DNA from: Ruficoccus sp. ZRK36
Lineage (GTDB): Bacteria; Verrucomicrobiota; Verrucomicrobiia; Opitutales; Cerasicoccaceae
Reading direction: 5' to 3'
Assembly: GCF_019603315.1 (NCBI RefSeq)
Contig: NZ_CP080649.1
Location: 2,056,176-2,120,175 of the forward strand
DNA length: 64,000 bases
The notes under the pieces are model-generated. The model was not told the DNA's origin and ran no database searches. It saw only the letters and a program-made list of their open reading frames with translations. The position numbers were made by a program, and so were the translations under genes. This document shows, one piece after another, positions 1 through 64,000 of the stretch (positions are counted from its first letter, which is position 1; each line of letters starts with the position of its first letter).

Positions 1-103
1 TATCCCGTCAGCTAATCACGACCCGCCACGACGCGCAATGCAGCAAATGACCGGGACGGGTTTTTTGTTGTTTTCCGGGCCTGCGCGGCCTAACCATCAG
101 GGC

Positions 104-191
104 GAAAGTGCAGGGGCCGGCTGGACCAGCAATCATGGGGCGAAGCCCCATCAGTGATCCGAAGGATCGCAGGTGCAGGACACTGTCCTGC
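104..191 (-). repeat. Post-stop hairpin array 3' of tsaB
   Basis: Read on the minus strand from the tsaB stop codon there are three short hairpins in a row: a 17-base palindrome at 175-191 (8-bp arms around one base, touching the stop codon), GATCC/GGATC around a 3-base loop at 156-168, and a 7-bp stem ATGGGGC/GCCCCAT around GAA at 135-151. A CTGCACTTTCG motif follows (about 105-115). The same order of elements recurs after other genes in this window, so I treat this as one copy of a repeat family. It may act in transcription termination or mRNA 3'-end protection. There is no clear U-run after the stems. Confidence 0.7.
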
Positions 192-853
192 TAGCGGTGG
201 CGTTCCGGTGTCCAGGTGCGGTAAGTCGCCTCGTTCACGAGAAACAGGCCGGGAGCCTCGACGGAGCGCAGCAGGCCGGGGGAGGCGAGCAGCTCCGGGT
301 GGGCGGAGAGATCGTTGAGCACGGGGACGGCCCGCTCGGGCGGCGTGTGCCAGCTCTTGCGCTGGCGCAGGTGGTAGATGGGTGCTTCGAGCGCGTCGAT
401 GACCTCGGGCTCGACCTCGGCGATTTCGCCGTCCGGACAGGTGAGTAAATTCCAGCGTGTCTGCCGGGCCTCGGCGATGACGTGAAAGGGCTCCTCCGGT
501 TGTTCCGTGGCGTTGATGAGCGCGGCGGCGAGAGAGAGACTGCGGCAGGCCAATGACTCGGCGTCGGCCCAGGCGGGGAGGGCCTGCCAGGAGCGGATGG
601 CCATGGCGGCGAGCCGGATGCCCAGCACCGATCCCGGCCCCTCACAGTGGATGAAGCCCCCGACTTGCTCCAGTTTGAGTTTCGCCTCGACGAGGCAGCT
701 TTTGACCAGCGAGAAAATACTCTCCAGCGCCGGGCTTTCCTGCGATTTAATAGACAGCCAGTGGCTGTCGCGCCAGAGTCCGGCCTGCACTTGGACGGAG
801 CTGGCATCGAGGAAAAGGTAAATGCGATTCGGGGTCACAGGAAGCAGGGGCAC
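191..853 (-). CDS. tsaB: TsaB-like tRNA t6A biosynthesis protein
   Basis: This 220-residue protein resembles TsaB, the non-catalytic partner of TsaD in making N6-threonylcarbamoyladenosine at position 37 of ANN-decoding tRNAs in the cytoplasm. Seen in the sequence: an ASKHA-type N-terminal strand with DAS at residues 16-18, and the family's GPGS-x-x-GIR signature as GPGSVLGIR at 72-80. The length fits TsaB (about 220-240). The C-terminal half is divergent and I could not match it residue by residue. It is the last gene of a minus-strand run after rpoN and a 106-residue ORF, with a 15-base gap, so co-transcription is likely. The stop codon touches the hairpin array at 104-191. A degenerate paralogue of TsaD is the main alternative. 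Confidence 0.75.
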   Translation of the reverse strand: MPLLPVTPNRIYLFLDASSVQVQAGLWRDSHWLSIKSQESPALESIFSLVKSCLVEAKLKLEQVGGFIHCEGPGSVLGIRLAAMAIRSWQALPAWADAESLACRSLSLAAALINATEQPEEPFHVIAEARQTRWNLLTCPDGEIAEVEPEVIDALEAPIYHLRQRKSWHTPPERAVPVLNDLSAHPELLASPGLLRSVEAPGLFLVNEATYRTWTPERHR

Positions 854-868
854 GGGCGGCGTAGCCGG

Positions 869-1189
869 TTACTTTTTACTCCAGGGCTGGTCCATGAGGT
901 TTTCGATATCGCCTGCGGCCAGAAGCTTCCAGAGGGAGAAAATCCGCTGGTTCGAAAGCTCTTCCATCTCGCGTTCGGGGACGGGGCGCAGGTTGTTCTC
1001 CAGTGTGACATAGCCGCCGGGAAAAACCGAGATGCACCAGCCAGTCTCCAGGTGAGTGAGCCAGACGTCGGGAGCGGACTCGTCGCCCTCCTCCTCGCCG
1101 ACGGAGAGCAGCAGCTCCTTCAAATGTTCGTCAGTCGGATTGATTTCGGTAATGCCGTCGCGGCTGGTGGTGTGATACATGGGAGGCAA
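869..1189 (-). CDS. Small acidic protein of unknown function between rpoN and tsaB
   Basis: This 106-residue protein has no family I recognise. It is acidic and rich in Glu and Asp, with a predicted mixed alpha/beta body and a Trp- and Gly-containing middle (WCISVFPGG near residues 71-79) that reads like a beta hairpin. It has no signal peptide, membrane segment or Cys cluster. It starts 8 bases after the rpoN stop codon and ends 15 bases before tsaB, so it is almost certainly translated from the same message. A second ATG two codons downstream is possible. The tight spacing is the main evidence that it is real. Confidence 0.6.
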   Translation of the reverse strand: MPPMYHTTSRDGITEINPTDEHLKELLLSVGEEEGDESAPDVWLTHLETGWCISVFPGGYVTLENNLRPVPEREMEELSNQRIFSLWKLLAAGDIENLMDQPWSKK

Positions 1190-1197
1190 TCGGTGTC

Positions 1198-2652
1198 TCA
1201 GTTATATCTGCGGCGGAGATTGGTGGGGAGGATGCCCAGCTCTTCGCGGTACTTGGCCACGGTGCGGCGGGCGATCTTGATGTCCTTTTCGGCCAGGATG
1301 GCCACGATCCCCTGATCGCTGAAAGGTTTGGCCGGCTCTTCGTCCTCGATGATGTGGGCGATCTGGTCCTTGACGCTCTTGTTGGAAAAGGTCTGCCCGT
1401 CCTGGCCCTGATAGCCGGGAGTGAAGAAGTACTTGAACTCGAAAACGCCGTGCGGGGTTTCGATGAATTTGTTGGCGATGGCGCGGGAGACGGTTGTCTC
1501 GTGAACACCGACCAGCTCGGCCACCTGATTCATCGTCAACGGGCGTAGCTTGGAGACGCCCTCCTCGAAAAAGTCGTGCTGCAGGCGGAGGATTTCGCGG
1601 GTTATGCGCTCAATGGTCTGCTGGCGCTGCTCGATGGAGTTGATGAGAAACTTACCGGAGCGGATTTTTTCCCGCACGTACTCGCGGTCCTTGCCGTTCA
1701 CGATGCCGCGGGCGATCATTTCCTTGTAGGCATGGGAGATGCGCAGGCGCGGGATGTAGTCGTTGTTGAGGTGGATGATCCACTCGTCCCCGTCTTTTTC
1801 CACCCGCACATCGGGCACGATGACGCGGTTGGAGTCGTCCCCGAACTTGCGGCCGGGGGCCGGGTCGAGCATGGCGATTTCCTCAATCGCTTCCTGCACG
1901 TCCTCGGCCGGGGAGGAAACTTTGCGGGCGAGCTCCGGGATGCGGCGGCGCAACAGCAGATCAAAGTGGTCCTTGATGATGCGGGCGGGCAGGGACTTGT
2001 GCCGCCCCTGCAGGTGGAGCTGCGTCAGCAGGCAGTCCTGTAAATCCTTTGCACCGATCCCGGCCGGATCAAAGCTCTTCAGCGCCTCGGCGGCGCTCTG
2101 TACGCTGGAGAGCGGCAGGTTCGCCATGAGCGCGAGGTCGGAGAGGCTGGAGGTCAGAAAGCCGCGGTCATCGAGGCTGCCGACGAGGTAGTCCATGGCG
2201 GCGCGCTCAAGCTCGTCGAGCTCGGAGAGGTCGGCCTGTCGCAGGAGGTGCTCCTGCAGGGAGGTCTCCGAGGTCAGCGAATCGAAAAAGTGCTGGCGGC
2301 GCTCCTCGTCATCACGCGAGTACGAGCCAGCGGAGTTTTCCTGGGCGAAGTATTCGCGGAACTCCTCGTTGAGGTTGCTCAGGACGGAGTAGTCGCTGTC
2401 GCTCATCTCCATCTCGCGGGGGCGCTCCTCGTCCTCGGAGCTTGAGCTGTCGGGGTCGGCAGACTGCTGCTCGATGCTGACGCCCTCCATGGGCAGCTCC
2501 TCCAGCGTCGGGTTGGCCTGAAGCTCTTCGAGGATAGTGTTACGCAGCTCCAGGGCTGGGGCCTGGAGAATCTTCAGCGACTGGCGCAGCTGCGGTGCGA
2601 GCACCAGCGACTGCGTCTGCTTCTGAACCTGCTGAAACCCTTGGTTGGCCAT
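1198..2652 (-). CDS. rpoN: RNA polymerase sigma-54 factor RpoN
   Basis: Sigma-54 directs RNA polymerase to -24/-12 promoters and needs AAA+ activators to open them. All three regions are visible in 484 residues: a Gln/Leu-rich N-terminus (SLVLAPQLRQSLKILQ near 15-30) that binds activators, an acidic spacer around 50-80, the core-binding and helix-turn-helix part (NQVAELVGVHETTVSRAI near 370-390), and a perfect RpoN box ARRTVAKYRE at 461-470. Length is normal. It lies 60 bases downstream of a Ser/Thr kinase gene and 8 bases upstream of a small ORF. The usual hpf/ptsN/lptB neighbours are absent. I found no convincing -24/-12 promoter elsewhere in the window. Confidence 0.97.
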   Translation of the reverse strand: MANQGFQQVQKQTQSLVLAPQLRQSLKILQAPALELRNTILEELQANPTLEELPMEGVSIEQQSADPDSSSSEDEERPREMEMSDSDYSVLSNLNEEFREYFAQENSAGSYSRDDEERRQHFFDSLTSETSLQEHLLRQADLSELDELERAAMDYLVGSLDDRGFLTSSLSDLALMANLPLSSVQSAAEALKSFDPAGIGAKDLQDCLLTQLHLQGRHKSLPARIIKDHFDLLLRRRIPELARKVSSPAEDVQEAIEEIAMLDPAPGRKFGDDSNRVIVPDVRVEKDGDEWIIHLNNDYIPRLRISHAYKEMIARGIVNGKDREYVREKIRSGKFLINSIEQRQQTIERITREILRLQHDFFEEGVSKLRPLTMNQVAELVGVHETTVSRAIANKFIETPHGVFEFKYFFTPGYQGQDGQTFSNKSVKDQIAHIIEDEEPAKPFSDQGIVAILAEKDIKIARRTVAKYREELGILPTNLRRRYN

Positions 2653-2712
2653 CTGTGCTAATCGTCGTCATTGGCGCGGGGTCTCGCCAGGTGTGAAGTG
2701 TTAAAGAGTTGC

Positions 2713-3696
2713 TCAAGCCTTTCCTGTGAACCAGCGGGTGCTGGCGGAGCCACCCTTGCTGCTGTACAGATCCTTCAGGTAGACCGAGAGCTTTTCATTC
2801 GTGGGGCCATAGCCGTCGCTGTAGAGGTAGACCTCCAGCGCGGTAAGCATCTCGGAGGCTGTCTGGTAGCGGTCTTCGCGGGGGCGAGCCAGGCAGCGGT
2901 GGAGGATGTCGTTGAGCTTCGAGTCGATGCCCTCGCGCATGCGCGTGAAGTCCGGCAGGTCGAGGTACTCGATCTTGTGCCGGGTCTGTTCGGGTATTTC
3001 GCCCTCGAAAATGTTGTAACCCAGCAGCAGCTCGGAGAGCACAATGCCGCAGGGGAAAATGTCTGCCCGCTCGTCGGTGATTTCCTTGCGGGCCTGCTCG
3101 GGCGAGAGGTACTCGTCCTTACCGGCGATCACTTCGCCCTCCTCATTGTACATCAGGTCCAGGGCCTTCGCGATGCCGAAGTCGGTCAGCTTCACGTCAC
3201 CCTCATAGGCGAGCATGATGTTTTTCGGGCCCACGTCGCGGTGGACGATGCCCAGGGGGCGCCCGTACATGTCGCGTTTGTTATGGGCGTAGGCCAGGCC
3301 GCGGCAGATGCGCGAGACGATGAATACCGCCAGCTCGATCGGGACGAGCTGGTTGGTCTCCATGTGCTTGTTGATAAACTCCTCGGTGTTGATGCCGTTG
3401 ACGTACTCCATGACCATGAAGTACTGCCCGTCGATCGAGCCGAGGTGGTAGGTCTGCACGATGTTCGTGTGGATGAGGTCGGCTACCAGGCGGGCCTCAC
3501 CGATGAAGTTCGCCCGAAACTCGTCGATGGCGGAGAACTCCTCGCGAATCACCTTGATGGCTACGACCTTGCTGAACTCGTCGGTCCCGTGCTGGCGGGC
3601 CTCGTAGACCATGCCCATTCCCCCCTCCGCAATCTGGCGGACGAGTTCGTACTCCATGTTGTCGATGAGTCGTTTATGGGCTACCACAATCCTCAT
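2713..3696 (-). CDS. Hanks-type Ser/Thr protein kinase
   Basis: This 327-residue protein is a single cytoplasmic eukaryotic-like kinase domain with no transmembrane tail or extracellular sensor. Visible motifs: glycine-rich loop [10 protein letters not shown] at 24-33, the VAIK lysine K48, catalytic loop HRDVGPKN at 152-159, DFG at 172-174, and SPEQ in the activation segment. The catalytic Asp154 and Asn159 are kept, but the usual Lys of HRDxKPxN is Gly156. Many deltaproteobacterial and verrucomicrobial kinases have Ser there, so activity is plausible. A later Met (residue 14) could be the true start. It heads the run kinase-rpoN-orf-tsaB, which hints at a link to sigma-54 control, but that is only context. 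Confidence 0.9.
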
Positions 3697-3765
3697 AGTC
3701 TAGGGGGTGATTTGCCCCGCGCAAGCGGTTTTTTGGAAACTGAGCACGAAACCTGCTTGCTCCCA

Positions 3766-3793
3766 TTGACAGCCACCACCATCGACATATAAA
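3766..3793 (+). promoter_or_regulatory. Strong sigma-70-type promoter of erpA
   Basis: A perfect -35 TTGACA (3766-3771) is followed after 16 bases by TATAAA (3788-3793). The expected start of transcription, 6-8 bases on, is near 3800, and the erpA ATG is at 3803. The transcript would therefore be leaderless or nearly so, and no Shine-Dalgarno sequence is visible. Confidence 0.65.
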
Positions 3794-3802
3794 CTTATTG
3801 CC

Positions 3803-4120
3803 ATGATTAAGCTCACTGAAAGTGCCGCCGAACGTATTTCCTCTCTCCGCGATAAACTCAAGGATGACACCAAGTTCCTGCGCCTGTTCGTCGAGCCGGG
3901 CGGCTGCTCCGGCTTTGAGTACGGGATGAGCTTCGACGAGGAGAAGGACGGCGATACCAAGATGGAGAGCATGGGCGTGACCCTGCTCGTGGACGCCGCC
4001 AGCATGCCGTACCTCGACGGCTGCGTGATCAACTTTGACGACGGTCTCACCGGCAAGGGCTTTGACATCGTCAACCCGAACGCCACCAGCACCTGCGGCT
4101 GCGGCAAGAGCTTCAGCTAG
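3803..4120 (+). CDS. erpA: A-type iron-sulfur cluster carrier (ErpA/IscA family)
   Basis: This 105-residue HesB-type protein carries Fe-S clusters to apo-enzymes. The three conserved cysteines are present: C35 in GGCSG and C98/C100 in TCGCGK near the end. Length matches ErpA/IscA/SufA. No isc or suf genes are adjacent, which favours a stand-alone ErpA-like carrier, though the family members cannot be told apart by sequence alone. The promoter lies so close to the ATG that translation is probably leaderless. The gene ends in TAG directly followed by a hairpin array. Confidence 0.92.
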   Translation: MIKLTESAAERISSLRDKLKDDTKFLRLFVEPGGCSGFEYGMSFDEEKDGDTKMESMGVTLLVDAASMPYLDGCVINFDDGLTGKGFDIVNPNATSTCGCGKSFS

Positions 4121-4215
4121 GCAGGGCGTAGCCCTGCACCGCAGATGCTTCGCATCTGGATGGATGCCACGGGTTGCACCCGCTGGCACCCATGGGCCTT
4201 TGCCCTATCGCTTAC
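4121..4215 (+). repeat. Post-stop hairpin array 3' of erpA
   Basis: Starting on the base after the erpA stop: GCAGGGC/GCCCTGC around GTA (4121-4137), then CAGATGC/GCATCTG around TTC (4142-4158), then weaker pairs including CGGGT/ACCCG. The first two stems match in position, spacing and linker (CACC) those after tsaB, but their arms differ by paired substitutions. Same family as the arrays at 104, 4318, 5031, 7438, 18321, 18530, 29316 and 41764. Confidence 0.7.
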
Positions 4216-4317
4216 TGCGTTCGCTGCCCTCTTTAATTTCATGCCCATGCCGGCGCCCAAGCGGAGCCATTCGTGATGCGTTAGCATTACAGGTACAGGA
4301 CTCGTTCTGGTGGTGGG

Positions 4318-4443
4318 ACCCAGTTTGGATGCTCTGCTCAGCGATTAGTAAAAACAGAGAATCTGTTTTTACTAATCGCTGATACGATGCGCAGCATCGA
4401 AAGTGCAGCCGATGGCTGCTGCGGGTCTGGACTGCATAAGCCC
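4318..4443 (-). repeat. Hairpin array 3' of gloA with a perfect 20-bp palindrome
   Basis: Read on the minus strand 8 bases after the gloA-like stop: a 67-base cassette (4443 to 4377) with stems GCAGCC/GGCTGC and GATGC/GCATC, then a perfect 20-bp inverted repeat (arms 4339-4358 and 4362-4381, loop GAA), then a CCAAACTGGGTC end motif. The cassette aligns gap-free with the one at 18321-18387. The arms of one stem differ by compensating changes, and the long palindrome has a different sequence but the same ends (CAGCG...CGCTG) and place. Confidence 0.8.
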
Positions 4444-4451
4444 AGGGGAAA

Positions 4452-4838
4452 TCAAAGGGCGAGGATTTCGACTTCGTAGCCGTCGGGGTCGGTGATGAAG
4501 GCCATCTTGTGGTCGTTGTCGGGGGTAAACTTTTCCTTCCAGTCGCCGGGCCACACTTCGATACCCGCGTCTTCGAGCATCTGGCAGTGGGCTACGACAT
4601 CGTCCACGCGGATGCAGGTGTGCACGAGATCCTCGGGGACTTCGACCTTGTAGTCGGGTGAGTAGGTCAGCTCCAGCTTGTGGGCGCTGCCGGGGATCTG
4701 CATGTGAACGAGTTGGTTGCCGGAGGGGGACTTGTCGGTGCGCTTGAGCACTTCAAAGCCGCAGGTCTTGCAGTACCAGTCGATAGATTTGTCGAGATCG
4801 CTGACGCGGATGCGGGTGTGGTCAAAGGAAATAGGCAT
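4452..4838 (-). CDS. Glyoxalase-fold protein, lactoylglutathione-lyase-like
   Basis: This 128-residue protein is a single VOC/glyoxalase unit made of two beta-alpha-beta-beta-beta modules. It opens with FDHTRIRVSDLDKSIDWY, where His7 is the usual first metal ligand, and closes with ITDPDGYEVEIL, whose Glu is the usual last ligand. GloA isomerises the hemithioacetal of methylglyoxal and glutathione, and the length and closing motif fit GloA well. Other VOC enzymes share these motifs, so the substrate is not proven. It is a single gene on the minus strand upstream of a hairpin array. Confidence 0.8.
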   Translation of the reverse strand: MPISFDHTRIRVSDLDKSIDWYCKTCGFEVLKRTDKSPSGNQLVHMQIPGSAHKLELTYSPDYKVEVPEDLVHTCIRVDDVVAHCQMLEDAGIEVWPGDWKEKFTPDNDHKMAFITDPDGYEVEILAL

Positions 4839-5030
4839 GGGTGTGGGAAGTCTGAGTGGTTATTTCTAGTGAAAGCGCAAACGTATAGCGACACGGGCTT
4901 TATTGCAAACCCTTGCGTGCAACGCGGACCAATCCGATGGCCAACGCTCTTTGCTTCTCTTTATCGTGGGGTAGTCGCTTCCCGGTTCGGGGTAGCGGCC
5001 TGGATGATGGTGGTCGGTGTCGCTTTGACT

Positions 5031-5095
5031 CTCCCTTTGCTTCAGGCAAAGGGAGCTGTGATCCAGAGGGTCACGGGTCCAGGGCTATGCCCTGG
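5031..5095 (-). repeat. Hairpin array overlapping the ubiE stop codon
   Basis: Three stems: CCAGGGC/GCCCTGG around TAT (5079-5095), whose loop side contains the ubiE TAG stop (5085-5087); GTGATCC/GGGTCAC around AGA (5058-5074, one G-T pair); and a perfect 10-bp stem CTCCCTTTGC/GCAAAGGGAG around TTCAG (5031-5055). The order and the first two stems parallel the arrays after tsaB and erpA. It may end ubiE transcripts; there is no long U-run. Confidence 0.65.
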
Positions 5096-5780
5096 CCTCA
5101 TGGATGGCGACGATGCCGCCGGTCATGGGGATGGCTTTGACCTCAGCGAAGCCGACATCGCGCAGCTGCTGGGCGAAGACCGGGCGGGCAGGGAACTTCT
5201 CAATCGAGTCACCGAGGTATTCGTAGGCGTCGCGGTTACCGGTGGCCATGCGGGCCATGAGCGGGAGGATGCCCTTGAGGTAGGCGTAGTAAAAGGGCTT
5301 CATCCACCACGAGGGCTGGGAAAACTCCAGGATGAAGGCCGCGCCGCCGGGGCGCAGGACGCGGAGCATCTCGCGCATGCCGCGTTCGCGGTCCTCGAAG
5401 TTGCGCAGCCCAAAAGAGATGGTGATGGCATCGACAGTGGCGTCGTTGAGAGGCAGGTTCATGCAGTCCCCAAAGGCGAAGCGCAGGTTCTCGGTGCCTG
5501 GGCGCTGCTTCTTTTTCTCCTCGGCCTGGTCGAGCATGGGCTGGCAGAAATCCAGCCCGGTGACGGCGACGCGGGGGCCGAGCGTCTCGCGCAGGGTAAA
5601 GGCGACATCGCCGCTGCCGGTGGCCAGATCCACCACGTCCTTAGGGTCGCGGGCCTTGACCATAGCGGCCAGCTTACGGCGCCAGCGATAGTCCTGCCCG
5701 AAACTAAGCAGGTGGTTGGCGCAGTCATAGCGACTGGCGATCCCGGCAAACATCCGGCTGATGGCGGCTCCTTCTGGCAT
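5085..5780 (-). CDS. ubiE: Demethylmenaquinone/ubiquinone methyltransferase
   Basis: This 231-residue class I SAM methyltransferase carries out the C-methylation step of menaquinone (or ubiquinone) synthesis. Visible motifs: [16 protein letters not shown] near 11-26, SAM motif [14 protein letters not shown] near 49-61, and [25 protein letters not shown] in the second half, all typical of UbiE/MenG. Length is normal. In a verrucomicrobium the product is more likely menaquinone, so menG is the alternative name. No other quinone genes lie nearby. The stop codon lies inside a strong hairpin. Confidence 0.93.
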
Positions 5781-5864
5781 GGCCTTGTTTAAAAACAGGC
5801 TTCGTGCTGTGACGGCAAATCCTTTTCGCAGGCACGGCGTTTTACGGGGCGTTGAGGCGTTGCT

Positions 5865-6365
5865 CTACTGATCGCTCTCCTCGGACTGGCGGGCTGTGTC
5901 GGCGATCATTTTCTTGAGGCCCTCAGGCAGGACATCGGCCTTGCGGCTCAGGTAGGGGCGGACAGGGATGCGGTAGCTGTAGGCCCCCTCGTAGCGGTCA
6001 TTGCCGTAGTCTACCAGCACATAGAGGTAGGGGAGAAAGGACTCCTCGATTTCAAAACTGGTGTAGAATAGATCGTCCGTCCACTCCTGGTGCCACATGC
6101 GGGCGGTCAGTTCAGCGTCGCTGTGCCCCGGCTTCTGGATGACGATGCGAAACCCATCAAAGCTCTTTCGGCGGCTCTTTTTCTCAGCATCGACACCGAT
6201 GATGTAGATCTGGGTGCCGTGCCGCACCTTCAGTGGTTCGAAGCCCAGGCGGATGCCTGTTTTCTGTGCCTGATCCGGCGTCAGGGGGATGATCTCGCGC
6301 TCAACGGCGTGCCCCATCGTGAAAAACAGCTGGGCGAGCAGGGTAAGTAGAATCACGCGCAACAT
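5865..6365 (-). CDS. Exported protein of unknown function
   Basis: This 166-residue protein begins with a signal peptide (MLRVILLTLLAQLFFTMGHA, likely cut after residue 20). The mature part is charged, rich in aromatic residues and mostly beta by appearance (for example YLYVLVDYGNDRYEGAYSYRIPV around 113-135), and ends in a polar helix. I do not recognise a family. No Cys or lipobox is seen, so a periplasmic location is likely. It stands alone between ubiE and a divergent PEP-CTERM gene, so function cannot be read from neighbours. Confidence 0.6.
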   Translation of the reverse strand: MLRVILLTLLAQLFFTMGHAVEREIIPLTPDQAQKTGIRLGFEPLKVRHGTQIYIIGVDAEKKSRRKSFDGFRIVIQKPGHSDAELTARMWHQEWTDDLFYTSFEIEESFLPYLYVLVDYGNDRYEGAYSYRIPVRPYLSRKADVLPEGLKKMIADTARQSEESDQ

Positions 6366-6442
6366 GGAGGGCAGATTGTGGTGAAAACTCGCGGTGGCTG
6401 CCAGTCAGAAAATACTGCTGCATGTATGTTATACTTTTAATG

Positions 6443-6510
6443 GCATAATTATGTCAAAAATGAATTGACGGGCAACGTGCGGGTGGTGTCTTTGGGCATA
6501 GCTATGTCAA
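6443..6510 (+). promoter_or_regulatory. Pair of near-identical palindromic sites before a PEP-CTERM gene
   Basis: GCATAATTATGTCAA (6443-6457) and GCATAGCTATGTCAA (6496-6510) differ by two bases and each contains a 10-bp palindrome. They start 53 bases (about five helical turns) apart. The second overlaps the probable ATG (6504), so a bound protein would block initiation. Possible operators; the cognate regulator is unknown. Confidence 0.35.
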
Positions 6511-7343
6511 TACGCGCTAAATCCATATTAACCATAACCGGCCTGACTGTGGCCATCTGCACCACTCAGGCCGGGGTGTACTCCGGGCCGAGTGATATCG
6601 CCCATGCTATCGATCCGGCGGTCCACTACACCTCCACAAAGCTTGCGGGGTGGGCGGAAACGGTCGCCGACTACAGTCCGACGGACGAGGTCAGCGCCAG
6701 CTACGCCACTCCTGATAAAGCGCTTGGTTATTACAACACAGGCACGGTCAGCCTCGGGGACCTCAGTTCTGATAAAATCGCGACTGGGGTTACTCCCGGC
6801 AGCATTACGCTGGGCTTCGGCGCCGGTTTTTCCAATGGGGACGGCTGGGACTTCGCCGTCTTCGAGAACGGCTTCACCAGTGGAAATAATCTCTTTATGG
6901 AGCTCGCCTATGTGGAGGTGAGTACGAACGGGGTGGACTTCGCGCGCTTCGACAGCATCTCGACCAACACCAGCAGTGCGGCCGGTAGCGGAGCATTTTC
7001 GTATTATGATACGACCAATGTCTACAACCTCGCGGGCAAAAGCGCCGGTGGCTACGGGACGACCTTTGACCTGAACGACCTGCTCGATCATCAGCTCGTC
7101 ATCGACGGTATCGTGGATCTCGATGCGATCAACTATGTACGCCTCGTCGATATCCCCGGAGACGGCAGCTATCTGGACAGCGAGGGCAACCCGATCATCG
7201 ACAACTACCATACGTCCGGCTCGGGTGGACTCGACCTGCGCGCCATCGGCTACGCCTACGCTGTGCCGGAGCCGCGCCACTACGCCATGCTGGCCGGTGC
7301 GCTCGCACTGGTCCTTGCCTGGCTGCGTCGGCGTACGCGCTAA
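6504..7343 (+). CDS. PEP-CTERM-anchored exported protein
   Basis: From the ATG at 6504 this is a 279-residue protein with a signal peptide (MSIRAKSILTITGLTVAI and on) and a C-terminal sorting signal: VPEP, a hydrophobic stretch (YAMLAGALALVLAWL) and an RRR tail. Such signals are cut by an exosortase and the proteins are linked to exopolysaccharide export in Verrucomicrobia and Proteobacteria. The body is low in Cys and rich in Gly, Ser and Asn, with FAVFENGF and SYLDSEGNPI motifs; I recognise similar sequence only as unnamed PEP-CTERM proteins. An upstream TTG at 6465 is in frame but has no signal peptide. No exosortase is in the window. Confidence 0.85.
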   Translation: MSIRAKSILTITGLTVAICTTQAGVYSGPSDIAHAIDPAVHYTSTKLAGWAETVADYSPTDEVSASYATPDKALGYYNTGTVSLGDLSSDKIATGVTPGSITLGFGAGFSNGDGWDFAVFENGFTSGNNLFMELAYVEVSTNGVDFARFDSISTNTSSAAGSGAFSYYDTTNVYNLAGKSAGGYGTTFDLNDLLDHQLVIDGIVDLDAINYVRLVDIPGDGSYLDSEGNPIIDNYHTSGSGGLDLRAIGYAYAVPEPRHYAMLAGALALVLAWLRRRTR

Positions 7344-7400
7344 AGGAATTCGCTTTTCCTGCTACTTGCGTGGCTTTGCCCGCGCATCCTGTATATATGT

Positions 7401-7437
7401 AAGCCACGGTCCAGTGAGGGGCCGTGGCTTTCTTTTT
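7401..7437 (+). terminator. Rho-independent terminator of the PEP-CTERM gene
   Basis: A perfect 9-bp stem AAGCCACGG (7401-7409) with CCGTGGCTT (7422-7430), a 12-base loop, and a T-rich tail to 7437. Confidence 0.75.
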
Positions 7438-7660
7438 GCAGGACGCGATCCTGCACCCGCCAGGCCGAGTTCTAGACCTGTGATGCTGGCGCATCACGGA
7501 GGCCTCCGCTTGGAGCGTCGGCCTGGGCCACAGCGGTTGTCGCCGCCTCAAACGAACTTTACTCGTCCGACACTGGTAGCGTGAGAAAATCTGTAGGCAA
7601 ATCGGTATTGACTGCGAGCGATGGGGCAGAACCCCATCATTGACTCCAGCTGTAACCCGG
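7438..7660 (-). repeat. Hairpin array between the PEP-CTERM gene and clpX
   Basis: In clpX sense the array runs GATGGGG/CCCCATC around 5 bases (7620-7638), about 120 bases with little structure, GTGATGC/GCATCAC around 4 bases (7480-7497), and GCAGGA/TCCTGC around 5 bases (7438-7454). A 45-base part around 7450-7497 also matches 4280-4325 (a GTGATGCG..AGCAT.ACAGGT core). It belongs to the post-stop hairpin family but is longer and more decayed. Confidence 0.55.
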
Positions 7661-7676
7661 CTGGGCTCTGTGTAGT

Positions 7677-9272
7677 TTACCCGTTGCTCTCGTTGAAGCT
7701 GGCCACGACCCACTGGGAGAGTTCCTTGTCGGGGTCCTGGGCGGCTGCTTCGTTGATGGTAAACTCGGTGCGTCCGGTGTTGCGGCTGATGATCTGGAGG
7801 CCGTGCTGGAAGTCCTTGAAGCGCTGCTCGCAGACCGCGCGGATAGTTTTGTCCTGCTCGGTCGCGGCGGCGATGATGACCTCGGCGGCGGCGTCCTCAA
7901 ACTGCAGGCTGAAGCCGTGGGTGTTGCGGAAGGCCTCACTGAAGCGCTCGATGTCTGCTTTCCAGACATCATCCTGCAGGTGGAGGTTTTCCACGATCAG
8001 CTCCTTCAGCGCCTTCTCCGGCTCGGTCAGGGTGTCGGTGGTGACTTCAAAGGATTTGATCGCGGTCGAGGGCAGCTCAAACTTATAGTCGCGGAACAAC
8101 CGCTCCAGCACGGTCATGAGGCCGCGAGCGCCGGTCTTCTCAGCGTGGGCCTGGCGGGCGACTTCCTGGATCGCCTCCGTGGTGATGTTAAAGCTGATGT
8201 CGTACCCGGAGAAGTCACTGCGGTACTGGTTGAGCAGCGAGCCCTCGGAGGATGTTAGGATCTCCGCCAGGTCCGTGGGCTGGAGGGACTCGCAGGCCAC
8301 GCGCACCGGGATACGCCCGATGAACTCCGGCTCGAAGCCGTACTTGATGAAGTCGGCCGAGGCAGACTGCTTGAGGTAGCCGTAGGGGTCCGCATCCTCG
8401 TCACCGGGGTGAGCGGCGAAACCGATGGAGGCGGCCTCGACGCGCTTTTTGACCGATTCGGCCAGCTTGTCAAAGGCACCGCTGACGATGAACAGGATGT
8501 GCCGCGTGCTGATCGTCTTGGGCTGCTCCTTTTTACCGCCGCCCCCGCGCTGCATGGACATCATGGCCTGCATCTGGCCCATAATGTCGTTGGGGGCGAA
8601 GAGATTGACCTCAGTGTCCTCCATCAGCTTGAGCAGGTTGATCTGCACGCCGCGTCCGGACACGTCCTTGCCTGCGCCTTCTCCGGCACTGGCGATCTTG
8701 TCGATCTCGTCGATATAAATGATCCCGTATTGCGCCAGCTCGACGTTGTTGTTGGCGGCCTTGACCAGATCGCGCACGAGGTCCTCCACGTCGTAGCCGA
8801 CATAGCCGGTCTCGGAGAACTTGGTGGCGTCGGCTTTAATGAAGGGAACGCCGATGAGGCGGGCGATATTGCGCATCAGGTAGGTCTTACCCACACCGGT
8901 CGGCCCGAGCAGGAGGATGTTCTGCTTGCTGTACTCGCGCTCGCGCAGTTGCTGGTTTTCCAGGCACTGGCGCACGTGGTTGTAGTGGTCGCAGATGGCG
9001 ACTGAGAGGACTTTCTTCGCCTCCGCCTGCTTGATCACGTAGCGGTTGAGGTGGTCGCGGATTTCCTTCGGCTTGAGGCTAAACTCACGGATGCGGCGCA
9101 GGACCTCGTCGTCCTTTTCCTTTTGCTCGGGTGGCGGGGCCTCCACGTGCTCAGCGCCGCCGGGCTGCTGCACGCCCATGCCCATGTTGGCCAGGCCGGG
9201 GTTTTTCCGGATCATGTCCTGAATGTTTTTTTGAAGCTCCTCAAAGGGGTTCTTGTCGTCTTTATCGCTCAT
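7677..9272 (-). CDS. clpX: ClpX-like AAA+ unfoldase lacking the zinc-binding domain
   Basis: This 531-residue AAA+ protein unfolds substrates, in the usual case for ClpP. Motifs: Walker A GPTGVGKT at 123-130, [17 protein letters not shown] typical of ClpX near 154-170, Walker [10 protein letters not shown] at 184-192, and sensor 2 [10 protein letters not shown]. The N-terminus differs from standard ClpX: there is no four-Cys zinc finger, and instead about 55 polar residues ([16 protein letters not shown]). The central domain has an insert ([21 protein letters not shown], about 235-255) and the C-terminal part is longer than usual. No clpP or tig gene is adjacent. A second, specialised ClpX homologue is therefore as likely as the housekeeping one. 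Confidence 0.85.
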
Positions 9273-9414
9273 GAATGAAAGGGGATTGAAGTTGAAAGTC
9301 AGGCCGCGGCGCGCGCATTTTAAACGCGCTTGGCATACCAGCGGTAAGCGCTACGGACAGGGACGAGATGAAAAAGTAACGGGTTTTTGTCCGACGGCGG
9401 CAACTAAATTGGGT

Positions 9415-9443
9415 TTGACATGGCCACCCCCCAGGCAAAATAT
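9415..9443 (+). promoter_or_regulatory. Probable promoter of the HU/IHF gene
   Basis: A perfect TTGACA (9415-9420) is followed by 17 bases and a weak -10 AAATAT (9438-9443). This would give a leader of roughly 55 bases before the ATG at 9504. Confidence 0.45.
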
Positions 9444-9503
9444 CGTATCTCCATCGTACAAATATCGTTGCACCAGAACTAAATACCTTTAAGACTACTT
9501 TTT

Positions 9504-9830
9504 ATGGCCGGGAACCTTACCAAGCGGGACATCGTACTTGCCATCTATGACAAGACCAACTTCCCGCAAAAAGAAGTCCGGGAAACGGTCCAGCTCACGC
9601 TGGATTGTATTGCCGACGCCTTGGCGGAAGGGCGTAATGTTGAGTTGCGCAATTTTGGCGTATTTGAAGTGCAGGTCCGCAAGAGCCGCATCGGACGTAA
9701 CCCGAACCGCCCTGAGACCGACGTGGTCATTCCGACGCGCGCCGTGATCAAGTTCAAGGCCGGTAAGGAGCTCAAGGCTGCGCTGAAAGACATCGACCTG
9801 GATAAGCTCCAGGAGCCGAAGCAGGACTAG
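9504..9830 (+). CDS. HU/IHF-family DNA-bending protein
   Basis: This 108-residue basic protein belongs to the HU/IHF family, which bends and packages DNA as a dimer. The N-terminal helices (LTKRDIVLAIYDKTNFPQKE) and the arm region (FEVQVRKSRIGRNPNRPET) ending in IPTRAVIKFKAGKELK are all recognisable. The GRNPxxPxT pattern in the arm is closer to IHF than HU. An acidic C-terminal tail of about 12 residues extends past the fold. It is a single-gene transcript with its own promoter and strong terminator. Confidence 0.93.
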   Translation: MAGNLTKRDIVLAIYDKTNFPQKEVRETVQLTLDCIADALAEGRNVELRNFGVFEVQVRKSRIGRNPNRPETDVVIPTRAVIKFKAGKELKAALKDIDLDKLQEPKQD

Positions 9831-9854
9831 GCTTTCCCGATAGCTGACTTTTCT

Positions 9855-9880
9855 AAACGACCCATATGGGTCGTTTTTTT
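9855..9880 (+). terminator. Terminator of the HU/IHF gene
   Basis: An 11-bp palindromic stem (AAACGACCC, ATAT centre, GGGTCGTTT) at 9855-9876, ending in a run of eight T to 9880. Confidence 0.9.
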
Positions 9881-10191
9881 GTGTCTGTCTTTGGGGGGTA
9901 CGCTTCTCGGATGGATGTTTTTGTGTATAATAATTGACTAAATCCGGAACGTTTTTCTGAGGAATTATAGATTTATCTATTAAATAGCGTTTTTGGGCAC
10001 GGACCTTGCTGTTTTGTTGTTAATTATATTTTACATCCGGTCAATTTGCTTTTGTCGTTATCGAAGTGGTTGTTCGATAAGTAACCTGGGCGGCGGTCTT
10101 CTATAGGGGCCGCCGTTTTGGTATTGGAGCAGGGGTTATGAGCGGGGAGCGGAGACTTTCACTTGACAGGATATGCATTTAGGGGAATGTA
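9881..10191. other. AT-rich gene-free stretch with two hairpins
   Basis: No ORF with coding character was found. The first 170 bases are strikingly AT-rich for this genome. They are followed by an 8-bp stem TTATCGAA/TTCGATAA (10058-10080) and a 6-bp stem CGGCGG/CCGCCG with TTTT (10091-10119). This could be a small RNA gene ending in a terminator, or the decayed end of a gene. A TTGACA at 10163-10168 probably belongs to the promoter of the arsR-like gene. Confidence 0.4.
10091..10119 (+). terminator. Possible terminator of an unannotated transcript
   Basis: The CGGCGG (10091-10096) and CCGCCG (10110-10115) arms enclose a 13-base loop, followed by TTTT. There is no annotated gene upstream within 200 bases, so it may end a small RNA. 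Confidence 0.45.
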
Positions 10192-10197
10192 TTGACC

Positions 10198-10545
10198 ATG
10201 GGTGTCATACAGGTCTATAAATGCCTCTGCGATGAGCAGCGGCTGCGCATCTTGAACCTCCTGAAGGAGGGGCCGCTGTGCGTGTGCCAGTTGATGGAGA
10301 TTCTCGAGGCGGACCAGGTCAAGATATCCAAGCAGCTCAGCTACATGAAGCGCATGGGCATGGTCGAGGGCGAGCGTCAGGCCCAGTGGATGGTCTACCG
10401 GCTGGCCGATGTCGAGCAGCCCCTGTTGATGGAAAACCTGAAATGCCTGCAGGACTGCGCGGGTGAGTCGTTGGCTTTTGCGCAGGACCTTCGCCGCCGT
10501 CAGGCAGTCGTCAGCCGTGCTGATGGCGGCCCATGCTCTAGTTGA
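10198..10545 (+). CDS. ArsR/SmtB-family metal-responsive repressor
   Basis: The 115-residue protein has the winged-helix fold of ArsR/SmtB repressors: LCDEQRLRILNLLKEGPLCVCQLMEIL followed by the recognition helix DQVKISKQLSYMKRMGMV. The CVC motif (residues 28 and 30 from this ATG) at the start of the DNA-binding helix is the classic As(III)/Sb(III) site, and another Cys pair (CLC) lies near residue 9. Arsenite binding would release it from DNA. An in-frame TTG two codons upstream is less likely. The next two genes follow closely, so this is a small metalloid-resistance operon. Confidence 0.88.
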   Translation: MGVIQVYKCLCDEQRLRILNLLKEGPLCVCQLMEILEADQVKISKQLSYMKRMGMVEGERQAQWMVYRLADVEQPLLMENLKCLQDCAGESLAFAQDLRRRQAVVSRADGGPCSS

Positions 10546-10577
10546 GCATAGACGAATTTTTTAAACGTATCAAAACC

Positions 10578-10754
10578 ATGAATACTACTGAAAATGCCAA
10601 GCCGGCTGAAGCAGAGAAAAAGCCGGGCCTGTTCAAGCGCCTGTTTAACAAGCTCGATCAGGGGATGAAGGCGAAGGCCGACGAGAAAGCCAGCTCGGGC
10701 TGCTGCTGCGGCAGCGGTTCCAAGGACGGCAAGGGCGGTAGTAAATGCTGCTGA
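10578..10754 (+). CDS. Small Cys-rich, probably metal-binding peptide
   Basis: From the ATG at 10578 the product is 58 residues: a Lys-rich amphipathic N-terminal half and a C-terminal Gly/Ser tail with five cysteines (GCCCGSG and KCC at the end). A TTG at 10542 overlaps the end of the arsR-like gene and is a less likely start. Its last 10 bases overlap the permease gene, so the two are translationally coupled. It is reminiscent of tiny CC-motif proteins found beside DUF318-type permeases in other phyla. A metallochaperone role for As(III) is an inference. Confidence 0.7.
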
Positions 10755-11698
10755 GCCTGATCGACCACCTTGTCTATGAGTGGATGGGCTTCGACCCGGC
10801 CTCGCGGCTGGGCGGGGCTATTCACTTTTTCTTCTACGACACGGTAAAAATATTTCTGCTGCTGGCGGTGATGATCTTCATCATCGGCATTATCCGCAGC
10901 TACCTGCCGCAGGATCGTCTGCGCCGGTGGATGAGTGGCGGCGGGCTGGGGGGAAACTTTGTGGCCGCGCTCTTCGGGGCGGTGACGCCCTTTTGCTCGT
11001 GCTCGTCGATCCCGATTTTTATCAGCCTGCTGCGGGCCGGAGTCCCGCTGGGGGTGACCTTTTCCTTCCTTATTACCTCCCCGCTGATCAACGAGTATCT
11101 GGTCGTACTGATGGCGGGCGAGTTCGGCGTGCCGGTCACACTGGCCTATGTGGTGAGTGGCCTGGCCATCGGTACGTTTGCCGGTGCAGTGCTGGGAAAA
11201 CTGCGTCTGGAAGGGCAGTTGGAGTCGGACATCACCACGGGTGAGTCCACGAGCGACAGCCTGGTTTTTGAGAGTTTCGGGGCTCGACTGCGCTATGGCT
11301 GGAGTGAGGCTGTCGATGTCATTCGGCAGATCTGGGTCTGGGTGCTGGTCGGGGTCGCCATCGGTGCCTTTATCCATAACTACGTGCCCCAGGAGGTTAT
11401 ACAGAATGCTCTGGCGGCGACGGGCGTGTTTTCTGTTCCGATTGCCACTCTGCTGGGGGTTCCCATGTATGGCAGCTGCGCGGCCATTGTGCCGGTGGCC
11501 GTGGTGCTCTTTGAGAAGGGCATCCCGCTGGGCACGGCACTGGCCTTTATGATGGCGATGGCGGCCCTGAGCCTGCCGGAGGCCGTTATGCTGCGCCGCA
11601 CGATGCGCCTGCCGTTGATTGCGCTCTTTTTCGCGATTACGACGGTGGGCATTATATTGACCGGCTACCTCCTGAACTTTCTCGCTCAGTATCTGTGA
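10745..11698 (+). CDS. YraQ/ArsP-family permease
   Basis: This 317-residue integral membrane protein has eight or so hydrophobic segments and the family signature TPFCSCSS at 81-88, whose cysteines are needed for trivalent methylarsenical efflux in characterised ArsP. A second half with [23 protein letters not shown] repeats the fold, again with a Cys. A soluble loop of about 35 residues separates the halves. The gene overlaps the Cys-rich ORF by 10 bases and shares the ArsR-controlled operon, which supports metalloid export. Substrate is inferred from family and context. Confidence 0.85.
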
Positions 11699-11716
11699 GC
11701 GCCCGGACACACTAGG

Positions 11717-11734
11717 GGCACGACTGCCCGTGCC
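11717..11734 (+). terminator. Weak hairpin after the permease gene
   Basis: A GGCACG/CGTGCC 6-bp stem with a 6-base loop lies 18 bases after the stop codon. No T-run follows, so a termination role is uncertain. Confidence 0.3.
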
Positions 11735-11816
11735 GTGCGTCTGTCGGCTTCTGTGAAAGACGCTCGCCAGTGTGCTCGTTATTATCGTAAAATATAATAT
11801 TGTTATTTTATGATAC

Positions 11817-13010
11817 GTGGCTATGGTCGAGAAAAAGATACATACGGTGGATATACAGGGTGAATACGGCACCATGACGGTGTCCGAGCGGGTGCTGCAA
11901 AAAATCTGGCAGCGCGGCGATTTCCTGCAGGAGCGGTTGCGTACGCTGGAGGGGCAGCGGTTGTCGATTCAGAGCCGGGGCCGGTGGAACCACCAGGAAG
12001 GGCCGGACTTCCGGGAGGCGAGCCTGATGCTGGATGGCCGCGCGCTGGAGGGAGACGTGGAGGTGCACTTTTACCCGCAGGACTGGTTCCTGCACGGGCA
12101 CGACCGGGACCCGCATTTCGACCGGGTGGCACTGCACGTGTGCCTTTTTCCGCCTCTGAAGCCTCAGAAGCCCGCTGTCACTGCGCAGGGGCATTGGCCA
12201 CCGACGCTGGTGTTGCTGGACCGGCTCAATCAGGACCTGGAGAGCTACGCCTCGGATGAGGCCCTGCTCGCGCTTGAGCAGACGGAGCGGCTGGCCGCGC
12301 TGGATGTGATGGCCGTGATGCCGTTGGAGGATCGCCTGGAGGAGCTGCGCGAGCGGGCGGGGCGGCGTTGGCGTCAGAAGGCCGCCTTTGCCCGTCGCAG
12401 GTTGGGTGAGATGGAGTGGGAGAGAGCCTGTCACCTGACGGTGCTGGAGGTGCTCGGCTATCGCCGTAACCGTGGCCCCATGGCGACTCTGGCGCGGCGT
12501 TATCCGCCCGCGATGATGGCCCGATTGAGTGCGGATGAGCTTTATGAGGAGATGACGGGGCAGTGGGCGCTGGCAGGGCTGCGCCCCCCGAACCACCCGC
12601 GTCGCCGCCTGGCGCAGTACCTGCACCTCCTGCACGAGCGTCCGGACTGGCCGGAGACGCTGCGTGAGTGGGGCCTTAAAAAGGGCCTCTGCGCAAAGGC
12701 CTCGCTCCCGACAGGCGCTGCGCGTAAGCGCGGTCTGGGTACGGCCCGCAAGTCCCTTTCGGATAACGTGCTGGCGGGTGCGGTGGGCGGCAGCCGACTG
12801 GACACGCTGGTGGTGGACGCCCTGCTGCCGCTGCTGGCGGTCAAGACCGGGGCGGAGCTTTTCGGGGCGTGGTTTCACTGGTGGTCCGGCGATATGCCCG
12901 ATGCTCTGAAGCATTTTCTGGCGCAGGCCGATATCGTGGGTAAAGGGCGCCCGGCGGCCAACGGATGGTCGCAAGGGGGCTGGCAGCTGCTTTTGGAAAG
13001 CGGCTTGTAA
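11817..13010 (+). CDS. DUF2851 family protein
   Basis: This 397-residue cytoplasmic protein matches the DUF2851 pattern: SERVLQKIWQRGDF at the start, then GRWNHQEGPDFREASLMLDG and GDVEVHFYPQDWFLHGH. The family is common in Bacteroidetes and Verrucomicrobia and has no known function to my knowledge; the conserved E-V-H and D-W-H pattern looks like a metal or nuclease-type site, but that is only an impression. The C-terminal half is helical and rich in Arg and Leu. An alternative ATG lies at 11823. The AsmA-like gene begins 33 bases downstream. Confidence 0.8.
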   Translation: MAMVEKKIHTVDIQGEYGTMTVSERVLQKIWQRGDFLQERLRTLEGQRLSIQSRGRWNHQEGPDFREASLMLDGRALEGDVEVHFYPQDWFLHGHDRDPHFDRVALHVCLFPPLKPQKPAVTAQGHWPPTLVLLDRLNQDLESYASDEALLALEQTERLAALDVMAVMPLEDRLEELRERAGRRWRQKAAFARRRLGEMEWERACHLTVLEVLGYRRNRGPMATLARRYPPAMMARLSADELYEEMTGQWALAGLRPPNHPRRRLAQYLHLLHERPDWPETLREWGLKKGLCAKASLPTGAARKRGLGTARKSLSDNVLAGAVGGSRLDTLVVDALLPLLAVKTGAELFGAWFHWWSGDMPDALKHFLAQADIVGKGRPAANGWSQGGWQLLLESGL

Positions 13011-13043
13011 TTGGGCGGTTTTGGGGGAACATTACCGCTACCC

Positions 13044-16000
13044 ATGAAACTGTTAAAGTGGCTCCTCATTCTCCTCTCCGTCGTGGTCGTCCTCGTGGTG
13101 GCCGGCGTTCTCTTTGTTCTTAATAGTGCCAGCTTCCAGAAATCGATCGTACTCGGTGCGCTCGAGAAGCAGGCCGAGGTGCCCGAGTTCGGGTACTTTA
13201 AAGCCGGGCTGAGCGATGTGACCATCCGCTCGCTGGCGGTGGAAAAAGACGGCATGGTCGTCGGGCTCGACGAGCTGACCCTGAAGTATTCGTTCTGGGA
13301 CTTTCTGCTGAACAAGGAAGTCCGGGTGGACGATCTGGCCGTGAGCGGTCTGGTGGTGAATATGCGCGGGCCGTCGGTCCCGATGGGTCCCGGACCGGTG
13401 ATCCCTCAAAAGAGCAGCCCGAGCGAGGTCTCGCCGCAGCCGTTGTCAGAAAAGACATCCGGCAAGGCCGAGCATGAGTCTTTCGAGCCGGAGCCCTTCA
13501 AGGGTCTTTTCACCCATGGGGTGCTGCCCTTTAAGCTCTACGTGGGCAAGGTCGATGTGGACGCCCAGGTGTTGCTGCCCGGCCGCCAGAACGTGAAGGC
13601 GACGCTGAGCGGCGGAGGGATCGAGCCCGGCGCCAGTGGTCAGCTTGTGCTGACTGTGAACTTTGAAGACGGGGCTGAGCAGGCGCAGCTCAGCCAGGGT
13701 AAGCTCGACGCGACGCTGACCCTGACGCAGGACGAGGACGCTGCCATCACACGTGTGCAGCTGGCCGCCACGGTCGAGGGGGACAGTGCGGTGGTCGCCG
13801 ATGCCCCGACCCTTGCCTTTAATGCGGATCTGGCTCAGCAGGCCGACAAGACCGAGACTTACCTCGTCACGCTGGCCGAGGCCGCCAAGCCGGAGTCTCC
13901 GCTGATGAAGCTTGATGCGGGTTTCGATCCGGCCAAGGAGCGCCTCAAAGGCACGCTGACGCTGGCTGCGAACGATGCGCAGGTGGCCGCCGTCGCCCCG
14001 CAGGATAAGCTCCCGACCTTCCAGCTCGATGGCGATCTGGACTTTGACCTGGATTCGGACGGTGGCGATGGCTCGGTGCTGGGTAAGTTCCGGCTCGTGC
14101 TCGACCAGCTTACGCGGGTGCGCCCGGAGTTGGCAGAGCTGGGGCAGGTGACCTTGAGTGCGAATCTGGAGGCCGAGGGTGCCGACAAGGTCATGACCCT
14201 GAAACACGCGACCGCTGGCCTCGCCAGTGCGAATCAGGGGCAACTGCTGGTGCTCGAAACATTAAAGCCGATCTCCGCCCGGTGTGGCGAAGACGTCGAG
14301 ATGCCCGAGCTGAGCGGTGAGCTCGTCCGGCTGACCCTGAATGCCCTGCCGCTTTCGCTGGTGGAGCCGTGGGTGCCCGGCATTACGATGAGCGGCCAGC
14401 CGCTCTCGACGCAGGTGCTCGTCAGCGGCGTCGATGATGGTGCTTACCGGATCACTTTCCCACAGGGGCTCAGCGTGGCCGACCTCTCCGTCTCCAAGGA
14501 CGGACAGGCCCTGCTCAATGCGCTGACCGTAGCTGCCCAGCCGACTGTGACCTACAAGGGTGACGAGGCCGAGGTGATGGTCGAAGGCCTTAACCTCTCC
14601 AGCCGCGGGGTCCCGTTGGCTCAGGGTGAGCTGAGCCTGAAGGCTGACTCGCTCGACGAAGCCCAACCCGATGCCCAGGTCAAGGCCCGCCTCTCCGGCG
14701 ACCTGGCGCAGCTGCTGAAGCAGCCTGCCCTGAACGCCTATAACAACGTGGCTGCCGGGACCTTCTCGACGGAGGCCGATGTTGACTACGAGGAGGGTAA
14801 GGGGGAATTCGAGCTCAAGGCAGAGCTGAAGAGCCTCATCGTGCGCCAGCCCATGAAGCAGGTGCCGCTCATGACTCTGGAGGCGAAAGGCGAGCTCGAT
14901 GCCGACCGCAAGATAGAGGTCGAGGCACCCTTCGTCCTGAATACTTCCGAGGGTAACACTGATCTCCACCTCAAGGCCGAACTCGAAAAGAGCGGTGCCG
15001 TGCAGACCTTTGACGTGACCCTGGAGGGCGACCAGCTCGACCTCGACGGGGTGCAGCTGCTTGCTGCAGCTTTTAAGAATCCCAATGCCGCCACGGCTGC
15101 GCAGCCTTCGTCTGCACCGACAGCGCCTGCTGCCACGCCGACGCAGCCCACCGGGAAACGGTCTTCTGTCAGCCCCACTGCGACCGCAGGCACGCAGGCT
15201 GATAGCGCTCCCTTCTGGCAGGGCTTTGCCGGTCAGGCTTCGGCCAAGATCGGTAAGATCTACATGCAGAAGTACCGGCTCGACGATGCGACCTTTAAGC
15301 TCGATCTGACCGAGAACAAACTGAGTGTCGATCCGCTTGCAGCGACCTTTGCCGGGGCCCCGCTCAAGGCTGATGCGCTCATCACCTTCACTCCCGGCGC
15401 AAGCCCCTACGACCTGAACAGCAACCTGAGCTTCTCCCAGTTCAATGTGGGGAAGTTCCTCGTGCAGGAGCAGCCGGGCGCGACTCCGCCGGTGACGGGC
15501 ATGTTTGATGTGACCGGCACGGCCACTGGCAACGGACCGACCATGAACGCCCTGCTGGAAAAGATTCAGGGTAAGTTCAGCCTCGTCGGTAAGGACGGTA
15601 AGCTGCGTGTGCTCGCTGCTGCTGGCCAGGAGGGGCTCGGCAATCTGGCGGGGATTGGGCTCGGGGTTGCCTCCATGTTTCAGAAAAATCAGCGGACAGG
15701 TGTGCAGACTGCCCAGAAGCTTATCCAAATGCTTCAGCAGATCGACTACGACCGCTTCGCCATCGTGGCCGAGCGTGCGCAAAACCTCGACATCAACCTG
15801 AGCGAGCTGGCCCTGACCGGCCCGGAGATCCGTATGCAGGGCACGGGTAAGGTCACCTACGCCGACGGCACCGCTCTCCCGAATCAGGCGCTCAGCGGGC
15901 AGATCAATCTCGCCGCCAAGGGCAACGCTGCCGAGCTCTTCTCGGATCTGCGCATGCTGTCTAACCCCAAGCCCGACGCGAACGGCTACTATGAGGCATT

Positions 16001-16241
16001 CTCGTTCCCGCTGAAGGGTACGCTGTCCAAGCCCGATTTCTCTGCCCTTAATCAGAAGCTGGTGAGTGCCGCCGTGGCCACCGCCACGGATAGTGACTCT
16101 GGCCGAATGAATAAAGACCAGCCCGGGGCTACGACCGGGACCGAGTCTGGAGAGGAGACCACCGAGCCCGCACAGAGCAATGAAGACGCTGCCCGCAATG
16201 CCGTGAAGGGCTTGCTCAACGGGCTGTTTAATAATAAGTAA
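13044..16241 (+). CDS. AsmA-like giant envelope protein
   Basis: From the ATG at 13044 the product is 1065 residues: one N-terminal transmembrane helix (LLKWLLILLSVVVVLVVAGVLFVL), then a long repetitive beta-rich periplasmic region. This is the layout of AsmA/TamB-type proteins, now thought to bridge the membranes and move lipids. The repeating 'L..L.G..G...' strands and the C-terminal part (VQEQPGATPPVTGMFDVTGTATGNG then VSMAQK-like helices) fit the AsmA C-terminal domain. A Pro/Thr/Ala-rich linker lies near residues 690-720. The end is acidic and low in complexity (TGTESGEETTEPAQS). A TTG 11 codons earlier is in frame but adds no sensible sequence. Confidence 0.75.
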   Translation: MKLLKWLLILLSVVVVLVVAGVLFVLNSASFQKSIVLGALEKQAEVPEFGYFKAGLSDVTIRSLAVEKDGMVVGLDELTLKYSFWDFLLNKEVRVDDLAVSGLVVNMRGPSVPMGPGPVIPQKSSPSEVSPQPLSEKTSGKAEHESFEPEPFKGLFTHGVLPFKLYVGKVDVDAQVLLPGRQNVKATLSGGGIEPGASGQLVLTVNFEDGAEQAQLSQGKLDATLTLTQDEDAAITRVQLAATVEGDSAVVADAPTLAFNADLAQQADKTETYLVTLAEAAKPESPLMKLDAGFDPAKERLKGTLTLAANDAQVAAVAPQDKLPTFQLDGDLDFDLDSDGGDGSVLGKFRLVLDQLTRVRPELAELGQVTLSANLEAEGADKVMTLKHATAGLASANQGQLLVLETLKPISARCGEDVEMPELSGELVRLTLNALPLSLVEPWVPGITMSGQPLSTQVLVSGVDDGAYRITFPQGLSVADLSVSKDGQALLNALTVAAQPTVTYKGDEAEVMVEGLNLSSRGVPLAQGELSLKADSLDEAQPDAQVKARLSGDLAQLLKQPALNAYNNVAAGTFSTEADVDYEEGKGEFELKAELKSLIVRQPMKQVPLMTLEAKGELDADRKIEVEAPFVLNTSEGNTDLHLKAELEKSGAVQTFDVTLEGDQLDLDGVQLLAAAFKNPNAATAAQPSSAPTAPAATPTQPTGKRSSVSPTATAGTQADSAPFWQGFAGQASAKIGKIYMQKYRLDDATFKLDLTENKLSVDPLAATFAGAPLKADALITFTPGASPYDLNSNLSFSQFNVGKFLVQEQPGATPPVTGMFDVTGTATGNGPTMNALLEKIQGKFSLVGKDGKLRVLAAAGQEGLGNLAGIGLGVASMFQKNQRTGVQTAQKLIQMLQQIDYDRFAIVAERAQNLDINLSELALTGPEIRMQGTGKVTYADGTALPNQALSGQINLAAKGNAAELFSDLRMLSNPKPDANGYYEAFSFPLKGTLSKPDFSALNQKLVSAAVATATDSDSGRMNKDQPGATTGTESGEETTEPAQSNEDAARNAVKGLLNGLFNNK

Positions 16242-16254
16242 GATTCTATTTTTG

Positions 16255-17583
16255 ATGGCGAATAATACTCCCCAGCCGACACCCCCGCGCATGTCAGTGA
16301 GCCAGGCTTCCGCGCCGTTTCACATCATGACCAAGCCCATGGGGCCGCTGTGCAACCTCGACTGCAAGTACTGCTTTTATCTCGAAAAGGAGGGCCTCTT
16401 CCCCAGTAACGAGCGCTTTAAGATGCGCCCCGATCTGTTGGAGGCCTATATCCGCGACTACATCGCGGCCCAGCCCGGCCACACCGTGTCCTTTGCCTGG
16501 CAGGGTGGGGAGCCGACCTTGGCTGGTGTTAAATTCTTCCGTCAGGTAGTCGAGCTCCAAAGGAAGTACGCCGCCGGGCGCCAGATCGAGAACGCCCTGC
16601 AGACCAACGGCACGCTGCTCGATGACGAGTGGTGCGAGTTCCTGGCGCAGGAGGGCTTTCTCGTGGGCATCAGTATCGACGGCCCCGAGCAGCTTCACGA
16701 TGCCGGGCGTGTGGATAAGCAGGGGCGCTCCAGCTACCGGCAGGTCATCCGTGGTATCGAGATGGCCCGTAAGCACAAGGTCGAGTTTAACACCCTGACC
16801 GTGGTCAGCAGTGCAAACGCCGAGCAACCGCTGGAGGTGTACAAGTTTTTGCGAAACATCGGCTCGACCTACATCCAGTTTATCCCGCTGGTCGAGCGTG
16901 CCGCTGACGAGGCCTCCGCCGAGCTCGGGCTCAGCCTCGGCCTGCCGCCGGACTTCGATAACCCGCCAGCCCCGCACAAGCCGATCGTGACGAAGTGGAC
17001 CGTCGACTCCCACGCGTGGGGCCGGTTCCTGTGCAAGATTTTCGACCGCTGGGTCACCCGTGACGTGGGCAAGACCTTCGTGCAGCAGTTCGACGTGTCC
17101 CTCGGTAAATGGCTGGGCATGCCCGGCGGCACCTGCGTGCTGGCTGAGACCTGCGGTAAGGCCTTCGCACTGGAGCACAACGGCGATTTGTATGCGTGTG
17201 ACCACTACGTGTACCCGCGCTACAAGCTGGGCAACATCCTGAATACCTCGATCTCGGCGATGGCCGACGGCGCGGAGGCCATGAAGTTCGGGAACGACAA
17301 ACGCGACAAGCTCACGCAGTATTGCCGCGAGTGCGAGGTGCGCTTCGCCTGTAACGGCGATTGCCCCAAGCACCGCTTCACCTTTACCCCGGACGGTGAT
17401 TTCGGGCTCAGCCACCTTTGCGCCGGGTACAGGATGTTCTTCAACCACATCGATCCGGCGATGAAGATCATGGCCGACCTCTACCACCAGCGCCGCCCCT
17501 CCTCCGAGATCATGGACATTATCAAGAAGCAGCCCAACATCCTCAAGGGGAACAAAGTCGGGACCGCATCCCGACGAGGCTGA
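16255..17583 (+). CDS. Anaerobic sulfatase-maturating enzyme (radical SAM, SPASM)
   Basis: The 442-residue protein is a radical SAM enzyme that converts an active-site Cys or Ser of sulfatases to formylglycine. The SAM cluster motif CNLDCKYC sits at residues 33-40, GGEPTL follows at about 83-88, and the SPASM region holds further cysteines (CVLAETCGKAF, YACDHYVYP, YCRECEVRFACNGDCPKHRF), as in anSME. Length is normal. No sulfatase gene lies in this window, so targets must be elsewhere. A TTG one codon upstream is possible. A lipoprotein gene starts 84 bases downstream. Confidence 0.9.
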   Translation: MANNTPQPTPPRMSVSQASAPFHIMTKPMGPLCNLDCKYCFYLEKEGLFPSNERFKMRPDLLEAYIRDYIAAQPGHTVSFAWQGGEPTLAGVKFFRQVVELQRKYAAGRQIENALQTNGTLLDDEWCEFLAQEGFLVGISIDGPEQLHDAGRVDKQGRSSYRQVIRGIEMARKHKVEFNTLTVVSSANAEQPLEVYKFLRNIGSTYIQFIPLVERAADEASAELGLSLGLPPDFDNPPAPHKPIVTKWTVDSHAWGRFLCKIFDRWVTRDVGKTFVQQFDVSLGKWLGMPGGTCVLAETCGKAFALEHNGDLYACDHYVYPRYKLGNILNTSISAMADGAEAMKFGNDKRDKLTQYCRECEVRFACNGDCPKHRFTFTPDGDFGLSHLCAGYRMFFNHIDPAMKIMADLYHQRRPSSEIMDIIKKQPNILKGNKVGTASRRG

Positions 17584-17667
17584 TCGCAGAGATGCGTACG
17601 CTGCGCGAGCCTCCGCCTATCACTTAACGCTGGCCACACAAACCGAACCTTCGTTAGCATTCATGAT

Positions 17668-18303
17668 ATGAAGTCCGCCTTTTTCTTATCTGTCCTCGCT
17701 GCTCTGCTCGTGCTGAGCGGTTGCTGTAAAAAACAACCGGCTACGCTTCCCGGCCAGACTCCCGAGGGCTTCGCGCTGCTCTATGATGTGACCAGCCAGG
17801 AGCAGGACGTGGACAAGTTGCTCTGGATCAAAGAACCGGGGCCAAAGATTTCTGCCTGGGTCAAGGACATCGCTACCTTTAACAAAAAAGTCTCCGTGCA
17901 GCTTGAGGCCTGGAAGAAGGACGGCACCATCGAGAATCTGGAGAACCTCTCGCTGCCTCCCGCCGAGATGGAGGCCCGCGCCCGCGCCGCTGCCGAGACG
18001 ACCGGCGACCTGCTCTTCGACACCGATGCGGACCTGCGCCTGGTCATGATCTATTCGCAGCTGCAGTCGCTCGGGTATTGCTCGGATCTTTGTTACGCCA
18101 TCGCCCGGCTCCCCTATGGTGAGCCTCTGGCCGACACTCTCAACGAGTGGGTGGATGACTACAACAAGCTCAAGTCCACCGGCATGGAGCTGATCAAGCA
18201 GGGTGAGGTGGCTCCGGCTCCTGCGACCCCGGCCCCCGATAGCTCAAAGACTCCGACCGACAAATCCAACACAGCTGGCGGCCACGGTCCCTCCCAGAAC
18301 TAA
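17668..18303 (+). CDS. Lipoprotein of unknown function
   Basis: This 211-residue protein begins with a type II signal peptide (MKSAFFLSVLAALLVLSGCC), with the lipobox LSGC and acylated Cys19 or 20. The mature part is helical and charged, with no family I recognise. It ends in a Pro/Ala/Thr/Ser-rich tail of about 30 residues that looks disordered. Location should be the outer or inner membrane facing the periplasm. Its stop is followed by a hairpin array containing a perfect 21-bp palindrome. Confidence 0.7.
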   Translation: MKSAFFLSVLAALLVLSGCCKKQPATLPGQTPEGFALLYDVTSQEQDVDKLLWIKEPGPKISAWVKDIATFNKKVSVQLEAWKKDGTIENLENLSLPPAEMEARARAAAETTGDLLFDTDADLRLVMIYSQLQSLGYCSDLCYAIARLPYGEPLADTLNEWVDDYNKLKSTGMELIKQGEVAPAPATPAPDSSKTPTDKSNTAGGHGPSQN

Positions 18304-18320
18304 TAAAGGGAGTACTAACT

Positions 18321-18444
18321 GGGCTTGTGCAGCCCAGACCCGCAGCAGGCGAAGCCTGCACTTCCGATGCTGCGCATCGCATCAGCGTTTGTTGAAACCA
18401 GCGACGCTGGTTTCAACAAACGCTGAGAGGCATCAAAACTGGGT
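18321..18444 (+). repeat. Hairpin array 3' of the lipoprotein gene with a perfect 21-bp palindrome
   Basis: In lipoprotein sense: GGGCT/AGCCC (18321-18335), GCAGGC/GCCTGC around GAA (18345-18359), GATGC/GCATC (18366-18378), a perfect 21-bp inverted repeat (arms 18383-18403 and 18405-18425 around a single A), and a CAAAACTGGGTCG end motif near 18432-18444. The first 67 bases align without gaps with the minus strand of 4377-4443. Confidence 0.8.
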
Positions 18445-18529
18445 CGCCACCTTTTCTACTGCGCTCGCGTATGGCTTTACCTGAGCAGTGCGTGCGTCAG
18501 GAAAGACTAAAATGTCGATTTATGGTTTG

Positions 18530-18658
18530 TGCGCAGCACGGGCCATGAATCGAAAGTGCAGGCTAAAATGCTGGTCCGACTGGAGCAGCAATGGCGGCGT
18601 AGGGGGATTTATCCCCCTCAATGCCACCGGGTGCAACCCGGCGCGGAGCCCCCAAGTG
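18530..18658 (-). repeat. Hairpin array 3' of gatB
   Basis: In gatB sense, directly after the stop: CCGGGT/ACCCGG around TGC, GGGGGAT/ATCCCCC, then ATTGCTG...TCCAG and CTGCACTTTCGAT, the last two being motifs shared with the array after tsaB. It faces the lipoprotein array head to head in a convergent gap. Confidence 0.6.
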
Positions 18659-20128
18659 TTACCCTAAAACCTTGGCGAGCAGCTCCTGGATTTTGCGGGG
18701 GTCGGCCTTGCCCTGAGTGGCCTTCATGATGGGGCCGATGAGGGAGTTGATCGCCTTCTTGTTGCCTTCCTTGAACTCCGAGATCGCCTTCTCGTGTTTA
18801 GAGTCGGCGGCGACCTCACGGATGATGGCCTCAAGCTCGTCGGCGTTGTCCTCGGCCTGCAGGCCCTTTTCCTCGACGAGGGTAGAGGGCATCTTGCCGG
18901 TGGCATACATGTCGATAAAGACGTCCTTGGCGATGTGCTTGGTGATGACACCGTCCTCGATCAGCAGGGTGAGCTCGGCGATGTGGGCCGGGGTCAGCTT
19001 GCAGTCGCTCAGAGGCAGGCGGCCTTCTTCCTTGCCGCCGGAGAGCTCGCGCAGCAGGTCGTTGGCGATGATGTTGGCCACGGCCTTGGGGGCGACTTTG
19101 CCTTTGGTGTCTTCGAGGGCTTCTTCGAAAAAGTCGGCCAGTTCCTTATCCGGGCAGAGGACAGAGGTCACGGTGTAGGGCAGATCCATCTGCTCCATGA
19201 AGCGACGCTGCCGGTCAAAGGGCAGCTCGGGCAGCTCCTTGGCGAGCACGTCGAGCTGCTCCTGCCCGATGGTGACGGGCATCAGGTCGGGCTCGGGGAA
19301 ATAGCGGTAGTCGTGGGACTCTTCCTTGTCGCGCATCTTCGTGGTGACCTGTGTGGTCGGGTCCCAGCGGCGCGTTTGCTGGTAAATGGTCTCACCGGAG
19401 GTGACGGCGTGGATCTGACGCTTGATCTCGTAGGCCACGGCATTACGGACGCCCGAGATGGTGTTCATGTTCTTCAGCTCGACCTTCACGCCCAGCTCCT
19501 TCTGCCCCTTGGGGCGCACGGAGATGTTGGCGTCGCAGCGCATCTGGCCCTTCTCCATGTCACAGTCGGAGAGACCAGCGGCGAGGATGTTGTTGCGCAG
19601 CGCGGTCAGGAACGCGAAGACCTCGTCGGCGTTGTGCATGTCCGGCTCGGTCACGATCTCGCAGAGCGGGGCACCGGCGCGGTTGTAGTCCACCAGGCTG
19701 TCGTTGGCGAAGTGGGTGAGCTTGCCCACGTCCTCCTCCAGGTGGATGCGGGTCAGCTCGACCATGCGGTGGTCGCCCATGACATTACGCGAAGCCCCGA
19801 GCATCTCGATCTCGACCTCGCCGCCCTCGCAGATGGGCTGGTCGTACTGGGAGAGCTGGTAGTTCTTCGGGCTGTCCGGATAGAAGTAGTTTTTGCGGTC
19901 CCACTTGCAGCGCTCGGCGATCTTGCACTTGCACAGCAGGCCGAGCAGCACGGTCTTGCGGACGGCTTCCTTGTTCATGACCGGGAGCACGCCGGGCAGG
20001 GCGAGCACGACGGGGTCGGTCAGGGTGTTCGGCTCGGCCCCGTAATAGTAGGGCGCGCGCGTGAACATTTTCGATTTCGTCTTCAGCTGAACGTGGACTT
20101 CCAGCCCGATGTCTGCGGTAAATTCCAT
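18659..20128 (-). CDS. gatB: Asp-tRNA(Asn)/Glu-tRNA(Gln) amidotransferase subunit B
   Basis: GatB is the kinase and tRNA-binding subunit of the GatCAB amidotransferase, which turns Glu-tRNA(Gln) or Asp-tRNA(Asn) into the correct aminoacyl-tRNA. The 489-residue protein opens with the typical IGLEVHVQLKTKSKMF and keeps NRAGAPLCEIVTEPD, EKGQMRCDANISVR and the C-terminal YqeY-like helical domain (KAINSLIGPIMKATQGKADP). Length is normal. It is the last gene of gatC-gatA-orf176-gatB, separated from gatA by an unrelated ORF. Confidence 0.97.
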   Translation of the reverse strand: MEFTADIGLEVHVQLKTKSKMFTRAPYYYGAEPNTLTDPVVLALPGVLPVMNKEAVRKTVLLGLLCKCKIAERCKWDRKNYFYPDSPKNYQLSQYDQPICEGGEVEIEMLGASRNVMGDHRMVELTRIHLEEDVGKLTHFANDSLVDYNRAGAPLCEIVTEPDMHNADEVFAFLTALRNNILAAGLSDCDMEKGQMRCDANISVRPKGQKELGVKVELKNMNTISGVRNAVAYEIKRQIHAVTSGETIYQQTRRWDPTTQVTTKMRDKEESHDYRYFPEPDLMPVTIGQEQLDVLAKELPELPFDRQRRFMEQMDLPYTVTSVLCPDKELADFFEEALEDTKGKVAPKAVANIIANDLLRELSGGKEEGRLPLSDCKLTPAHIAELTLLIEDGVITKHIAKDVFIDMYATGKMPSTLVEEKGLQAEDNADELEAIIREVAADSKHEKAISEFKEGNKKAINSLIGPIMKATQGKADPRKIQELLAKVLG

Positions 20129-20168
20129 GATAAAGAAAAGAGGTTAAACGTCAAAAGAGTCGTTGGCG

Positions 20169-20699
20169 TCAGTTGTTGCTTCCACTGCTAAGCTCGCTGT
20201 CATTATGGTCGTAGGACGGAGGTAAACTGTCCACATAGTCGAATGCGTCTTGAAGCTGTTTTCGAGCCTGATCTGTGGCTTCTTGGCTTGCCAGTTCGGT
20301 CGATGAAGTTTGCACGTGAAATGTTTGGTTCAGGAACTGCTCAGGCCGCTCGGCCATATAGGCTTTGGCCTTCTTCAAATGCTTACGAATATCTTTATCT
20401 TTTTTTGTGTAGTGGCTGGTTTTGTGGAGTTCTACCAGGGACAAAAATGTCCCCCGGAGTATAACTTCGTGGTCGCTGGTGATGCCATTGATGTTTTCGT
20501 TTTCGGCTTTTTCCAAGGTTGAGTAGGAGGCGATAAGAGTCAGGAGACGAGCGTCGATATAGTAATCCTCCAGTGTCTCGTCATACTTGAAATTTGCATA
20601 TCGCAGGGCCAGATCACCTCCGATGTATGCACCAACAATCATCCCCAGGAGCAGTAGTAACCAGCGATTTTTGAGTGCCTTCATCTTATCAGTGAACAA
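20169..20699 (-). CDS. Membrane-anchored protein of unknown function between gatA and gatB
   Basis: This 176-residue protein has one N-terminal membrane helix (NRWLLLLLGMIVGAYIGGDLAL near 11-32) followed by a helical, charged soluble part and a polar Ser/Asn tail. No Cys or known motif is seen. It starts 9 bases after the gatA stop and ends 40 bases before gatB, so it is inside the gat operon. Its AT content is higher than its neighbours', suggesting a later insertion. I recognise no family. Confidence 0.6.
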   Translation of the reverse strand: MFTDKMKALKNRWLLLLLGMIVGAYIGGDLALRYANFKYDETLEDYYIDARLLTLIASYSTLEKAENENINGITSDHEVILRGTFLSLVELHKTSHYTKKDKDIRKHLKKAKAYMAERPEQFLNQTFHVQTSSTELASQEATDQARKQLQDAFDYVDSLPPSYDHNDSELSSGSNN

Positions 20700-20708
20700 C
20701 CAATCTGT

Positions 20709-22172
20709 CTATGACAACGTCGCCACGGCGTCCTTCCAGTTGTGGGCCTGTTCGTAGCGGTGGGCGACGGCGAGCAGCTCGTCTTCGGCGAAGGGCTTGC
20801 CGATCAGTTGCAGGCCGATGGGCAGCTTGCTTGAGGTGAAGCCGCAGGGGACGGAAATGCCCGGCAGCCCGGCGAGGTTGACGTTGATGGTGTAGATGTC
20901 GTTCAGGTACATCGACAGCGGGTCTTCCTTGGCCCCGAGCTTAAAGGATGGGGTGGGGGTGGTCGGCGTGAGGATCGTGTCCACTGATTTGAAGACGTTC
21001 ATGAACTCCTCGCGGATGAGGGTGCGGACCTTTTGCGCGCGCAGGTAGTAGGCATCGTAGTAGCCGCTGGAGAGCACGTAGGTGCCCAGAATGATGCGGC
21101 GCTTGACCTCTTCGCCGAAGCCCTCGGCACGGCTCTTGTAGTACAGGTCGATGGCGTCCTTGGCGTCCTTGGTGCGGTGGGTGCAGCGGATGCCGTCGTA
21201 GCGGGCGAGGTTCGAGGAGGCCTCGGCCGTGGCCAGAATGTAGTAGGTCGGGATGGCGTACTCGGTCATGGGGAGGGAAACCTCCTGCACCGTGTGGCCG
21301 TCCTTTTCGTAAAAGGCGATAGCGTCCTCGACCGCGGCCTTGATCTCGGGGTCCAGCCCCTCGGCGAAGCACTCCTTGGGCACGCCGATGGTCCACGGGC
21401 CTTCCTTTTCGGAGAGGGCGGCGCGGTAGTCGGGGATCTCGGTCTTGTAGGAGGTGGAGTCGCGGCGGTCGTGCCCGGCGATGGCCTGGAGCAGGAGCGC
21501 GGCGTCCTCGACCGTGCGGGCAAAGGGTCCGATCTGGTCCAGCGAGGAGGCAAAGGCGGCCAGGCCGTAGCGGGAGACGAGCCCGTAGGTCGGCTTCAGG
21601 CCGACCACGCCACAAAAGGCCGCTGGCTGGCGAATGGAGCCGCCGGTGTCGGAGCCGATAGAGAGGGGGGCCTCCAGCGCGGCGACGCTGGCCGCACTGC
21701 CGCCGGAGCTGCCACCGGGCACGCAGTCGGTGTTCCATGGGTTACGGCTGGTGTGAAAGGCGGAGTTCTCCGTGGAGGAGCCCATGGCGAACTCGTCCAT
21801 ATTCAGACGGCCCCACAGCACTGCGCCCTGCGTCTTCAAAAGCTCGGTGACGTGCGCGTCGTAGGGTGATATGAAGTCCTCCAGCATACGGCTGGAGCAG
21901 GTCAGCGGCTGGTCCTTGACCGCGAGGATGTCCTTCAGCGCGACAGGGATGCCGTCCAGCGGCCCGGCGGCCTGACCGGCCTTGCGGCGCTCGTCACTGG
22001 CCTTGGCCTGGGCGAGGGTCCACTCGGCATCGCGCGAGTTGAAGGCCTTGACGCGGTCTTCTACCGCATCGGTGCGGGCGATGAAGGCCTGGGCGACCTC
22101 GACGGCGGAGACGGCCTTGCTGGCGAGCGCGGCGGAGAGCTCGGCGGCGGTCTTATGAATAATGTCACTCAT
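20709..22172 (-). CDS. gatA: Asp-tRNA(Asn)/Glu-tRNA(Gln) amidotransferase subunit A
   Basis: GatA is the glutaminase/amidase subunit of GatCAB. From the ATG at 22172 it has 487 residues, the normal length. The amidase-signature triad is present: Lys in PVALKDILAVKD, the cis-Ser in IGSDTGGSIRQP, and the nucleophile region GGSSGGSAASVAA. An upstream ATG at 22220 adds 16 residues that do not fit the family. The 5' side contains a CACAGAG element separating it from gatC. Confidence 0.96.
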   Translation of the reverse strand: MSDIIHKTAAELSAALASKAVSAVEVAQAFIARTDAVEDRVKAFNSRDAEWTLAQAKASDERRKAGQAAGPLDGIPVALKDILAVKDQPLTCSSRMLEDFISPYDAHVTELLKTQGAVLWGRLNMDEFAMGSSTENSAFHTSRNPWNTDCVPGGSSGGSAASVAALEAPLSIGSDTGGSIRQPAAFCGVVGLKPTYGLVSRYGLAAFASSLDQIGPFARTVEDAALLLQAIAGHDRRDSTSYKTEIPDYRAALSEKEGPWTIGVPKECFAEGLDPEIKAAVEDAIAFYEKDGHTVQEVSLPMTEYAIPTYYILATAEASSNLARYDGIRCTHRTKDAKDAIDLYYKSRAEGFGEEVKRRIILGTYVLSSGYYDAYYLRAQKVRTLIREEFMNVFKSVDTILTPTTPTPSFKLGAKEDPLSMYLNDIYTINVNLAGLPGISVPCGFTSSKLPIGLQLIGKPFAEDELLAVAHRYEQAHNWKDAVATLS

Positions 22173-22195
22173 GGATGAAAAGTCGTTTAAAAAAT

Positions 22196-22271
22196 TTAGC
22201 CACAGAGGTGTGGAGACCACAGAGAGATTAGTGAGAAGCCGTTGGCCTCAGTGTCTTCTGTGTACCAGTGG
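22196..22271. repeat. CACAGAG inverted-arm element between gatC and gatA
   Basis: TTAGCCACAGAGG (22196-22208) faces a diverged arm ending GTGTCTTCTGTGTACCAGTGG (22251-22271). Related elements lie at 26559-26835 and 30317-30381, always between genes of one operon. Confidence 0.65.
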
Positions 22272-22277
22272 CAATCC

Positions 22278-22571
22278 TCAAGCATCCTCCACCACTTTGG
22301 GGACGACGACCTGGTTGTCGCGCTGGGCGGGGGCGTTGCGGAGGGCCTGCTCGACGGGCAGGGGCTTGTGCGGCTCGTCGTCGTCGAGCACGTTCTCCAG
22401 CGCAAAGGCGTGCGCCATCGGCTCGACGCCGGAAACGTCTACCTCATTGAGCTTATCCACGTAGGCGAGGATGTTCCCCAACTGCTCGGGAAAGGTCCGT
22501 TTTTCCTCCTCGGTCAGGTCGATCCGCGCCAGGCGCGCCACATAGTCGATGTCTATCTTTTCAGACGGCAT
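22278..22571 (-). CDS. gatC: Asp-tRNA(Asn)/Glu-tRNA(Gln) amidotransferase subunit C
   Basis: GatC is the small stabilising subunit of GatCAB. The 97 residues match well: IDYVARLARIDLTEEEKRTFPEQLGNILAYVDKLNEVDVSGVEPMAHA is the standard core, followed by a short extended tail. It is first in the minus-strand gat operon; gatA starts 105 bases downstream. Confidence 0.93.
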   Translation of the reverse strand: MPSEKIDIDYVARLARIDLTEEEKRTFPEQLGNILAYVDKLNEVDVSGVEPMAHAFALENVLDDDEPHKPLPVEQALRNAPAQRDNQVVVPKVVEDA

Positions 22572-22683
22572 CCGGTCTTTCTAACACCCCTCGGCCAGAG
22601 GTCACGGAGATTTTTCGTCAGGTTTCGTACCTAGGGCCGAGGCTGGCGGCGAATCACTGTGCCGCGAACCCCTGAAAAGCGCC

Positions 22684-23937
22684 TCAATGGGCCATGAGCA
22701 GGATCCAACCCGCGGCCATGGCCAGGCTGGCCAGGCTGACGGGCAGGCCCGCCTTGGCGAACTCCCCAAAGCCGATTTTGATCCCGCAGGCGGCGGCTTG
22801 CTCGACCACGATGATCCCCGCCAGACTGCCAAAGATGATCATGTTACTGGAGAACCCGGTACTCAGCGCCAGAGCAGCCCCCAGGGCGTCTGCGCCTGCC
22901 CCCGGATGCAGGTAGGGCGTCAGCAGCATGACGGTCGGGTTGTTACCCACGATGTTGCTAAGCACACCGCCCACGCAGAAGAGCGAGAGCGGGTGGTTCA
23001 GGTCGATGCCACTTTTATCCAGCCCGGCGAGAATTTCCTGAGGGAGTCCGGTGTTGGAAAAGGCTTGGTTGACGACGAACAGCCCCATGATCAGCAGCAG
23101 GAGGTTGCCGTCCACATGCCGCAGCATGTCCTTCGAGGAGGTGCGGCGGCTGATCAGGAGGGTGCCTGCCCCGGCCAGTGCTATTAGCTCGCGCGGCCAG
23201 CTGCTGAAGATAAAGGCGACGATCACTACGGTGGCGATGATCCCGGCCTTGGCCGTCTCGATCTTGTCCAGCGGTTGCAGGACCTCCTCCGGTGGCGGTG
23301 CATCGGCAGACTTGGGCGCCGCCCAGCGATTGCGGTACATGAAGGCCAGGATGCCCCAGATCAACGGCAACGAGAGCAGCGCGGGCAGACCGGCAACTTT
23401 CAGGAAGCCGTTAAAGGACAGCCCCAGCCCCTGCGCGGCGATCATGTTCTGCGGGCTGCCGATAAGCGTGCCCGCAGACCCGGCATTTGCGGCGAAACAG
23501 AACGCCAGCAGAAACGGCACGGGGTTGAGCCCGCGGGCCAGCGTGAGCGAGACCAGCAGCGGCGTCATGGCGACGACGATCACGTCGTTGGTCAGCAAGG
23601 CCGAGAGGCCTCCGCCGACCGCGATCAATACCGCCAGCAGTACGGGCGGGCTGACGGGCAGGGCAGCGACCTTGTGTACCGTCCAGTCGTAGAACCCCGC
23701 CACCGCGAAAGCCGACGAAACCACCATCAGCCCGAACAGCATCCCGATCGTGCGGTAGTCGATCGCGTCCCACGAGGCCTGCGGGCTGATCGCCCCGATG
23801 CTCAGCATGGCCAGCGCACCGACGATGGCCGCGCCCGTGCGGTCGAGCTTGAACCCCGGCAGCGTGCCGAAACCCATCGCCACATAAACGAGGAGAAAGA
23901 CGACAAGCGTCGCGTCGGTGAGTCCGTCAAAATGCAT
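22684..23937 (-). CDS. ArsB/SLC13-type (YbiR-like) anion or cation transporter
   Basis: This 417-residue membrane protein has about 11 hydrophobic segments. It shows the ion transporter (IT) superfamily features: SALLTNDVIVVAMTPLL, with the Asn-Asp typical of ArsB/NhaD/CitT-type proteins, NAGSAGTLIGSPQN, and the second-half mirror SNIVGNNPTVMLLTPYL. Length fits YbiR/ArsB rather than DASS carriers. It could export arsenite, or carry dicarboxylates or sodium; there is nothing adjacent to choose between them. The ArsR-type operon is 11 kb away. Confidence 0.75.
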   Translation of the reverse strand: MHFDGLTDATLVVFLLVYVAMGFGTLPGFKLDRTGAAIVGALAMLSIGAISPQASWDAIDYRTIGMLFGLMVVSSAFAVAGFYDWTVHKVAALPVSPPVLLAVLIAVGGGLSALLTNDVIVVAMTPLLVSLTLARGLNPVPFLLAFCFAANAGSAGTLIGSPQNMIAAQGLGLSFNGFLKVAGLPALLSLPLIWGILAFMYRNRWAAPKSADAPPPEEVLQPLDKIETAKAGIIATVVIVAFIFSSWPRELIALAGAGTLLISRRTSSKDMLRHVDGNLLLLIMGLFVVNQAFSNTGLPQEILAGLDKSGIDLNHPLSLFCVGGVLSNIVGNNPTVMLLTPYLHPGAGADALGAALALSTGFSSNMIIFGSLAGIIVVEQAAACGIKIGFGEFAKAGLPVSLASLAMAAGWILLMAH

Positions 23938-24059
23938 AGGGAAGGGCTTGCTGGTAAGAGTCTTACGAACCAGTTTTATTCAATCTTCCGGATAGGTCAC
24001 GCTGTTTTTTATGCACAGGGGTGATGTGCACGTAACAAAGGCATCTTGGCCAGAGATGA

Positions 24060-24089
24060 AAAGAGCACGCAGAAAACTGCGTGCTCTTT
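24060..24089 (-). terminator. Terminator of the pheT transcript
   Basis: A perfect 13-bp stem (AAAGAGCACGCAG / CTGCGTGCTCTTT) around four bases lies about 20 bases after the pheT stop, ending in TTTTC on the minus strand. Confidence 0.75.
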
Positions 24090-24110
24090 GGAAAAACGTT
24101 GGCGGTTGCG

Positions 24111-26534
24111 TTACACCCGCAGTTCGTAGCCCATCTTTTTCATCGACTCCTGGATGGCGTCAAAGGCGGTGTTGACCTCCTTGTCCTTGAGGGTGCGGTC
24201 GGGGGCGCGGAAGCTGATGGCGTAGGCCAGGCTCTTCTTGCCCTCGGGCAGGCCCTGTCCGGCGTAGAGGTCAAAGGCTTCGACGCCCTCGCAGGCGAAC
24301 GCCTTGCCCACGGCCTTGCTGGCAGCCTTGAGCAGGTCGCGGCGCACGGTCTCGGCGGTGGTGTCCACGTCCACGACGAGCGCGAGGTCACGGGTCGAGG
24401 CCGGGAAGCTGGTGAAGGGGGTCAGGCGCACGGCCGACTTCTTGCCCTTTTTCTCTAAAAACTCGGGCAGGATGATGAGCTCACCGGCCAGTACGAGCGT
24501 GTCCAGATCCCAGTCCTTGGTGGCATCGACGTTGATGAGACCGGCAAAGGCTTTGTAGCCGTTTTTCTTCCAGCAGGCGGCGCGGGCGGAGTGGTCCGGC
24601 TGCCAGAAGGCCTCGTCCTCGATCACCTTGTAGTCGAGCTTCTGAGGCTTGATTCCGGCGAGGGTGGCCAGCTCGGCGACGAGCTTTTTGGCGGTGAAAA
24701 AGTCCGGGGCCTCGCGGTCGCGCCAGCGGCGGCGGCCGTCGTCCACGGCGATGACAAAGGCGACGCTGGCCAGCTCCCAGAGCTTGCCCTCGACGGTGCG
24801 GAAGACACGCCCGGTCTCGCAGAGGCGGGCCGGGTGGTTACCGTTGTTGGCGTTCAGGCGCAGAGCATCGAGCAGGCCGGGGATGAGCGAGGGGCGCAGG
24901 TGGCTCTGCTCGGCGGTCAGCGGGTTGTCGAGCTTGAGGGCGTCGGCGCGCTCCTGGCCGAACCACTTGGCGACGCCGGCGCCGTCGGTCAAAGTATAAT
25001 GCGAGCACTCGGCGAAGTCCGCCCCGGCGAGCTTTTGCACGGCCTGGCGGTTAAAGACGGCCAGTGCGTCGTCCTCACGGGTGAGGCCGGTTGCCTTGAC
25101 GGGGGCTTCCGGGATCTCCGGGGTGCCGTGCAGGCGGATGAATTCCTCGACCAGGTCGATCGGGCGGTCCACCTCCGGGCGGAAGGACGGGACGAGCACG
25201 CTCCACTGGTAGGCGCTGCTGTCCACCGTGAAGCCCAGGCGGGTAAAGGTGTCGGCGATGGCGCTGTCCTCGACCTCAAAGCCGCAGACGCGACGCACGT
25301 AGTCCGGCGTGATGGTGATGGTGCGGTCGCCGCGTGGGGCCTTGCCCACGGTGATGCATTCACCGACGACCTCGCCACCGGCGAGCTCAAGGATGAGGGC
25401 AATGGCGCGGCGGGCGGCGAAGTCCACCCCGACCGGATCGACATCGCGGCTGAAGCGGTGCGAGCTGTCAGAGAAAAGGTTGAGGGCGCGGGAGGTGCCA
25501 CGAATCGAACCGGGGCGGAAGTACGCGCTCTCCAGGACGAGGTCCACCGTGGCGTCGTCGACCTCGGCGTCGAGGCTGCCCATGACCCCGGCGATGACGA
25601 GCGGGCGCTCGGTGTCGGCGATGACCATCATGCCCGGCGTCAGCTTGCGCTTGTGCTCGTCGAGGGTCACGATCTGCTCGCCCTCTGCAGCGGGACGGAC
25701 GATGAGCTTGCCGCCCTTGATCTTGGTCGCGTCAAAGGCGTGCAGCGGCTGGCCGGTCTCCATGAGCACGTAGTTGGTCACGTCCACCACGTTGTTGATG
25801 GGGCGCAGGCCGATAGATTCGAGGGCTTTCTTGAGCCAGTCGGGGGAGGGGGCGATTTTTACGCCCTTGATGCTCCAGGCGGTATACAGTGGGCAGTCCT
25901 CGGTCTGCACATCGACGCCGCTGATCAGACCCTGGCCGGAGCCGGGGTTCAGCTTCACCTTAGGCAGGCGCAGTTCCTTGCCGTAGAGGGCAGCGATCTC
26001 GCGTGCCACGCCGATGTGGCTGAGGCAGTCGCCGCGGTTGGCAGTCAGCTCCAGCTCGATCACGGTGTCGCCACCGGGGAAAACGTCGTTGATCGGGGTG
26101 CCGATCTCGGGGCGCTGCTCCAGGATGAGCAGGCCGGAGTGGTCCTCGCCCATGCCGAGCTCCTTGGCCGAGCACATCATACCGTTGGACTCGACGCCGC
26201 GCAGCTTGCTCTTCTTGATCTTGAAGTCGCCGGGCAGGATGCAACCCTCCAACGCCACCGGTATGCGGTCGCCGACTTTGTAGTTGCTGGCACCGCAGAC
26301 GATCTGGCGCGGCTCGCCGCTGTCCACCTGCACCATACAGACGCCGAGGCGGTCGGCGTCGGGGTGCTGCTCGCGGGAGAGGACCTCGCCCACGACGAGG
26401 TTTTCAAACTGGGGCAGCCCGGTGGACTCGACGCCCTCGACCTCCAGCCCGATCATGGGCAGGTCGTCGGCGAGCTGTTCGGCACTCACGTCGAGATCGA
26501 CGTAGTTCTTGAGCCATTGGAGGGAAATTTTCAT
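24111..26534 (-). CDS. pheT: Phenylalanyl-tRNA synthetase beta subunit
   Basis: PheT pairs with PheS in an alpha2-beta2 enzyme charging tRNA(Phe). The 807 residues show the expected order: N-terminal tRNA-binding (EMAP-like) domain with VVGEVLSREQHPDADRL near 47-63, B3/B4 editing region (NRGDCLSHIGVAREIAALYG), B5 domain, catalytic-like core, and the C-terminal anticodon-binding FDX-ACB domain from about 710 on. Length is normal for the bacterial long form. It is separated from pheS by orf66 and a CACAGAG element. Confidence 0.97.
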   Translation of the reverse strand: MKISLQWLKNYVDLDVSAEQLADDLPMIGLEVEGVESTGLPQFENLVVGEVLSREQHPDADRLGVCMVQVDSGEPRQIVCGASNYKVGDRIPVALEGCILPGDFKIKKSKLRGVESNGMMCSAKELGMGEDHSGLLILEQRPEIGTPINDVFPGGDTVIELELTANRGDCLSHIGVAREIAALYGKELRLPKVKLNPGSGQGLISGVDVQTEDCPLYTAWSIKGVKIAPSPDWLKKALESIGLRPINNVVDVTNYVLMETGQPLHAFDATKIKGGKLIVRPAAEGEQIVTLDEHKRKLTPGMMVIADTERPLVIAGVMGSLDAEVDDATVDLVLESAYFRPGSIRGTSRALNLFSDSSHRFSRDVDPVGVDFAARRAIALILELAGGEVVGECITVGKAPRGDRTITITPDYVRRVCGFEVEDSAIADTFTRLGFTVDSSAYQWSVLVPSFRPEVDRPIDLVEEFIRLHGTPEIPEAPVKATGLTREDDALAVFNRQAVQKLAGADFAECSHYTLTDGAGVAKWFGQERADALKLDNPLTAEQSHLRPSLIPGLLDALRLNANNGNHPARLCETGRVFRTVEGKLWELASVAFVIAVDDGRRRWRDREAPDFFTAKKLVAELATLAGIKPQKLDYKVIEDEAFWQPDHSARAACWKKNGYKAFAGLINVDATKDWDLDTLVLAGELIILPEFLEKKGKKSAVRLTPFTSFPASTRDLALVVDVDTTAETVRRDLLKAASKAVGKAFACEGVEAFDLYAGQGLPEGKKSLAYAISFRAPDRTLKDKEVNTAFDAIQESMKKMGYELRV

Positions 26535-26558
26535 CGGGAAATTCTTTTATTGAATGAG

Positions 26559-26835
26559 TTTAACCACAGAGGCCACAGAGAGCACAGAGGGTTTATTTTT
26601 TGAGAAAAAGGTGAGTGATACCAAATTTGTTCAACACGTGAATAATCAAGAACGCAGGGATGACCCAGAAAACGATTATAAGGTGGAGCCATTCCGGGAG
26701 TTGAGCGCCTTTGGGATCCATCAAGGTTGCCATGAGCAAACCTGCCATAAAACCGATGGCAACAAACCCAACAGCGCTCCAGCGGTACCTCATTTTCTTA
26801 TCACTCTCTGTGTCCTTTGTGGCCTCTGTGGTTAA
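26559..26835. repeat. CACAGAG inverted arms wrapping orf66
   Basis: Arms TTTAACCACAGAGGCCACAG... (26559-26590) and ...GGCCTCTGTGGTTAA (26804-26835) are reverse complements over about 30 bases with a few mismatches. The 66-codon ORF at 26593-26793 fits exactly between them. This looks like a unit that entered between pheS and pheT together with its ORF. Confidence 0.75.
26593..26793 (-). CDS. Two-helix membrane mini-protein inside a CACAGAG element
   Basis: This 66-residue protein has two hydrophobic helices (residues about 7-25 and 38-58) with a short polar loop (DPKGAQLPEW) and a basic tail (FLKK). No family is recognised. It lies between pheS and pheT and exactly between the arms of an inverted repeat. 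AT content is above its neighbours. It could be a real small membrane protein or cargo of a repeat element. Confidence 0.5.
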   Translation of the reverse strand: MRYRWSAVGFVAIGFMAGLLMATLMDPKGAQLPEWLHLIIVFWVIPAFLIIHVLNKFGITHLFLKK

Positions 26836-26842
26836 GTATTCC

Positions 26843-27883
26843 TTAAGCGAACTGGCTGAGAAAGCGCAGGTCGTTCTGGTAAAAATAGCGGATGTCGTCG
26901 ATGCCGTGGACGATCATGGCGATGCGCTCGATGCCCATCCCAAAGGCGTAGCCGGTCCACTGCTCGGGGTCGTAGCCGACGGACTTGAAGACGTTCGGGT
27001 CGACCATACCGCAGCCGCCCAGCTCGATCCACTGGTTGGAGAGCTTGCCGAGGTTGGGGGTCTTCATGTCGAGCTCGAAGGACGGCTCGGTGAAGGGGAA
27101 GAAGCTCGGGCGCAGGCGCACGGTCGAGCCCTTGCCGAAGATCTCCGCCACGAAGTAGTCGAGGATGGCCTTGAGGTCTACGACGGTGACGTTCTTGTCC
27201 ACGTAGAGCCCCTCCATCTGGTGGAAGTTCGCGCTGTGGGTGGCGTCGGTGGTGTCGCGGCGAAAGACGCGGCCGGGGGAAATGATGCGCAGGGGCGGCT
27301 CCTCCTTCATCATGGTGCGGATCTGCACCGTGGAGGTGTGGGAGCGCATGAGGTAGCGCTCGGAGCCGTGCTTGGAGACGTTGTCCACGTCGGCGGCCTC
27401 GGGGAGGAAGAGCGTGTCCTGGGCGTCGCGGGCGGGGTGGTCCTCGGGGGTGTTGAGCGCGTCAAAGCAGTACCACTCGGTTTCCAGCTCGGGGCCCTCG
27501 GCCACGGTGAAGCCCACCTTGCGGAAGGCCTGCTCCATCAGGCGACGGGTCTGGGTGAGCGGGTGCAGGCTGCCCGAGGCGGTGTCGGGGCAGGGGAGCG
27601 TCGGGTCGATGGACGGGCCGAGCTTTTCGGCGGTCTCGACGGCCTCGATGCGCTCCAGCGCCTCGGCGTAAAAGGCCTCAATCTGCTGCTTGGTCGCGTT
27701 GAGGAGCTTGCCCATGGCGGGCTTGTCCTCCTTCGAGACGTCCTTCATGCCCTTCATGGCAGCGGTCAGCTTGCCGTTGGGGCCGGAGATGGTGGCCTTA
27801 AAGGCTTCGAACGCGGCGCGCTTTTCCAGCGCGGGCACGGCGCTCTCGACTTCGGTCACGATGGCTGCGAGTTGCTCTTTCAT
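26843..27883 (-). CDS. pheS: Phenylalanyl-tRNA synthetase alpha subunit
   Basis: PheS is the catalytic subunit of the PheST synthetase. From the ATG at 27883 it has 346 residues. It shows the N-terminal coiled coil (IVTEVESAVPALEKRAAFEAFKATI), motif 2 (RSHTSTVQIRTM and GRVFRRDTTDATHSANFHQMEGL) and motif 3 (GMGIERIAMIVHGIDDIRYFYQNDLRFL). An upstream ATG at 27961 adds 26 residues foreign to the family. It follows rpmI and rplT as in many bacteria. Confidence 0.97.
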   Translation of the reverse strand: MKEQLAAIVTEVESAVPALEKRAAFEAFKATISGPNGKLTAAMKGMKDVSKEDKPAMGKLLNATKQQIEAFYAEALERIEAVETAEKLGPSIDPTLPCPDTASGSLHPLTQTRRLMEQAFRKVGFTVAEGPELETEWYCFDALNTPEDHPARDAQDTLFLPEAADVDNVSKHGSERYLMRSHTSTVQIRTMMKEEPPLRIISPGRVFRRDTTDATHSANFHQMEGLYVDKNVTVVDLKAILDYFVAEIFGKGSTVRLRPSFFPFTEPSFELDMKTPNLGKLSNQWIELGGCGMVDPNVFKSVGYDPEQWTGYAFGMGIERIAMIVHGIDDIRYFYQNDLRFLSQFA

Positions 27884-28024
27884 TGGTAAAAATAAAATGG
27901 ATGTCTGTGTAACTGGAGACCTGGGGAAGCCTTTCGCTCGCCGTGGGATTCCAGCCAACAAAAAAGGCGGCCATAATGAGGCCGCCTTTCGGAAATATCA
28001 AGTGCGAGTGAACTCGTGCGCTTA

Positions 28025-28384
28025 TTAGGCGCTAACCGCAGCCTTGGCCTTTTCGACCAGAGCGGCAAAGGCGGCCTCGTCATGGATGGCGAGCTCGCTC
28101 AGGGCCTTGCGGTCCAGCTCGATCTGGGCGGCTTTGAGACCGGCCATAAAGCGGCTGTAGGCGATGCCGTTCATGCGGCAGGCAGCATTGATACGGATGA
28201 TCCACAGCTGGCGGAACTCCGTCTTCTTCTTGCGGCGGTCACGGTAGGCGTAGACGCCAGCGTGCATGGCGGCGTCCTTGGCGTAGCGAAACAGACGGGA
28301 CTTGTTCCCGAAATAGCCCTTGGTGGACTTCAGGACGCGCTTGCGGCGTTCGCGCGAGGCGGGTGCGTTGGTTGCTCTAGGCAT
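28025..28384 (-). CDS. rplT: 50S ribosomal protein L20
   Basis: L20 binds 23S rRNA early in 50S assembly. The 119-residue protein matches L20 well: PRATNAPASRERRKRVLKSTKGYFGNKSRLFRYAKDA near the start and QLWIIRINAACRMNGIAYSRFMAGL later. It lies 85 bases downstream of rpmI and upstream of pheS. No infC precedes the pair, unlike the common infC-rpmI-rplT order. Confidence 0.98.
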   Translation of the reverse strand: MPRATNAPASRERRKRVLKSTKGYFGNKSRLFRYAKDAAMHAGVYAYRDRRKKKTEFRQLWIIRINAACRMNGIAYSRFMAGLKAAQIELDRKALSELAIHDEAAFAALVEKAKAAVSA

Positions 28385-28469
28385 GTTGTATTATCTTTCT
28401 TAATGTATGGGAGCGGCAGGGTCGCCTGGTGGTTGTTCACCCCGACCAGCTCAGTTAACGGTCAATCAC

Positions 28470-28670
28470 TTAGATATCGTGATGCGGGAGGCCGACTCGG
28501 AGCTGCTTGACGTAGCCGGACGGGACGAGCTGGTCCTGACGGGCGGCACGCTTCTGCTTTGTGCTCTTGTTGCGCAGGAGGTGGCGGTGGTTGGGTTTGC
28601 GACGCATAACCTTCCCGGTGCCGGTCACCTTGAAGCGCTTGGCCATTGCTTTGCGGGTTTTCTGACTCAT
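28470..28670 (-). CDS. rpmI: 50S ribosomal protein L35
   Basis: From the ATG at 28670 this is a 66-residue basic protein with L35 features: [38 protein letters not shown]. The longer reading from 28718 adds 16 non-conserved residues. It begins the rpmI-rplT-pheS-orf66-pheT run. Confidence 0.95.
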
Positions 28671-28815
28671 GATCTTGGGAAAAGCGGAGAAAACAAAGGC
28701 TTTTGCCCCCCTTGGCAAGGAGAAATGTATAAAAATGCTCTCCGGGGCCAGCTGCTTATGGGGTTAAAAATCCCTTTTATACCTGACTTTACATCAAAGC
28801 GACTCTTTCGCGTAC

Positions 28816-28843
28816 TTGATTCCGGCGCGGAATTTGCTATGTT
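28816..28843 (+). promoter_or_regulatory. Possible promoter of the Minf_1886-type gene
   Basis: TTGATT (28816-28821), a 16-base spacer and TATGTT (28838-28843) lie about 50 bases before the ATG at 28890; an AGGAG sits at about 28870. Confidence 0.4.
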
Positions 28844-28889
28844 AGGGGTAGCGTCTGTGAAAGGCGCGAAAGGAGTTATACGTTTATAA

Positions 28890-29309
28890 ATGAGTGAAAA
28901 TAAAGATTTTGGCGAAGTGGTAGAGCTGATCCTCAAGGAGGACGGCCGGTTCGACAAGGGGGCGTACTTTTTCGTGCGCCAGGGGCTCGACCACACGCTG
29001 CGTCAACTCGATGACGGCCCCGAGGGGCACCCCCGCCACGTCACCGGGCAGGAGCTGCTGGAGGGTATCCGTGATTTCGCCCACAACCAGTACGGGCCGC
29101 TCTCATACAGCCTGCTCGATCACTGGGGCATCCACAAGTGCGACGACTTCGGCGAAATTGTCTTCAATCTCGTCGAGTACGGCGTCCTCGGTAAGACCGA
29201 CAACGACCGCAAGGAGGACTTCTGCGGCGGCTACGACTTCCGTGAGGCCTTTCTGAAGCCCTACCTGCCCAAAAACGCCAAGGGCGAGCTCCACCCCGAG
29301 CAAAGCTAG
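28890..29309 (+). CDS. Minf_1886 family protein
   Basis: This 139-residue protein matches what I recall of the Minf_1886 family, a conserved protein of Verrucomicrobia and Planctomycetes without known function. Typical features are DGRFDKGAYFFVRQGLDHTLR, an HVTGQELLEGIRDFAHNQYGPLS core, and a GVLGKTDNDRKEDFCGGYDF end. It is soluble, acidic and has no catalytic motif I recognise. It stands alone with its own promoter-like sequence, divergent from rpmI. Confidence 0.85.
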   Translation: MSENKDFGEVVELILKEDGRFDKGAYFFVRQGLDHTLRQLDDGPEGHPRHVTGQELLEGIRDFAHNQYGPLSYSLLDHWGIHKCDDFGEIVFNLVEYGVLGKTDNDRKEDFCGGYDFREAFLKPYLPKNAKGELHPEQS

Positions 29310-29315
29310 CCGAGA

Positions 29316-29496
29316 TGCAAATCACCAAAACTGGGTCGTCTCTATAGGGAAAATCAAAAGGCAATCGCTATCGGCAATGACTTAGGCGGGCCCTCGTCAG
29401 TTGAGACATCAATGTCGGTCGATGTTTGGGCGAAGCCCGGACATCGGACCGAAAATGCAGGCTCTGCCTGCCGCGGGTTTGGGGCGCGCAGCCCCG
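29316..29496 (-). repeat. Hairpin array 3' of oppF
   Basis: In oppF sense, one base after the stop: GGGGC/GCCCC (29481-29495), GGCAGGC/GCCTGC (29457-29470 region), and a CGATGT/ACATCG stem with an inner GGGC/GCCC (about 29420-29446). The far end carries the AAAACTGGGTCG motif (about 29325-29333). Order, linkers (ACCCGC, ATTTTCG) and end motif match the arrays after the lipoprotein and gloA genes. Confidence 0.7.
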
Positions 29497-29497
29497 A

Positions 29498-30289
29498 TTA
29501 AAACCGCGGGACGGCGGCGAGGAGTTTCTTGGTGTAGTCGGATTGGGGGTGGGCGTAGATTTCGTCGGCGCTGGCCTGCTCGACGATTTTGCCCCCGGTC
29601 ATGACGAGTACGTCGTCACTGATGTGCTCGACCACGGCCAGGTCGTGAGCGATAAAGAGGTACGTGAGCCCCAGCTCCTCCTGGAGGTCCTGCAGGAGGT
29701 TGATAATCTGGGCCTGGATGGACACGTCGAGCGCGCTGACCGGCTCGTCGCAGATGATGAACTCCGGCTCGACGGCGAGGGCGCGGGCGATGCCGATGCG
29801 CTGGCGCTGCCCGCCGGAAAACTCGTGCGGGTAGCGGTCCATCTGGTCGGCGGTCAGGCCGACGCGCTCCAGCAGCTGAGCCACGCGCGCGCGGCGGTCG
29901 TTTTTCGTGAGCTTGGGGAAATGAATATCGAGTGGCTCGGCCACGATCTGAAAGATCGTCATGCGCGGGTTGAGCGAGTTAAAGGGGTCCTGAAAGACCA
30001 TCTGCACGCGCTTGCGGATGGCGAAAAACTCAGCCTCGGTGAGCCCGGTCAGCTCCTGTCCGTCAAACTTGATCGACCCCGCTGTGACCGGGGCCAGCCG
30101 GATGAGTGAGCGCCCGATGGTGGTCTTGCCGCTGCCGGACTCGCCCACCAGCCCGGTGGTCTTACCCTTGCGGCAGGTGAAGGACACTCCATCCACCGCC
30201 CGCACATGGTCGGTCACTCGGCGCATCAAGCCGCTGTACACCGGGTAGTGCACTTTCAGGTCGGAGACTTCAAGGAGTGTGTCGTTCAC
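29498..30289 (-). CDS. oppF: Peptide ABC transporter ATP-binding protein (OppF type)
   Basis: This 263-residue ABC ATPase powers peptide uptake with its partner OppD. Walker A GESGSGKT is at 49-56, the signature [16 protein letters not shown] near 158-173, and Walker [13 protein letters not shown] follows. The C-terminal oligopeptide extension ([26 protein letters not shown]) is typical for Opp/Dpp ATPases. It is last in oppA-oppBC-oppD-oppF, with a CACAGAG element in the gap after oppD. Confidence 0.93.
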
Positions 30290-30316
30290 GGTTTTTTAAA
30301 GCTGAAGATGTTTTTC

Positions 30317-30381
30317 TTAGCCACAGAGGTGATAAGAGCACTGAGTCTGGCGCTCTGTGTTCCCTGTGTCTCTGTGGTTAA
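30317..30381. repeat. CACAGAG inverted-arm element between oppD and oppF
   Basis: TTAGCCACAGAGG (30317-30329) and CTCTGTGTTCCCTGTGTCTCTGTGGTTAA (30353-30381) are inverted arms separated by 23 bases. It fills most of the 112-base gap in the opp operon. Confidence 0.75.
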
Positions 30382-30401
30382 CCATAATATTTAAAGTCAA
30401 A

Positions 30402-31238
30402 TTACCCCTGAGCCAGGGCGGCGTAGTCGATGGTGGTGAGGCGTTTTTCGTGGGCGCCGAGGCGCGGGATACAGGCGATGAGGGCCTTGGTGTAGGGGTG
30501 CTGCGGGTTACGTAAAACTTCCTCTGTCGGGCCGGCTTCGACGATCTCGCCCCGGAACATCACCACGACCCGGTCGGCGAAACCGGAGACGATCCCGAAG
30601 TTGTGCGTGATGAGGATGATCGACATGGTGCGCTTCTGGCGCAGCTCGACCAGCAGGTCCATGATCTGTTTCTGGATGGTCACGTCGAGCGCGGTGGTGG
30701 GCTCGTCGGCCACGAGGATGCGCGGCTCGCAGGCCAGCGCCATGGCAATCATGACGCGCTGCTGCATGCCGCCTGAGAGCTCGTGCGGGTAGGCGCGGTG
30801 GCGCTTCTCGGGGTCGCGGATGCCGACCGCCCGCAGCGCCTCGATCACGCGCCCGGTCACGTCCTTTTCCTGCGGGAAGTGCAGCTTGATCGCCTCGGCT
30901 ATCTGCATGCCGATGGTAAAGACCGGGTTGAGTGAGGTCGAGGGTTCCTGAAAAATGTATGCGATGTCCTTGCCGCGGATGCCGCGCAGCTCGCGCGCAT
31001 TCATCGCCATCACGTCGCGGCCGTCGTAGAGGATTTTCCCGGAGACGCGACAGCCCGGGGGAGGGGGTAGCAGGCGCGTCAACGAGAGGGCGGTCACGGA
31101 TTTGCCGGAGCCGGACTCACCGACCACGGCGAGCGTCTCACCCTCGTTCAGCGCGAACTCGATCCCCTTGACCGCCTCCAGCGTCCGCTCGCGATTGCGG
31201 AAGGAAATCTTCAGGTCCTCTACTTTTAGTAAACTCAT
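30402..31238 (-). CDS. oppD: Peptide ABC transporter ATP-binding protein (OppD type)
   Basis: This 278-residue ABC ATPase has Walker A GESGSGKS at 40-47, the signature ELSGGMQQRVMIAMAL, Walker B ILVADEPTTALD and the typical C-terminal ending VLRNPQHPYTKALIACIPRL. The iron-sulfur Cys motif found in some OppD proteins is absent. It starts 23 bases after the fused permease gene. Confidence 0.93.
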   Translation of the reverse strand: MSLLKVEDLKISFRNRERTLEAVKGIEFALNEGETLAVVGESGSGKSVTALSLTRLLPPPPGCRVSGKILYDGRDVMAMNARELRGIRGKDIAYIFQEPSTSLNPVFTIGMQIAEAIKLHFPQEKDVTGRVIEALRAVGIRDPEKRHRAYPHELSGGMQQRVMIAMALACEPRILVADEPTTALDVTIQKQIMDLLVELRQKRTMSIILITHNFGIVSGFADRVVVMFRGEIVEAGPTEEVLRNPQHPYTKALIACIPRLGAHEKRLTTIDYAALAQG

Positions 31239-31261
31239 GAAATAAACATCGTTCGCGTCCG

Positions 31262-33724
31262 TTATTGGTTCGAGCGCATGCGCGGGTCCACAATATCGCG
31301 TAGGGTATCGCCCATGACGTTAAAGGCAATCACGGTTATAAAGATGGCGGCGCCAGGGGTGAGCAGCCACCAGAAGTTGAGGAAAAAGACCTTCATGTCC
31401 TGCTGGGACTGCTGGAGCATCAGCCCCCACGAGGCGGAGGGCTCCTGGATGCCCAGCCCGAGGAAGCTCAGGGCGGCCTCGCCAAGGATATAGCCGGGGA
31501 TGGACAGCGTGGCGGCTACCAGCAGGTAGCTGGCGAGGTTGGGTAGCAGGTGTTTTAGGAGGACCTTGCCGGTGCTCTGGCCCATGCTCTCGGCGGCGAG
31601 GATGAACTGCCGGGAGCGGATGGACAGGCTCATGCCGCGCAGCACGCGGGCCGTCCCGGCCCAGCCCACCAGCGAGAGGATGATAATGATCACGACAAAC
31701 ATCTGCCCGGACTCGAAGTGCGGGGCCAGCGCCGAGCGCAGGGCCAGCAGCAGGTAGAGGCCGGGGATGGCCATGAGAAACTCAACCAGGCGCATGGCCA
31801 AGAAGTCGAAACGCCCCCCGAAGTACCCGGCCAGCCCCCCGACGAGGAAGCCGATCGTCATGGTGATGCCGATCCCGATCAGTCCGATGGTGAGCGAAAT
31901 CTGCGAGCCGTAGAGCAGCCGCGAGAAGATGTCGCGCCCGGTCGAGTCGCTACCCAGCAGGTACACGGGGAACTCCGCCGGATCGACCGGTTCGCCGAGC
32001 TGTTGCTCCAGTGCCTTGTAGTCGGGCAGCAGGAGGTGGCGGCTGGTTGGGATGAAGCCAAAGAGCTTGTACTCGAAGCCCTCTGCCAAGAATTTTACCG
32101 GGATGCTCTCGCCCTGTACCGCCTCGTATTTGGCGGCAGTCGGGTCGATGTTGGCGTAGACCTTGACGGCCAGCCCGCCGTCCCAGGTGAGGGCCGTCGG
32201 CGGATGAAAGGTCTGGAGCAGATTCTGGTCGGAGGCCTGGTGCGTGGCGAGAAATGGCGCGAAGGCCGCCCCGAAGTACAACAGCCCCAGCACACAGGCG
32301 GCGATCAACCCGACCGGACGGCGAAGGAGTTGACGGGCGATGGAGACGAAGGTCGGCCACGCAACTTTGAAGATAAAAGCGGCCACGGCCAGCAGGACGA
32401 CCAGCCCGCCCCACTTGATCCAGCCGATCAGCGCCTGCATGGCCTCGGTGTTGCCCCACGGGATAAAGGAGATGCCCGTCAGCAGGGCGACAACTACTGC
32501 CACAAGGATGGCCGCTGGCTTCCACTGGCCCTTACGGACGATCCCGCCCGTGCCGGACTCCAGCCGGATGCGTGGGTCGCTCCAGGCCAGCAGCAGGTCG
32601 GCCACGAGGTTGCCCAGCATGAGCATGGTGCAGCCCATCATGACCGCCGCCAGCACTACGGCGTGGTCCTTGCGGGTAAAGGCTTCGAACACGAGCAGCC
32701 CCAGACCGGGGTAGTTCATGACTTTTTCCACCAGCACGGCGCCGCTGAGCAGCCCGGCCAGTGCGAACCCCAGCGAGGTCAGCAGCGGGTTGATGGCGTT
32801 GCGCAGGACGTGCCGGAACATGATCACCCGCTCGGAGACGCCCTTGGCCCGCGCCGTGGTGACAAAGTCCGACTGCATGTAGTCGAGGAAATTGGCGCGC
32901 ATGATGCGCATCATCCCGGCGATGCCCCCGACCCCGAGGACGAAGGTCGGCAAAATCAGGTGGTAGGCATAGTCGGCCCAGCGAGCGGGCAGCGGCAGAA
33001 AACTGCTTGAGAGCGAGGACAGGCCGCCCGCCGGAAAGAGCCCGGTCTTGGCCGCGAAAAAGACCATCAGGATGGCGAGGAAAAACTCCGGCACGGATAG
33101 GGCTGCGTACGCGAACAGCGAGCTGAGCCGATCAAAGAACTTGTTGCGGCGGATCGCGGCCAGCACCCCCATCGGTACCGCCACCACCCAGGCAAAGGCC
33201 AGTGCGCACAGCGACAGCGCAAAGGTCGCGGGCAGGCGCTGCGCGATCAGACTGGAGACCGGGATGTTGTAGGCCCAGGACTGCCCGAGACTGGGCTTAC
33301 CCCAGTGCAGCCCAAAGGTGTAGGTCGGCTCCGGTTCGGTTTCTGCCTCAGTGGCAGTTGCCGATTTTTCCTCCGACAACGTCTCCGCCGCTGGGGGCGG
33401 GGCTGCTTTGGCCTCAGATTCAGCAGAGGTGTCCGCAGATGCGGTGGGCTCCGGGTCCGTCCCGGTGTAGAGGAACTTCAGGGGCGAGAGATTGTTTAAC
33501 CAGAAGGCATACTGCACGTACCAGGCGGTCGGCTCACCGTGGGCATCAACGAGTCCGTAGTCGCGCTCCATCTGCGCGATCAGCTCGTCGGAGATGTCCG
33601 GGCGCGAACGCGCCTCGGTCAGGAAGTCGCCCGGTGCGAGACTCATTAAATAAAAGACCAGTGCGCTGACCCCGAAGAGCACCGGGATCATAGAGGCGAT
33701 ACGGCGAAGGATGAAGCTGATCAT
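31262..33724 (-). CDS. Fused OppB-OppC peptide permease
   Basis: This 820-residue protein joins both permease subunits of a peptide ABC importer. Residues 1 to about 390 are OppB-like: RRIASMIPVLFGVSALVFYLMSLAPGD, then an Ala/Glu/Pro-rich insert (about 95-140), then helices and an EAA loop (FLDYMQSDFVTTARAKG). Residues about 400-820 are OppC-like, with the N-terminal helix, LGSDSTGRDIFSRLLYGSQISL and an EAA loop (RQFILAAESMGQS). Normally these are two genes. The start overlaps the oppA stop as ATGA. The reading frame is continuous and codon use is even, so a sequencing artefact is not suspected. Confidence 0.9.
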   Translation of the reverse strand: MISFILRRIASMIPVLFGVSALVFYLMSLAPGDFLTEARSRPDISDELIAQMERDYGLVDAHGEPTAWYVQYAFWLNNLSPLKFLYTGTDPEPTASADTSAESEAKAAPPPAAETLSEEKSATATEAETEPEPTYTFGLHWGKPSLGQSWAYNIPVSSLIAQRLPATFALSLCALAFAWVVAVPMGVLAAIRRNKFFDRLSSLFAYAALSVPEFFLAILMVFFAAKTGLFPAGGLSSLSSSFLPLPARWADYAYHLILPTFVLGVGGIAGMMRIMRANFLDYMQSDFVTTARAKGVSERVIMFRHVLRNAINPLLTSLGFALAGLLSGAVLVEKVMNYPGLGLLVFEAFTRKDHAVVLAAVMMGCTMLMLGNLVADLLLAWSDPRIRLESGTGGIVRKGQWKPAAILVAVVVALLTGISFIPWGNTEAMQALIGWIKWGGLVVLLAVAAFIFKVAWPTFVSIARQLLRRPVGLIAACVLGLLYFGAAFAPFLATHQASDQNLLQTFHPPTALTWDGGLAVKVYANIDPTAAKYEAVQGESIPVKFLAEGFEYKLFGFIPTSRHLLLPDYKALEQQLGEPVDPAEFPVYLLGSDSTGRDIFSRLLYGSQISLTIGLIGIGITMTIGFLVGGLAGYFGGRFDFLAMRLVEFLMAIPGLYLLLALRSALAPHFESGQMFVVIIIILSLVGWAGTARVLRGMSLSIRSRQFILAAESMGQSTGKVLLKHLLPNLASYLLVAATLSIPGYILGEAALSFLGLGIQEPSASWGLMLQQSQQDMKVFFLNFWWLLTPGAAIFITVIAFNVMGDTLRDIVDPRMRSNQ

Positions 33725-35661
33725 TCGGGCACCTCCTCGGTCCAGAGCTCATCGAGATTCCACAGCAGGGTGCCGGAGGGCGGCACGACGACGTTTTTCC
33801 ACTTGTTCTTGATCCCGCTGTAGCCGTAGGGGGTGACGAGGTAGAGCAGGGGAGCCTCCTCGGCCAGGATGGCCTGAATCTCCCCGAAAATCTTTACCCG
33901 CTCAGCCTCATCGAAGGTCTTCTCCTGTGCGGTGATTAATTCATCGATGCGTGCCTCCCACTCGGTCGCGGGGGTTTCCTGCCGGGGGTGCCAGATATGG
34001 TATATGCCGCTGCTGGCGTAGAGAGCCTTACTGCCGGAGGGGTCGGAGGCCCCCGCGCTGGAGCCCCAGCCGATGGCGCTCATCTCGTAGTCGTGGGTGT
34101 TGTCGATCTTCTGGATCACCACGCCGAAGTCCACGTAGCTGATGCGCAGGGAGATGCCGATAGCGGCCAGGTTTTCCTTTAAGGTCGTCGCCATGTCGGT
34201 CATACGCTGGCTACCCTCAAAGAGCATGAGCTCGATTTCGACCCGGTGTCCCTCCGGCCCGATTAACTCGTCCTGCGGGTTCCACTGGAAGCCCGCCTCG
34301 GCGAGCAGTTCGCGGGCCTTGTCGGGATCGTAGCGGTACTTGCGGACATCCGGGTTGTACCACTTGGGGTTGCCGCGGGAGATGATCGAGTCCTGCGGCT
34401 CAGCCCGCCCGAAGTACACGCCACGGGCGATTCCCTCACGGTTAAAAGCGTAGAGGATGGCCTGCCGGAAGCGCTTGTCCTGAAACCACGCCATCTTGTA
34501 CGGGGCGACATAGGGGACACCCTCGTCGTTGCTGCCGGGCATGAGGTTAAACCACATGAAGGAGGCCGAGGTGCTCGGACCCCGGTCGTAGAGCGTAAAG
34601 CCGTAAACGTCCTCGCCCTTTTTGACCCAGGCTTCATCCGTCCCGGAGATACCGGCGGCGTCTGTCTGCCCGGTGGCGAAGAGTACGACCTCGGCGTTGG
34701 GGTCCTTGACGTACTTGGTCACGAGAAAGTCCAGATACGGCAGACGCTTGCCCTCGCGATCAGCTCGCCAGTAGTGCGGGTTGGGCTCGTAAACGATGCG
34801 CTCACCGGGACGATAGGCGAAGACCTTGAAAGGCCCCATCCCGACCAACTCCTCTGGGGTTTCAATCGCGGTCTGGGTGGACCACTGCTTGAGCAGGCTG
34901 CCGTCCTCGTAGGCTTCGAAAAGCTTGTGCCTCGGGATGATCGGGACAAAGCCGATGTCGTTGATAAAGGGGGAGTAAAGCTGCGGGGTGTAAAACTCGA
35001 CCGTGTAGGGGTCGATCTTGCGGTACTGGATGGGCTCGCCGCCGATGGTGTACTGGGCGATGTAGCGGTTTGGGTAGCGGGGGCGGGACTTGCCGGTGTC
35101 GGGGTCGGTCGTCTCGGCGAAGATGCAGTCGAAGGTGAAGATCACGTCGTCCGCGGTAAAGGGCTCCCCATCGCTCCACTTGATGCCGCGCCGCAGGTGA
35201 AAGGTGTAGGTCTTCTTGTCCTCGCCGATCTCCCACGACTCGGCCAGCGCGGGGATGTTCTCGGTTTTGACCGGGTCCCAGCCGACCAGCCCGACCTGGA
35301 ACCGCCCCATGGCGGAGGCCGAGGCGGCGTCTGCGGGCACCAGGAAATTAAACGTCTTTGGCTCGGTGGTGTCGGACACGATGAGGACACCGCCGTACTG
35401 CCCCGGCTCGCACTGCGCGGTCTCGACACCCTCCGGCAGCGGGTACTGCCCGCGCTCGATGGCAGGCGGCTCTCCACAGCCCCCCAGCAGGGCGACCAGC
35501 CCCACCAGCGCCCCCATCCGGCTCAGGGATGCCCAGCGTGTGCGCCTGACTGTTTGATGCTTCCGGGCGGGCTCGGTGCTTTTGCAGTGGGGCACGTAAG
35601 TGGCCCCCGACATGCGTACGGGCGAGTGAGTAAGGGCGGAGTTGGAGGCTGAGAGTTTCAA
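33721..35661 (-). CDS. oppA: Peptide ABC transporter substrate-binding lipoprotein
   Basis: This family 5 extracytoplasmic solute-binding protein captures peptides for the OppBC-D-F importer. It contains GALVGLVALLGGC as a lipobox (Cys62 of the longest reading), then PKTFNFLVPAD, YTFHLRRGIKWSDGEPFTADDVIFTF and FRQAILYAFNREGIARGVYFGRA, all typical of the family. The start is uncertain: the longest reading (646 residues) has an odd 48-residue leader, an ATG at 35613 keeps a basic n-region, and the ATG at 35517 gives a signal with no positive charge. Its stop overlaps the permease start. Confidence 0.9.
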   Translation of the reverse strand: MKLSASNSALTHSPVRMSGATYVPHCKSTEPARKHQTVRRTRWASLSRMGALVGLVALLGGCGEPPAIERGQYPLPEGVETAQCEPGQYGGVLIVSDTTEPKTFNFLVPADAASASAMGRFQVGLVGWDPVKTENIPALAESWEIGEDKKTYTFHLRRGIKWSDGEPFTADDVIFTFDCIFAETTDPDTGKSRPRYPNRYIAQYTIGGEPIQYRKIDPYTVEFYTPQLYSPFINDIGFVPIIPRHKLFEAYEDGSLLKQWSTQTAIETPEELVGMGPFKVFAYRPGERIVYEPNPHYWRADREGKRLPYLDFLVTKYVKDPNAEVVLFATGQTDAAGISGTDEAWVKKGEDVYGFTLYDRGPSTSASFMWFNLMPGSNDEGVPYVAPYKMAWFQDKRFRQAILYAFNREGIARGVYFGRAEPQDSIISRGNPKWYNPDVRKYRYDPDKARELLAEAGFQWNPQDELIGPEGHRVEIELMLFEGSQRMTDMATTLKENLAAIGISLRISYVDFGVVIQKIDNTHDYEMSAIGWGSSAGASDPSGSKALYASSGIYHIWHPRQETPATEWEARIDELITAQEKTFDEAERVKIFGEIQAILAEEAPLLYLVTPYGYSGIKNKWKNVVVPPSGTLLWNLDELWTEEVPE

Positions 35662-35828
35662 AAGTCTTTTCAGATCAGGCGGAACTGTTCAGCCAGTATT
35701 GAGCCGAACCGATGCGATTTGACCAGTTAATACTTTTTTTGCTCCCGAAAAAGCCGGAATTACGGACCTTGGATCGGGTGGGAGAGTCCTGATTCTGCAC
35801 TCGACCGGAGGATGACTTACGGTTTTAG

Positions 35829-36368
35829 ATGAGCTTTAGCATGGATGGAGGGACCTACTTCGAGGGCGGCGCATTATCTTTTCTGGTGGCGCGCATTGTG
35901 GCTCAGCTCGTAATCGCGCTGTACGTAGGCCTCTGCGTGGCCAAATACGTGCGCTTCTATCAGCTTCAGCATGATTTTATGCGCTCCTGCGAGGATGCCG
36001 ATAACAAGCTCTACTCGGTCACTTACGATAACGGGCAGGGGCTGGGTAAGCACCGCCGCTTCGAGTACCAGAAAATCTGCCGCGAATTTCGCGACCTCAT
36101 CCTCATGTACAAGCTCAGCTACGAGCGAATCGGGTTTATCGCCACTGCGATCTATATCCAGAGCTTGCTGGACAGCTTCAGCGATGCGGACTTTACGATC
36201 CAGGATGGCGAAGACGAAGAAGAGGTCCAGGAGGTGCGTAAAAAGGCCAGTAAGATCATCTCAGGGGTCGAGTTCAGCTTCGGGATGCTTCGACCCAGTG
36301 CGGTGGACATCTTCCTGCGCCCTTTCAAGAGCCTGAGCTGGAAGTCGGGCGGAGACCGCGCCGTCTAG
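35829..36368 (+). CDS. Membrane-anchored protein of unknown function
   Basis: This 179-residue protein has one hydrophobic segment near residues 17-40 (LSFLVARIVAQLVIALYVGLCV), then a helical, charged part with an acidic patch (IQDGEDEEEVQEVRKKA around 124-140). No family is recognised. It stands alone, divergent from oppA and convergent with the lacI-type gene. The gap to that gene holds a strong hairpin (36445-36487). Confidence 0.55.
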   Translation: MSFSMDGGTYFEGGALSFLVARIVAQLVIALYVGLCVAKYVRFYQLQHDFMRSCEDADNKLYSVTYDNGQGLGKHRRFEYQKICREFRDLILMYKLSYERIGFIATAIYIQSLLDSFSDADFTIQDGEDEEEVQEVRKKASKIISGVEFSFGMLRPSAVDIFLRPFKSLSWKSGGDRAV

Positions 36369-36444
36369 GTCGGGGGTGCACCCTCGGCATTGACAACGGC
36401 AGTTGATGCCGACTCATGCGAACAACGCTTTTATAGAAAAGAGA

Positions 36445-36487
36445 TGGCCCTGACGGCCGCGACTTGTTTGCGCGACCGTCAGGGCCA
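36445..36487 (-). terminator. Long hairpin 3' of the lacI-type gene
   Basis: A 17-base arm (36445-36461) pairs with 36471-36487 apart from one C-A mismatch, around a 9-base loop. On the minus strand it is followed by TCTCTTTTCT, so it most likely ends the lacI-type transcript. Confidence 0.6.
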
Positions 36488-36644
36488 AATTAGGGGGACC
36501 GTGGCTTTATTAGCTTACGCTCCGAGGTGAGATGTTGGCAACGTGCCCCACCTTTTCAGAATATCAAACGGGATTTGTATTTTATAGCCCCTTATGGATG
36601 AGCTATTAACGATGTTTAAGATGAGTCTCTTGGGATTAAGGAAA

Positions 36645-37763
36645 TTAATCCCCATTGGGGCTGCTGGACCGAGAGGGGCGCTTGGCGGCCCGTTTTCTGG
36701 CCGGGGCCTTTCTTTTGTGGGTTAGGACGCTCGGGCCGTCCACCCAGGTGGCCCCAACGAGCGTGGCCCGTGGAAAGGCCGGGACGCCGCGCTCGCCGTT
36801 GTGGATCATGCTGATGAGCATGTCGAGGGCAGCTTCCCCGGTGACATCGTTGTGTTGGTTCATGCCTGCGATCTCCGGGTGCTTGGCGCGCCACTCAAGC
36901 TGGACGACGCCGATGTCCTCCGGGATTTTTAGCCCCAGCGAGTCAATCCACTTCAGGACGACATTATAGAGCGTGAAGACCAGGTCGGGCTGTGCTTGCT
37001 TGAGCCAGCGTTTAAAGAGCGGCTCGCTGGCGGTGAGGTCGTCCTTGAGGTAGAGGGGAGGGCAGCGCCCGGAGGCGGGCAGGAGTTGTTGGGCATTGGC
37101 AAAGCCCGCGGTGAAGCGCTGGTCCACCAGTTTGTCAATGCGGTCGTGCAGGATCAGGCCGGGGCGGCGGTAGCCGAGTTTGACCGCCTGCTTCATCGCG
37201 AGGGAGGTCAGCATGTAGTGGTCGACGCAGCAGTGGGAGAGGGCGGGCTCGTGAGTGCGCACGCCGGTGACCACGACGGGAAACTCGTCCACCACCGGCT
37301 CGAACCACTCGGGGATGCGGTTCTTGTTCATCATGCCGACGAGGACCAGCCCGCGAATGCCGCGGCTGCGCAGCATGCGGGAGAACCCGCGCGCCGTGCG
37401 GCCTTTTTCATGCAGCCAAAATGAGTCGAGGCTGCAGCCCAGGTGCTCCGCGCGTCGCTTGCAGCCCTCCACATAGGTGGGGATCGTCGGGTGCTGCCGG
37501 AAGGCCAGCGGGTCTTCGTTGGCGTTGAGCAGGGCAAGGTTCAGGCGGTTGGCCGCGCCTCCGCCCTGGCGCAGGCGCGCCATCAGCTCGCTCACCACGG
37601 GGTCCTTGCTGTAGCCCATCTCGGCCGCGATGCGTGCGATGCGCTTTCGTGTTGCTTCGGGGATCTGGGGGTCGTTGCGGAGCGCGAGCGATACAGCGTT
37701 CTTTGAGACGCCAGCCTCGCGGGCCACATCGGTCATTGTGGTGCGATTGGAGCGTGGGGGCAT
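36645..37763 (-). CDS. LacI-family regulator of the arabinose genes
   Basis: This 372-residue regulator has the LacI HTH at the N-terminus (MTDVAREAGVSKNAVSLALRNDP at 9-31) and a periplasmic-binding-protein-like sensor domain. The C-terminus is extended by about 25 basic residues (KRKAPARKRAAKRPSRSS), which is unusual. It is divergent from araB with about 60 bases between, including a CG-centred palindrome (37786-37801) of LacI-operator type. A repressor responding to arabinose or an intermediate is the simplest reading. Confidence 0.88.
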   Translation of the reverse strand: MPPRSNRTTMTDVAREAGVSKNAVSLALRNDPQIPEATRKRIARIAAEMGYSKDPVVSELMARLRQGGGAANRLNLALLNANEDPLAFRQHPTIPTYVEGCKRRAEHLGCSLDSFWLHEKGRTARGFSRMLRSRGIRGLVLVGMMNKNRIPEWFEPVVDEFPVVVTGVRTHEPALSHCCVDHYMLTSLAMKQAVKLGYRRPGLILHDRIDKLVDQRFTAGFANAQQLLPASGRCPPLYLKDDLTASEPLFKRWLKQAQPDLVFTLYNVVLKWIDSLGLKIPEDIGVVQLEWRAKHPEIAGMNQHNDVTGEAALDMLISMIHNGERGVPAFPRATLVGATWVDGPSVLTHKRKAPARKRAAKRPSRSSSPNGD

Positions 37764-37785
37764 GCTTTACTGTCAAGTCATCGGG

Positions 37786-37801
37786 CCGTTTACGCAAGCG
37801 G
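37786..37801. promoter_or_regulatory. LacI-type operator between the regulator and araB
   Basis: CCGTTTACGCAAGCGG is a 16-base site with six of eight half-site positions matching around a central CG, the usual layout for LacI-family operators. It lies 22 bases before the araB ATG. Confidence 0.45.
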
Positions 37802-37823
37802 CTGAATGAGATTTTATTCAATC

Positions 37824-39599
37824 ATGCCCTATACCCTTGGCCTTGATTACGGCACCAACTCCGCCCGCGCCATTCTCGTCCGTTGCCGAGATGGGAAAGT
37901 GGTCGGATCATGCGTGCAGGACTATCCCAGCGGCACACAAGGCGTGCTGCTATCCGAGCGCGACCATCTGGTCGCCCGCCAGCATCCCGGTGACTATCTG
38001 AGCACGCTGGAGACGATGGTGCTCGGGGCAATGGCGCAGGCCATGGAGGACTCCGAGTTTTCCCCCGACAAGGTCATCGGCATCGGCGTTGACTCGACCG
38101 GGTCGTCCCCCCTGCCGGTCATGGCCGACAACAGCGCCCTGGGTTGCCACCCGGATTATCGCGATAACCTCAATGCCCAGTGCTGGCTCTGGAAGGACCA
38201 CACCAGCCACGCCGAGGCGACGAAGATCACTGACCTTTGCTGGGAGCATCGCCCGGAGTATCTCGCCAAGTGCGGCGGGACGTATTCCTCCGAGTGGTGG
38301 TGGAGTAAAATCTGGCACTGCCTGAATGCGGACCCCGATACCTTTGAAGCCTGCTACTCGTGGGTGGAGCTGTGCGACTGGGTCCCCTCTCAGTTGGCAG
38401 GAGTCACTCGGCCCGAGGATATCAAGCGCGGTGTTTGCTCTGCGGGTCACAAGGCGTTTTACGCCGAGGACTGGGGCGGGCTGCCGGACAGAGAATTTTT
38501 GGACATGCTCGATCCGAGGATCGGTGCGCTGCGAGACCGTCTCTACGACAGAGCTTATGATGCCTCGCACGCAGCGGGCAGCCTCTGCGAAGCCTGGGCG
38601 CTTCGTCTGGGGCTGCTCGCGGGCATCCCGATCGCCATCGGCGAGATGGATGTGCACTATGGTGCGATCGGCTGCGGTGTTGATGAAGGTGCACTGGTCA
38701 AGGTCATCGGGACCTCGACCTGCGACTGCACCGTCGTCCGGGCCGATAAGGAAGTGGCTGACATCCCCGGCATTTGCGGTATTGTCAAAGGCTCGATCCT
38801 GCCCGGCTACTATGGCATCGAGGCGGGGCAGTCCGCCGTCGGTGATTTGTTCAAGTGGTGGGTCGAAGGTGTCTGCCAGGGTAAGCCCGAGCTGCACTGC
38901 GAACTTACCAAAGAAATGGCCGGACTAAAGCCGGGCCAGAGTGGTCTGCTTTCGCTCGACTGGAACAACGGCAACCGCACGGTGCTGGTCGATCAGCGCC
39001 TCAGCGGGCTGATTCTTGGCCAGACCCTGCACACTACGCGTGCCGAAATCTACCGGGCGCTTATCGAGGCCACGGCCTTTGGTGCACGTATGATTCTGGA
39101 GCGGATCGCCGAGTATGGCGTGCCGGTCAAGCGCATCATCTGCGCAGGCGGCATTGCCGAAAAGAACGCCGTGCTGATGCAGATTTATGCGGACGTGACG
39201 GGGCGCAAGATCCAGGTCTCGCGCAGTGATCAGAGCTGCGCGCTCGGATCAGCCATCGCTGCGGCCGTTATTGCTGGGCCACAGGCGGGCGGTTACGAGG
39301 ACTTCGCATCCGCGCAGGCAGCCATGACCGGGGTCAAGGATATCGTCTATGAGCCCAACCCGCAGGCTCACGTCGTCTACGACAAGCTCTTTGCTCTCTA
39401 CCGGCAGCTGCACGATGCCTTTGGCGGCGTGAAGACCGAGGCCCTCGGCCACGTGATGAAGGACCTCATGCTCATCAAGGAGCAGAGCCTCCAGGTCGCA
39501 TCCAACAAGAAAGCTTTAAAAAACAACCATACCGATGAAGAACCTTTATACCCCCGAACTGTGGTTCGTGACCGGGAGCCAGCATCTATACGGCTCTGA
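37824..39599 (+). CDS. araB: Ribulokinase (reading extends into araA)
   Basis: AraB phosphorylates L-ribulose to L-ribulose-5-phosphate. From the ATG at 37824 the protein has 591 residues and shows FGGY-kinase features: [34 protein letters not shown], and the C-terminal [22 protein letters not shown] with [13 protein letters not shown]. After the natural-looking end ([11 protein letters not shown]) the frame continues 26 residues and overlaps araA by 65 bases. At 39518-39524 an A_AAA_AAC heptamer sits in the -1-slippage phase; slipping back one base ends the protein four codons later at a TGA overlapping the araA ATG. An ATG at 37806 is also possible. Confidence 0.93.
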
Positions 39600-41037
39600 G
39601 GTCCTCAAGAAAGTCGCTGCTCATGCGCAGCTCGTGGCTTCGGCGCTCGACGCCGATACCTCCGTGCCTGTGCGGATCGTCTGTAAGCCGATCGTGACCA
39701 CGCCGGAGGAGATCCGCAAGGTCTGCTCCGATGCTAGCGCGAGCCCTGCCTGCGCCGGGATCATTACCTGGATGCACACCTTTTCCCCTGCGAAGATGTG
39801 GATCAGCGGACTGACGCAGCTGACCAAGCCGATTTGCCACCTGCACACGCAGTTCAACCGCGACATCCCGTGGGATCGCATCGACATGGACTTTATGAAC
39901 CTGAACCAGTCCGCTCACGGCGGGCGCGAGTACGGGCACATCCTGACGCGCTTGCGGATCCCCCGCGAGGTGATCGTCGGGCACTGGGAGGACCCCGTCG
40001 TGCGTGCCCGGCTGGCCGACTGGGCCGCAGTGGCTGCCGGGTGGCAGGAGATGCGCAACCTCAAGGTCGTGCGCTTCGGGGATAATATGCGCTACGTGGC
40101 CGTGACGGATGGTGACAAGGTCGAGGCTGAGCGAGTCTTCGGCGTGCAGGTAAATACGCACGCCATCGGCGACCTCGTCGAGGTGGTTAATGATCACACC
40201 GATGCCGAGGTCAACGCCCTCTGTACCGAGTATGCCGACAGCTACACCGTCGTGCCCGAGCTGCTCAAGGGCGGCGAGCGGCACGAGTCCCTACGGGATG
40301 CTGCCCGCATCGAACTGGGCATTCGCAGCTTTCTGGAGGAGGGCGGTTACGGTGCCTTTGTCGATTGCTTTGAAGACCTGCACGGCCTCAAGCAGCTCCC
40401 CGATATCGCCGCCCAGCGCCTGATGGCTGACGGCTATGGCTTCGGGCCGGAGGGAGACTGGAAGCATGCCGCGCTCGTGCGCGTGATGAAGGTCATGGGC
40501 GCGGGTAAGCCCGGCGGCACCTCGCTGATGGAGGACTACACCTACCACTTTGATCCGGCGGGCGCGCGCTGCCTCGGCTCGCACATGCTGGAGATCTGCG
40601 CCTCGCTGGCGGCGGAAAAACCGCGTTGCGAGATTCACCCGCTCGGTATCGGCGGTAAGGACGATCCCGTGCGTCTGGTCTTTGACGGGCAGACCGGCCC
40701 GGCCATTAACGCCTCGCTTATCGACATGGGCAATCGCTTCCGGCTCCTGGTCAACGTCGTCGAGAGCGTCGCGCTGCCCGAGCCGATGCCAAAGCTGCCG
40801 GTGGCCCGCGTCCTCTGGGATGCCAAGCCCGACCTCCAGACTGCGGCCCAGGCCTGGATCCTGGCCGGTGGTGCTCACCACACGGGCTTCAGCCTCAGTG
40901 TCAGCGCTGCGCAGATGGAGAGCTTTGCTGAGATGGCAGGCATCGAGTGCGTGCTCATTGACGAAAACACCGACCTGCGCGCGCTCAAGCAGGAGCTGCG
41001 TGTCGGGGAAACCTACTACGGCCTGCGCGGCCTCTAA
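39535..41037 (+). CDS. araA: L-arabinose isomerase
   Basis: AraA converts L-arabinose to L-ribulose. The 500-residue protein begins with the typical [16 protein letters not shown] and keeps the metal-binding glutamates and histidines in the FxxxHxxxW-type and [12 protein letters not shown] parts, with HHTGFS near the end. Length is normal. The start overlaps the araB reading by 65 bases; no clear Shine-Dalgarno sequence is seen, so coupling to araB translation is likely. Confidence 0.96.
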
Positions 41038-41042
41038 CCACC

Positions 41043-41741
41043 ATGAACTACAAGAGTATCCGCGAAGAATGCTGCGAGGCCAACAAACGGCTTCCGGCCA
41101 CCGGGCTGGTTGACCTGACCTTTGGCAACGTCAGCGTGTACGATCCGGCAGAGGCAGTCTTTGCCATCAAGCCCAGCGGTGTGGACTATGATCAGCTCAC
41201 ACCGGCCTCGATGGTGATCGTCGACATGGATGGCCACGTCGTCGAGGGTGACCTGCGCTACTCTTCTGATACGCCGACCCACCGCTGCCTGCTGCGCGAG
41301 TTTGCCTCCAAAGGCATACGCAGCATCGTGCACACGCACTCGCGCTCAGCGGTCGCCTTTGCTCAGGCCGGGCGTGTGCTTCCCTGTCTGGGGACCACGC
41401 ACTGCGATTACTTTAACGGCTCGGTCCCGGTGACGCGTGTCATGACGGAGGCCGAAGTCGCCGACGAGTACGAGTGGAACACCGGTCTGGTGATCCTGGA
41501 AGCTTTTGCCAATATCGACCCGGCTGAGGTGCCAGCTGTGCTCGTCCGCAACCACGGGCCGTTTGCCTGGGGGGGCAGTGCCGCCAAGGCTGTGGAGACG
41601 GCGCAGGCGCTGGAGATTGTCGCCGACATGGCTTTGAAGACCCTGTCGGTTTCGCCCTATTCGCGCCCGGCCAGTCCGCATCTGCTGCGCAAGCACTTCT
41701 ATCGTAAGCACGGAGTCGCCGCCTACTACGGGCAGCCGTAG
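41043..41741 (+). CDS. araD: L-ribulose-5-phosphate 4-epimerase
   Basis: AraD turns L-ribulose-5-phosphate into D-xylulose-5-phosphate using zinc. The 232-residue class II aldolase-fold protein shows LTFGNVSVYD, FAIKPSGVDYDQL, SSDTPTHRCLLREF and the zinc motif HTHSRSAVAFAQ, followed by GTTHCDYFNGSVPVTR. It starts 5 bases after the araA stop, so the operon is araBAD. Confidence 0.95.
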   Translation: MNYKSIREECCEANKRLPATGLVDLTFGNVSVYDPAEAVFAIKPSGVDYDQLTPASMVIVDMDGHVVEGDLRYSSDTPTHRCLLREFASKGIRSIVHTHSRSAVAFAQAGRVLPCLGTTHCDYFNGSVPVTRVMTEAEVADEYEWNTGLVILEAFANIDPAEVPAVLVRNHGPFAWGGSAAKAVETAQALEIVADMALKTLSVSPYSRPASPHLLRKHFYRKHGVAAYYGQP

Positions 41742-41763
41742 TTGAAATTGAATACAAAGGAAA

Positions 41764-41817
41764 AAAGTCGTCCTGGCCTGTGATGCTCGCGCATCGCTGA
41801 TGACTTCGCGAATCGGA
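41764..41817 (-). repeat. Hairpin element and terminator 3' of the PAS-AraC regulator
   Basis: In regulator sense: GATGC/GCATC around 4 bases (41782-41795), then CACAGGCCAGGACGA and CTTTTTT. The core matches 4280-4325 and 7450-7497. It forms a usable terminator in the convergent gap with araD. Confidence 0.55.
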
Positions 41818-42576
41818 TCAGACCCCGAGCGTTTGGGCCCAGCGCTGGCCGCGCCGAAAATCAGAAGGAGAGAGTCCCATCTGTCGCCGGAACGCTCGTG
41901 AAAACGCGGCCGGGCTTTCGTAGCCGCACTCCAGCGCGATCTCTGTCATGTTGAGCGGTGAGTCCAGCAGCAGCTTGCTGGCGCGTGCAGTGCGAAGCTG
42001 CGAGAGAAATTCTCCGGGGGAGAGGCGCAGGTGCTTCCGAAACCAGCGCGAGAGCGTCGACAGGGACATGCCCGCGTGCGCGGCAATCGCGACGACGTCG
42101 ACCCCTTCGCTCAGCCGTTCACGCGCGAAGCGTACGATGTCGCTACACGCCTGGTAGTGGGATGGCAGGTTGTCTACCTCGGTGCTCAGTGGGCGGGAGA
42201 TGCCGGTCGTGCCGATGACCTTTTCGCGCGCATCGAAGATCGGGAGCTTGGTGGTCGAGCGCCACTCGATCTCCCCGAAGCGTGTGGCCAGCAGCTCCGC
42301 TTTTCGGCGCAGGGGTTTGCCTGTTTTAATCACTTGCCGGTCGTCGGCCATAAAGACCCGGGCCAGCTCTGGGTAGTAGAGGTCTGCGTCGGTTTTTCCG
42401 ATGATTTCACTCTCCGGTGCGTTGACGCGCTCGGCAAAGGTCGCGTTGAGCGCCATGATGCGGAGCTTCCTGTCCTTGATCCAGAAGAGTGTCTCACTGA
42501 TGTCGTCAAAAAGGGCTATCAAAGCCATCGACTCTGAGCCACTCAGAGACTTTTCGAATTTAGGATCAATGAGCAT
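41818..42576 (-). CDS. PAS-domain AraC-family regulator of the xylose genes
   Basis: From the ATG at 42576 the protein has 252 residues: an N-terminal PAS domain (ISETLFWIKDRKLRIMALNATFAERV, IGKTDADLYY, then EIEWRSTTKLPIF) and a C-terminal AraC HTH pair (VVAIAAHAGMSLSTLSRWFRKHLRLSPGEFLSQLRT, then LLLDSPLNMTEIALECGYESPAAFSRAFRRQMGLSPSDFR). PAS in place of the cupin domain implies a small-molecule or redox input. It is divergent from xylA with 98 bases between, so activation of xylAB is the simplest reading. Confidence 0.85.
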   Translation of the reverse strand: MLIDPKFEKSLSGSESMALIALFDDISETLFWIKDRKLRIMALNATFAERVNAPESEIIGKTDADLYYPELARVFMADDRQVIKTGKPLRRKAELLATRFGEIEWRSTTKLPIFDAREKVIGTTGISRPLSTEVDNLPSHYQACSDIVRFARERLSEGVDVVAIAAHAGMSLSTLSRWFRKHLRLSPGEFLSQLRTARASKLLLDSPLNMTEIALECGYESPAAFSRAFRRQMGLSPSDFRRGQRWAQTLGV

Positions 42577-42634
42577 AGTGACCGATTCTGCAAAGAAAAT
42601 GGCCGGTAACGCAATGCGATAGCGCACGGCTTTA

Positions 42635-42643
42635 TGCTATAAT
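42635..42643 (+). promoter_or_regulatory. Extended -10 promoter of xylA
   Basis: TGCTATAAT (42635-42643) is a perfect extended -10. The -35 position (about 42615-42620, TGCGAT) is poor, which fits a promoter that needs the adjacent AraC-type activator. The ATG is 32 bases downstream. Confidence 0.55.
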
Positions 42644-42674
42644 TCGGCTTTAATCTCGAACCCCTATAATACCC

Positions 42675-43982
42675 ATGAACAAGCATTTTAGCTGCGAAAA
42701 GATTCGCTACGAAGGCCCCACCTCAAAGAACCCGCTTGCCTTCAAGCACTACGACGCCGATGCGCTGATCGACGGTAAGCCGATGAAGGAGCACCTGCGC
42801 TTTGCCGGGGCGTACTGGCACGTCATGCGCAACGCTCTCTCCGATCCTTTCGGGGTGGGGACTGCGCACATGCCCTGGGACGATGGCTCGGACTCGGTGG
42901 AAAATGCTCTGCGCCGCGTCGATGTTTTTTTCGAGTTTCTGGACATCCTCGGGATGGAGTACTACTGCTGGCACGACCGCGACATCGCACCCGAGCTGGG
43001 CGACCTGTCTGCCTCGAACAAGGCGCTTGATGCCGTCGTCGCCCGCCTGAAGGAGAAGCAGGCGGAGACCGGAGTGAAACTCCTTTGGGGCACGGCCTGT
43101 CTCTTTAATCATCCGCGTTATGCGCAGGGTGCCTCGACCTCACCGGACCTGAATGTCTACGCCTACGCTGCCGCGCAGGTGAAGAAAGCGATGGAGTGCA
43201 CGAAGGAACTCGACGGTCGCGGCTACACCTTCTGGGGAGGACGTGAAGGCTACGCCACGCTGTTGAACACCGACATGAAGCGTGAGATGGACCACATGGC
43301 GGCGTTCCTGCATATGGCTGTGGACCACGCGAAAAAGATCGGCTTTGACGGGCCGTTCTACATCGAGCCCAAGCCCCGCGAACCCACCACGCACCAGTAT
43401 GACTCCGACGCGGCCGCCTGCCTGAACTTCCTGCGCGAGTACGGGCTCATGGATAAGTTCCGGCTCAACATCGAAACCAACCACGCCACCCTGGCCGGCC
43501 ACAGCATGGAGCACGAGCTGACCGTCGCCGCAAACGCGGGCATGCTCGGCAGTATCGACGCCAACCGCGGCGACCCGCTCATCGGTTGGGACACGGACCA
43601 GTTCCCGACCGACATCTACCAGACCACACAGGTCATGCTCGTGGTTCTCGGGATGGGTGGCTTCACCACCGGTGGGCTGAACTTTGACGCCAAGCGCCGC
43701 CGCGAGTCCCACGAACCCCTCGACCTCATTCACGCGCACATCGGCGGCATGGACACCTTTGCTCGCGGGCTGAAGATCGCCGACGCCATCCGCCGCGATG
43801 GTCGCCTGGCAGAAATCGTCCAGCAGCGTTACGCTGGCTTCGGCGATGAGCTGGGTAAAAAGATCGAGTCCGGTCAGTGCAGCTTTGATGAGCTGGAGCG
43901 CTTTGCCCTCGCCAACGGAGAGCCTGCGCTTGATAGTGGGCGGCAGGAAATGCTGGAAAATCTCATCAACGAGTTTATCTGA
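42675..43982 (+). CDS. xylA: Xylose isomerase
   Basis: XylA interconverts D-xylose and D-xylulose. The 435-residue protein is the long (class II) type, with the catalytic His in [12 protein letters not shown], then [33 protein letters not shown] with the metal Glu, and [15 protein letters not shown] and [19 protein letters not shown]. Length is normal. It is followed 39 bases later by xylB. Confidence 0.97.
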
Positions 43983-44021
43983 GCCATCCCGGCCCGGCCA
44001 CTCGCAACCCCCTGACGTCCC

Positions 44022-45581
44022 ATGCCTCTCTCTCTCGGCCTCGACGCCTCCACGCAGAGTTTCTCCGCACTGGTCATCGACACCGATCGCGGTGAGACCG
44101 TGGCGGAGGCATCTGTAAACTTCGGTAAGGTGCTGCCGCAGTACGGCGCGCCTCAGGGATTTATGGCCGGAGGCGCTGAGGGCGAGGTGCACGCCGACCC
44201 GTGCATGTGGGTGGACGCCTTCGAGCTGTTGATGGAGGCTCTGGGCGAAGCGTGTGATTTGGCGGACATACGGGCTATTTCCGGTGCGGGCCAGCAGCAT
44301 GGCTCGGTCTACTTGAACGACAGCTGGTTCGACGTGATCGGCACGCTTCGCCCCTGTGAGTCCTTATCCGAGCAGCTCGCACCCTGCCTGTCCCGCCCAA
44401 CCAGCCCGATCTGGATGGACACCTCGACGGGGGAGGAGTGTCGGGAGATTGCGCAGGCTCTCGGGGGCGCGCAGCGCGTTTGCGACAAGTCCGGCTCGGT
44501 CCCGATCGAGCGTTTCACCGGTCCGCAGATCCGGCGCTTTTACAAGCAAGATCCCGAAGCCTATGCGGCCACGGCTCGCATCCATCTGGTCAGCTCGTTC
44601 CTGTGCTCGGTCTTGTGCGGCGCGGATGCACCGATCGACCGTGGCGACGGGGCAGGCATGAACCTGCTGGATATCCACCGCTGGGAGTGGGACGAGCATC
44701 TCCTGCGCGCGACCGCCCCGGACTTGCACCCAAAGCTGCCGTCGGTTGTTCCGGGGGCAACGGTTGCCGGTACGGTTTCGAACTATTTCGTGAAGCGCTT
44801 CGGTTTTACTGCGGGGACGCCGGTCACGGTCTTCAGTGGGGACAATCCCAGCAGTCTGGTCGGGATGGGCGCCAGCCGCCCCGGTAAGGTGGTGATCTCG
44901 CTGGGTACGTCCGATACGTTTTTTGCCGCGATGCCGGAGATCGTGTCCGACCCGCAAGGCTGCGGGCATGTCTTTGGTAACCCGATGGGCGGCTCGATGT
45001 CGCTGCAGTGCTTTATCAACGGCTCACTGGCCCGAGAGGCGGTGCGCGATCGCTTCGGCTATGACTGGGACCAGTTTACACAGGCGCTGGAAGCGACTCC
45101 GCCGGGGAACAATGGACAGCTCATGGTCCCGTTTTTCCGGCCCGAGATCAGCCCACGCCTAACTCTGGATGCGCCCCTGCTGGCAGGCAGTGAGGATTTT
45201 CTGAATTGGAAAAACGCGGATGCAGCCATTCGCGCCTGCGTCGAGGGGCAGTTTATGAATATGAAGCTGCGCAGCGACTGGATGCAGGTGCGCCCGGAGG
45301 TTATTTACCTGACCGGAGGTGCTTCGAGGGATACCGGGCTGGCGCAGGTCGTGGCGGATATCTTTCAGGCGCAGGTGGAGCGGCTCGCTGTGAGTAGCTC
45401 TGTCGCGATGGGGGCGGCGATGCGGGCCTCTGTCAACAGCCGCGGTGCCGATCTGGGCATGCTGGAGAAGACGTTCTGCCGACCGGTAGAGTCGGGGACG
45501 GTCAACCCCGCCGTAGATGCCGATGCCTATGCCGAGCCTTTGCGTGAATTTACAGCACTGCTGGACTCCGTTGCCAGCTAG
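44022..45581 (+). CDS. xylB: Xylulokinase
   Basis: XylB phosphorylates D-xylulose. The 519-residue FGGY kinase shows SLGLDASTQSFSALVID, GAGQQHGSVYL, PIWMDTSTGEECREI, FSGDNPSSLVGMG with KVVISLGTSDT, and YLTGGASRDTGLAQVVADIFQAQV. Residue order and length fit xylulokinase better than ribulokinase or glycerol kinase. Its stop lies 12 bases from the convergent yifB gene, with no terminator between. Confidence 0.93.
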   Translation: MPLSLGLDASTQSFSALVIDTDRGETVAEASVNFGKVLPQYGAPQGFMAGGAEGEVHADPCMWVDAFELLMEALGEACDLADIRAISGAGQQHGSVYLNDSWFDVIGTLRPCESLSEQLAPCLSRPTSPIWMDTSTGEECREIAQALGGAQRVCDKSGSVPIERFTGPQIRRFYKQDPEAYAATARIHLVSSFLCSVLCGADAPIDRGDGAGMNLLDIHRWEWDEHLLRATAPDLHPKLPSVVPGATVAGTVSNYFVKRFGFTAGTPVTVFSGDNPSSLVGMGASRPGKVVISLGTSDTFFAAMPEIVSDPQGCGHVFGNPMGGSMSLQCFINGSLAREAVRDRFGYDWDQFTQALEATPPGNNGQLMVPFFRPEISPRLTLDAPLLAGSEDFLNWKNADAAIRACVEGQFMNMKLRSDWMQVRPEVIYLTGGASRDTGLAQVVADIFQAQVERLAVSSSVAMGAAMRASVNSRGADLGMLEKTFCRPVESGTVNPAVDADAYAEPLREFTALLDSVAS

Positions 45582-45593
45582 GCGAGGGGACCC

Positions 45594-47135
45594 CTAATAA
45601 AACAGGTTGCGGTCGAGGCTGCGGTATTGGATGGCCTCCAGCAGGTGGGGCGTCTCGATTTTTTCCGAGCCAGCAAGGTCGGCAATCGTGCGGGTGACTT
45701 TTAAAATCCGGTCATAAGCGCGGGCCGAGAGCTGAAGCTCCTCCATGGCGCGCTGGAGCAGGTCGCCCTGCTCGGGGGTCACGGTACAGTGGGCCCGGAT
45801 CTGTCGATGGCTCATACGGGCGTTACTGGTTGTCATCGGGCTGTCAGTGAAGCGCGCGCGTTGGGTGTTGCGGGCGGCTACGATGCGCTCGCGGATGACG
45901 GCCGAGCTTTCACCGGGCTCACCCTTGCGCATCTCGGTGATGGACACCGCCGGGGCCTCAATGTGCAGGTCGATGCGATCCAGTAGTGGCCCGGAAATAC
46001 GGCTGCGGTAGCGCTGGATCTGCGTGGGCGAGCAGCGGCACTCCCGGCGAGGGTCGGAGAGGTAGCCGCAGGGGCAGGGATTCATCGCCGCCACCAGCAT
46101 AAAGGAGCAGGGCAGGGTGATCTTTGCCGCGCTGCGTGAGATCGTCACCTCGCCGTCCTCCAGCGGCTGGCGCAGCACTTCGAGAGCCGAGCGCTTAAAC
46201 TCCGGCAACTCGTCGAGAAAGAGCACCCCGTGGTGGGCGAGGGAAATTTCGCCGGGACCGGGGTGTGTGCCTCCGCCGAGCAGCCCCACGTCGCTGATCG
46301 TGTGGTGAGGTGAACGAAAAGGGCGCTGGAAGCAGCGACCTTCGCCGTTGAGGCTGACGCCAGCGGCGGACTGGATGCCGAGGATTTCCAGAAACTCGTC
46401 CAGCGACGGCTCCGGCATAATGGTCGGGATGCGCTTGGCGACCATGCTCTTTCCTGAGCCGGGCGGTCCGATCATGAGGAGGTTGTGATTTCCGGCCACG
46501 GCGATCTCGACCGCGCGGCGGACCTGCTGTTGACCCTTAATCTCGGAAAAGTCCACCGTGTGCGCGTGGTCGGGGCGACGGTAAAAGGCGCTCTGCTCGG
46601 TCGTCATCGGGGTGATGGCGTGTTCGCCCTCCAGAAAACGTACCGCCTCGTCCAGCGAACGCACCGGGTACACACTGACGCCTTCGGCGAGCACCGCCTC
46701 TTCGGCCGATTCGGCGGGGAGGAGCACGCCCTTGAGCTTCTGCTTGCGGGCCAAGAGGCCAAATGCCAGCCCACCGCGCACCGGACGCAGTGCTCCGGAC
46801 AGGCTCATTTCGCCCGCGATCAAATACCCGTCGAGTGTCTCGGGGCGAAGCTGGTTCGTCGCCGCCAGCAGCCCGAGTGCGATCGGCAAGTCGTAGCACG
46901 GTCCTTCCTTGCGCAGGTGGCCGGGGGCGAGGTTGATCGTGGTGCGGGTCTGCGGCATGCGAAACCCGCTGTTGGCCAGCGCCGAAGAGACGCGGTCCTT
47001 GGACTCCTTGACGGCGGCATCGGGCAGGCCCACGAGATACACGCCCGCCTCGCCGAACTCCCCGGCATTGACCTCCACCTGCACCGGCTGAGCCTCCACC
47101 CCCACGAGTGCCCCTGAAGTAACGACGGCTAGCAT
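45594..47135 (-). CDS. YifB/ComM-family AAA+ ATPase
   Basis: From the ATG at 47135 the protein has 513 residues. The N-terminal third is a Lon-protease-like domain ([28 protein letters not shown]), then a Mg-chelatase-type AAA+ core with Walker A GPPGSGKS and Walker [11 protein letters not shown], and a C-terminal domain ending [17 protein letters not shown] and an Arg/Ala helix. YifB/ComM proteins act as hexameric helicases in branch migration during transformation. A longer reading from 47174 is less like the family. It is a single gene on the minus strand. Confidence 0.92.
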
Positions 47136-47500
47136 ATCACACAGTAGCAAGACGGACAGCGTTCGCTCTGGCAAGAGTAAGACCGCGAAATTTCAATAGC
47201 GTCTCCTGCACCGTTTGGGAGTTCTTCATAGCGTTTTAATTGTAACGATGTGTCGTCTGTGTGTGCAACGTGTCGAACTGTTCACAATGTGTAGTTTGAC
47301 TTGGGAGACGCCACTCACCTTGCTGGATGTGCTACTCAACTTTACTGTTTTTAGTCGTTTTATCTTCGAGTGACCAAGGGGGGGATTCCTGGGGTCGTTT
47401 TGGGGTTGCTTCTACTTGGATGCGCTAGGGTTGAGCAGTGTCTGCCGAGCCATCGGGCCGGTGGATAAGCTATCTACACTATCTACACCACGGGATTAAT
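47136..47500. other. Gene-free stretch before the giant secreted protein
   Basis: No convincing ORF, promoter pair or terminator was found. A 9-base tandem repeat (CTATCTACA twice, 47470-47487) lies 13 bases before the probable start codon, and the first 200 bases are moderately AT-rich. It presumably holds divergent promoters for yifB and the giant gene. Confidence 0.4.
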
Positions 47501-50500
47501 ATGGGACTCAAAGCATTCTTCGGAGCATGTCTGTGCTTGGGCGCTGCTGCTGTTCAGTCTGAGGCTGGCATGGTTGCGCACTGGGACTTTAATGAAGGCA
47601 GCGGCACGACCGCCACTGACTCTGTCAACTCTATCGAGGGCACCCTGCAGGGGGAAGCCGCTTGGGTTAGCGGACCGGATGGTTATGCGATCCAGATGAC
47701 CAATGACGCCACAACGCAGGTCTATATCGGCGCGCCGGACGTGCTCGACATCACCGGGGCGGTGACGGTAATGGCCTGGCTCCACCCGGATGGTGCCAGC
47801 AACTACGGTAACATCGTGGGCATCGACACATATGGTGGTGCGGACAACGACCAGTATATTCTTAAGACAACAGTATACACAACCTCCCGTCTTTCGTTTC
47901 AGGTAACTTCGGATAGCTCTAGCGCAACGGCGACTGACACTGTTTCCATCGAGGAGCGTGCTGCGTCGGATGACGATGGTTGGATCCACGTCGCTGCGGT
48001 TTTCACTCCTGGTGAGTCGATCGTCCTGTACGTGAATGGTGAGGTCGTTGCTACCACGAGCACTGACATCGAGACTATGCAGAGCGCGCTGAGCGAGGAG
48101 GCTCCCTTTCGCATCGGTAACATGACCAGCAGCACCACCTGCGGTTTTAACGGTGCCATCGGCGATGTCCGTGTCTATGACAACGCGGTCAGTGCCAGCG
48201 CGATTGCAGCGCTGGTTGAAGCCCGGAGCACCTACGCCGATGATTTTGATGCCGACAGCAGTAGCAGCTATACCGGCGTGGATTCCTACAATACCGGTGG
48301 CTCCTTCTCAGTGGACACGGGTAGCGGCGAGCTCTCCACCATGGCAGCCTCTTCTAATACCTACTCGGTGCTGATCAATGATGGTGAGCACTTCCTCAAG
48401 CCCGGTCAGTACTTTGAAGCGAAATCGACTGCCGGTGTTGCCGATAGCGGCCCGCACCAGTATGCCATTGTTTCTAATACTGCTGCTCAGCCGGGCGCGA
48501 CGGAAGGCTTCCGCTTCCGCCGCTCGCCAACCCTGTGCATTCAGGGTGGTGACTCTCCTGGCAGCGCCACCACGCTGGCTTCGCCGAGCCAGAGCATCGG
48601 GATTGCTTACCGCATTGCGCGCACGAGCGATACCGAGTTTGCCTTCTACTACAAAGTAGGCTCCAGCTGGGAGTATCTCGATACGTACACGCTGGATGGT
48701 GCCAGCGAGCAAATGTACGTCGGTGTGCAGAGCTATGCTGGCACAACGACCTGGGATTACCTCAAGATCGGTAACATCGCTGACATCGAAGCCGACGCGA
48801 CTGAAGCTGACGATGGCGAGTACCTTTTCTCCTTTGGTGCGGTTGCCGACATCCAGTACAAAGATGTTACGGTCGCTGGTACCCGCTATTACAGCGCCTC
48901 GGTGGTTAAGCTCCCAGTCATGGTCGAGGACTTCAATGCGCGCGACCTGACCTTTGTGATCAGTCTCGGGGACTTCATCGACGCCGACTATAGCAGCTTC
49001 GCCACGATGATGGATATCTGGGAAGACCTTACGGCCCCCACTTATCAAGTCATTGGTAACCACGACATGGTCTCCGGCTCTACGCTGGCTGATATTATGA
49101 CGGCGTTGGGCATGACTGAGGCGTACTACACCTTTACCTACAACGGCTGGCGTTTCATCGTCATGGACGGTAACGACAGTGGCTACGGCGTTCACTCCGA
49201 CGGGCAGCTCGCCTGGGCGCGTGAGCAGCTCGACCAGGCCCTCGTTGATGGCGAGCCTGTTATCATTTTTGATCACTTCCCGATCTATCCCCAGAACACG
49301 GCCCACATCAGCAGCCAGGCTTCGGAGCTGCGCAGCCTGATCCATGATTATCCCAACATCCGCGCGTGGATTAACGGCCACAACCACGCCGGGGATTACG
49401 CCGAGTTCGAGGGTATCCACTGTCTGACAGTACATGGTATGGTCGAGACGGCGGACACCACTGCCTATGCCGAAGTTGAGATCTGGAGCAACCGTCTCGA
49501 AATCCTCGGTGAAGGACGCGAGCCGGACCGCTCTCTCTATTTTACGGAGGCGAATACGCTGGCAGCTCCGGTAGCGCTGAGTGCTGCCGACGGCACGACC
49601 GGCATCAGCATCAGCTGGGATACCTACGCCGGAACCGATGCCACTAGCTACGAGCTGCAGCGCCGCATCTCCGGTGAAAACACCGGCTACGAGAGCATCG
49701 CCACCCTGGGGATCTCGGACACGAGCTATCTCGATGAGAATGTCTCGAGCAGCTCGATGTATGTTTATCGTCTGCGTGCCGTCACCGACGGGGGCGATGC
49801 CTCCGACTGGGTGCTCACGAGCTATAAGTTGAGCAACATCCCCGGTCAGGTCACGGACCTCACCGCGACCGCCGGCGAAAACAATGCAATCGCCCTGACC
49901 TGGACGCTCGATAGCACCGGCTACGACAGCCTTATTCTTGAGCGCAGCATTGCCGGGACTGGCGAGTACGAGCTTGTTACCGCCGAGCTTTCCGGGGATT
50001 CCACCAGCTACACCGACACCGGCCTCCTCCCCAACACCGAGTACTCCTACCGTATCGCCGGGGTCGCTGCAGGCCGCCAGACCGACTGGTCCGACGCTGG
50101 CACAGCCAGCTCCGGCAGCCTGCCGGTTCTCGAGGGCGAGGCCGAGGGCCTCGTCGCCTACTGGCCCTTTGATGAGGGCACCGGCACATCCGCGGTTGAT
50201 GCCACCAGTAACGGCTCCAACGGTACGCTCCAGGGCGACGCCGAGTGGACAGCGGGTGTGAGCGGCTCCGCCATCCAGATGAAACCTGACAGCGCGACTC
50301 AAGTTTATGTGGGTGCGCCCAGCCTTCTCAACATCACCGGCGCGGTCACGATTATGGCCTGGGTTCACCCGGACGGCGTCAGTAACTACGGCGTCATTGC
50401 TGGTATCGACCAGTCCGGTGGGGCGACGAATGACCAGTACGTCCTCAAGACGACCGTCTCCAGCACCTCCATGCTGACCTTCCAGGTTTCCTCAGGTGGG

Positions 50501-53500
50501 ACTGGCTACACCGCCACTGACACCGTCTCGCTCCCCACCCGGGCTTCCCAGACGGCAAACGGTTGGGTGCATGTCGCCGGGGTCTTCACACCGGGTGAGA
50601 GTGTGAAGCTCTACGTCAACGGTGAGCTGATCACCACTACGCCGGTCAGCATCGAGACGCTTCAGAGCACACTTGATAGCAGTACTGTTCCCTTCCGCAT
50701 CGGTAATATGAGCAGCAGCTCTGACTATGGCTTCAACGGTGCTATCGACGAGTTGCGCGTGTTCGCAGCCAGCGTCTCGGCCGAGGACATTGCCACCTAT
50801 GCTGAGGGAGAGGCTGTTGTCGAGTTTCAGGGTACGCTTATTGCGCAGGGCTCGACCTGGTCTTATCTTGACGATGGTTCGGATCAGGGGTCGGCCTGGA
50901 CGGCGGTTGATTTCGACGACTCCTCCTGGAGCAGTGGTGCCGCCCAGCTCGGTTATGGCGACGGCGACGAGACGACGATTGTTAGCTATGGTGGCAACTC
51001 TTCGAACAAGTACCCGACGACGTACTTCCGCCAGAGCTTTGAGATCGACGAGGCGAACCTCCCGCTGATCTCGCAACTCAATCTGAATATCCTGCGTGAT
51101 GACGGCGCGGTCGTCTACATCAACGGAGTTGAAGTCGCCCGCGATAACATGAACTACGACTCCTTTGACTACCAGACCTACGCCTCGGGTGTGGTTGACG
51201 GTGACAGCGAGGACACCTTCTTCGCGCACATCGTCGACTCCAGCGTCCTGCAGGCTGGTACAAACGTGATCGCGGTTGAAATTCACCAGCAGCGGTCCAG
51301 CAGCTCGGACATCAGCTTCGACCTCTTCCTGGAGGCCAAGAGCAGTGCCGATGCCGAGGCTATCGCCGCCGGCTCGACGTGGTCTTATCTCGATGATGGC
51401 TCGGATCAGGGCTCGGCCTGGACAGCGATTGATTTCGACGACGCCACCTGGAGCACGGGAGTCGCCCAGCTCGGCTACGGCGGTAATGGTGAAGCCACTA
51501 CGATCAGCTACGGCAATGACGCCAACGACAAGCACATCACCTACTACTTCCGTCAAAGCTTTGAAGTCGAAACTGCCAGCGATGTGGCTGGCCTGCTCTT
51601 CAAGGTGCTGCGTGATGACGGCGTTATCGTTTACCTCAACGGCCATGAGGTCGTCCGCGACAACATGCCCGCGGGGGCGATCAATTCTGAGACGTACTCC
51701 TCGGATATCATCTCGGGTGATGACGAAAACACCTTCTATGAGTTCCATGTCCCTGCCTACTACCTGATAGACGGGACCAACGTGGTGGCCGCCGAGATTC
51801 ATAATCGTGACGGCACCAGCTCGGACCTCAGCTTCGACCTCTCCCTTATCCTTATGGGTGAGCTCGACGAAAACGCCGCTACCTTCACAGAGGACAGTCT
51901 GACGGCTGACGATGCTAATGCGAAGGCCGGCTATAGCTTCAGTCTCGCTTCGTACGTGAGCAACGCTGACGACGACGCTTTGACTTACAGCATCCTTGAG
52001 GGCCCGGACTGGCTTTCGGTCGACGAAAACGGTAACCTGACCGGTACGCCCGGCCCGGATGATATCGGTACGGTGACGGTGATCGTCTCGGTCAGCGATG
52101 ACGATGGGGCCAGCACGATTGAGATCACGCTTACGGTCGGTTCCGTGGCCGAGCTCGCCCGTGCGCCCTTACCGAGCATCAACGACGAGGCTCTGAGCTT
52201 TGGGGTCATCCCGGATACACAGGGTGGGACCAACGGTACGCCGCCGGATGAGGCTGCCGCCATCGCTGCGCGCTTTATCGGGCACGCTCCGTCCTTCATC
52301 ATTCACTGCGGCGACGTTACCGACGGTAACAGCTCGAACGGAAACACGAAGCTTTCCCAGCTTGAGGACCTCAAGGAGCTGCTGGTGAATCCGCTGGCCG
52401 AGCATGGAATCGGCTTCTACCCGGTGCGTGGTAATCACGACTCCAATGCCTACAACCAGGTCTCCAGCGGTGTCTCTGCCTGGGCGGCGGCCTTCCCGTA
52501 CCTCTTTGAGGGAGACGACCCGATCGTGGACCCCACAGATGTTCCGGGGGGCAGCGTGGACTCGCCAAACGACAGCAACTTCTGCTACGTCTACTCGCCC
52601 AACGACAATGTATTCATGGTCTCGGTGGACCAGTGGAATGGCGGGGCCTCGAGTAACTACTCGGACTGGGTGGCCGCGAAGTTCAAGGAAATCCGCGAGT
52701 CTCACCCTGATGCGCATATCTTCGGCTTCTCGCACTCCGGGCTCTACGCTCTGGCGTCGCACCCGGCGATGTCCGAGTTTGTGACCGGTGGTTCCGAGCC
52801 CTATATTGCAGCGGGTAAACAGTACCAGATCGACGGTTGGTTCAGCGGACACAACCACATCTACGACCGCTCGATGGCGGTGGATCTGGAGAATGGCAGC
52901 AAGCCTTACATGTTCGACTTTACCTGCGGCTCGGCCTCGGAGAAGTTCTACTCGCTCAGCCGTACGCCGGCCGACGACCAGCATGTCAACGCGATCGTAG
53001 ACAGTACCGCTACGGCGGGTCGTCCCATCGCCTACCTGATGGTCGATGTCGCCGGGCCCTTCGTCCAGACAGTCACCTATATGTCCCCGGATACGAGTGG
53101 CAGCGGTACCTTTGACGATTGGTCGGTGTGGGATGCCTACACCTACTCACGCAACGGTCTGCAGTTCACCGTGGCCGCCGGACAGAACTACAACGAGCGC
53201 GACATCGCCGACTCCGCTCCGGATGAGGATGGCTTTGTCGGTACCCGCGTCGCCATCACTGATGGCGTCAACTCCGACACCACCTCCTACACGGTTGGCG
53301 GCACGACCTTCTCTGTGTATCGAAACATCACTACAGGATGGTTGACGCGCGAGCAGTGGTACGATGCCGGTGATGCGAACGTGGTCTCCGATATCGTGAG
53401 CATCCACGGGATGACCAACGACATCGACACGAACCGCTCCGATGCCTACACGCTGACGCTCAGCTATGATGGTGACAGCCTCTCCGATGAACAGGTCGCC

Positions 53501-54214
53501 AGCCTCTACATCGCGGCCTTCCTCGACGAGGACACCTCCGACGATGACGAGGGTGGGTGGTACGCAGCCGCCGACCAGACCGCCGCCGGAGAGCTCGCCG
53601 CAGAGCCGCTCATGCGCGCGGCCACTGAGGAGGACGAGCTCGGCGCCTGGGGCATCGACACGGACACGCAGACCGTCTGGGTGCGCTTGGACTACCAGGG
53701 TGACTTCGCCGTGGCCTCCACGCTGACGGACTCTGATGGTGACGGCCTGGTTGACGCCTGGGAAATGGATCACTTCGGCACGCTCGCCTACGATGGCACC
53801 TCCGATGCCGATGGTGACGGCCTGACTAACCTCCAGGAGCAGGCCGTCGGTAGCTCGCCACTGGACTCCGACAGCGACAACGACCTCATCGACGATGCCA
53901 CCGAAGTCCAAAACGGGCTGGACCCGACGACTGCCAACTCCTCGATCACAAACAGTATCGCCAGCGCCATCGCGAACAGTTCTGATGTCCAGTCCGCCTA
54001 CGGGCTGTACACCGCCGACAGCCTCGCTTCGCTCGTCGGCCAGAGCTTGATCGAAGTCAAATCCGACAAGACGATCAGCGTCGAGTTGCAGCTATGGGAG
54101 AGCTCGGATCTGGAACACTGGACACCGCTCGGCGACTCCGAAGCAAAGACGCTCTCGGTCGGAGGATCCGGTGCGGCCTTCTACATCTGGCAGCTGGGCT
54201 CCTCCCAGGAATAG
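47501..54214 (+). CDS. Giant secreted protein with two LamG and two metallophosphoesterase domains
   Basis: From the ATG at 47501 this is a 2237-residue exported protein (signal MGLKAFFGACLCLGAAAVQSEA). Order by approximate residue: LamG 1 (25-235); a second beta-sandwich (240-435); phosphoesterase 1 (445-680) with VADIQY, SLGDFID, GNHDM and NGHNHAG, closest in look to ADP-ribose-type Mn pyrophosphatases; two FN3 domains (690-870); LamG 2 (880-1100); two tandem copies of a 170-residue unit (1114-1457); a cadherin/Ig-like domain (1465-1545); phosphoesterase 2 (1557-1800) with PDTQ, CGDVTD, RGNHD and SGHNHIYDR; and C-terminal calcium-type DSDGDGL repeats (2074-2140). A longer reading from 47438 lacks a clean signal. 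Nucleotide or phosphodiester breakdown outside the cell is inferred. Confidence 0.85.
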   Translation: MGLKAFFGACLCLGAAAVQSEAGMVAHWDFNEGSGTTATDSVNSIEGTLQGEAAWVSGPDGYAIQMTNDATTQVYIGAPDVLDITGAVTVMAWLHPDGASNYGNIVGIDTYGGADNDQYILKTTVYTTSRLSFQVTSDSSSATATDTVSIEERAASDDDGWIHVAAVFTPGESIVLYVNGEVVATTSTDIETMQSALSEEAPFRIGNMTSSTTCGFNGAIGDVRVYDNAVSASAIAALVEARSTYADDFDADSSSSYTGVDSYNTGGSFSVDTGSGELSTMAASSNTYSVLINDGEHFLKPGQYFEAKSTAGVADSGPHQYAIVSNTAAQPGATEGFRFRRSPTLCIQGGDSPGSATTLASPSQSIGIAYRIARTSDTEFAFYYKVGSSWEYLDTYTLDGASEQMYVGVQSYAGTTTWDYLKIGNIADIEADATEADDGEYLFSFGAVADIQYKDVTVAGTRYYSASVVKLPVMVEDFNARDLTFVISLGDFIDADYSSFATMMDIWEDLTAPTYQVIGNHDMVSGSTLADIMTALGMTEAYYTFTYNGWRFIVMDGNDSGYGVHSDGQLAWAREQLDQALVDGEPVIIFDHFPIYPQNTAHISSQASELRSLIHDYPNIRAWINGHNHAGDYAEFEGIHCLTVHGMVETADTTAYAEVEIWSNRLEILGEGREPDRSLYFTEANTLAAPVALSAADGTTGISISWDTYAGTDATSYELQRRISGENTGYESIATLGISDTSYLDENVSSSSMYVYRLRAVTDGGDASDWVLTSYKLSNIPGQVTDLTATAGENNAIALTWTLDSTGYDSLILERSIAGTGEYELVTAELSGDSTSYTDTGLLPNTEYSYRIAGVAAGRQTDWSDAGTASSGSLPVLEGEAEGLVAYWPFDEGTGTSAVDATSNGSNGTLQGDAEWTAGVSGSAIQMKPDSATQVYVGAPSLLNITGAVTIMAWVHPDGVSNYGVIAGIDQSGGATNDQYVLKTTVSSTSMLTFQVSSGGTGYTATDTVSLPTRASQTANGWVHVAGVFTPGESVKLYVNGELITTTPVSIETLQSTLDSSTVPFRIGNMSSSSDYGFNGAIDELRVFAASVSAEDIATYAEGEAVVEFQGTLIAQGSTWSYLDDGSDQGSAWTAVDFDDSSWSSGAAQLGYGDGDETTIVSYGGNSSNKYPTTYFRQSFEIDEANLPLISQLNLNILRDDGAVVYINGVEVARDNMNYDSFDYQTYASGVVDGDSEDTFFAHIVDSSVLQAGTNVIAVEIHQQRSSSSDISFDLFLEAKSSADAEAIAAGSTWSYLDDGSDQGSAWTAIDFDDATWSTGVAQLGYGGNGEATTISYGNDANDKHITYYFRQSFEVETASDVAGLLFKVLRDDGVIVYLNGHEVVRDNMPAGAINSETYSSDIISGDDENTFYEFHVPAYYLIDGTNVVAAEIHNRDGTSSDLSFDLSLILMGELDENAATFTEDSLTADDANAKAGYSFSLASYVSNADDDALTYSILEGPDWLSVDENGNLTGTPGPDDIGTVTVIVSVSDDDGASTIEITLTVGSVAELARAPLPSINDEALSFGVIPDTQGGTNGTPPDEAAAIAARFIGHAPSFIIHCGDVTDGNSSNGNTKLSQLEDLKELLVNPLAEHGIGFYPVRGNHDSNAYNQVSSGVSAWAAAFPYLFEGDDPIVDPTDVPGGSVDSPNDSNFCYVYSPNDNVFMVSVDQWNGGASSNYSDWVAAKFKEIRESHPDAHIFGFSHSGLYALASHPAMSEFVTGGSEPYIAAGKQYQIDGWFSGHNHIYDRSMAVDLENGSKPYMFDFTCGSASEKFYSLSRTPADDQHVNAIVDSTATAGRPIAYLMVDVAGPFVQTVTYMSPDTSGSGTFDDWSVWDAYTYSRNGLQFTVAAGQNYNERDIADSAPDEDGFVGTRVAITDGVNSDTTSYTVGGTTFSVYRNITTGWLTREQWYDAGDANVVSDIVSIHGMTNDIDTNRSDAYTLTLSYDGDSLSDEQVASLYIAAFLDEDTSDDDEGGWYAAADQTAAGELAAEPLMRAATEEDELGAWGIDTDTQTVWVRLDYQGDFAVASTLTDSDGDGLVDAWEMDHFGTLAYDGTSDADGDGLTNLQEQAVGSSPLDSDSDNDLIDDATEVQNGLDPTTANSSITNSIASAIANSSDVQSAYGLYTADSLASLVGQSLIEVKSDKTISVELQLWESSDLEHWTPLGDSEAKTLSVGGSGAAFYIWQLGSSQE

Positions 54215-54241
54215 CCATCACATCAAACTCTTACACACAAG

Positions 54242-54271
54242 AGCGGGACCTGAATGGGTCCCGCTTTTTTT
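54242..54271 (+). terminator. Terminator of the giant gene
   Basis: A perfect 9-bp stem AGCGGGACC/GGTCCCGCT around 6 bases, followed by seven T, 27 bases after the stop codon. Confidence 0.93.
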
Positions 54272-54410
54272 GTGTCCTATAAAGCTGTTTGTGAGAGCCG
54301 CTCTCTGGGAGGTTACCCCATGGCGTGTTAAGCGGGTCGAGGATATATGGTGGTGCCAGTATGATACTGGTTGGAAACGCGTGTGGTTTGTGATACTCAG
54401 TCCAGACCCT

Positions 54411-56885
54411 ATGTTTACTCCGCTTGTTTCTTTTCTACTTTCGACGTGTACGTTTTGCGCTCTCAGTGCTGAGTCGATTCCACTTGCAAATCCCGGCTTC
54501 GAGGATGGTCGGACGGGTTGGGTCTTTGACTCCGCCGATGCTGGCATGAGTGTTGTTGCTGCTGAGGCAGCCCGGCAGGGAGATGCCGGGCTGCGAGTGA
54601 CAGATGCCCGCACAGATGGCGGTAGCAGCGTGCGGACGGCTCCCTGGCCAGTCGAGCCCGGTGCTGGATATCGACTGGGGTTTGACGCGCGCGTGATTTC
54701 CGGTGGGGGCGTCGGCGTGTATATTCGGTTTTACGATGAAGACGGAGAGGTTCTTGATCCTTCGGCACATATCCGGAAGTTAATGGAACAAGCTGGATGG
54801 AGACGCTATACGCTGCTGGCGATTGCGCCTCCCGAGGCTGTGCAGGCTCGCGTATGGATTCACTCTTTCGAGAAGTCCGAAGTGATGGCAGACTTTGATG
54901 ACTTTCTTCTGGAAAAACTCCCTGCCGAGCAAACGCGTGAAATCATGGAAGATACGATGAGCATCAGTGAGGTCGGGTTTCCCAAAGGCGATCCCGAGCA
55001 GGCCTTCAGCGAATACAAGATCTACCAGCCCGATGGTGGCGTACTGCGCACCCCGGTGGAGGACTGGGAGGGCGCACGTCGCCGCGTGGCCGACTCTCCG
55101 CGGTGGGCGCATTGGTTCGAGGGTGTGCGGGACAAGACCGAGGCCTGGATGGCCGAGCCGCGCGACCGCGCCGAGTGGCAGGCCGGCTGGTGGCATAACT
55201 TTGTCAGCCCGGTGGACGGGGCTTTTCTGCTCTGGCGAGAGGAGGTCCCCGGAGAGGATACCGACCACCTGATGAGTAAGAGCGGAGATCGTGTGGAGAT
55301 CACCACGGAGATTTTCGAGGCCTGGGTCTTTGGGGTGCGCTCCCGAAACATCTCCGCCATGGTCGAGGCGGCCAGGCTCTATCGGCTGACCGGTGAGCAG
55401 CACTATCTGGACTGGGTGGCCGGGCAGTTCGATTTTTATGCGGATAACTACGAGGGGTGGGGGCATAACCCGCGCCAGCGCAAGAACTCGCACCTCGGGT
55501 GGCAATCGCTGGAGGACGCCACTTGGCTAGCCCGCCTGACGGAGGCGGCTCGTTTGATCTTTGACGCGGTGGATGAGGAGCGGCGGCAGTATTGGTTTGA
55601 GCATCTGCTCAAGCCACAGGCTGAGTTGATTAGCGCTCAGGGCAAAAGCATTCACAATATCTCCACCTGGTTCCGGGCCAGTGCGGCGCAAGTGGCGCTG
55701 CTCTATGGAGACGACGATCTGTGGGCGCGTGTGGTCGATGGCCCCTATGGGCTGCGCCAGCAGTTCCGCGAAGGCGTTACCAGCGATTACTTCTGGTACG
55801 AGCAGTCCATGGGGTACAATAACTACGTGATCACGGCGACGTATCCTCTCTTCTGCTTCGCGGCTCTGCTCGGTGAAGGTCAGCGCCTGGAGACCGAGGC
55901 GGCCATCGCGGAAAACCTGGCTCTGGCACCCTTTGCCATCCGCTTCCCGGACGGGCGCCTGCCCAACCCGGCCGACGCCAACGGTATCATCAAGCTGAGC
56001 GAAGATCGACTGGGGCGGATTTACCGGGCACTGCCAACGCGGCCCGGTCTGGCAGATGTCGCCGGGGAGTATAACTGGGATACTCTGATTGATCCGCCCG
56101 CGCAGGTGGAGGGAGAGGTGGAGCTTCCGCCGGTCGTCTCGCGCCTGATGGAGAGCTCCCGCTTTTCCCTGCTGAAAAAGGGCCCTTGGCAGGTCTTCTT
56201 CCAGTTCGGGCAGTTGGGGCGCTCACACTCGCAGTCTGAGGCGCTCAACTGGTCCGCCTATTTCGGGGATGCGGTGATCTCGCAAGACCCCGGCACCGTC
56301 GGCTACGGCTCTCCGATGAGCAACGGCTACTACCGCCGCGGACTCACGCACAATATCCCGCTGGTCGGCGGAGAAGGGCAGCAGCCCTGGAAGCGTGGCA
56401 CGCTGACGGACTTCGATGCGGAGGCGGGCACAATGTCGGCGCGGCAGTCCTGGTATCGGGATGGTGTTGAGGCTGAGCGCAGCCTGAGCCTGGATGGGGA
56501 TACCTTAATCGACAGTGTCGTGATAAAGGTCTCCGAAGCCGCTGCCGAGGGTAAGCCGCTCGGTCTCGCCCTGCACCTGGAGGGTAGCGCGCAGTTAGGC
56601 GACGCATTCCGCCCGGTCTCACCGGAGGATTTTCAAAAGGACCTGCCCGAGTCTTTCAAGTACTGGAAGGATGTGTCGGCCGCGCACTTTGAAGACACGG
56701 CGACGGTTCCGGTCGTCTTCGACGGCGGTCTTGTGCTGGATGTTACTTTCGCCTGTCCGGGCTCCTTTACGCTCTATGTGGCGAGCGCGCCCGGCGTGCC
56801 TCCGACACGCCACACGGCCTTCTATCTGGAGTCGGAGCAGACGCGCCACGCGCGCTTCGTGACCACGCTGACTCCTGCGCAGTAG
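54411..56885 (+). CDS. Heparinase II/III- or alginate-lyase-like exported enzyme
   Basis: From the ATG at 54411 the protein has 824 residues with a signal peptide (MFTPLVSFLLSTCTFCALSA). It shows an N-terminal beta-sandwich (NPGFEDGRTGWVFD, about 20-165) like carbohydrate-binding CBM4/9, then an all-alpha toroid (TEAARLIFDAVDEERRQYWFEHLLKPQ, then HNISTWFRASAAQVALLYGDD) typical of uronate lyases, and a C-terminal beta-sandwich in heparinase II/III style (FSLLKKGPWQVFFQFGQLGRSHSQSEALNW). Such enzymes cleave acidic polysaccharides by beta-elimination outside the cytoplasm. I cannot name the PL family. A longer reading from 54171 crosses the terminator and is rejected. Confidence 0.75.
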   Translation: MFTPLVSFLLSTCTFCALSAESIPLANPGFEDGRTGWVFDSADAGMSVVAAEAARQGDAGLRVTDARTDGGSSVRTAPWPVEPGAGYRLGFDARVISGGGVGVYIRFYDEDGEVLDPSAHIRKLMEQAGWRRYTLLAIAPPEAVQARVWIHSFEKSEVMADFDDFLLEKLPAEQTREIMEDTMSISEVGFPKGDPEQAFSEYKIYQPDGGVLRTPVEDWEGARRRVADSPRWAHWFEGVRDKTEAWMAEPRDRAEWQAGWWHNFVSPVDGAFLLWREEVPGEDTDHLMSKSGDRVEITTEIFEAWVFGVRSRNISAMVEAARLYRLTGEQHYLDWVAGQFDFYADNYEGWGHNPRQRKNSHLGWQSLEDATWLARLTEAARLIFDAVDEERRQYWFEHLLKPQAELISAQGKSIHNISTWFRASAAQVALLYGDDDLWARVVDGPYGLRQQFREGVTSDYFWYEQSMGYNNYVITATYPLFCFAALLGEGQRLETEAAIAENLALAPFAIRFPDGRLPNPADANGIIKLSEDRLGRIYRALPTRPGLADVAGEYNWDTLIDPPAQVEGEVELPPVVSRLMESSRFSLLKKGPWQVFFQFGQLGRSHSQSEALNWSAYFGDAVISQDPGTVGYGSPMSNGYYRRGLTHNIPLVGGEGQQPWKRGTLTDFDAEAGTMSARQSWYRDGVEAERSLSLDGDTLIDSVVIKVSEAAAEGKPLGLALHLEGSAQLGDAFRPVSPEDFQKDLPESFKYWKDVSAAHFEDTATVPVVFDGGLVLDVTFACPGSFTLYVASAPGVPPTRHTAFYLESEQTRHARFVTTLTPAQ

Positions 56886-56932
56886 GTGGCGACCTGAGGG
56901 TGATGGAGCTTATTGATTAACGAGCTGCGTCA

Positions 56933-59596
56933 CTAGTCTCGGCGGCACTTGTCCTCTAAAAGCTTGGCCACGAGGCCGGTCCAGCCGGTCTGGTGGCTGG
57001 CTCCGACGCCGCGACCGTTGTCCCCGTCGAAGTACTCATTAAACAGGACGAGATCCTTGAAGTGCTCGTCGCGGTACCAATCGGCATGCAGCCGGTGCAC
57101 AGCGCGGTCGCCGTTGTTATCGGGCAGGAAGATTGCGCACAGGCGGCGGGAAAGCTCGGAGGCGGCTTCCTGGAGGTTGACCCAGTTTCCGGAGCCGGTG
57201 GGGAGCTCGACCTTGAGGTCGTCACCGTAGAAGTGGTGATACTTTTCCAGCGACTCGATGAGCAGGAAATTCAACGGGAACCAGATGGGACCTCGCCAGT
57301 TGGAGTTCCCCCCGAAGAGCCCGCTGTTCGACTCGGCGGGCTGATAAGAGACGGAGAACTCCCGCCCGTGGTAGTCCAGCCGGAAGGGCTGCTCGCGGTG
57401 CGCCTTGGAGAGGGAGCGCAGCCCATAGGCGGAGAGGAACTCATCCTCGTCGAAGAGGTAGCGCAGCACGCGCTCCAGCCGCTTGCGGGACGGGATGGCC
57501 AGCAGCAGCTTGGCGCCCTCTTCCTTGCCGCCGCCAAACTCCAGGCAGGAGGCTTCCTTGGCAAAGACTTCATTGTGCTTGAGAAACCACTGCATGCGCT
57601 TCTTGAAGCGCGGGAGCTTCTCGATGGTCTCCACGGGCAGGACCTCGACCGCGCATACCGGCACCAGCCCGACCATGGAGCGGATGGCCATCGGGATCGT
57701 GGTGTCGTCGGCCTGAAGCATGTCGTAGTAAAAGCCGTCCTGCTCGTTCCACAGACCGGTGCCGCCGAGGGTGTTCATGGCCTCGGCGATGGCGACAAAG
57801 TGCTCGAAGAATTTCGAGGCCACACCCTCGTAGGCTGGGTCGTTCCCGGCCAGCTCAAGTGAGATCGAGAGCATGGTGGCGCAGAAGAATGCCATCCACG
57901 CAGTGCCGTCGGCCTGCTCCAGGTGGTAGCCATCGGGCAGAGGCTGGGAGCGGTCAAAGGCCCCGATGTTATCGAGTCCGAGGAAGCCGCCGGAGAAGAG
58001 GTTCTTGCCGTGCGGGTCCTTGCGGTTGACCCACCAGGTGAAGTTGATCAGCAGCTTGTGGAAGCACTGGGCGAGGAAGTCCAGGTCGCGTGCGCCACGC
58101 TTGCCGGTCATCTTGTAGACGCGCCAGACCGCCCAGGCGTGCACGGGCGGGTTTACGTCGGAGAAGTTCCACTCGTAGGCCGGTATTTGACCGTTGGGGT
58201 GCATGTACCACTCGCGCAGCATGAGGATGAGCTGCCGCTTCGCGAAGTCCGGATCGATCTTGTCAAAGGGGATCATGTGGAAGGCCAGGTCCCAGGCGGC
58301 GAACCACGGGTACTCCCACTTGTCGGGCATGGAGATGACGTCGCGACTGTAGAGGTTTTCCCATTCCTCGTTACGGCCATGCAGGCGGGAGTCGGGCGGG
58401 GTCGGCTCGCCGGGATCTCCGTGGAGCCAGTCCTTCACCACGTAGTGGTAGAACTGCTTGGAGTGCAGCAGCCCGGCGTAGGCCTGGCGGATGACCTGCT
58501 CCTCGTGCGGGTGCAGCCCGTCCTCACCAAGAATGTCACGGTAATAGGAGTCGGTCTCCGCGCTGCGGGTTTTAAAGGTCTTCTCAAAGTCCGGCCCGAA
58601 CGCTTTGTTCTTCCCGCGCTTGGCTTTCATCACCAGTCGCAGGCGCAGGGTGCGGCTCTGCCCGGGGGGCAGCTCCAGACGGTAGTGCGCAGCGGCCTTG
58701 GTGCCATGCTGCTCAGGGTTGACTGCATCCTGATCTCCCTCGCACAGCAGGCGGTTGAAGGCGTCCTTGACGTAAGGGGTGGCGTTCGCCGAGCCGAAGA
58801 GCTTTTCGCTGTTGCTCTCGTTTTCGGTAAACAGCCAGGCCTCGGGATCGTCTTCAGCCTCGAGGATGAACTCCTCCAGATTGTCGTGGCCAGCGGCCAG
58901 GAGGCCCGTATCCGTTTTTTCAATACGTGGCTTCAGGGTGCAGCCCTCGTGCGAGCAGCCCCAGATCCAGGTGTTGCGAAACCAGAGGGTGGGGAGCAGG
59001 TGGAGGGTTGCGGTGTCCGTGCCGCGGTTGGCGACTGTGAGCTTGATGAGGATGTCGTTGGGGCCTGCCTTCGCGTACTCGGCGAAGACGTCGAAGTAGC
59101 GGTTGTCGTTCATCACCCCGGTGTCGAGCAGCTCGAACTCTGGCTGGTTAAACCCGCGCCGTCCATTCTCAGCGACCAGCCACTCATAGGGGTAGGCGGC
59201 CTGCGGATACTTGTAGAGGCTCTTCAGATAGCTGTGGGTGGGGCTGGAATCCAGATAGTAGTAGAGCTCCTTGCAGTCCTCACCGTGGTTACCCTCCGGC
59301 CCCGAAAGCCCGAAGAGACGCTCCTTGAGGATGGGGTCTTTCTCGTTCCACAGGGCCAGTGCAAAGCAGAGGCGGCACTCGCGGTCGGTGATGCCCAGCA
59401 GGCCGTCCTCGCCCCAGCGATAGGCGCGGCTGCGTGCCTGCTCGTGCGGGAAGTAGGTCCACGCTTCGCCGTCGGGCGAGTAGTCCTCGCGGACGGTGCC
59501 CCACTGGCGCTCGGAGAGGTAGGGGCCCCAGCGTTTCCAGTTCTTTTCACGGTCCAGGGATTCGTCGAGGCGCTGTTTTTCGGGATTAGTCGGCAT
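56933..59596 (-). CDS. GH63-like (MGH1) glycosidase
   Basis: This 887-residue protein matches the bacterial group related to GH63 alpha-glucosidases: LSERQWGTVREDYSPDGEAWTYFPHEQARSRAYRWGEDGLLG at the start, a toroid core (WEYPWFAAWDLAFHMIPFDKIDPDFAKRQL, then HAWAVWRVYKMTG and GFLGLDNIGAFDRSQPLPDG), and the C-terminal SNSGLFGGNSNWRGPIWFPLNFLLIESL. No signal peptide is seen, so it should act in the cytoplasm on imported oligosaccharides. The convergent lyase gene suggests a shared substrate, but that is only context. Confidence 0.85.
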   Translation of the reverse strand: MPTNPEKQRLDESLDREKNWKRWGPYLSERQWGTVREDYSPDGEAWTYFPHEQARSRAYRWGEDGLLGITDRECRLCFALALWNEKDPILKERLFGLSGPEGNHGEDCKELYYYLDSSPTHSYLKSLYKYPQAAYPYEWLVAENGRRGFNQPEFELLDTGVMNDNRYFDVFAEYAKAGPNDILIKLTVANRGTDTATLHLLPTLWFRNTWIWGCSHEGCTLKPRIEKTDTGLLAAGHDNLEEFILEAEDDPEAWLFTENESNSEKLFGSANATPYVKDAFNRLLCEGDQDAVNPEQHGTKAAAHYRLELPPGQSRTLRLRLVMKAKRGKNKAFGPDFEKTFKTRSAETDSYYRDILGEDGLHPHEEQVIRQAYAGLLHSKQFYHYVVKDWLHGDPGEPTPPDSRLHGRNEEWENLYSRDVISMPDKWEYPWFAAWDLAFHMIPFDKIDPDFAKRQLILMLREWYMHPNGQIPAYEWNFSDVNPPVHAWAVWRVYKMTGKRGARDLDFLAQCFHKLLINFTWWVNRKDPHGKNLFSGGFLGLDNIGAFDRSQPLPDGYHLEQADGTAWMAFFCATMLSISLELAGNDPAYEGVASKFFEHFVAIAEAMNTLGGTGLWNEQDGFYYDMLQADDTTIPMAIRSMVGLVPVCAVEVLPVETIEKLPRFKKRMQWFLKHNEVFAKEASCLEFGGGKEEGAKLLLAIPSRKRLERVLRYLFDEDEFLSAYGLRSLSKAHREQPFRLDYHGREFSVSYQPAESNSGLFGGNSNWRGPIWFPLNFLLIESLEKYHHFYGDDLKVELPTGSGNWVNLQEAASELSRRLCAIFLPDNNGDRAVHRLHADWYRDEHFKDLVLFNEYFDGDNGRGVGASHQTGWTGLVAKLLEDKCRRD

Positions 59597-59760
59597 GGGA
59601 AATCGTAGGTGGATGAAGTGAGAGAACCATACTCCGTGCTGGTCGAAGGTAGCATGCCAGCGTGCAAATGGCGGGCCAAGGCGAAAGTTTTATCGGGGTG
59701 GTGGCGGAGGGCCACTGCTGAGCGCACGAATGCCGTCTCTTGCGAGGGAATTGTCGTGGA

Positions 59761-59889
59761 TTAATCGACCTTACCCTTGAGGGAGGTCGGAGGCATTGAT
59801 TTTTCGTTCGGTGGCAACTGGGTCAGGTAGGCTCGGATTTTAGCGATCACCCATTGCTCCGCGTTGGGATATCCCTCGCGCTTGGCCAT
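59761..59889 (-). CDS. Possible 42-residue protein 3' of the XRE regulator
   Basis: An ATG at 59889 opens a 42-codon frame 15 bases after the XRE gene's stop: MAKREGYPNAEQWVIAKIR, then a Pro-rich polar end. It would be helical and basic at first. Spacing fits co-translation, but nothing else proves it is expressed. Confidence 0.35.
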   Translation of the reverse strand: MAKREGYPNAEQWVIAKIRAYLTQLPPNEKSMPPTSLKGKVD

Positions 59890-59904
59890 ATTTTCAATCA
59901 GGGC

Positions 59905-60138
59905 TCATTCATTATTGCTGAATTCCAGCGTCGTGTCCGCCTTGGCATATCCATGGGGAAGCTTACCGAAGATGAGTAGATTCAGCAGGCGTTGCTCCGG
60001 AGCCTTTATCTTTCGTTTGCCACTGAGAACGCCATGGATGGCGTATTTGTCCCAACCGACCAGCTCCCCAAATTCAACCTGAGTCATGCCTTTGTCAGCG
60101 ATCCACTGATTGAGAAATTCCTTGGTAATGGGGGGCAT
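59905..60138 (-). CDS. XRE-type helix-turn-helix regulator
   Basis: From the ATG at 60138 this is a 77-residue protein built around a Cro/CI-type HTH: WIADKGMTQVEFGELVGWDKYAIHGVLSGKRKI. Such small single-domain regulators often control toxin-antitoxin or membrane genes. A TTG at 60207 adds 23 residues and would overlap the operator region. It is divergent from an RHH-TM-SGNH gene, and GTTCAAC-like half-sites fill the gap. Confidence 0.75.
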   Translation of the reverse strand: MPPITKEFLNQWIADKGMTQVEFGELVGWDKYAIHGVLSGKRKIKAPEQRLLNLLIFGKLPHGYAKADTTLEFSNNE

Positions 60139-60170
60139 TCCTACGTGTCCGTAGAGAATCCGTTGGACTT

Positions 60171-60230
60171 GTTCAACTTTCTTTCTTGTTTGGTTGAGAA
60201 TTATCAACTTGTGTGTTGTGAAAGTTCAAC
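60171..60230. promoter_or_regulatory. GTTCAAC/GTTGA-rich divergent operator region
   Basis: GTTCAAC occurs at 60171-60177 and 60224-60230, and GTTGA/TCAAC forms a palindrome at 60193-60208. These sites lie between the two divergent start codons and are good candidates for XRE autoregulation. Confidence 0.4.
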
Positions 60231-60238
60231 CATTGCTC

Positions 60239-61396
60239 ATGAACGTAATCATAAAACTGGAAAAACACTTAAATCAGAAACAATGCGAAAGCTTCCGGGA
60301 ACAAGCTCGCCTGCATGGCCGCACGTTATCTGAGCATGCCGCTCATCTGTTATTTTCCCCCGAGGCACCGGGGGCAGCTCCGTCCCAGGATGGTCTAGGA
60401 AAAAGAACACACGCCTCAGACTGGAGCCTCACGGGCAAGAAAAAATGGTATCTGTTGCTGGGGCTGGTACTTTTCTTCGCAGTGAGCGAAGTGGTGTGTC
60501 GTTACTGGGTTGGGCTCGGCGATCCGCCGCTTTCCATCGCGCATCCTGCGATCGAGTACATGTTCAAGCCCTCGTGCACCTACTCGCGTTTTGGCAACCG
60601 TTTTTCGACTAACGCCTACGGGATGCGTTCAGATGACATTTCGTCACAGCGTCAGGGCAACGAGGTGCGTTTGCTGGTGCTGGGAGACTCGATCCCGAAC
60701 GGTGGCAACCTGACCGACCAGGACGAACTGGCCACGGAAATCCTTAAAAAACAGCTTGGAAAGCAGATGAGAGTCCCCGTTTACGTGGGTAATGTTTCTG
60801 CCGGTTCCTGGGGGCCGCCGAATCTGCTCGCTTATGTCAAGCAATACGGCACGTTCGAGGCGGATGCGGCTGTCATCGTCCTTAATCGTGAAGACATTGA
60901 CGACTTCCCAACCTTTGCGCCGCTTAATCCCCATACTCATCCTACAGTCTCTCCGCATTCGGCCCTAGGGGAGCTATGCACTCGATACGCGCTGCCGAGG
61001 CTCGCCGCTATACTGAAACGCACCCCGCAAGCAGAAAAGGAGAAGGAGCATGAAGTGGGCCCGAACTGCCTGCCTGAACTTGGGGAACTCATCGAAAAGC
61101 TCAAGGCCGATGGGGTCGTTGTCGCGGTCCTCTATCATCCTTCCCGGCGGGAAGTTGAAGTGGACGGTAATTTTAAGCCAGACCGGGCCTATGATGAGTT
61201 CGCGCAGTACTGTGACGAGATCGGTGTTCCTTTCTTCTGTTTGGATCAGCGCTACAAGGAGGCCGTTCGCTCTGGACAAAATCCGTTCCGCGACGGGATG
61301 CATCCGAATGCCTATGGGCAAGCCTTGATGGCTGAAGAGATTATGGGAATTCTGCAGTCGCAAGGGATCGTCAGCCAATGGTCTGAGCGAAATTGA
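60239..61396 (+). CDS. RHH-like N-terminus, membrane helix and SGNH hydrolase domain
   Basis: From the ATG at 60239 the protein has 385 residues. Residues 1-39 (MNVIIKLEKHLNQKQC, then GRTLSEHAAHLL) closely resemble a ribbon-helix-helix DNA-binding module. A membrane helix follows at about 70-88 (YLLLGLVLFFAVSEVV), then an SGNH/GDSL hydrolase domain with the nucleophile block GDSIPNG (from 149) and the Asp-His block DGMHPNAYGQAL near the end. SGNH enzymes of this sort remove acyl groups from polysaccharides. The combination is unusual. The RHH resemblance may be chance, the segment being simply a cytosolic tail. Confidence 0.7.
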   Translation: MNVIIKLEKHLNQKQCESFREQARLHGRTLSEHAAHLLFSPEAPGAAPSQDGLGKRTHASDWSLTGKKKWYLLLGLVLFFAVSEVVCRYWVGLGDPPLSIAHPAIEYMFKPSCTYSRFGNRFSTNAYGMRSDDISSQRQGNEVRLLVLGDSIPNGGNLTDQDELATEILKKQLGKQMRVPVYVGNVSAGSWGPPNLLAYVKQYGTFEADAAVIVLNREDIDDFPTFAPLNPHTHPTVSPHSALGELCTRYALPRLAAILKRTPQAEKEKEHEVGPNCLPELGELIEKLKADGVVVAVLYHPSRREVEVDGNFKPDRAYDEFAQYCDEIGVPFFCLDQRYKEAVRSGQNPFRDGMHPNAYGQALMAEEIMGILQSQGIVSQWSERN

Positions 61397-61437
61397 ATTG
61401 AGCAAGCTTTCAGTTTGGGCTGGAAAAAAGAGGGTGT

Positions 61438-62826
61438 GTGTACAAATATTCACCCCTCTTGAGCAACGATTTCCAGTCCAGCCTGTTTGACGAGTCCTCG
61501 TCACAAAAAGGGGCCTCCGAAGGTGATGCCTCCCCGGCGAGCAACACGCAGCGGCACCGTCCGCTGGCGGTGCGCATGCGCCCCCGTGATCTCTCCGAAG
61601 TCCTCGGGCAGGACCATCTGCTGGGCGAGGGCTCACTCCTGCCCAAGCTCATCCGTACGGACACCTTTGGGAGTCTGCTTTTTTACGGACCTCCCGGCTG
61701 CGGAAAAACCACGCTGGCCGAGGTCATCGCCCAGGAGACCGGCGCGAAGTGTGTGCGGATCAACGCCGTCATGTCGAATGTGGCCGAGTTGCGGGACATC
61801 CTGCGCATGGCGCGCTACGATGCGGCGCACGAGACGATTTTGTTTATCGACGAGATCCACCGCTTTAACAAGGCGCAGCAGGATCTGCTCCTGCCAGATG
61901 TGGAGGCGGGTAACATCCGCCTGATCGGTGCGACCACGCACAACCCCGGCTTTTACATCATCGACCCATTGCTGAGTCGCAGCCATCTCTTCCGGCTGGA
62001 GCCGCTGCCCGAGTCGGCCACAGTGGACCTGCTGAGGCGCGCCCTGGAGGATGCCGAGCGTGGGCTCGGAGCGGCACGCTGTACGGCGGAGGACGCCGTA
62101 CTGGTCGGTCTCGCACGCCTGTGCGACGGCGATATGCGCCGCGCGCTCAACGCGCTGGAAACGCTCGTGCTCAGCCAGCCCACCGGTAGTGAGATCACAC
62201 CGGCTGAACTGGAGGTCTTCGCCCGCGAGCGGCAGATTCGCTACGATGCAGACGAGGACGAGCACTACGACACGATTTCGGCTTTCATCAAAAGCGTGCG
62301 TGGCTCTGACCCGGACGCGGCGCTCTACTGGTTGGCCAAGATGGTCGAGGGTGGGGAAGACCCGCGCTTTATTGCCCGGCGTTTAATTATTCTCGCCTCC
62401 GAGGATATCGGGCTGGCGGACTCGCGCGCTCTGCCGCTGGCTACGGCTGCGCTGCAGGCGGTGGAGTTTATCGGGATGCCCGAGGCTGCGCTCACACTGA
62501 GCCATGCCACACTGTTTCTCTCACTGTGCCCGAAAAGCAACTCTGCCACCGAGGCGATATCCCGGGCGCGCCGGGCGATCAAGGAAGGACCGGTGCAGTC
62601 AGTGCCCCAGTGGCTGCGGGACAGTCACAGTAAAATCGGCAAGCAGCTCGGCCACGGCGACACGTATCAGTATTCCCATGACAGCCCGGATCACATCTCC
62701 GGGCAGGAGTACATGTTGGACCCGCTGGAGCTCTACAAGCCCAGTCCATATGGGGCGGAGGCCTCGCTGGCCGAGCGTCTGGCACAGTGGAAGGAACTCA
62801 AGCACCAGCGCCAGAACGATAGCTGA
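61438..62826 (+). CDS. rarA: Replication-associated recombination protein A (RarA/MgsA)
   Basis: RarA is an AAA+ ATPase acting at stalled replication forks. The 462 residues show [22 protein letters not shown], Walker A GPPGCGKT (84-91), Walker [41 protein letters not shown], and the C-terminal tetramerisation part ending [23 protein letters not shown] 40-residue polar N-terminal extension precedes the family core. The start codon is GTG. Confidence 0.96.
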
Positions 62827-62908
62827 GGGCGAGCCTCTGTGCTCCACTCAAACCTCGCAATAACACACCTGCTTTTAACCATTTTTAAGAGTAGCTAGGG
62901 TGTTTTTA

Positions 62909-62933
62909 TAGTGTTATTAAAAAAATAACACTA
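62909..62933. repeat. Palindrome between rarA and the GntR-type gene
   Basis: TAGTGTTATT (62909-62918) and AATAACACTA (62924-62933) are perfect inverted arms around five A. The T-tract lies before, not after, the stem, so it is more likely an operator of the downstream regulator than a terminator of rarA. Confidence 0.45.
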
Positions 62934-63008
62934 CATTTGGGTTTTTAATTCAAGTGTTCTGGCACAGTTATAGGGGCACTCCCTTATCCATTCGACCCAC
63001 CCCGCCGA

Positions 63009-64000
63009 ATGACGCTTGTTCCCAAAAATACATTATCCAATCAGACTGCCCTGCGCCTGAAGGAACTGATCGCCCAGAATACCTGGAGTGGTTGGCTGCC
63101 GAGTGAGCGGGCCCTGAGTAAGACCCTGCAGGTCAGCCACAGCACACTGCGCCGGGCTCTGGAACAGCTACGCTACGAGGGGATCCTCGAAACCCGCCAC
63201 GGCGTGGGGAACCGCATCTGCCAGGTGCCGGAGCCCACAGGCGCGACCCTTGAGGAGGGCGAGTCGAGTGTGGGCCTGATCACGCCCAAGTCCACGATCA
63301 GCCTGCGTCCATTTTCCCTGTGGGTAGACATTTTCCGGGAGATGCTGTTCGAGGCCGGCTGGCGTTTGAAGATCTACACCGGTACGAAGTACTACCGCAC
63401 GAACCCCTCTGCGATCCTGAATAAACTGGTGGAGCAGAACGGGCATACCTCGTGGGTGCTTGTGCTCTCCAGTGTGGCGATGCAGCGCTGGTTCCAGGCA
63501 CGTCAACTGCCTGCGGTGCTGGCCGGGACGAACCACGAAAACGTGAGCCTGCCGGGCGTGGACATCGATCACCGCGCGATTTGCCGCCATGCGGTGGGCA
63601 CGTTGATCCGGGCCGGTCACCGCCACATGGTACTGTTTCTGCCGCAGTCGCGCAGGGCAGGGGACTTGCGCTCGGAGGTCGGGTTCTTCGAGGGCATCAG
63701 CACCTCTGCCTATGCTAAAAGCATCACGGCGAACGTGATTTACCATGACGACGTGGATGCGCAGAGCATTAACAAATGCCTGGCGCGCTTGTTCATGACG
63801 GCGCCTGAGCGTCGGCCGACAGCGATGATCATCGCCAACCCGTATGTGTATGTCACGACGCGGATGTTTCTGGCCGAAAATGGCCTCAAGGTCCCGCAGG
63901 ATGTTTCCCTCATCGCACGCGAAGACGACCCACTGTTTTCCTATCTCACACCGAATCCCTCCCGCTATCTGAACCAATCCGAAATATACGCACGCAAGCT
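63009..64000 (+). CDS. GntR-type regulator with LacI-like sensor domain, cut by the window end
   Basis: The frame from the ATG at 63009 stays open to the window end (about 330 residues). Residues 10-75 form a GntR winged helix (LPSERALSKTLQVSHSTLRRALEQLRYEGILETRHGVGNRI), and the rest resembles a LacI/periplasmic-binding sensor: VGLITPKSTISL near 92, PGVDIDHRAICRHAVGTLIRAGHRHMVLF near 182, and PQDVSLIAREDDP near 298. This GntR-LacI fusion is common in Verrucomicrobia and usually senses sugars. Its target is not visible. Confidence 0.85.
   Translation, partial: MTLVPKNTLSNQTALRLKELIAQNTWSGWLPSERALSKTLQVSHSTLRRALEQLRYEGILETRHGVGNRICQVPEPTGATLEEGESSVGLITPKSTISLRPFSLWVDIFREMLFEAGWRLKIYTGTKYYRTNPSAILNKLVEQNGHTSWVLVLSSVAMQRWFQARQLPAVLAGTNHENVSLPGVDIDHRAICRHAVGTLIRAGHRHMVLFLPQSRRAGDLRSEVGFFEGISTSAYAKSITANVIYHDDVDAQSINKCLARLFMTAPERRPTAMIIANPYVYVTTRMFLAENGLKVPQDVSLIAREDDPLFSYLTPNPSRYLNQSEIYARK

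Follow-up and report, generated by a model that had tools for sequence, protein, structure and literature searches.

What are the arrays of short hairpins that stand directly behind stop codons in Ruficoccus sp. ZRK36: signals that belong to the genes they follow, or copies of a repeat family that collects there? The window considered here, i.e., the whole stretch of 64,000 nucleotides that was analysed, is G000:C1:2056176-2120175 within the 3.76-Mb genome of this strain (G000). A sequence-only reading had described nine intergenic arrays in it as sharing one syntax of stems, each in sense orientation close behind a stop, with no described family of that syntax and with REP/BIME elements as the nearest concept. 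All nine sequences, read back from the window, were found where they had been located, and with the gene calls of the present analysis each array touches or nearly touches a stop, with edges 0-17 nt away or overlapping it; the adjoining stops are at 191, 4120, 4452, 5085 (overlap), 7677, 18303, 18659, 29498/29309 and 41818. In agreement with the statement that no such family has been described, Rfam gave no match at gathering score in the window. The features are as follows.

104..191, - strand: mosaic arm of C, B and E modules with an A/D end; it directly adjoins the stop codon of the tsaB-like gene (191-838, -)
4121..4231, + strand: C/B-type arm flush after the erpA TAG, GCAGGGCGTAGCCCTGC-ACC-GCAGATGCTTCGCATCTG ... 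GGGTTGCACCCGCTGGCA ... GCTTACTGCGTTCGCTGCCC
4323..4444, - strand: type A element, full length (model match G000:C1:2060498-2060619, 134.2 bits), in sense orientation relative to the gloA-like gene (4452-4838, -) and with CAGCGATTAGTAAAAACAGA/TCTGTTTTTACTAATCGCTG as its long hairpin
5031..5095, - strand: C-type arm CCAGGGC..GCCCTGG-ACCCGTGA-.. in a tandem setting, where it overlaps the ubiE-like gene at its stop (5085)
7438..7660, no strand given: mosaic array between convergent genes with stops at 7343 (+) and 7677 (-)
18320..18439, + strand: type A element, full length (model match G000:C1:2074495-2074614, 130.5 bits; in alignment A1), in the order GGGCT..AGCCC hairpin, GCAGGC..GCCTGC hairpin, CACTTCCG, CGATGCTGCGCATCG hairpin, perfect variable 20-bp hairpin, tail GAGAGGCATCAAAACTGGGTCG
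18530..18658, - strand: mosaic arm of D/B type that belongs to the opposite gene and faces the type A copy 18320-18439 head to head
29316..29496, - strand: type D arm with GGGGC/GCCCC, GCAGGC/GCCTGC, CATTTTCGG and GGTCCGATGTCCGGGC/GCCC..CGACC as the long hairpin; its end is a degraded type A tail (CCCAGTTTTGG); weaker model match G000:C1:2085575-2085671
41764..41817, no strand given: short degraded array between convergent genes with stops at 41741 (+) and 41818 (-)

Anatomy of the repeat

A hairpin syntax does recur at the 3' ends of genes, as the earlier reading had it, but as a mosaic in which at least four oriented arm types are combined rather than as a single shared syntax, and array 41764-41817 is only a degraded fragment. 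The type A unit, of about 122 nt, consists of four consecutive hairpins and a conserved tail, in the order GGGC..GCCC hairpin, ACCCGC, GCAGGC..GCCTGC hairpin, ACTTT, CGATGC..GCATCG hairpin, TGT, a 20-bp hairpin and AGCAAAGCATCAAAACTGGGTCGCCACC. The 20-bp hairpin begins with CAGCG, and its inner 15 bp are highly variable among copies. Loop orientation is conserved in the short hairpins, with purine-rich loops in M2, and a T-rich stretch precedes the outer hairpin (M1) in the 98 pooled copies. The type B arm is CGGGTTGCACCCGCTGGCATTGATGGGGC.. and the type C arm GCAGGAC..GTCCTGCACCTGTGATCC.., while type D has the first two hairpins of type A and a different long hairpin; single hairpin modules measure 15-45 nt. 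In convergent regions type A stands head to head with a B, C or D arm across a spacer of 15-60 nt. The convergent erpA/gloA region (331 nt), for example, is filled by the C/B-type arm 4121..4231 and the type A copy 4323..4444. Elsewhere in the window, positions 47438-54214 hold an open frame of 2258 aa, inside which 112 nt are duplicated (50849-50960 and 51371-51482, 87% identical).

Hairpin excess behind stops and between convergent genes

Hairpins, defined as perfect stems of at least 6 bp, were counted against dinucleotide-shuffled DNA in 1.24 Mb of uniformly sampled sequence. The uniform sample was drawn as 60 stretches of 20 kb at even spacing, the one inside the window being omitted from the counts; about 40 further loci around repeat matches were also taken, and genes in all of these were called by a hexamer model. 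Hairpin density was 6.54/kb in convergent intergenic DNA (0.95 shuffled). It fell to 2.22/kb in tandem DNA, where shuffling left 0.85, and to 1.18/kb in divergent DNA, where it left 0.69. Similarly, at least three hairpins were found in 21/130 convergent regions where 0.3 were expected, in 13/516 tandem regions (3.0 expected) and in 1/158 divergent regions (1.3 expected). The first hairpin started 0-4 nt past the stop in 39 cases vs 10 in shuffled DNA. Motif GCAGGGCGWAGCCCTGC, with up to 2 mismatches, occurred 14 times forward and 16 times in reverse (reversed-pattern control 0/1), and motif CGATGCGCAGCATCG 59 and 61 times (control 3/5). The arrays are real and beyond chance. The earlier reading had staked its case on an excess over shuffled sequence together with a distance and a strand bias relative to stops; the excess is large and the distance bias is present, but the strand bias is absent for type A.

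Being stable hairpins after stops, the arrays resemble intrinsic terminators, from which they differ in having no U-tract and almost no G-U pairs and in not being strand-fixed in tandem regions. U-tract terminators were found at 12.5% of array-bearing stops vs 16% of convergent stops without arrays, giving no support for U-tract termination as the role of the arrays. They stand at only about 11-16% of the stops in the uniform sample of G000, a low share that suggests a wide use of Rho or other means of 3'-end formation. At one locus of G000 (L076, ~1500-1900) the T-tract of a canonical terminator is followed at once by a type D arm, and this array is therefore beyond the likely 3' end.

Orientation relative to stops

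A fixed orientation relative to the stop, claimed by the earlier reading as a property of the element, does not hold up. Seven of the nine arrays (five loci) are located between convergent genes, where either direction is sense to one gene, so that their sense orientation is mostly an effect of location; only 104-191, whose left-hand neighbour gene is likewise on the - strand, and 5031-5095 are both tandem and sense. Because the convergent setting forces a sense orientation, it is the tandem regions that are informative. There, type A/D arms had their 5' side toward a start in 20 cases and toward a stop in 11 when the uniform sample was taken together with the element loci of four species, and fixed sense orientation is thus not a type A property. 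B and C arms faced a stop more often than a start in the tandem regions of the same four species. The arrays do not form a sense-oriented code behind stops; for the most part their direction is dictated by lying between convergent genes.

Distribution and dispersal

About 50 type A copies were found in G000 around CGATGC(TGC)GCATCG. A covariance model gave 139 matches in this genome, including reverse-strand partials, with about 45 full-length type A copies (at least 100 bits) and about 20 degraded ones. Searched in 104 genomes (G000 and relatives), the model matched three congeners strongly and the same-family genome G005 weakly; five further relatives were marginal (E above 1e-4) and the remainder gave no match. 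A pattern scan of 84,980 species genomes, a set that may omit the window's own genome, found only three verrucomicrobial MAGs (JAUTCS, JAUIAM and JAUIHT). The repeat family is confined essentially to one verrucomicrobial genus.

In a tree of 86 copies the species label changed 13 times vs 41 times when shuffled, with 0/200 shuffles as low, and several copies of G002 are nearly identical, which indicates that amplification continued after the species split. Among ten orthologous intergenic regions with an element, four shared it, three had it in the relative only and three in G000 only; the erpA/gloA region, for example, has 51 nt in G002 in place of the 331 nt in G000. The clustering by species and the presence or absence at orthologous sites argue that the family disperses. 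These comparisons gave no clean empty site with a target duplication, the intergenic DNA being too diverged. Between the same convergent gene pair in G000 (L081:1767-2086) and G001 (L188:2511-2838) a whole A-spacer-D composite is inverted, with a spacer identical at 59/76 positions once inverted (score 101 vs a shuffled maximum of 37). The repeats are probably mobile and non-autonomous. We consider it likely that the arrays of the window are copies and fragments of a genus-restricted, non-autonomous and mosaic family of palindromic repeats, of the REP/BIME-MITE kind, which collects between converging genes.

Captured units with terminal inverted repeats

Near-identical copies in G002 and G003 have sharp ends (TAGTGTGCCGTGAGCTAAGTTC..., core, ...GAACTTAGCTCACGGCACACTAG), measure about 205 bp and have unrelated DNA outside. 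The ends of these captured units are about 30-40 bp in both species, and the junctions are mostly TA/CTAG, in G002 on both sides. Terminal inverted repeats were present in 12/15 copies of G002 and 3/10 of G003, vs 0/36 in G000 and 0/21 in G001. In G002 the outer inverted repeat had a median score of 44.5 (control 15.2) and in G003 it was weaker, while the median of 14.0 in G000 (control 14.6) is equal to shuffled sequence. The outer inverted repeat of the G002 unit varies yet stays paired, e.g., TTCGATTTTTCTATCTATATTTGGGG (L137:15392, +; L136:3941, reverse strand).

A 1146-bp element in G002 has ends similar to those of the captured unit and carries the gene of a DDE_3 transposase, which we take to be IS630-type from the DDE_3 domain of its family and the TA target. 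This element (L276, G002:C19, 546-1693; L277) has the ends TAGTGTTATGTTAGCTAAG / TAGTGTTGTGTTAGCTAAG, with four near-identical copies at G002 contig ends, and shorter units of about 150 bp with similar ends are also found in G002. The unit of G002 and G003 is like an IS630/Tc1-type MITE in that its core is enclosed by inverted ends, TAGTGTGCCGTGAGC..., at TA/CTAG and in that the unit ends (TAGTGTGCC) resemble those of the 1146-bp element. The array family differs in that the core of G000 is without inverted ends and the DDE_3 transposase is absent from G000; the search for the IS630-type transposase gave no match in G000 or G003 and only a fragment in G001.

It could be argued that the form with terminal inverted repeats (TIRs) in G002 and G003 is ancestral and that the copies of G000 are decayed IS630-type MITEs which lost their ends. 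The presence of the same core with such ends in most G002 and some G003 copies speaks for this, as does the T-rich stretch before M1, yet we find it unlikely, because no trace of the ends is left in the 36 copies of G000 and the 21 of G001 despite a well-conserved core, and because of the distribution of the transposase.

Paired arms of the long hairpin

Changes in one arm of this hairpin are matched by changes in the other. In alignment A1, which has 33 base pairs in 23 copies, 99.2% of the 759 cells are paired, 98 cells are altered on both sides and none on one side only, and covariation is 0.387 vs 0.101 shuffled (0/500 shuffles as high). The 91 type A long hairpins of four species have 4 G-T and 11 A-C among 1867 pairs, i.e., 0.2% G-U compared to 11.4% in the tRNAs of the same genome used as control. 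G-T is not in excess over A-C mismatches on the sense strand of the long hairpin, and type D hairpins have C-A mismatches on the sense strand. By our own tally about 60% of the altered cells in alignment A1 are transversion-type switches, which are impossible via G-U. For terminators of B. cereus, which are selected as RNA, 79% of switches are reported to be AU-GC, and of the AU-GC intermediates that were resolved 89.5% are G-U (PMC5381666). As the arms vary, stay Watson-Crick paired and have almost no G-U, their pairing points to homogenisation at the DNA level, such as template switching, and not to selection as RNA. Template switching homogenises the arms of inverted repeats and inverts spacers (PMC8604942, PMC8794818), and therefore fits both the paired arms and the inverted composite. 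Inverted loops were seen between near-identical copies, i.e., ATC/GAT (e.g., in G003), GAC/GTC and TTC/GAA, but the aggregate excess of loop inversion as a template-switch signature falls short of significance (P about 0.12). Coupled arm changes could alternatively stem from gene conversion among copies.

These data bear on whether the arrays are functional 3'-UTR elements, with hairpins selected as sense RNA for ending or protecting mRNAs, including a two-way insulation of converging genes. Such a role would account for the pronounced convergent bias, the proximity to stops and the conserved loop orientation of the short hairpins, and where U-tract terminators are as uncommon as at the array-free convergent stops (16%) other 3'-end devices may be needed. 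It is nevertheless improbable to us, given the near absence of G-U compared to tRNAs, the transversion-type switches unlike those of the B. cereus terminators (PMC5381666), the sense-strand C-A mismatches of type D, the preference of type A for starts over stops in tandem regions, the failure of arrays to replace U-tract terminators and the presence or absence of elements between congeners.

A transposase able to move the TIR-less core was not identified in G000, where neither a RAYT nor an IS630-type match was found. It is tempting to speculate that this core moves by an undescribed hairpin-DNA mechanism, that the long hairpin is rebuilt as a perfect one at or after copying, that the composite flips in place and that the core was captured by an unrelated IS630-type transposase in sister species; as a whole we hold this to be a long shot.

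Relation to known systems

The closest kinds are REP/BIME and MITE repeats. As to the former, the array family is similarly high-copy, palindromic, intergenic and biased to 3' ends, and it has an alternating orientation in mosaic clusters where an A arm faces a B, C or D arm head to head. REPs are found mostly between convergent and unidirectional genes and less than 20 bp from stops, and GTAG REPs sometimes supply the TAG stop (PMC3733652, PMC12306157). The earlier choice of REP/BIME as nearest concept is therefore shared here, but the proximity to stops, by which the arrays were to be set apart, makes no distinction since REPs are themselves documented within 20 nt of stops (PMC3733652, PMC12306157). 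There are three differences. First, no GTAG/CGTC tag was found beside the type A palindrome in 98 copies. Second, a REP unit measures 20-40 nt vs about 122 nt for the four-hairpin type A with its variable 20-bp hairpin. Third, no RAYT was found in G000; this Y1 transposase (PF01797) was likewise absent from G002 and G003 and present in G001. The idea that the element provides the TAG stop, in the manner of GTAG REPs, was rejected, since flush ends show no excess of TAG (17/49 vs 214/708, P = 0.52). As for integrons and attC sites, no integrase scored above cut-off in the genome, and only generic tyrosine-recombinase matches below the curated cut-off were found. Mitochondrial double-hairpin elements and other hairpin repeats may be comparable as mobile-looking intergenic hairpin units; they differ from the array family in genomes, sizes and conserved parts.

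That the arrays are classical REP/BIME repeats spread by a RAYT would agree with their mosaic, alternating, stop-proximal, convergent-biased and high-copy arrangement and with the abundance of GTAG REPs in Opitutus terrae (PMC3733652), but is very unlikely with no Y1 transposase in three of the four genomes, a T-rich stretch in place of a conserved tetranucleotide beside the outer hairpin and no preference for TAG at flush ends. Without the tag, without a RAYT, with too long a unit and with no terminal repeats in G000, the family works like REP/BIME and MITE repeats and is assigned to neither.

How the arrays may arise and what they mean

Arms of types A, B, C and D join head to head across a short spacer and fill intergenic DNA, chiefly between convergent genes. 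If the arrays are copies of a mosaic palindromic repeat family, as we favour, the units would multiply by a copying process akin to transposition. Copies would persist mainly where neither a promoter nor an operon is damaged, i.e., between converging genes and close behind stops. The arms of the long hairpin would be kept complementary mainly by copying of one arm from the other at replication, by template switching. The IS630-type transposase would move the captured unit in trans in G002, and would probably have done so in G003 at an earlier time. It is conceivable that settled hairpins block 3' exonucleases or ribosomes near the stop, as reported for REPs.

In about 90 copies from four related genomes, the arms of the 20-bp hairpin vary in concert, and intermediates such as G-U are almost absent. 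These long hairpins record how perfect inverted repeats are maintained in nature, and they caution that covariation alone is no proof of a selected RNA structure. With a palindromic repeat core that occurs both with and without transposon ends in sister species, the route between REP-like and MITE forms becomes testable.
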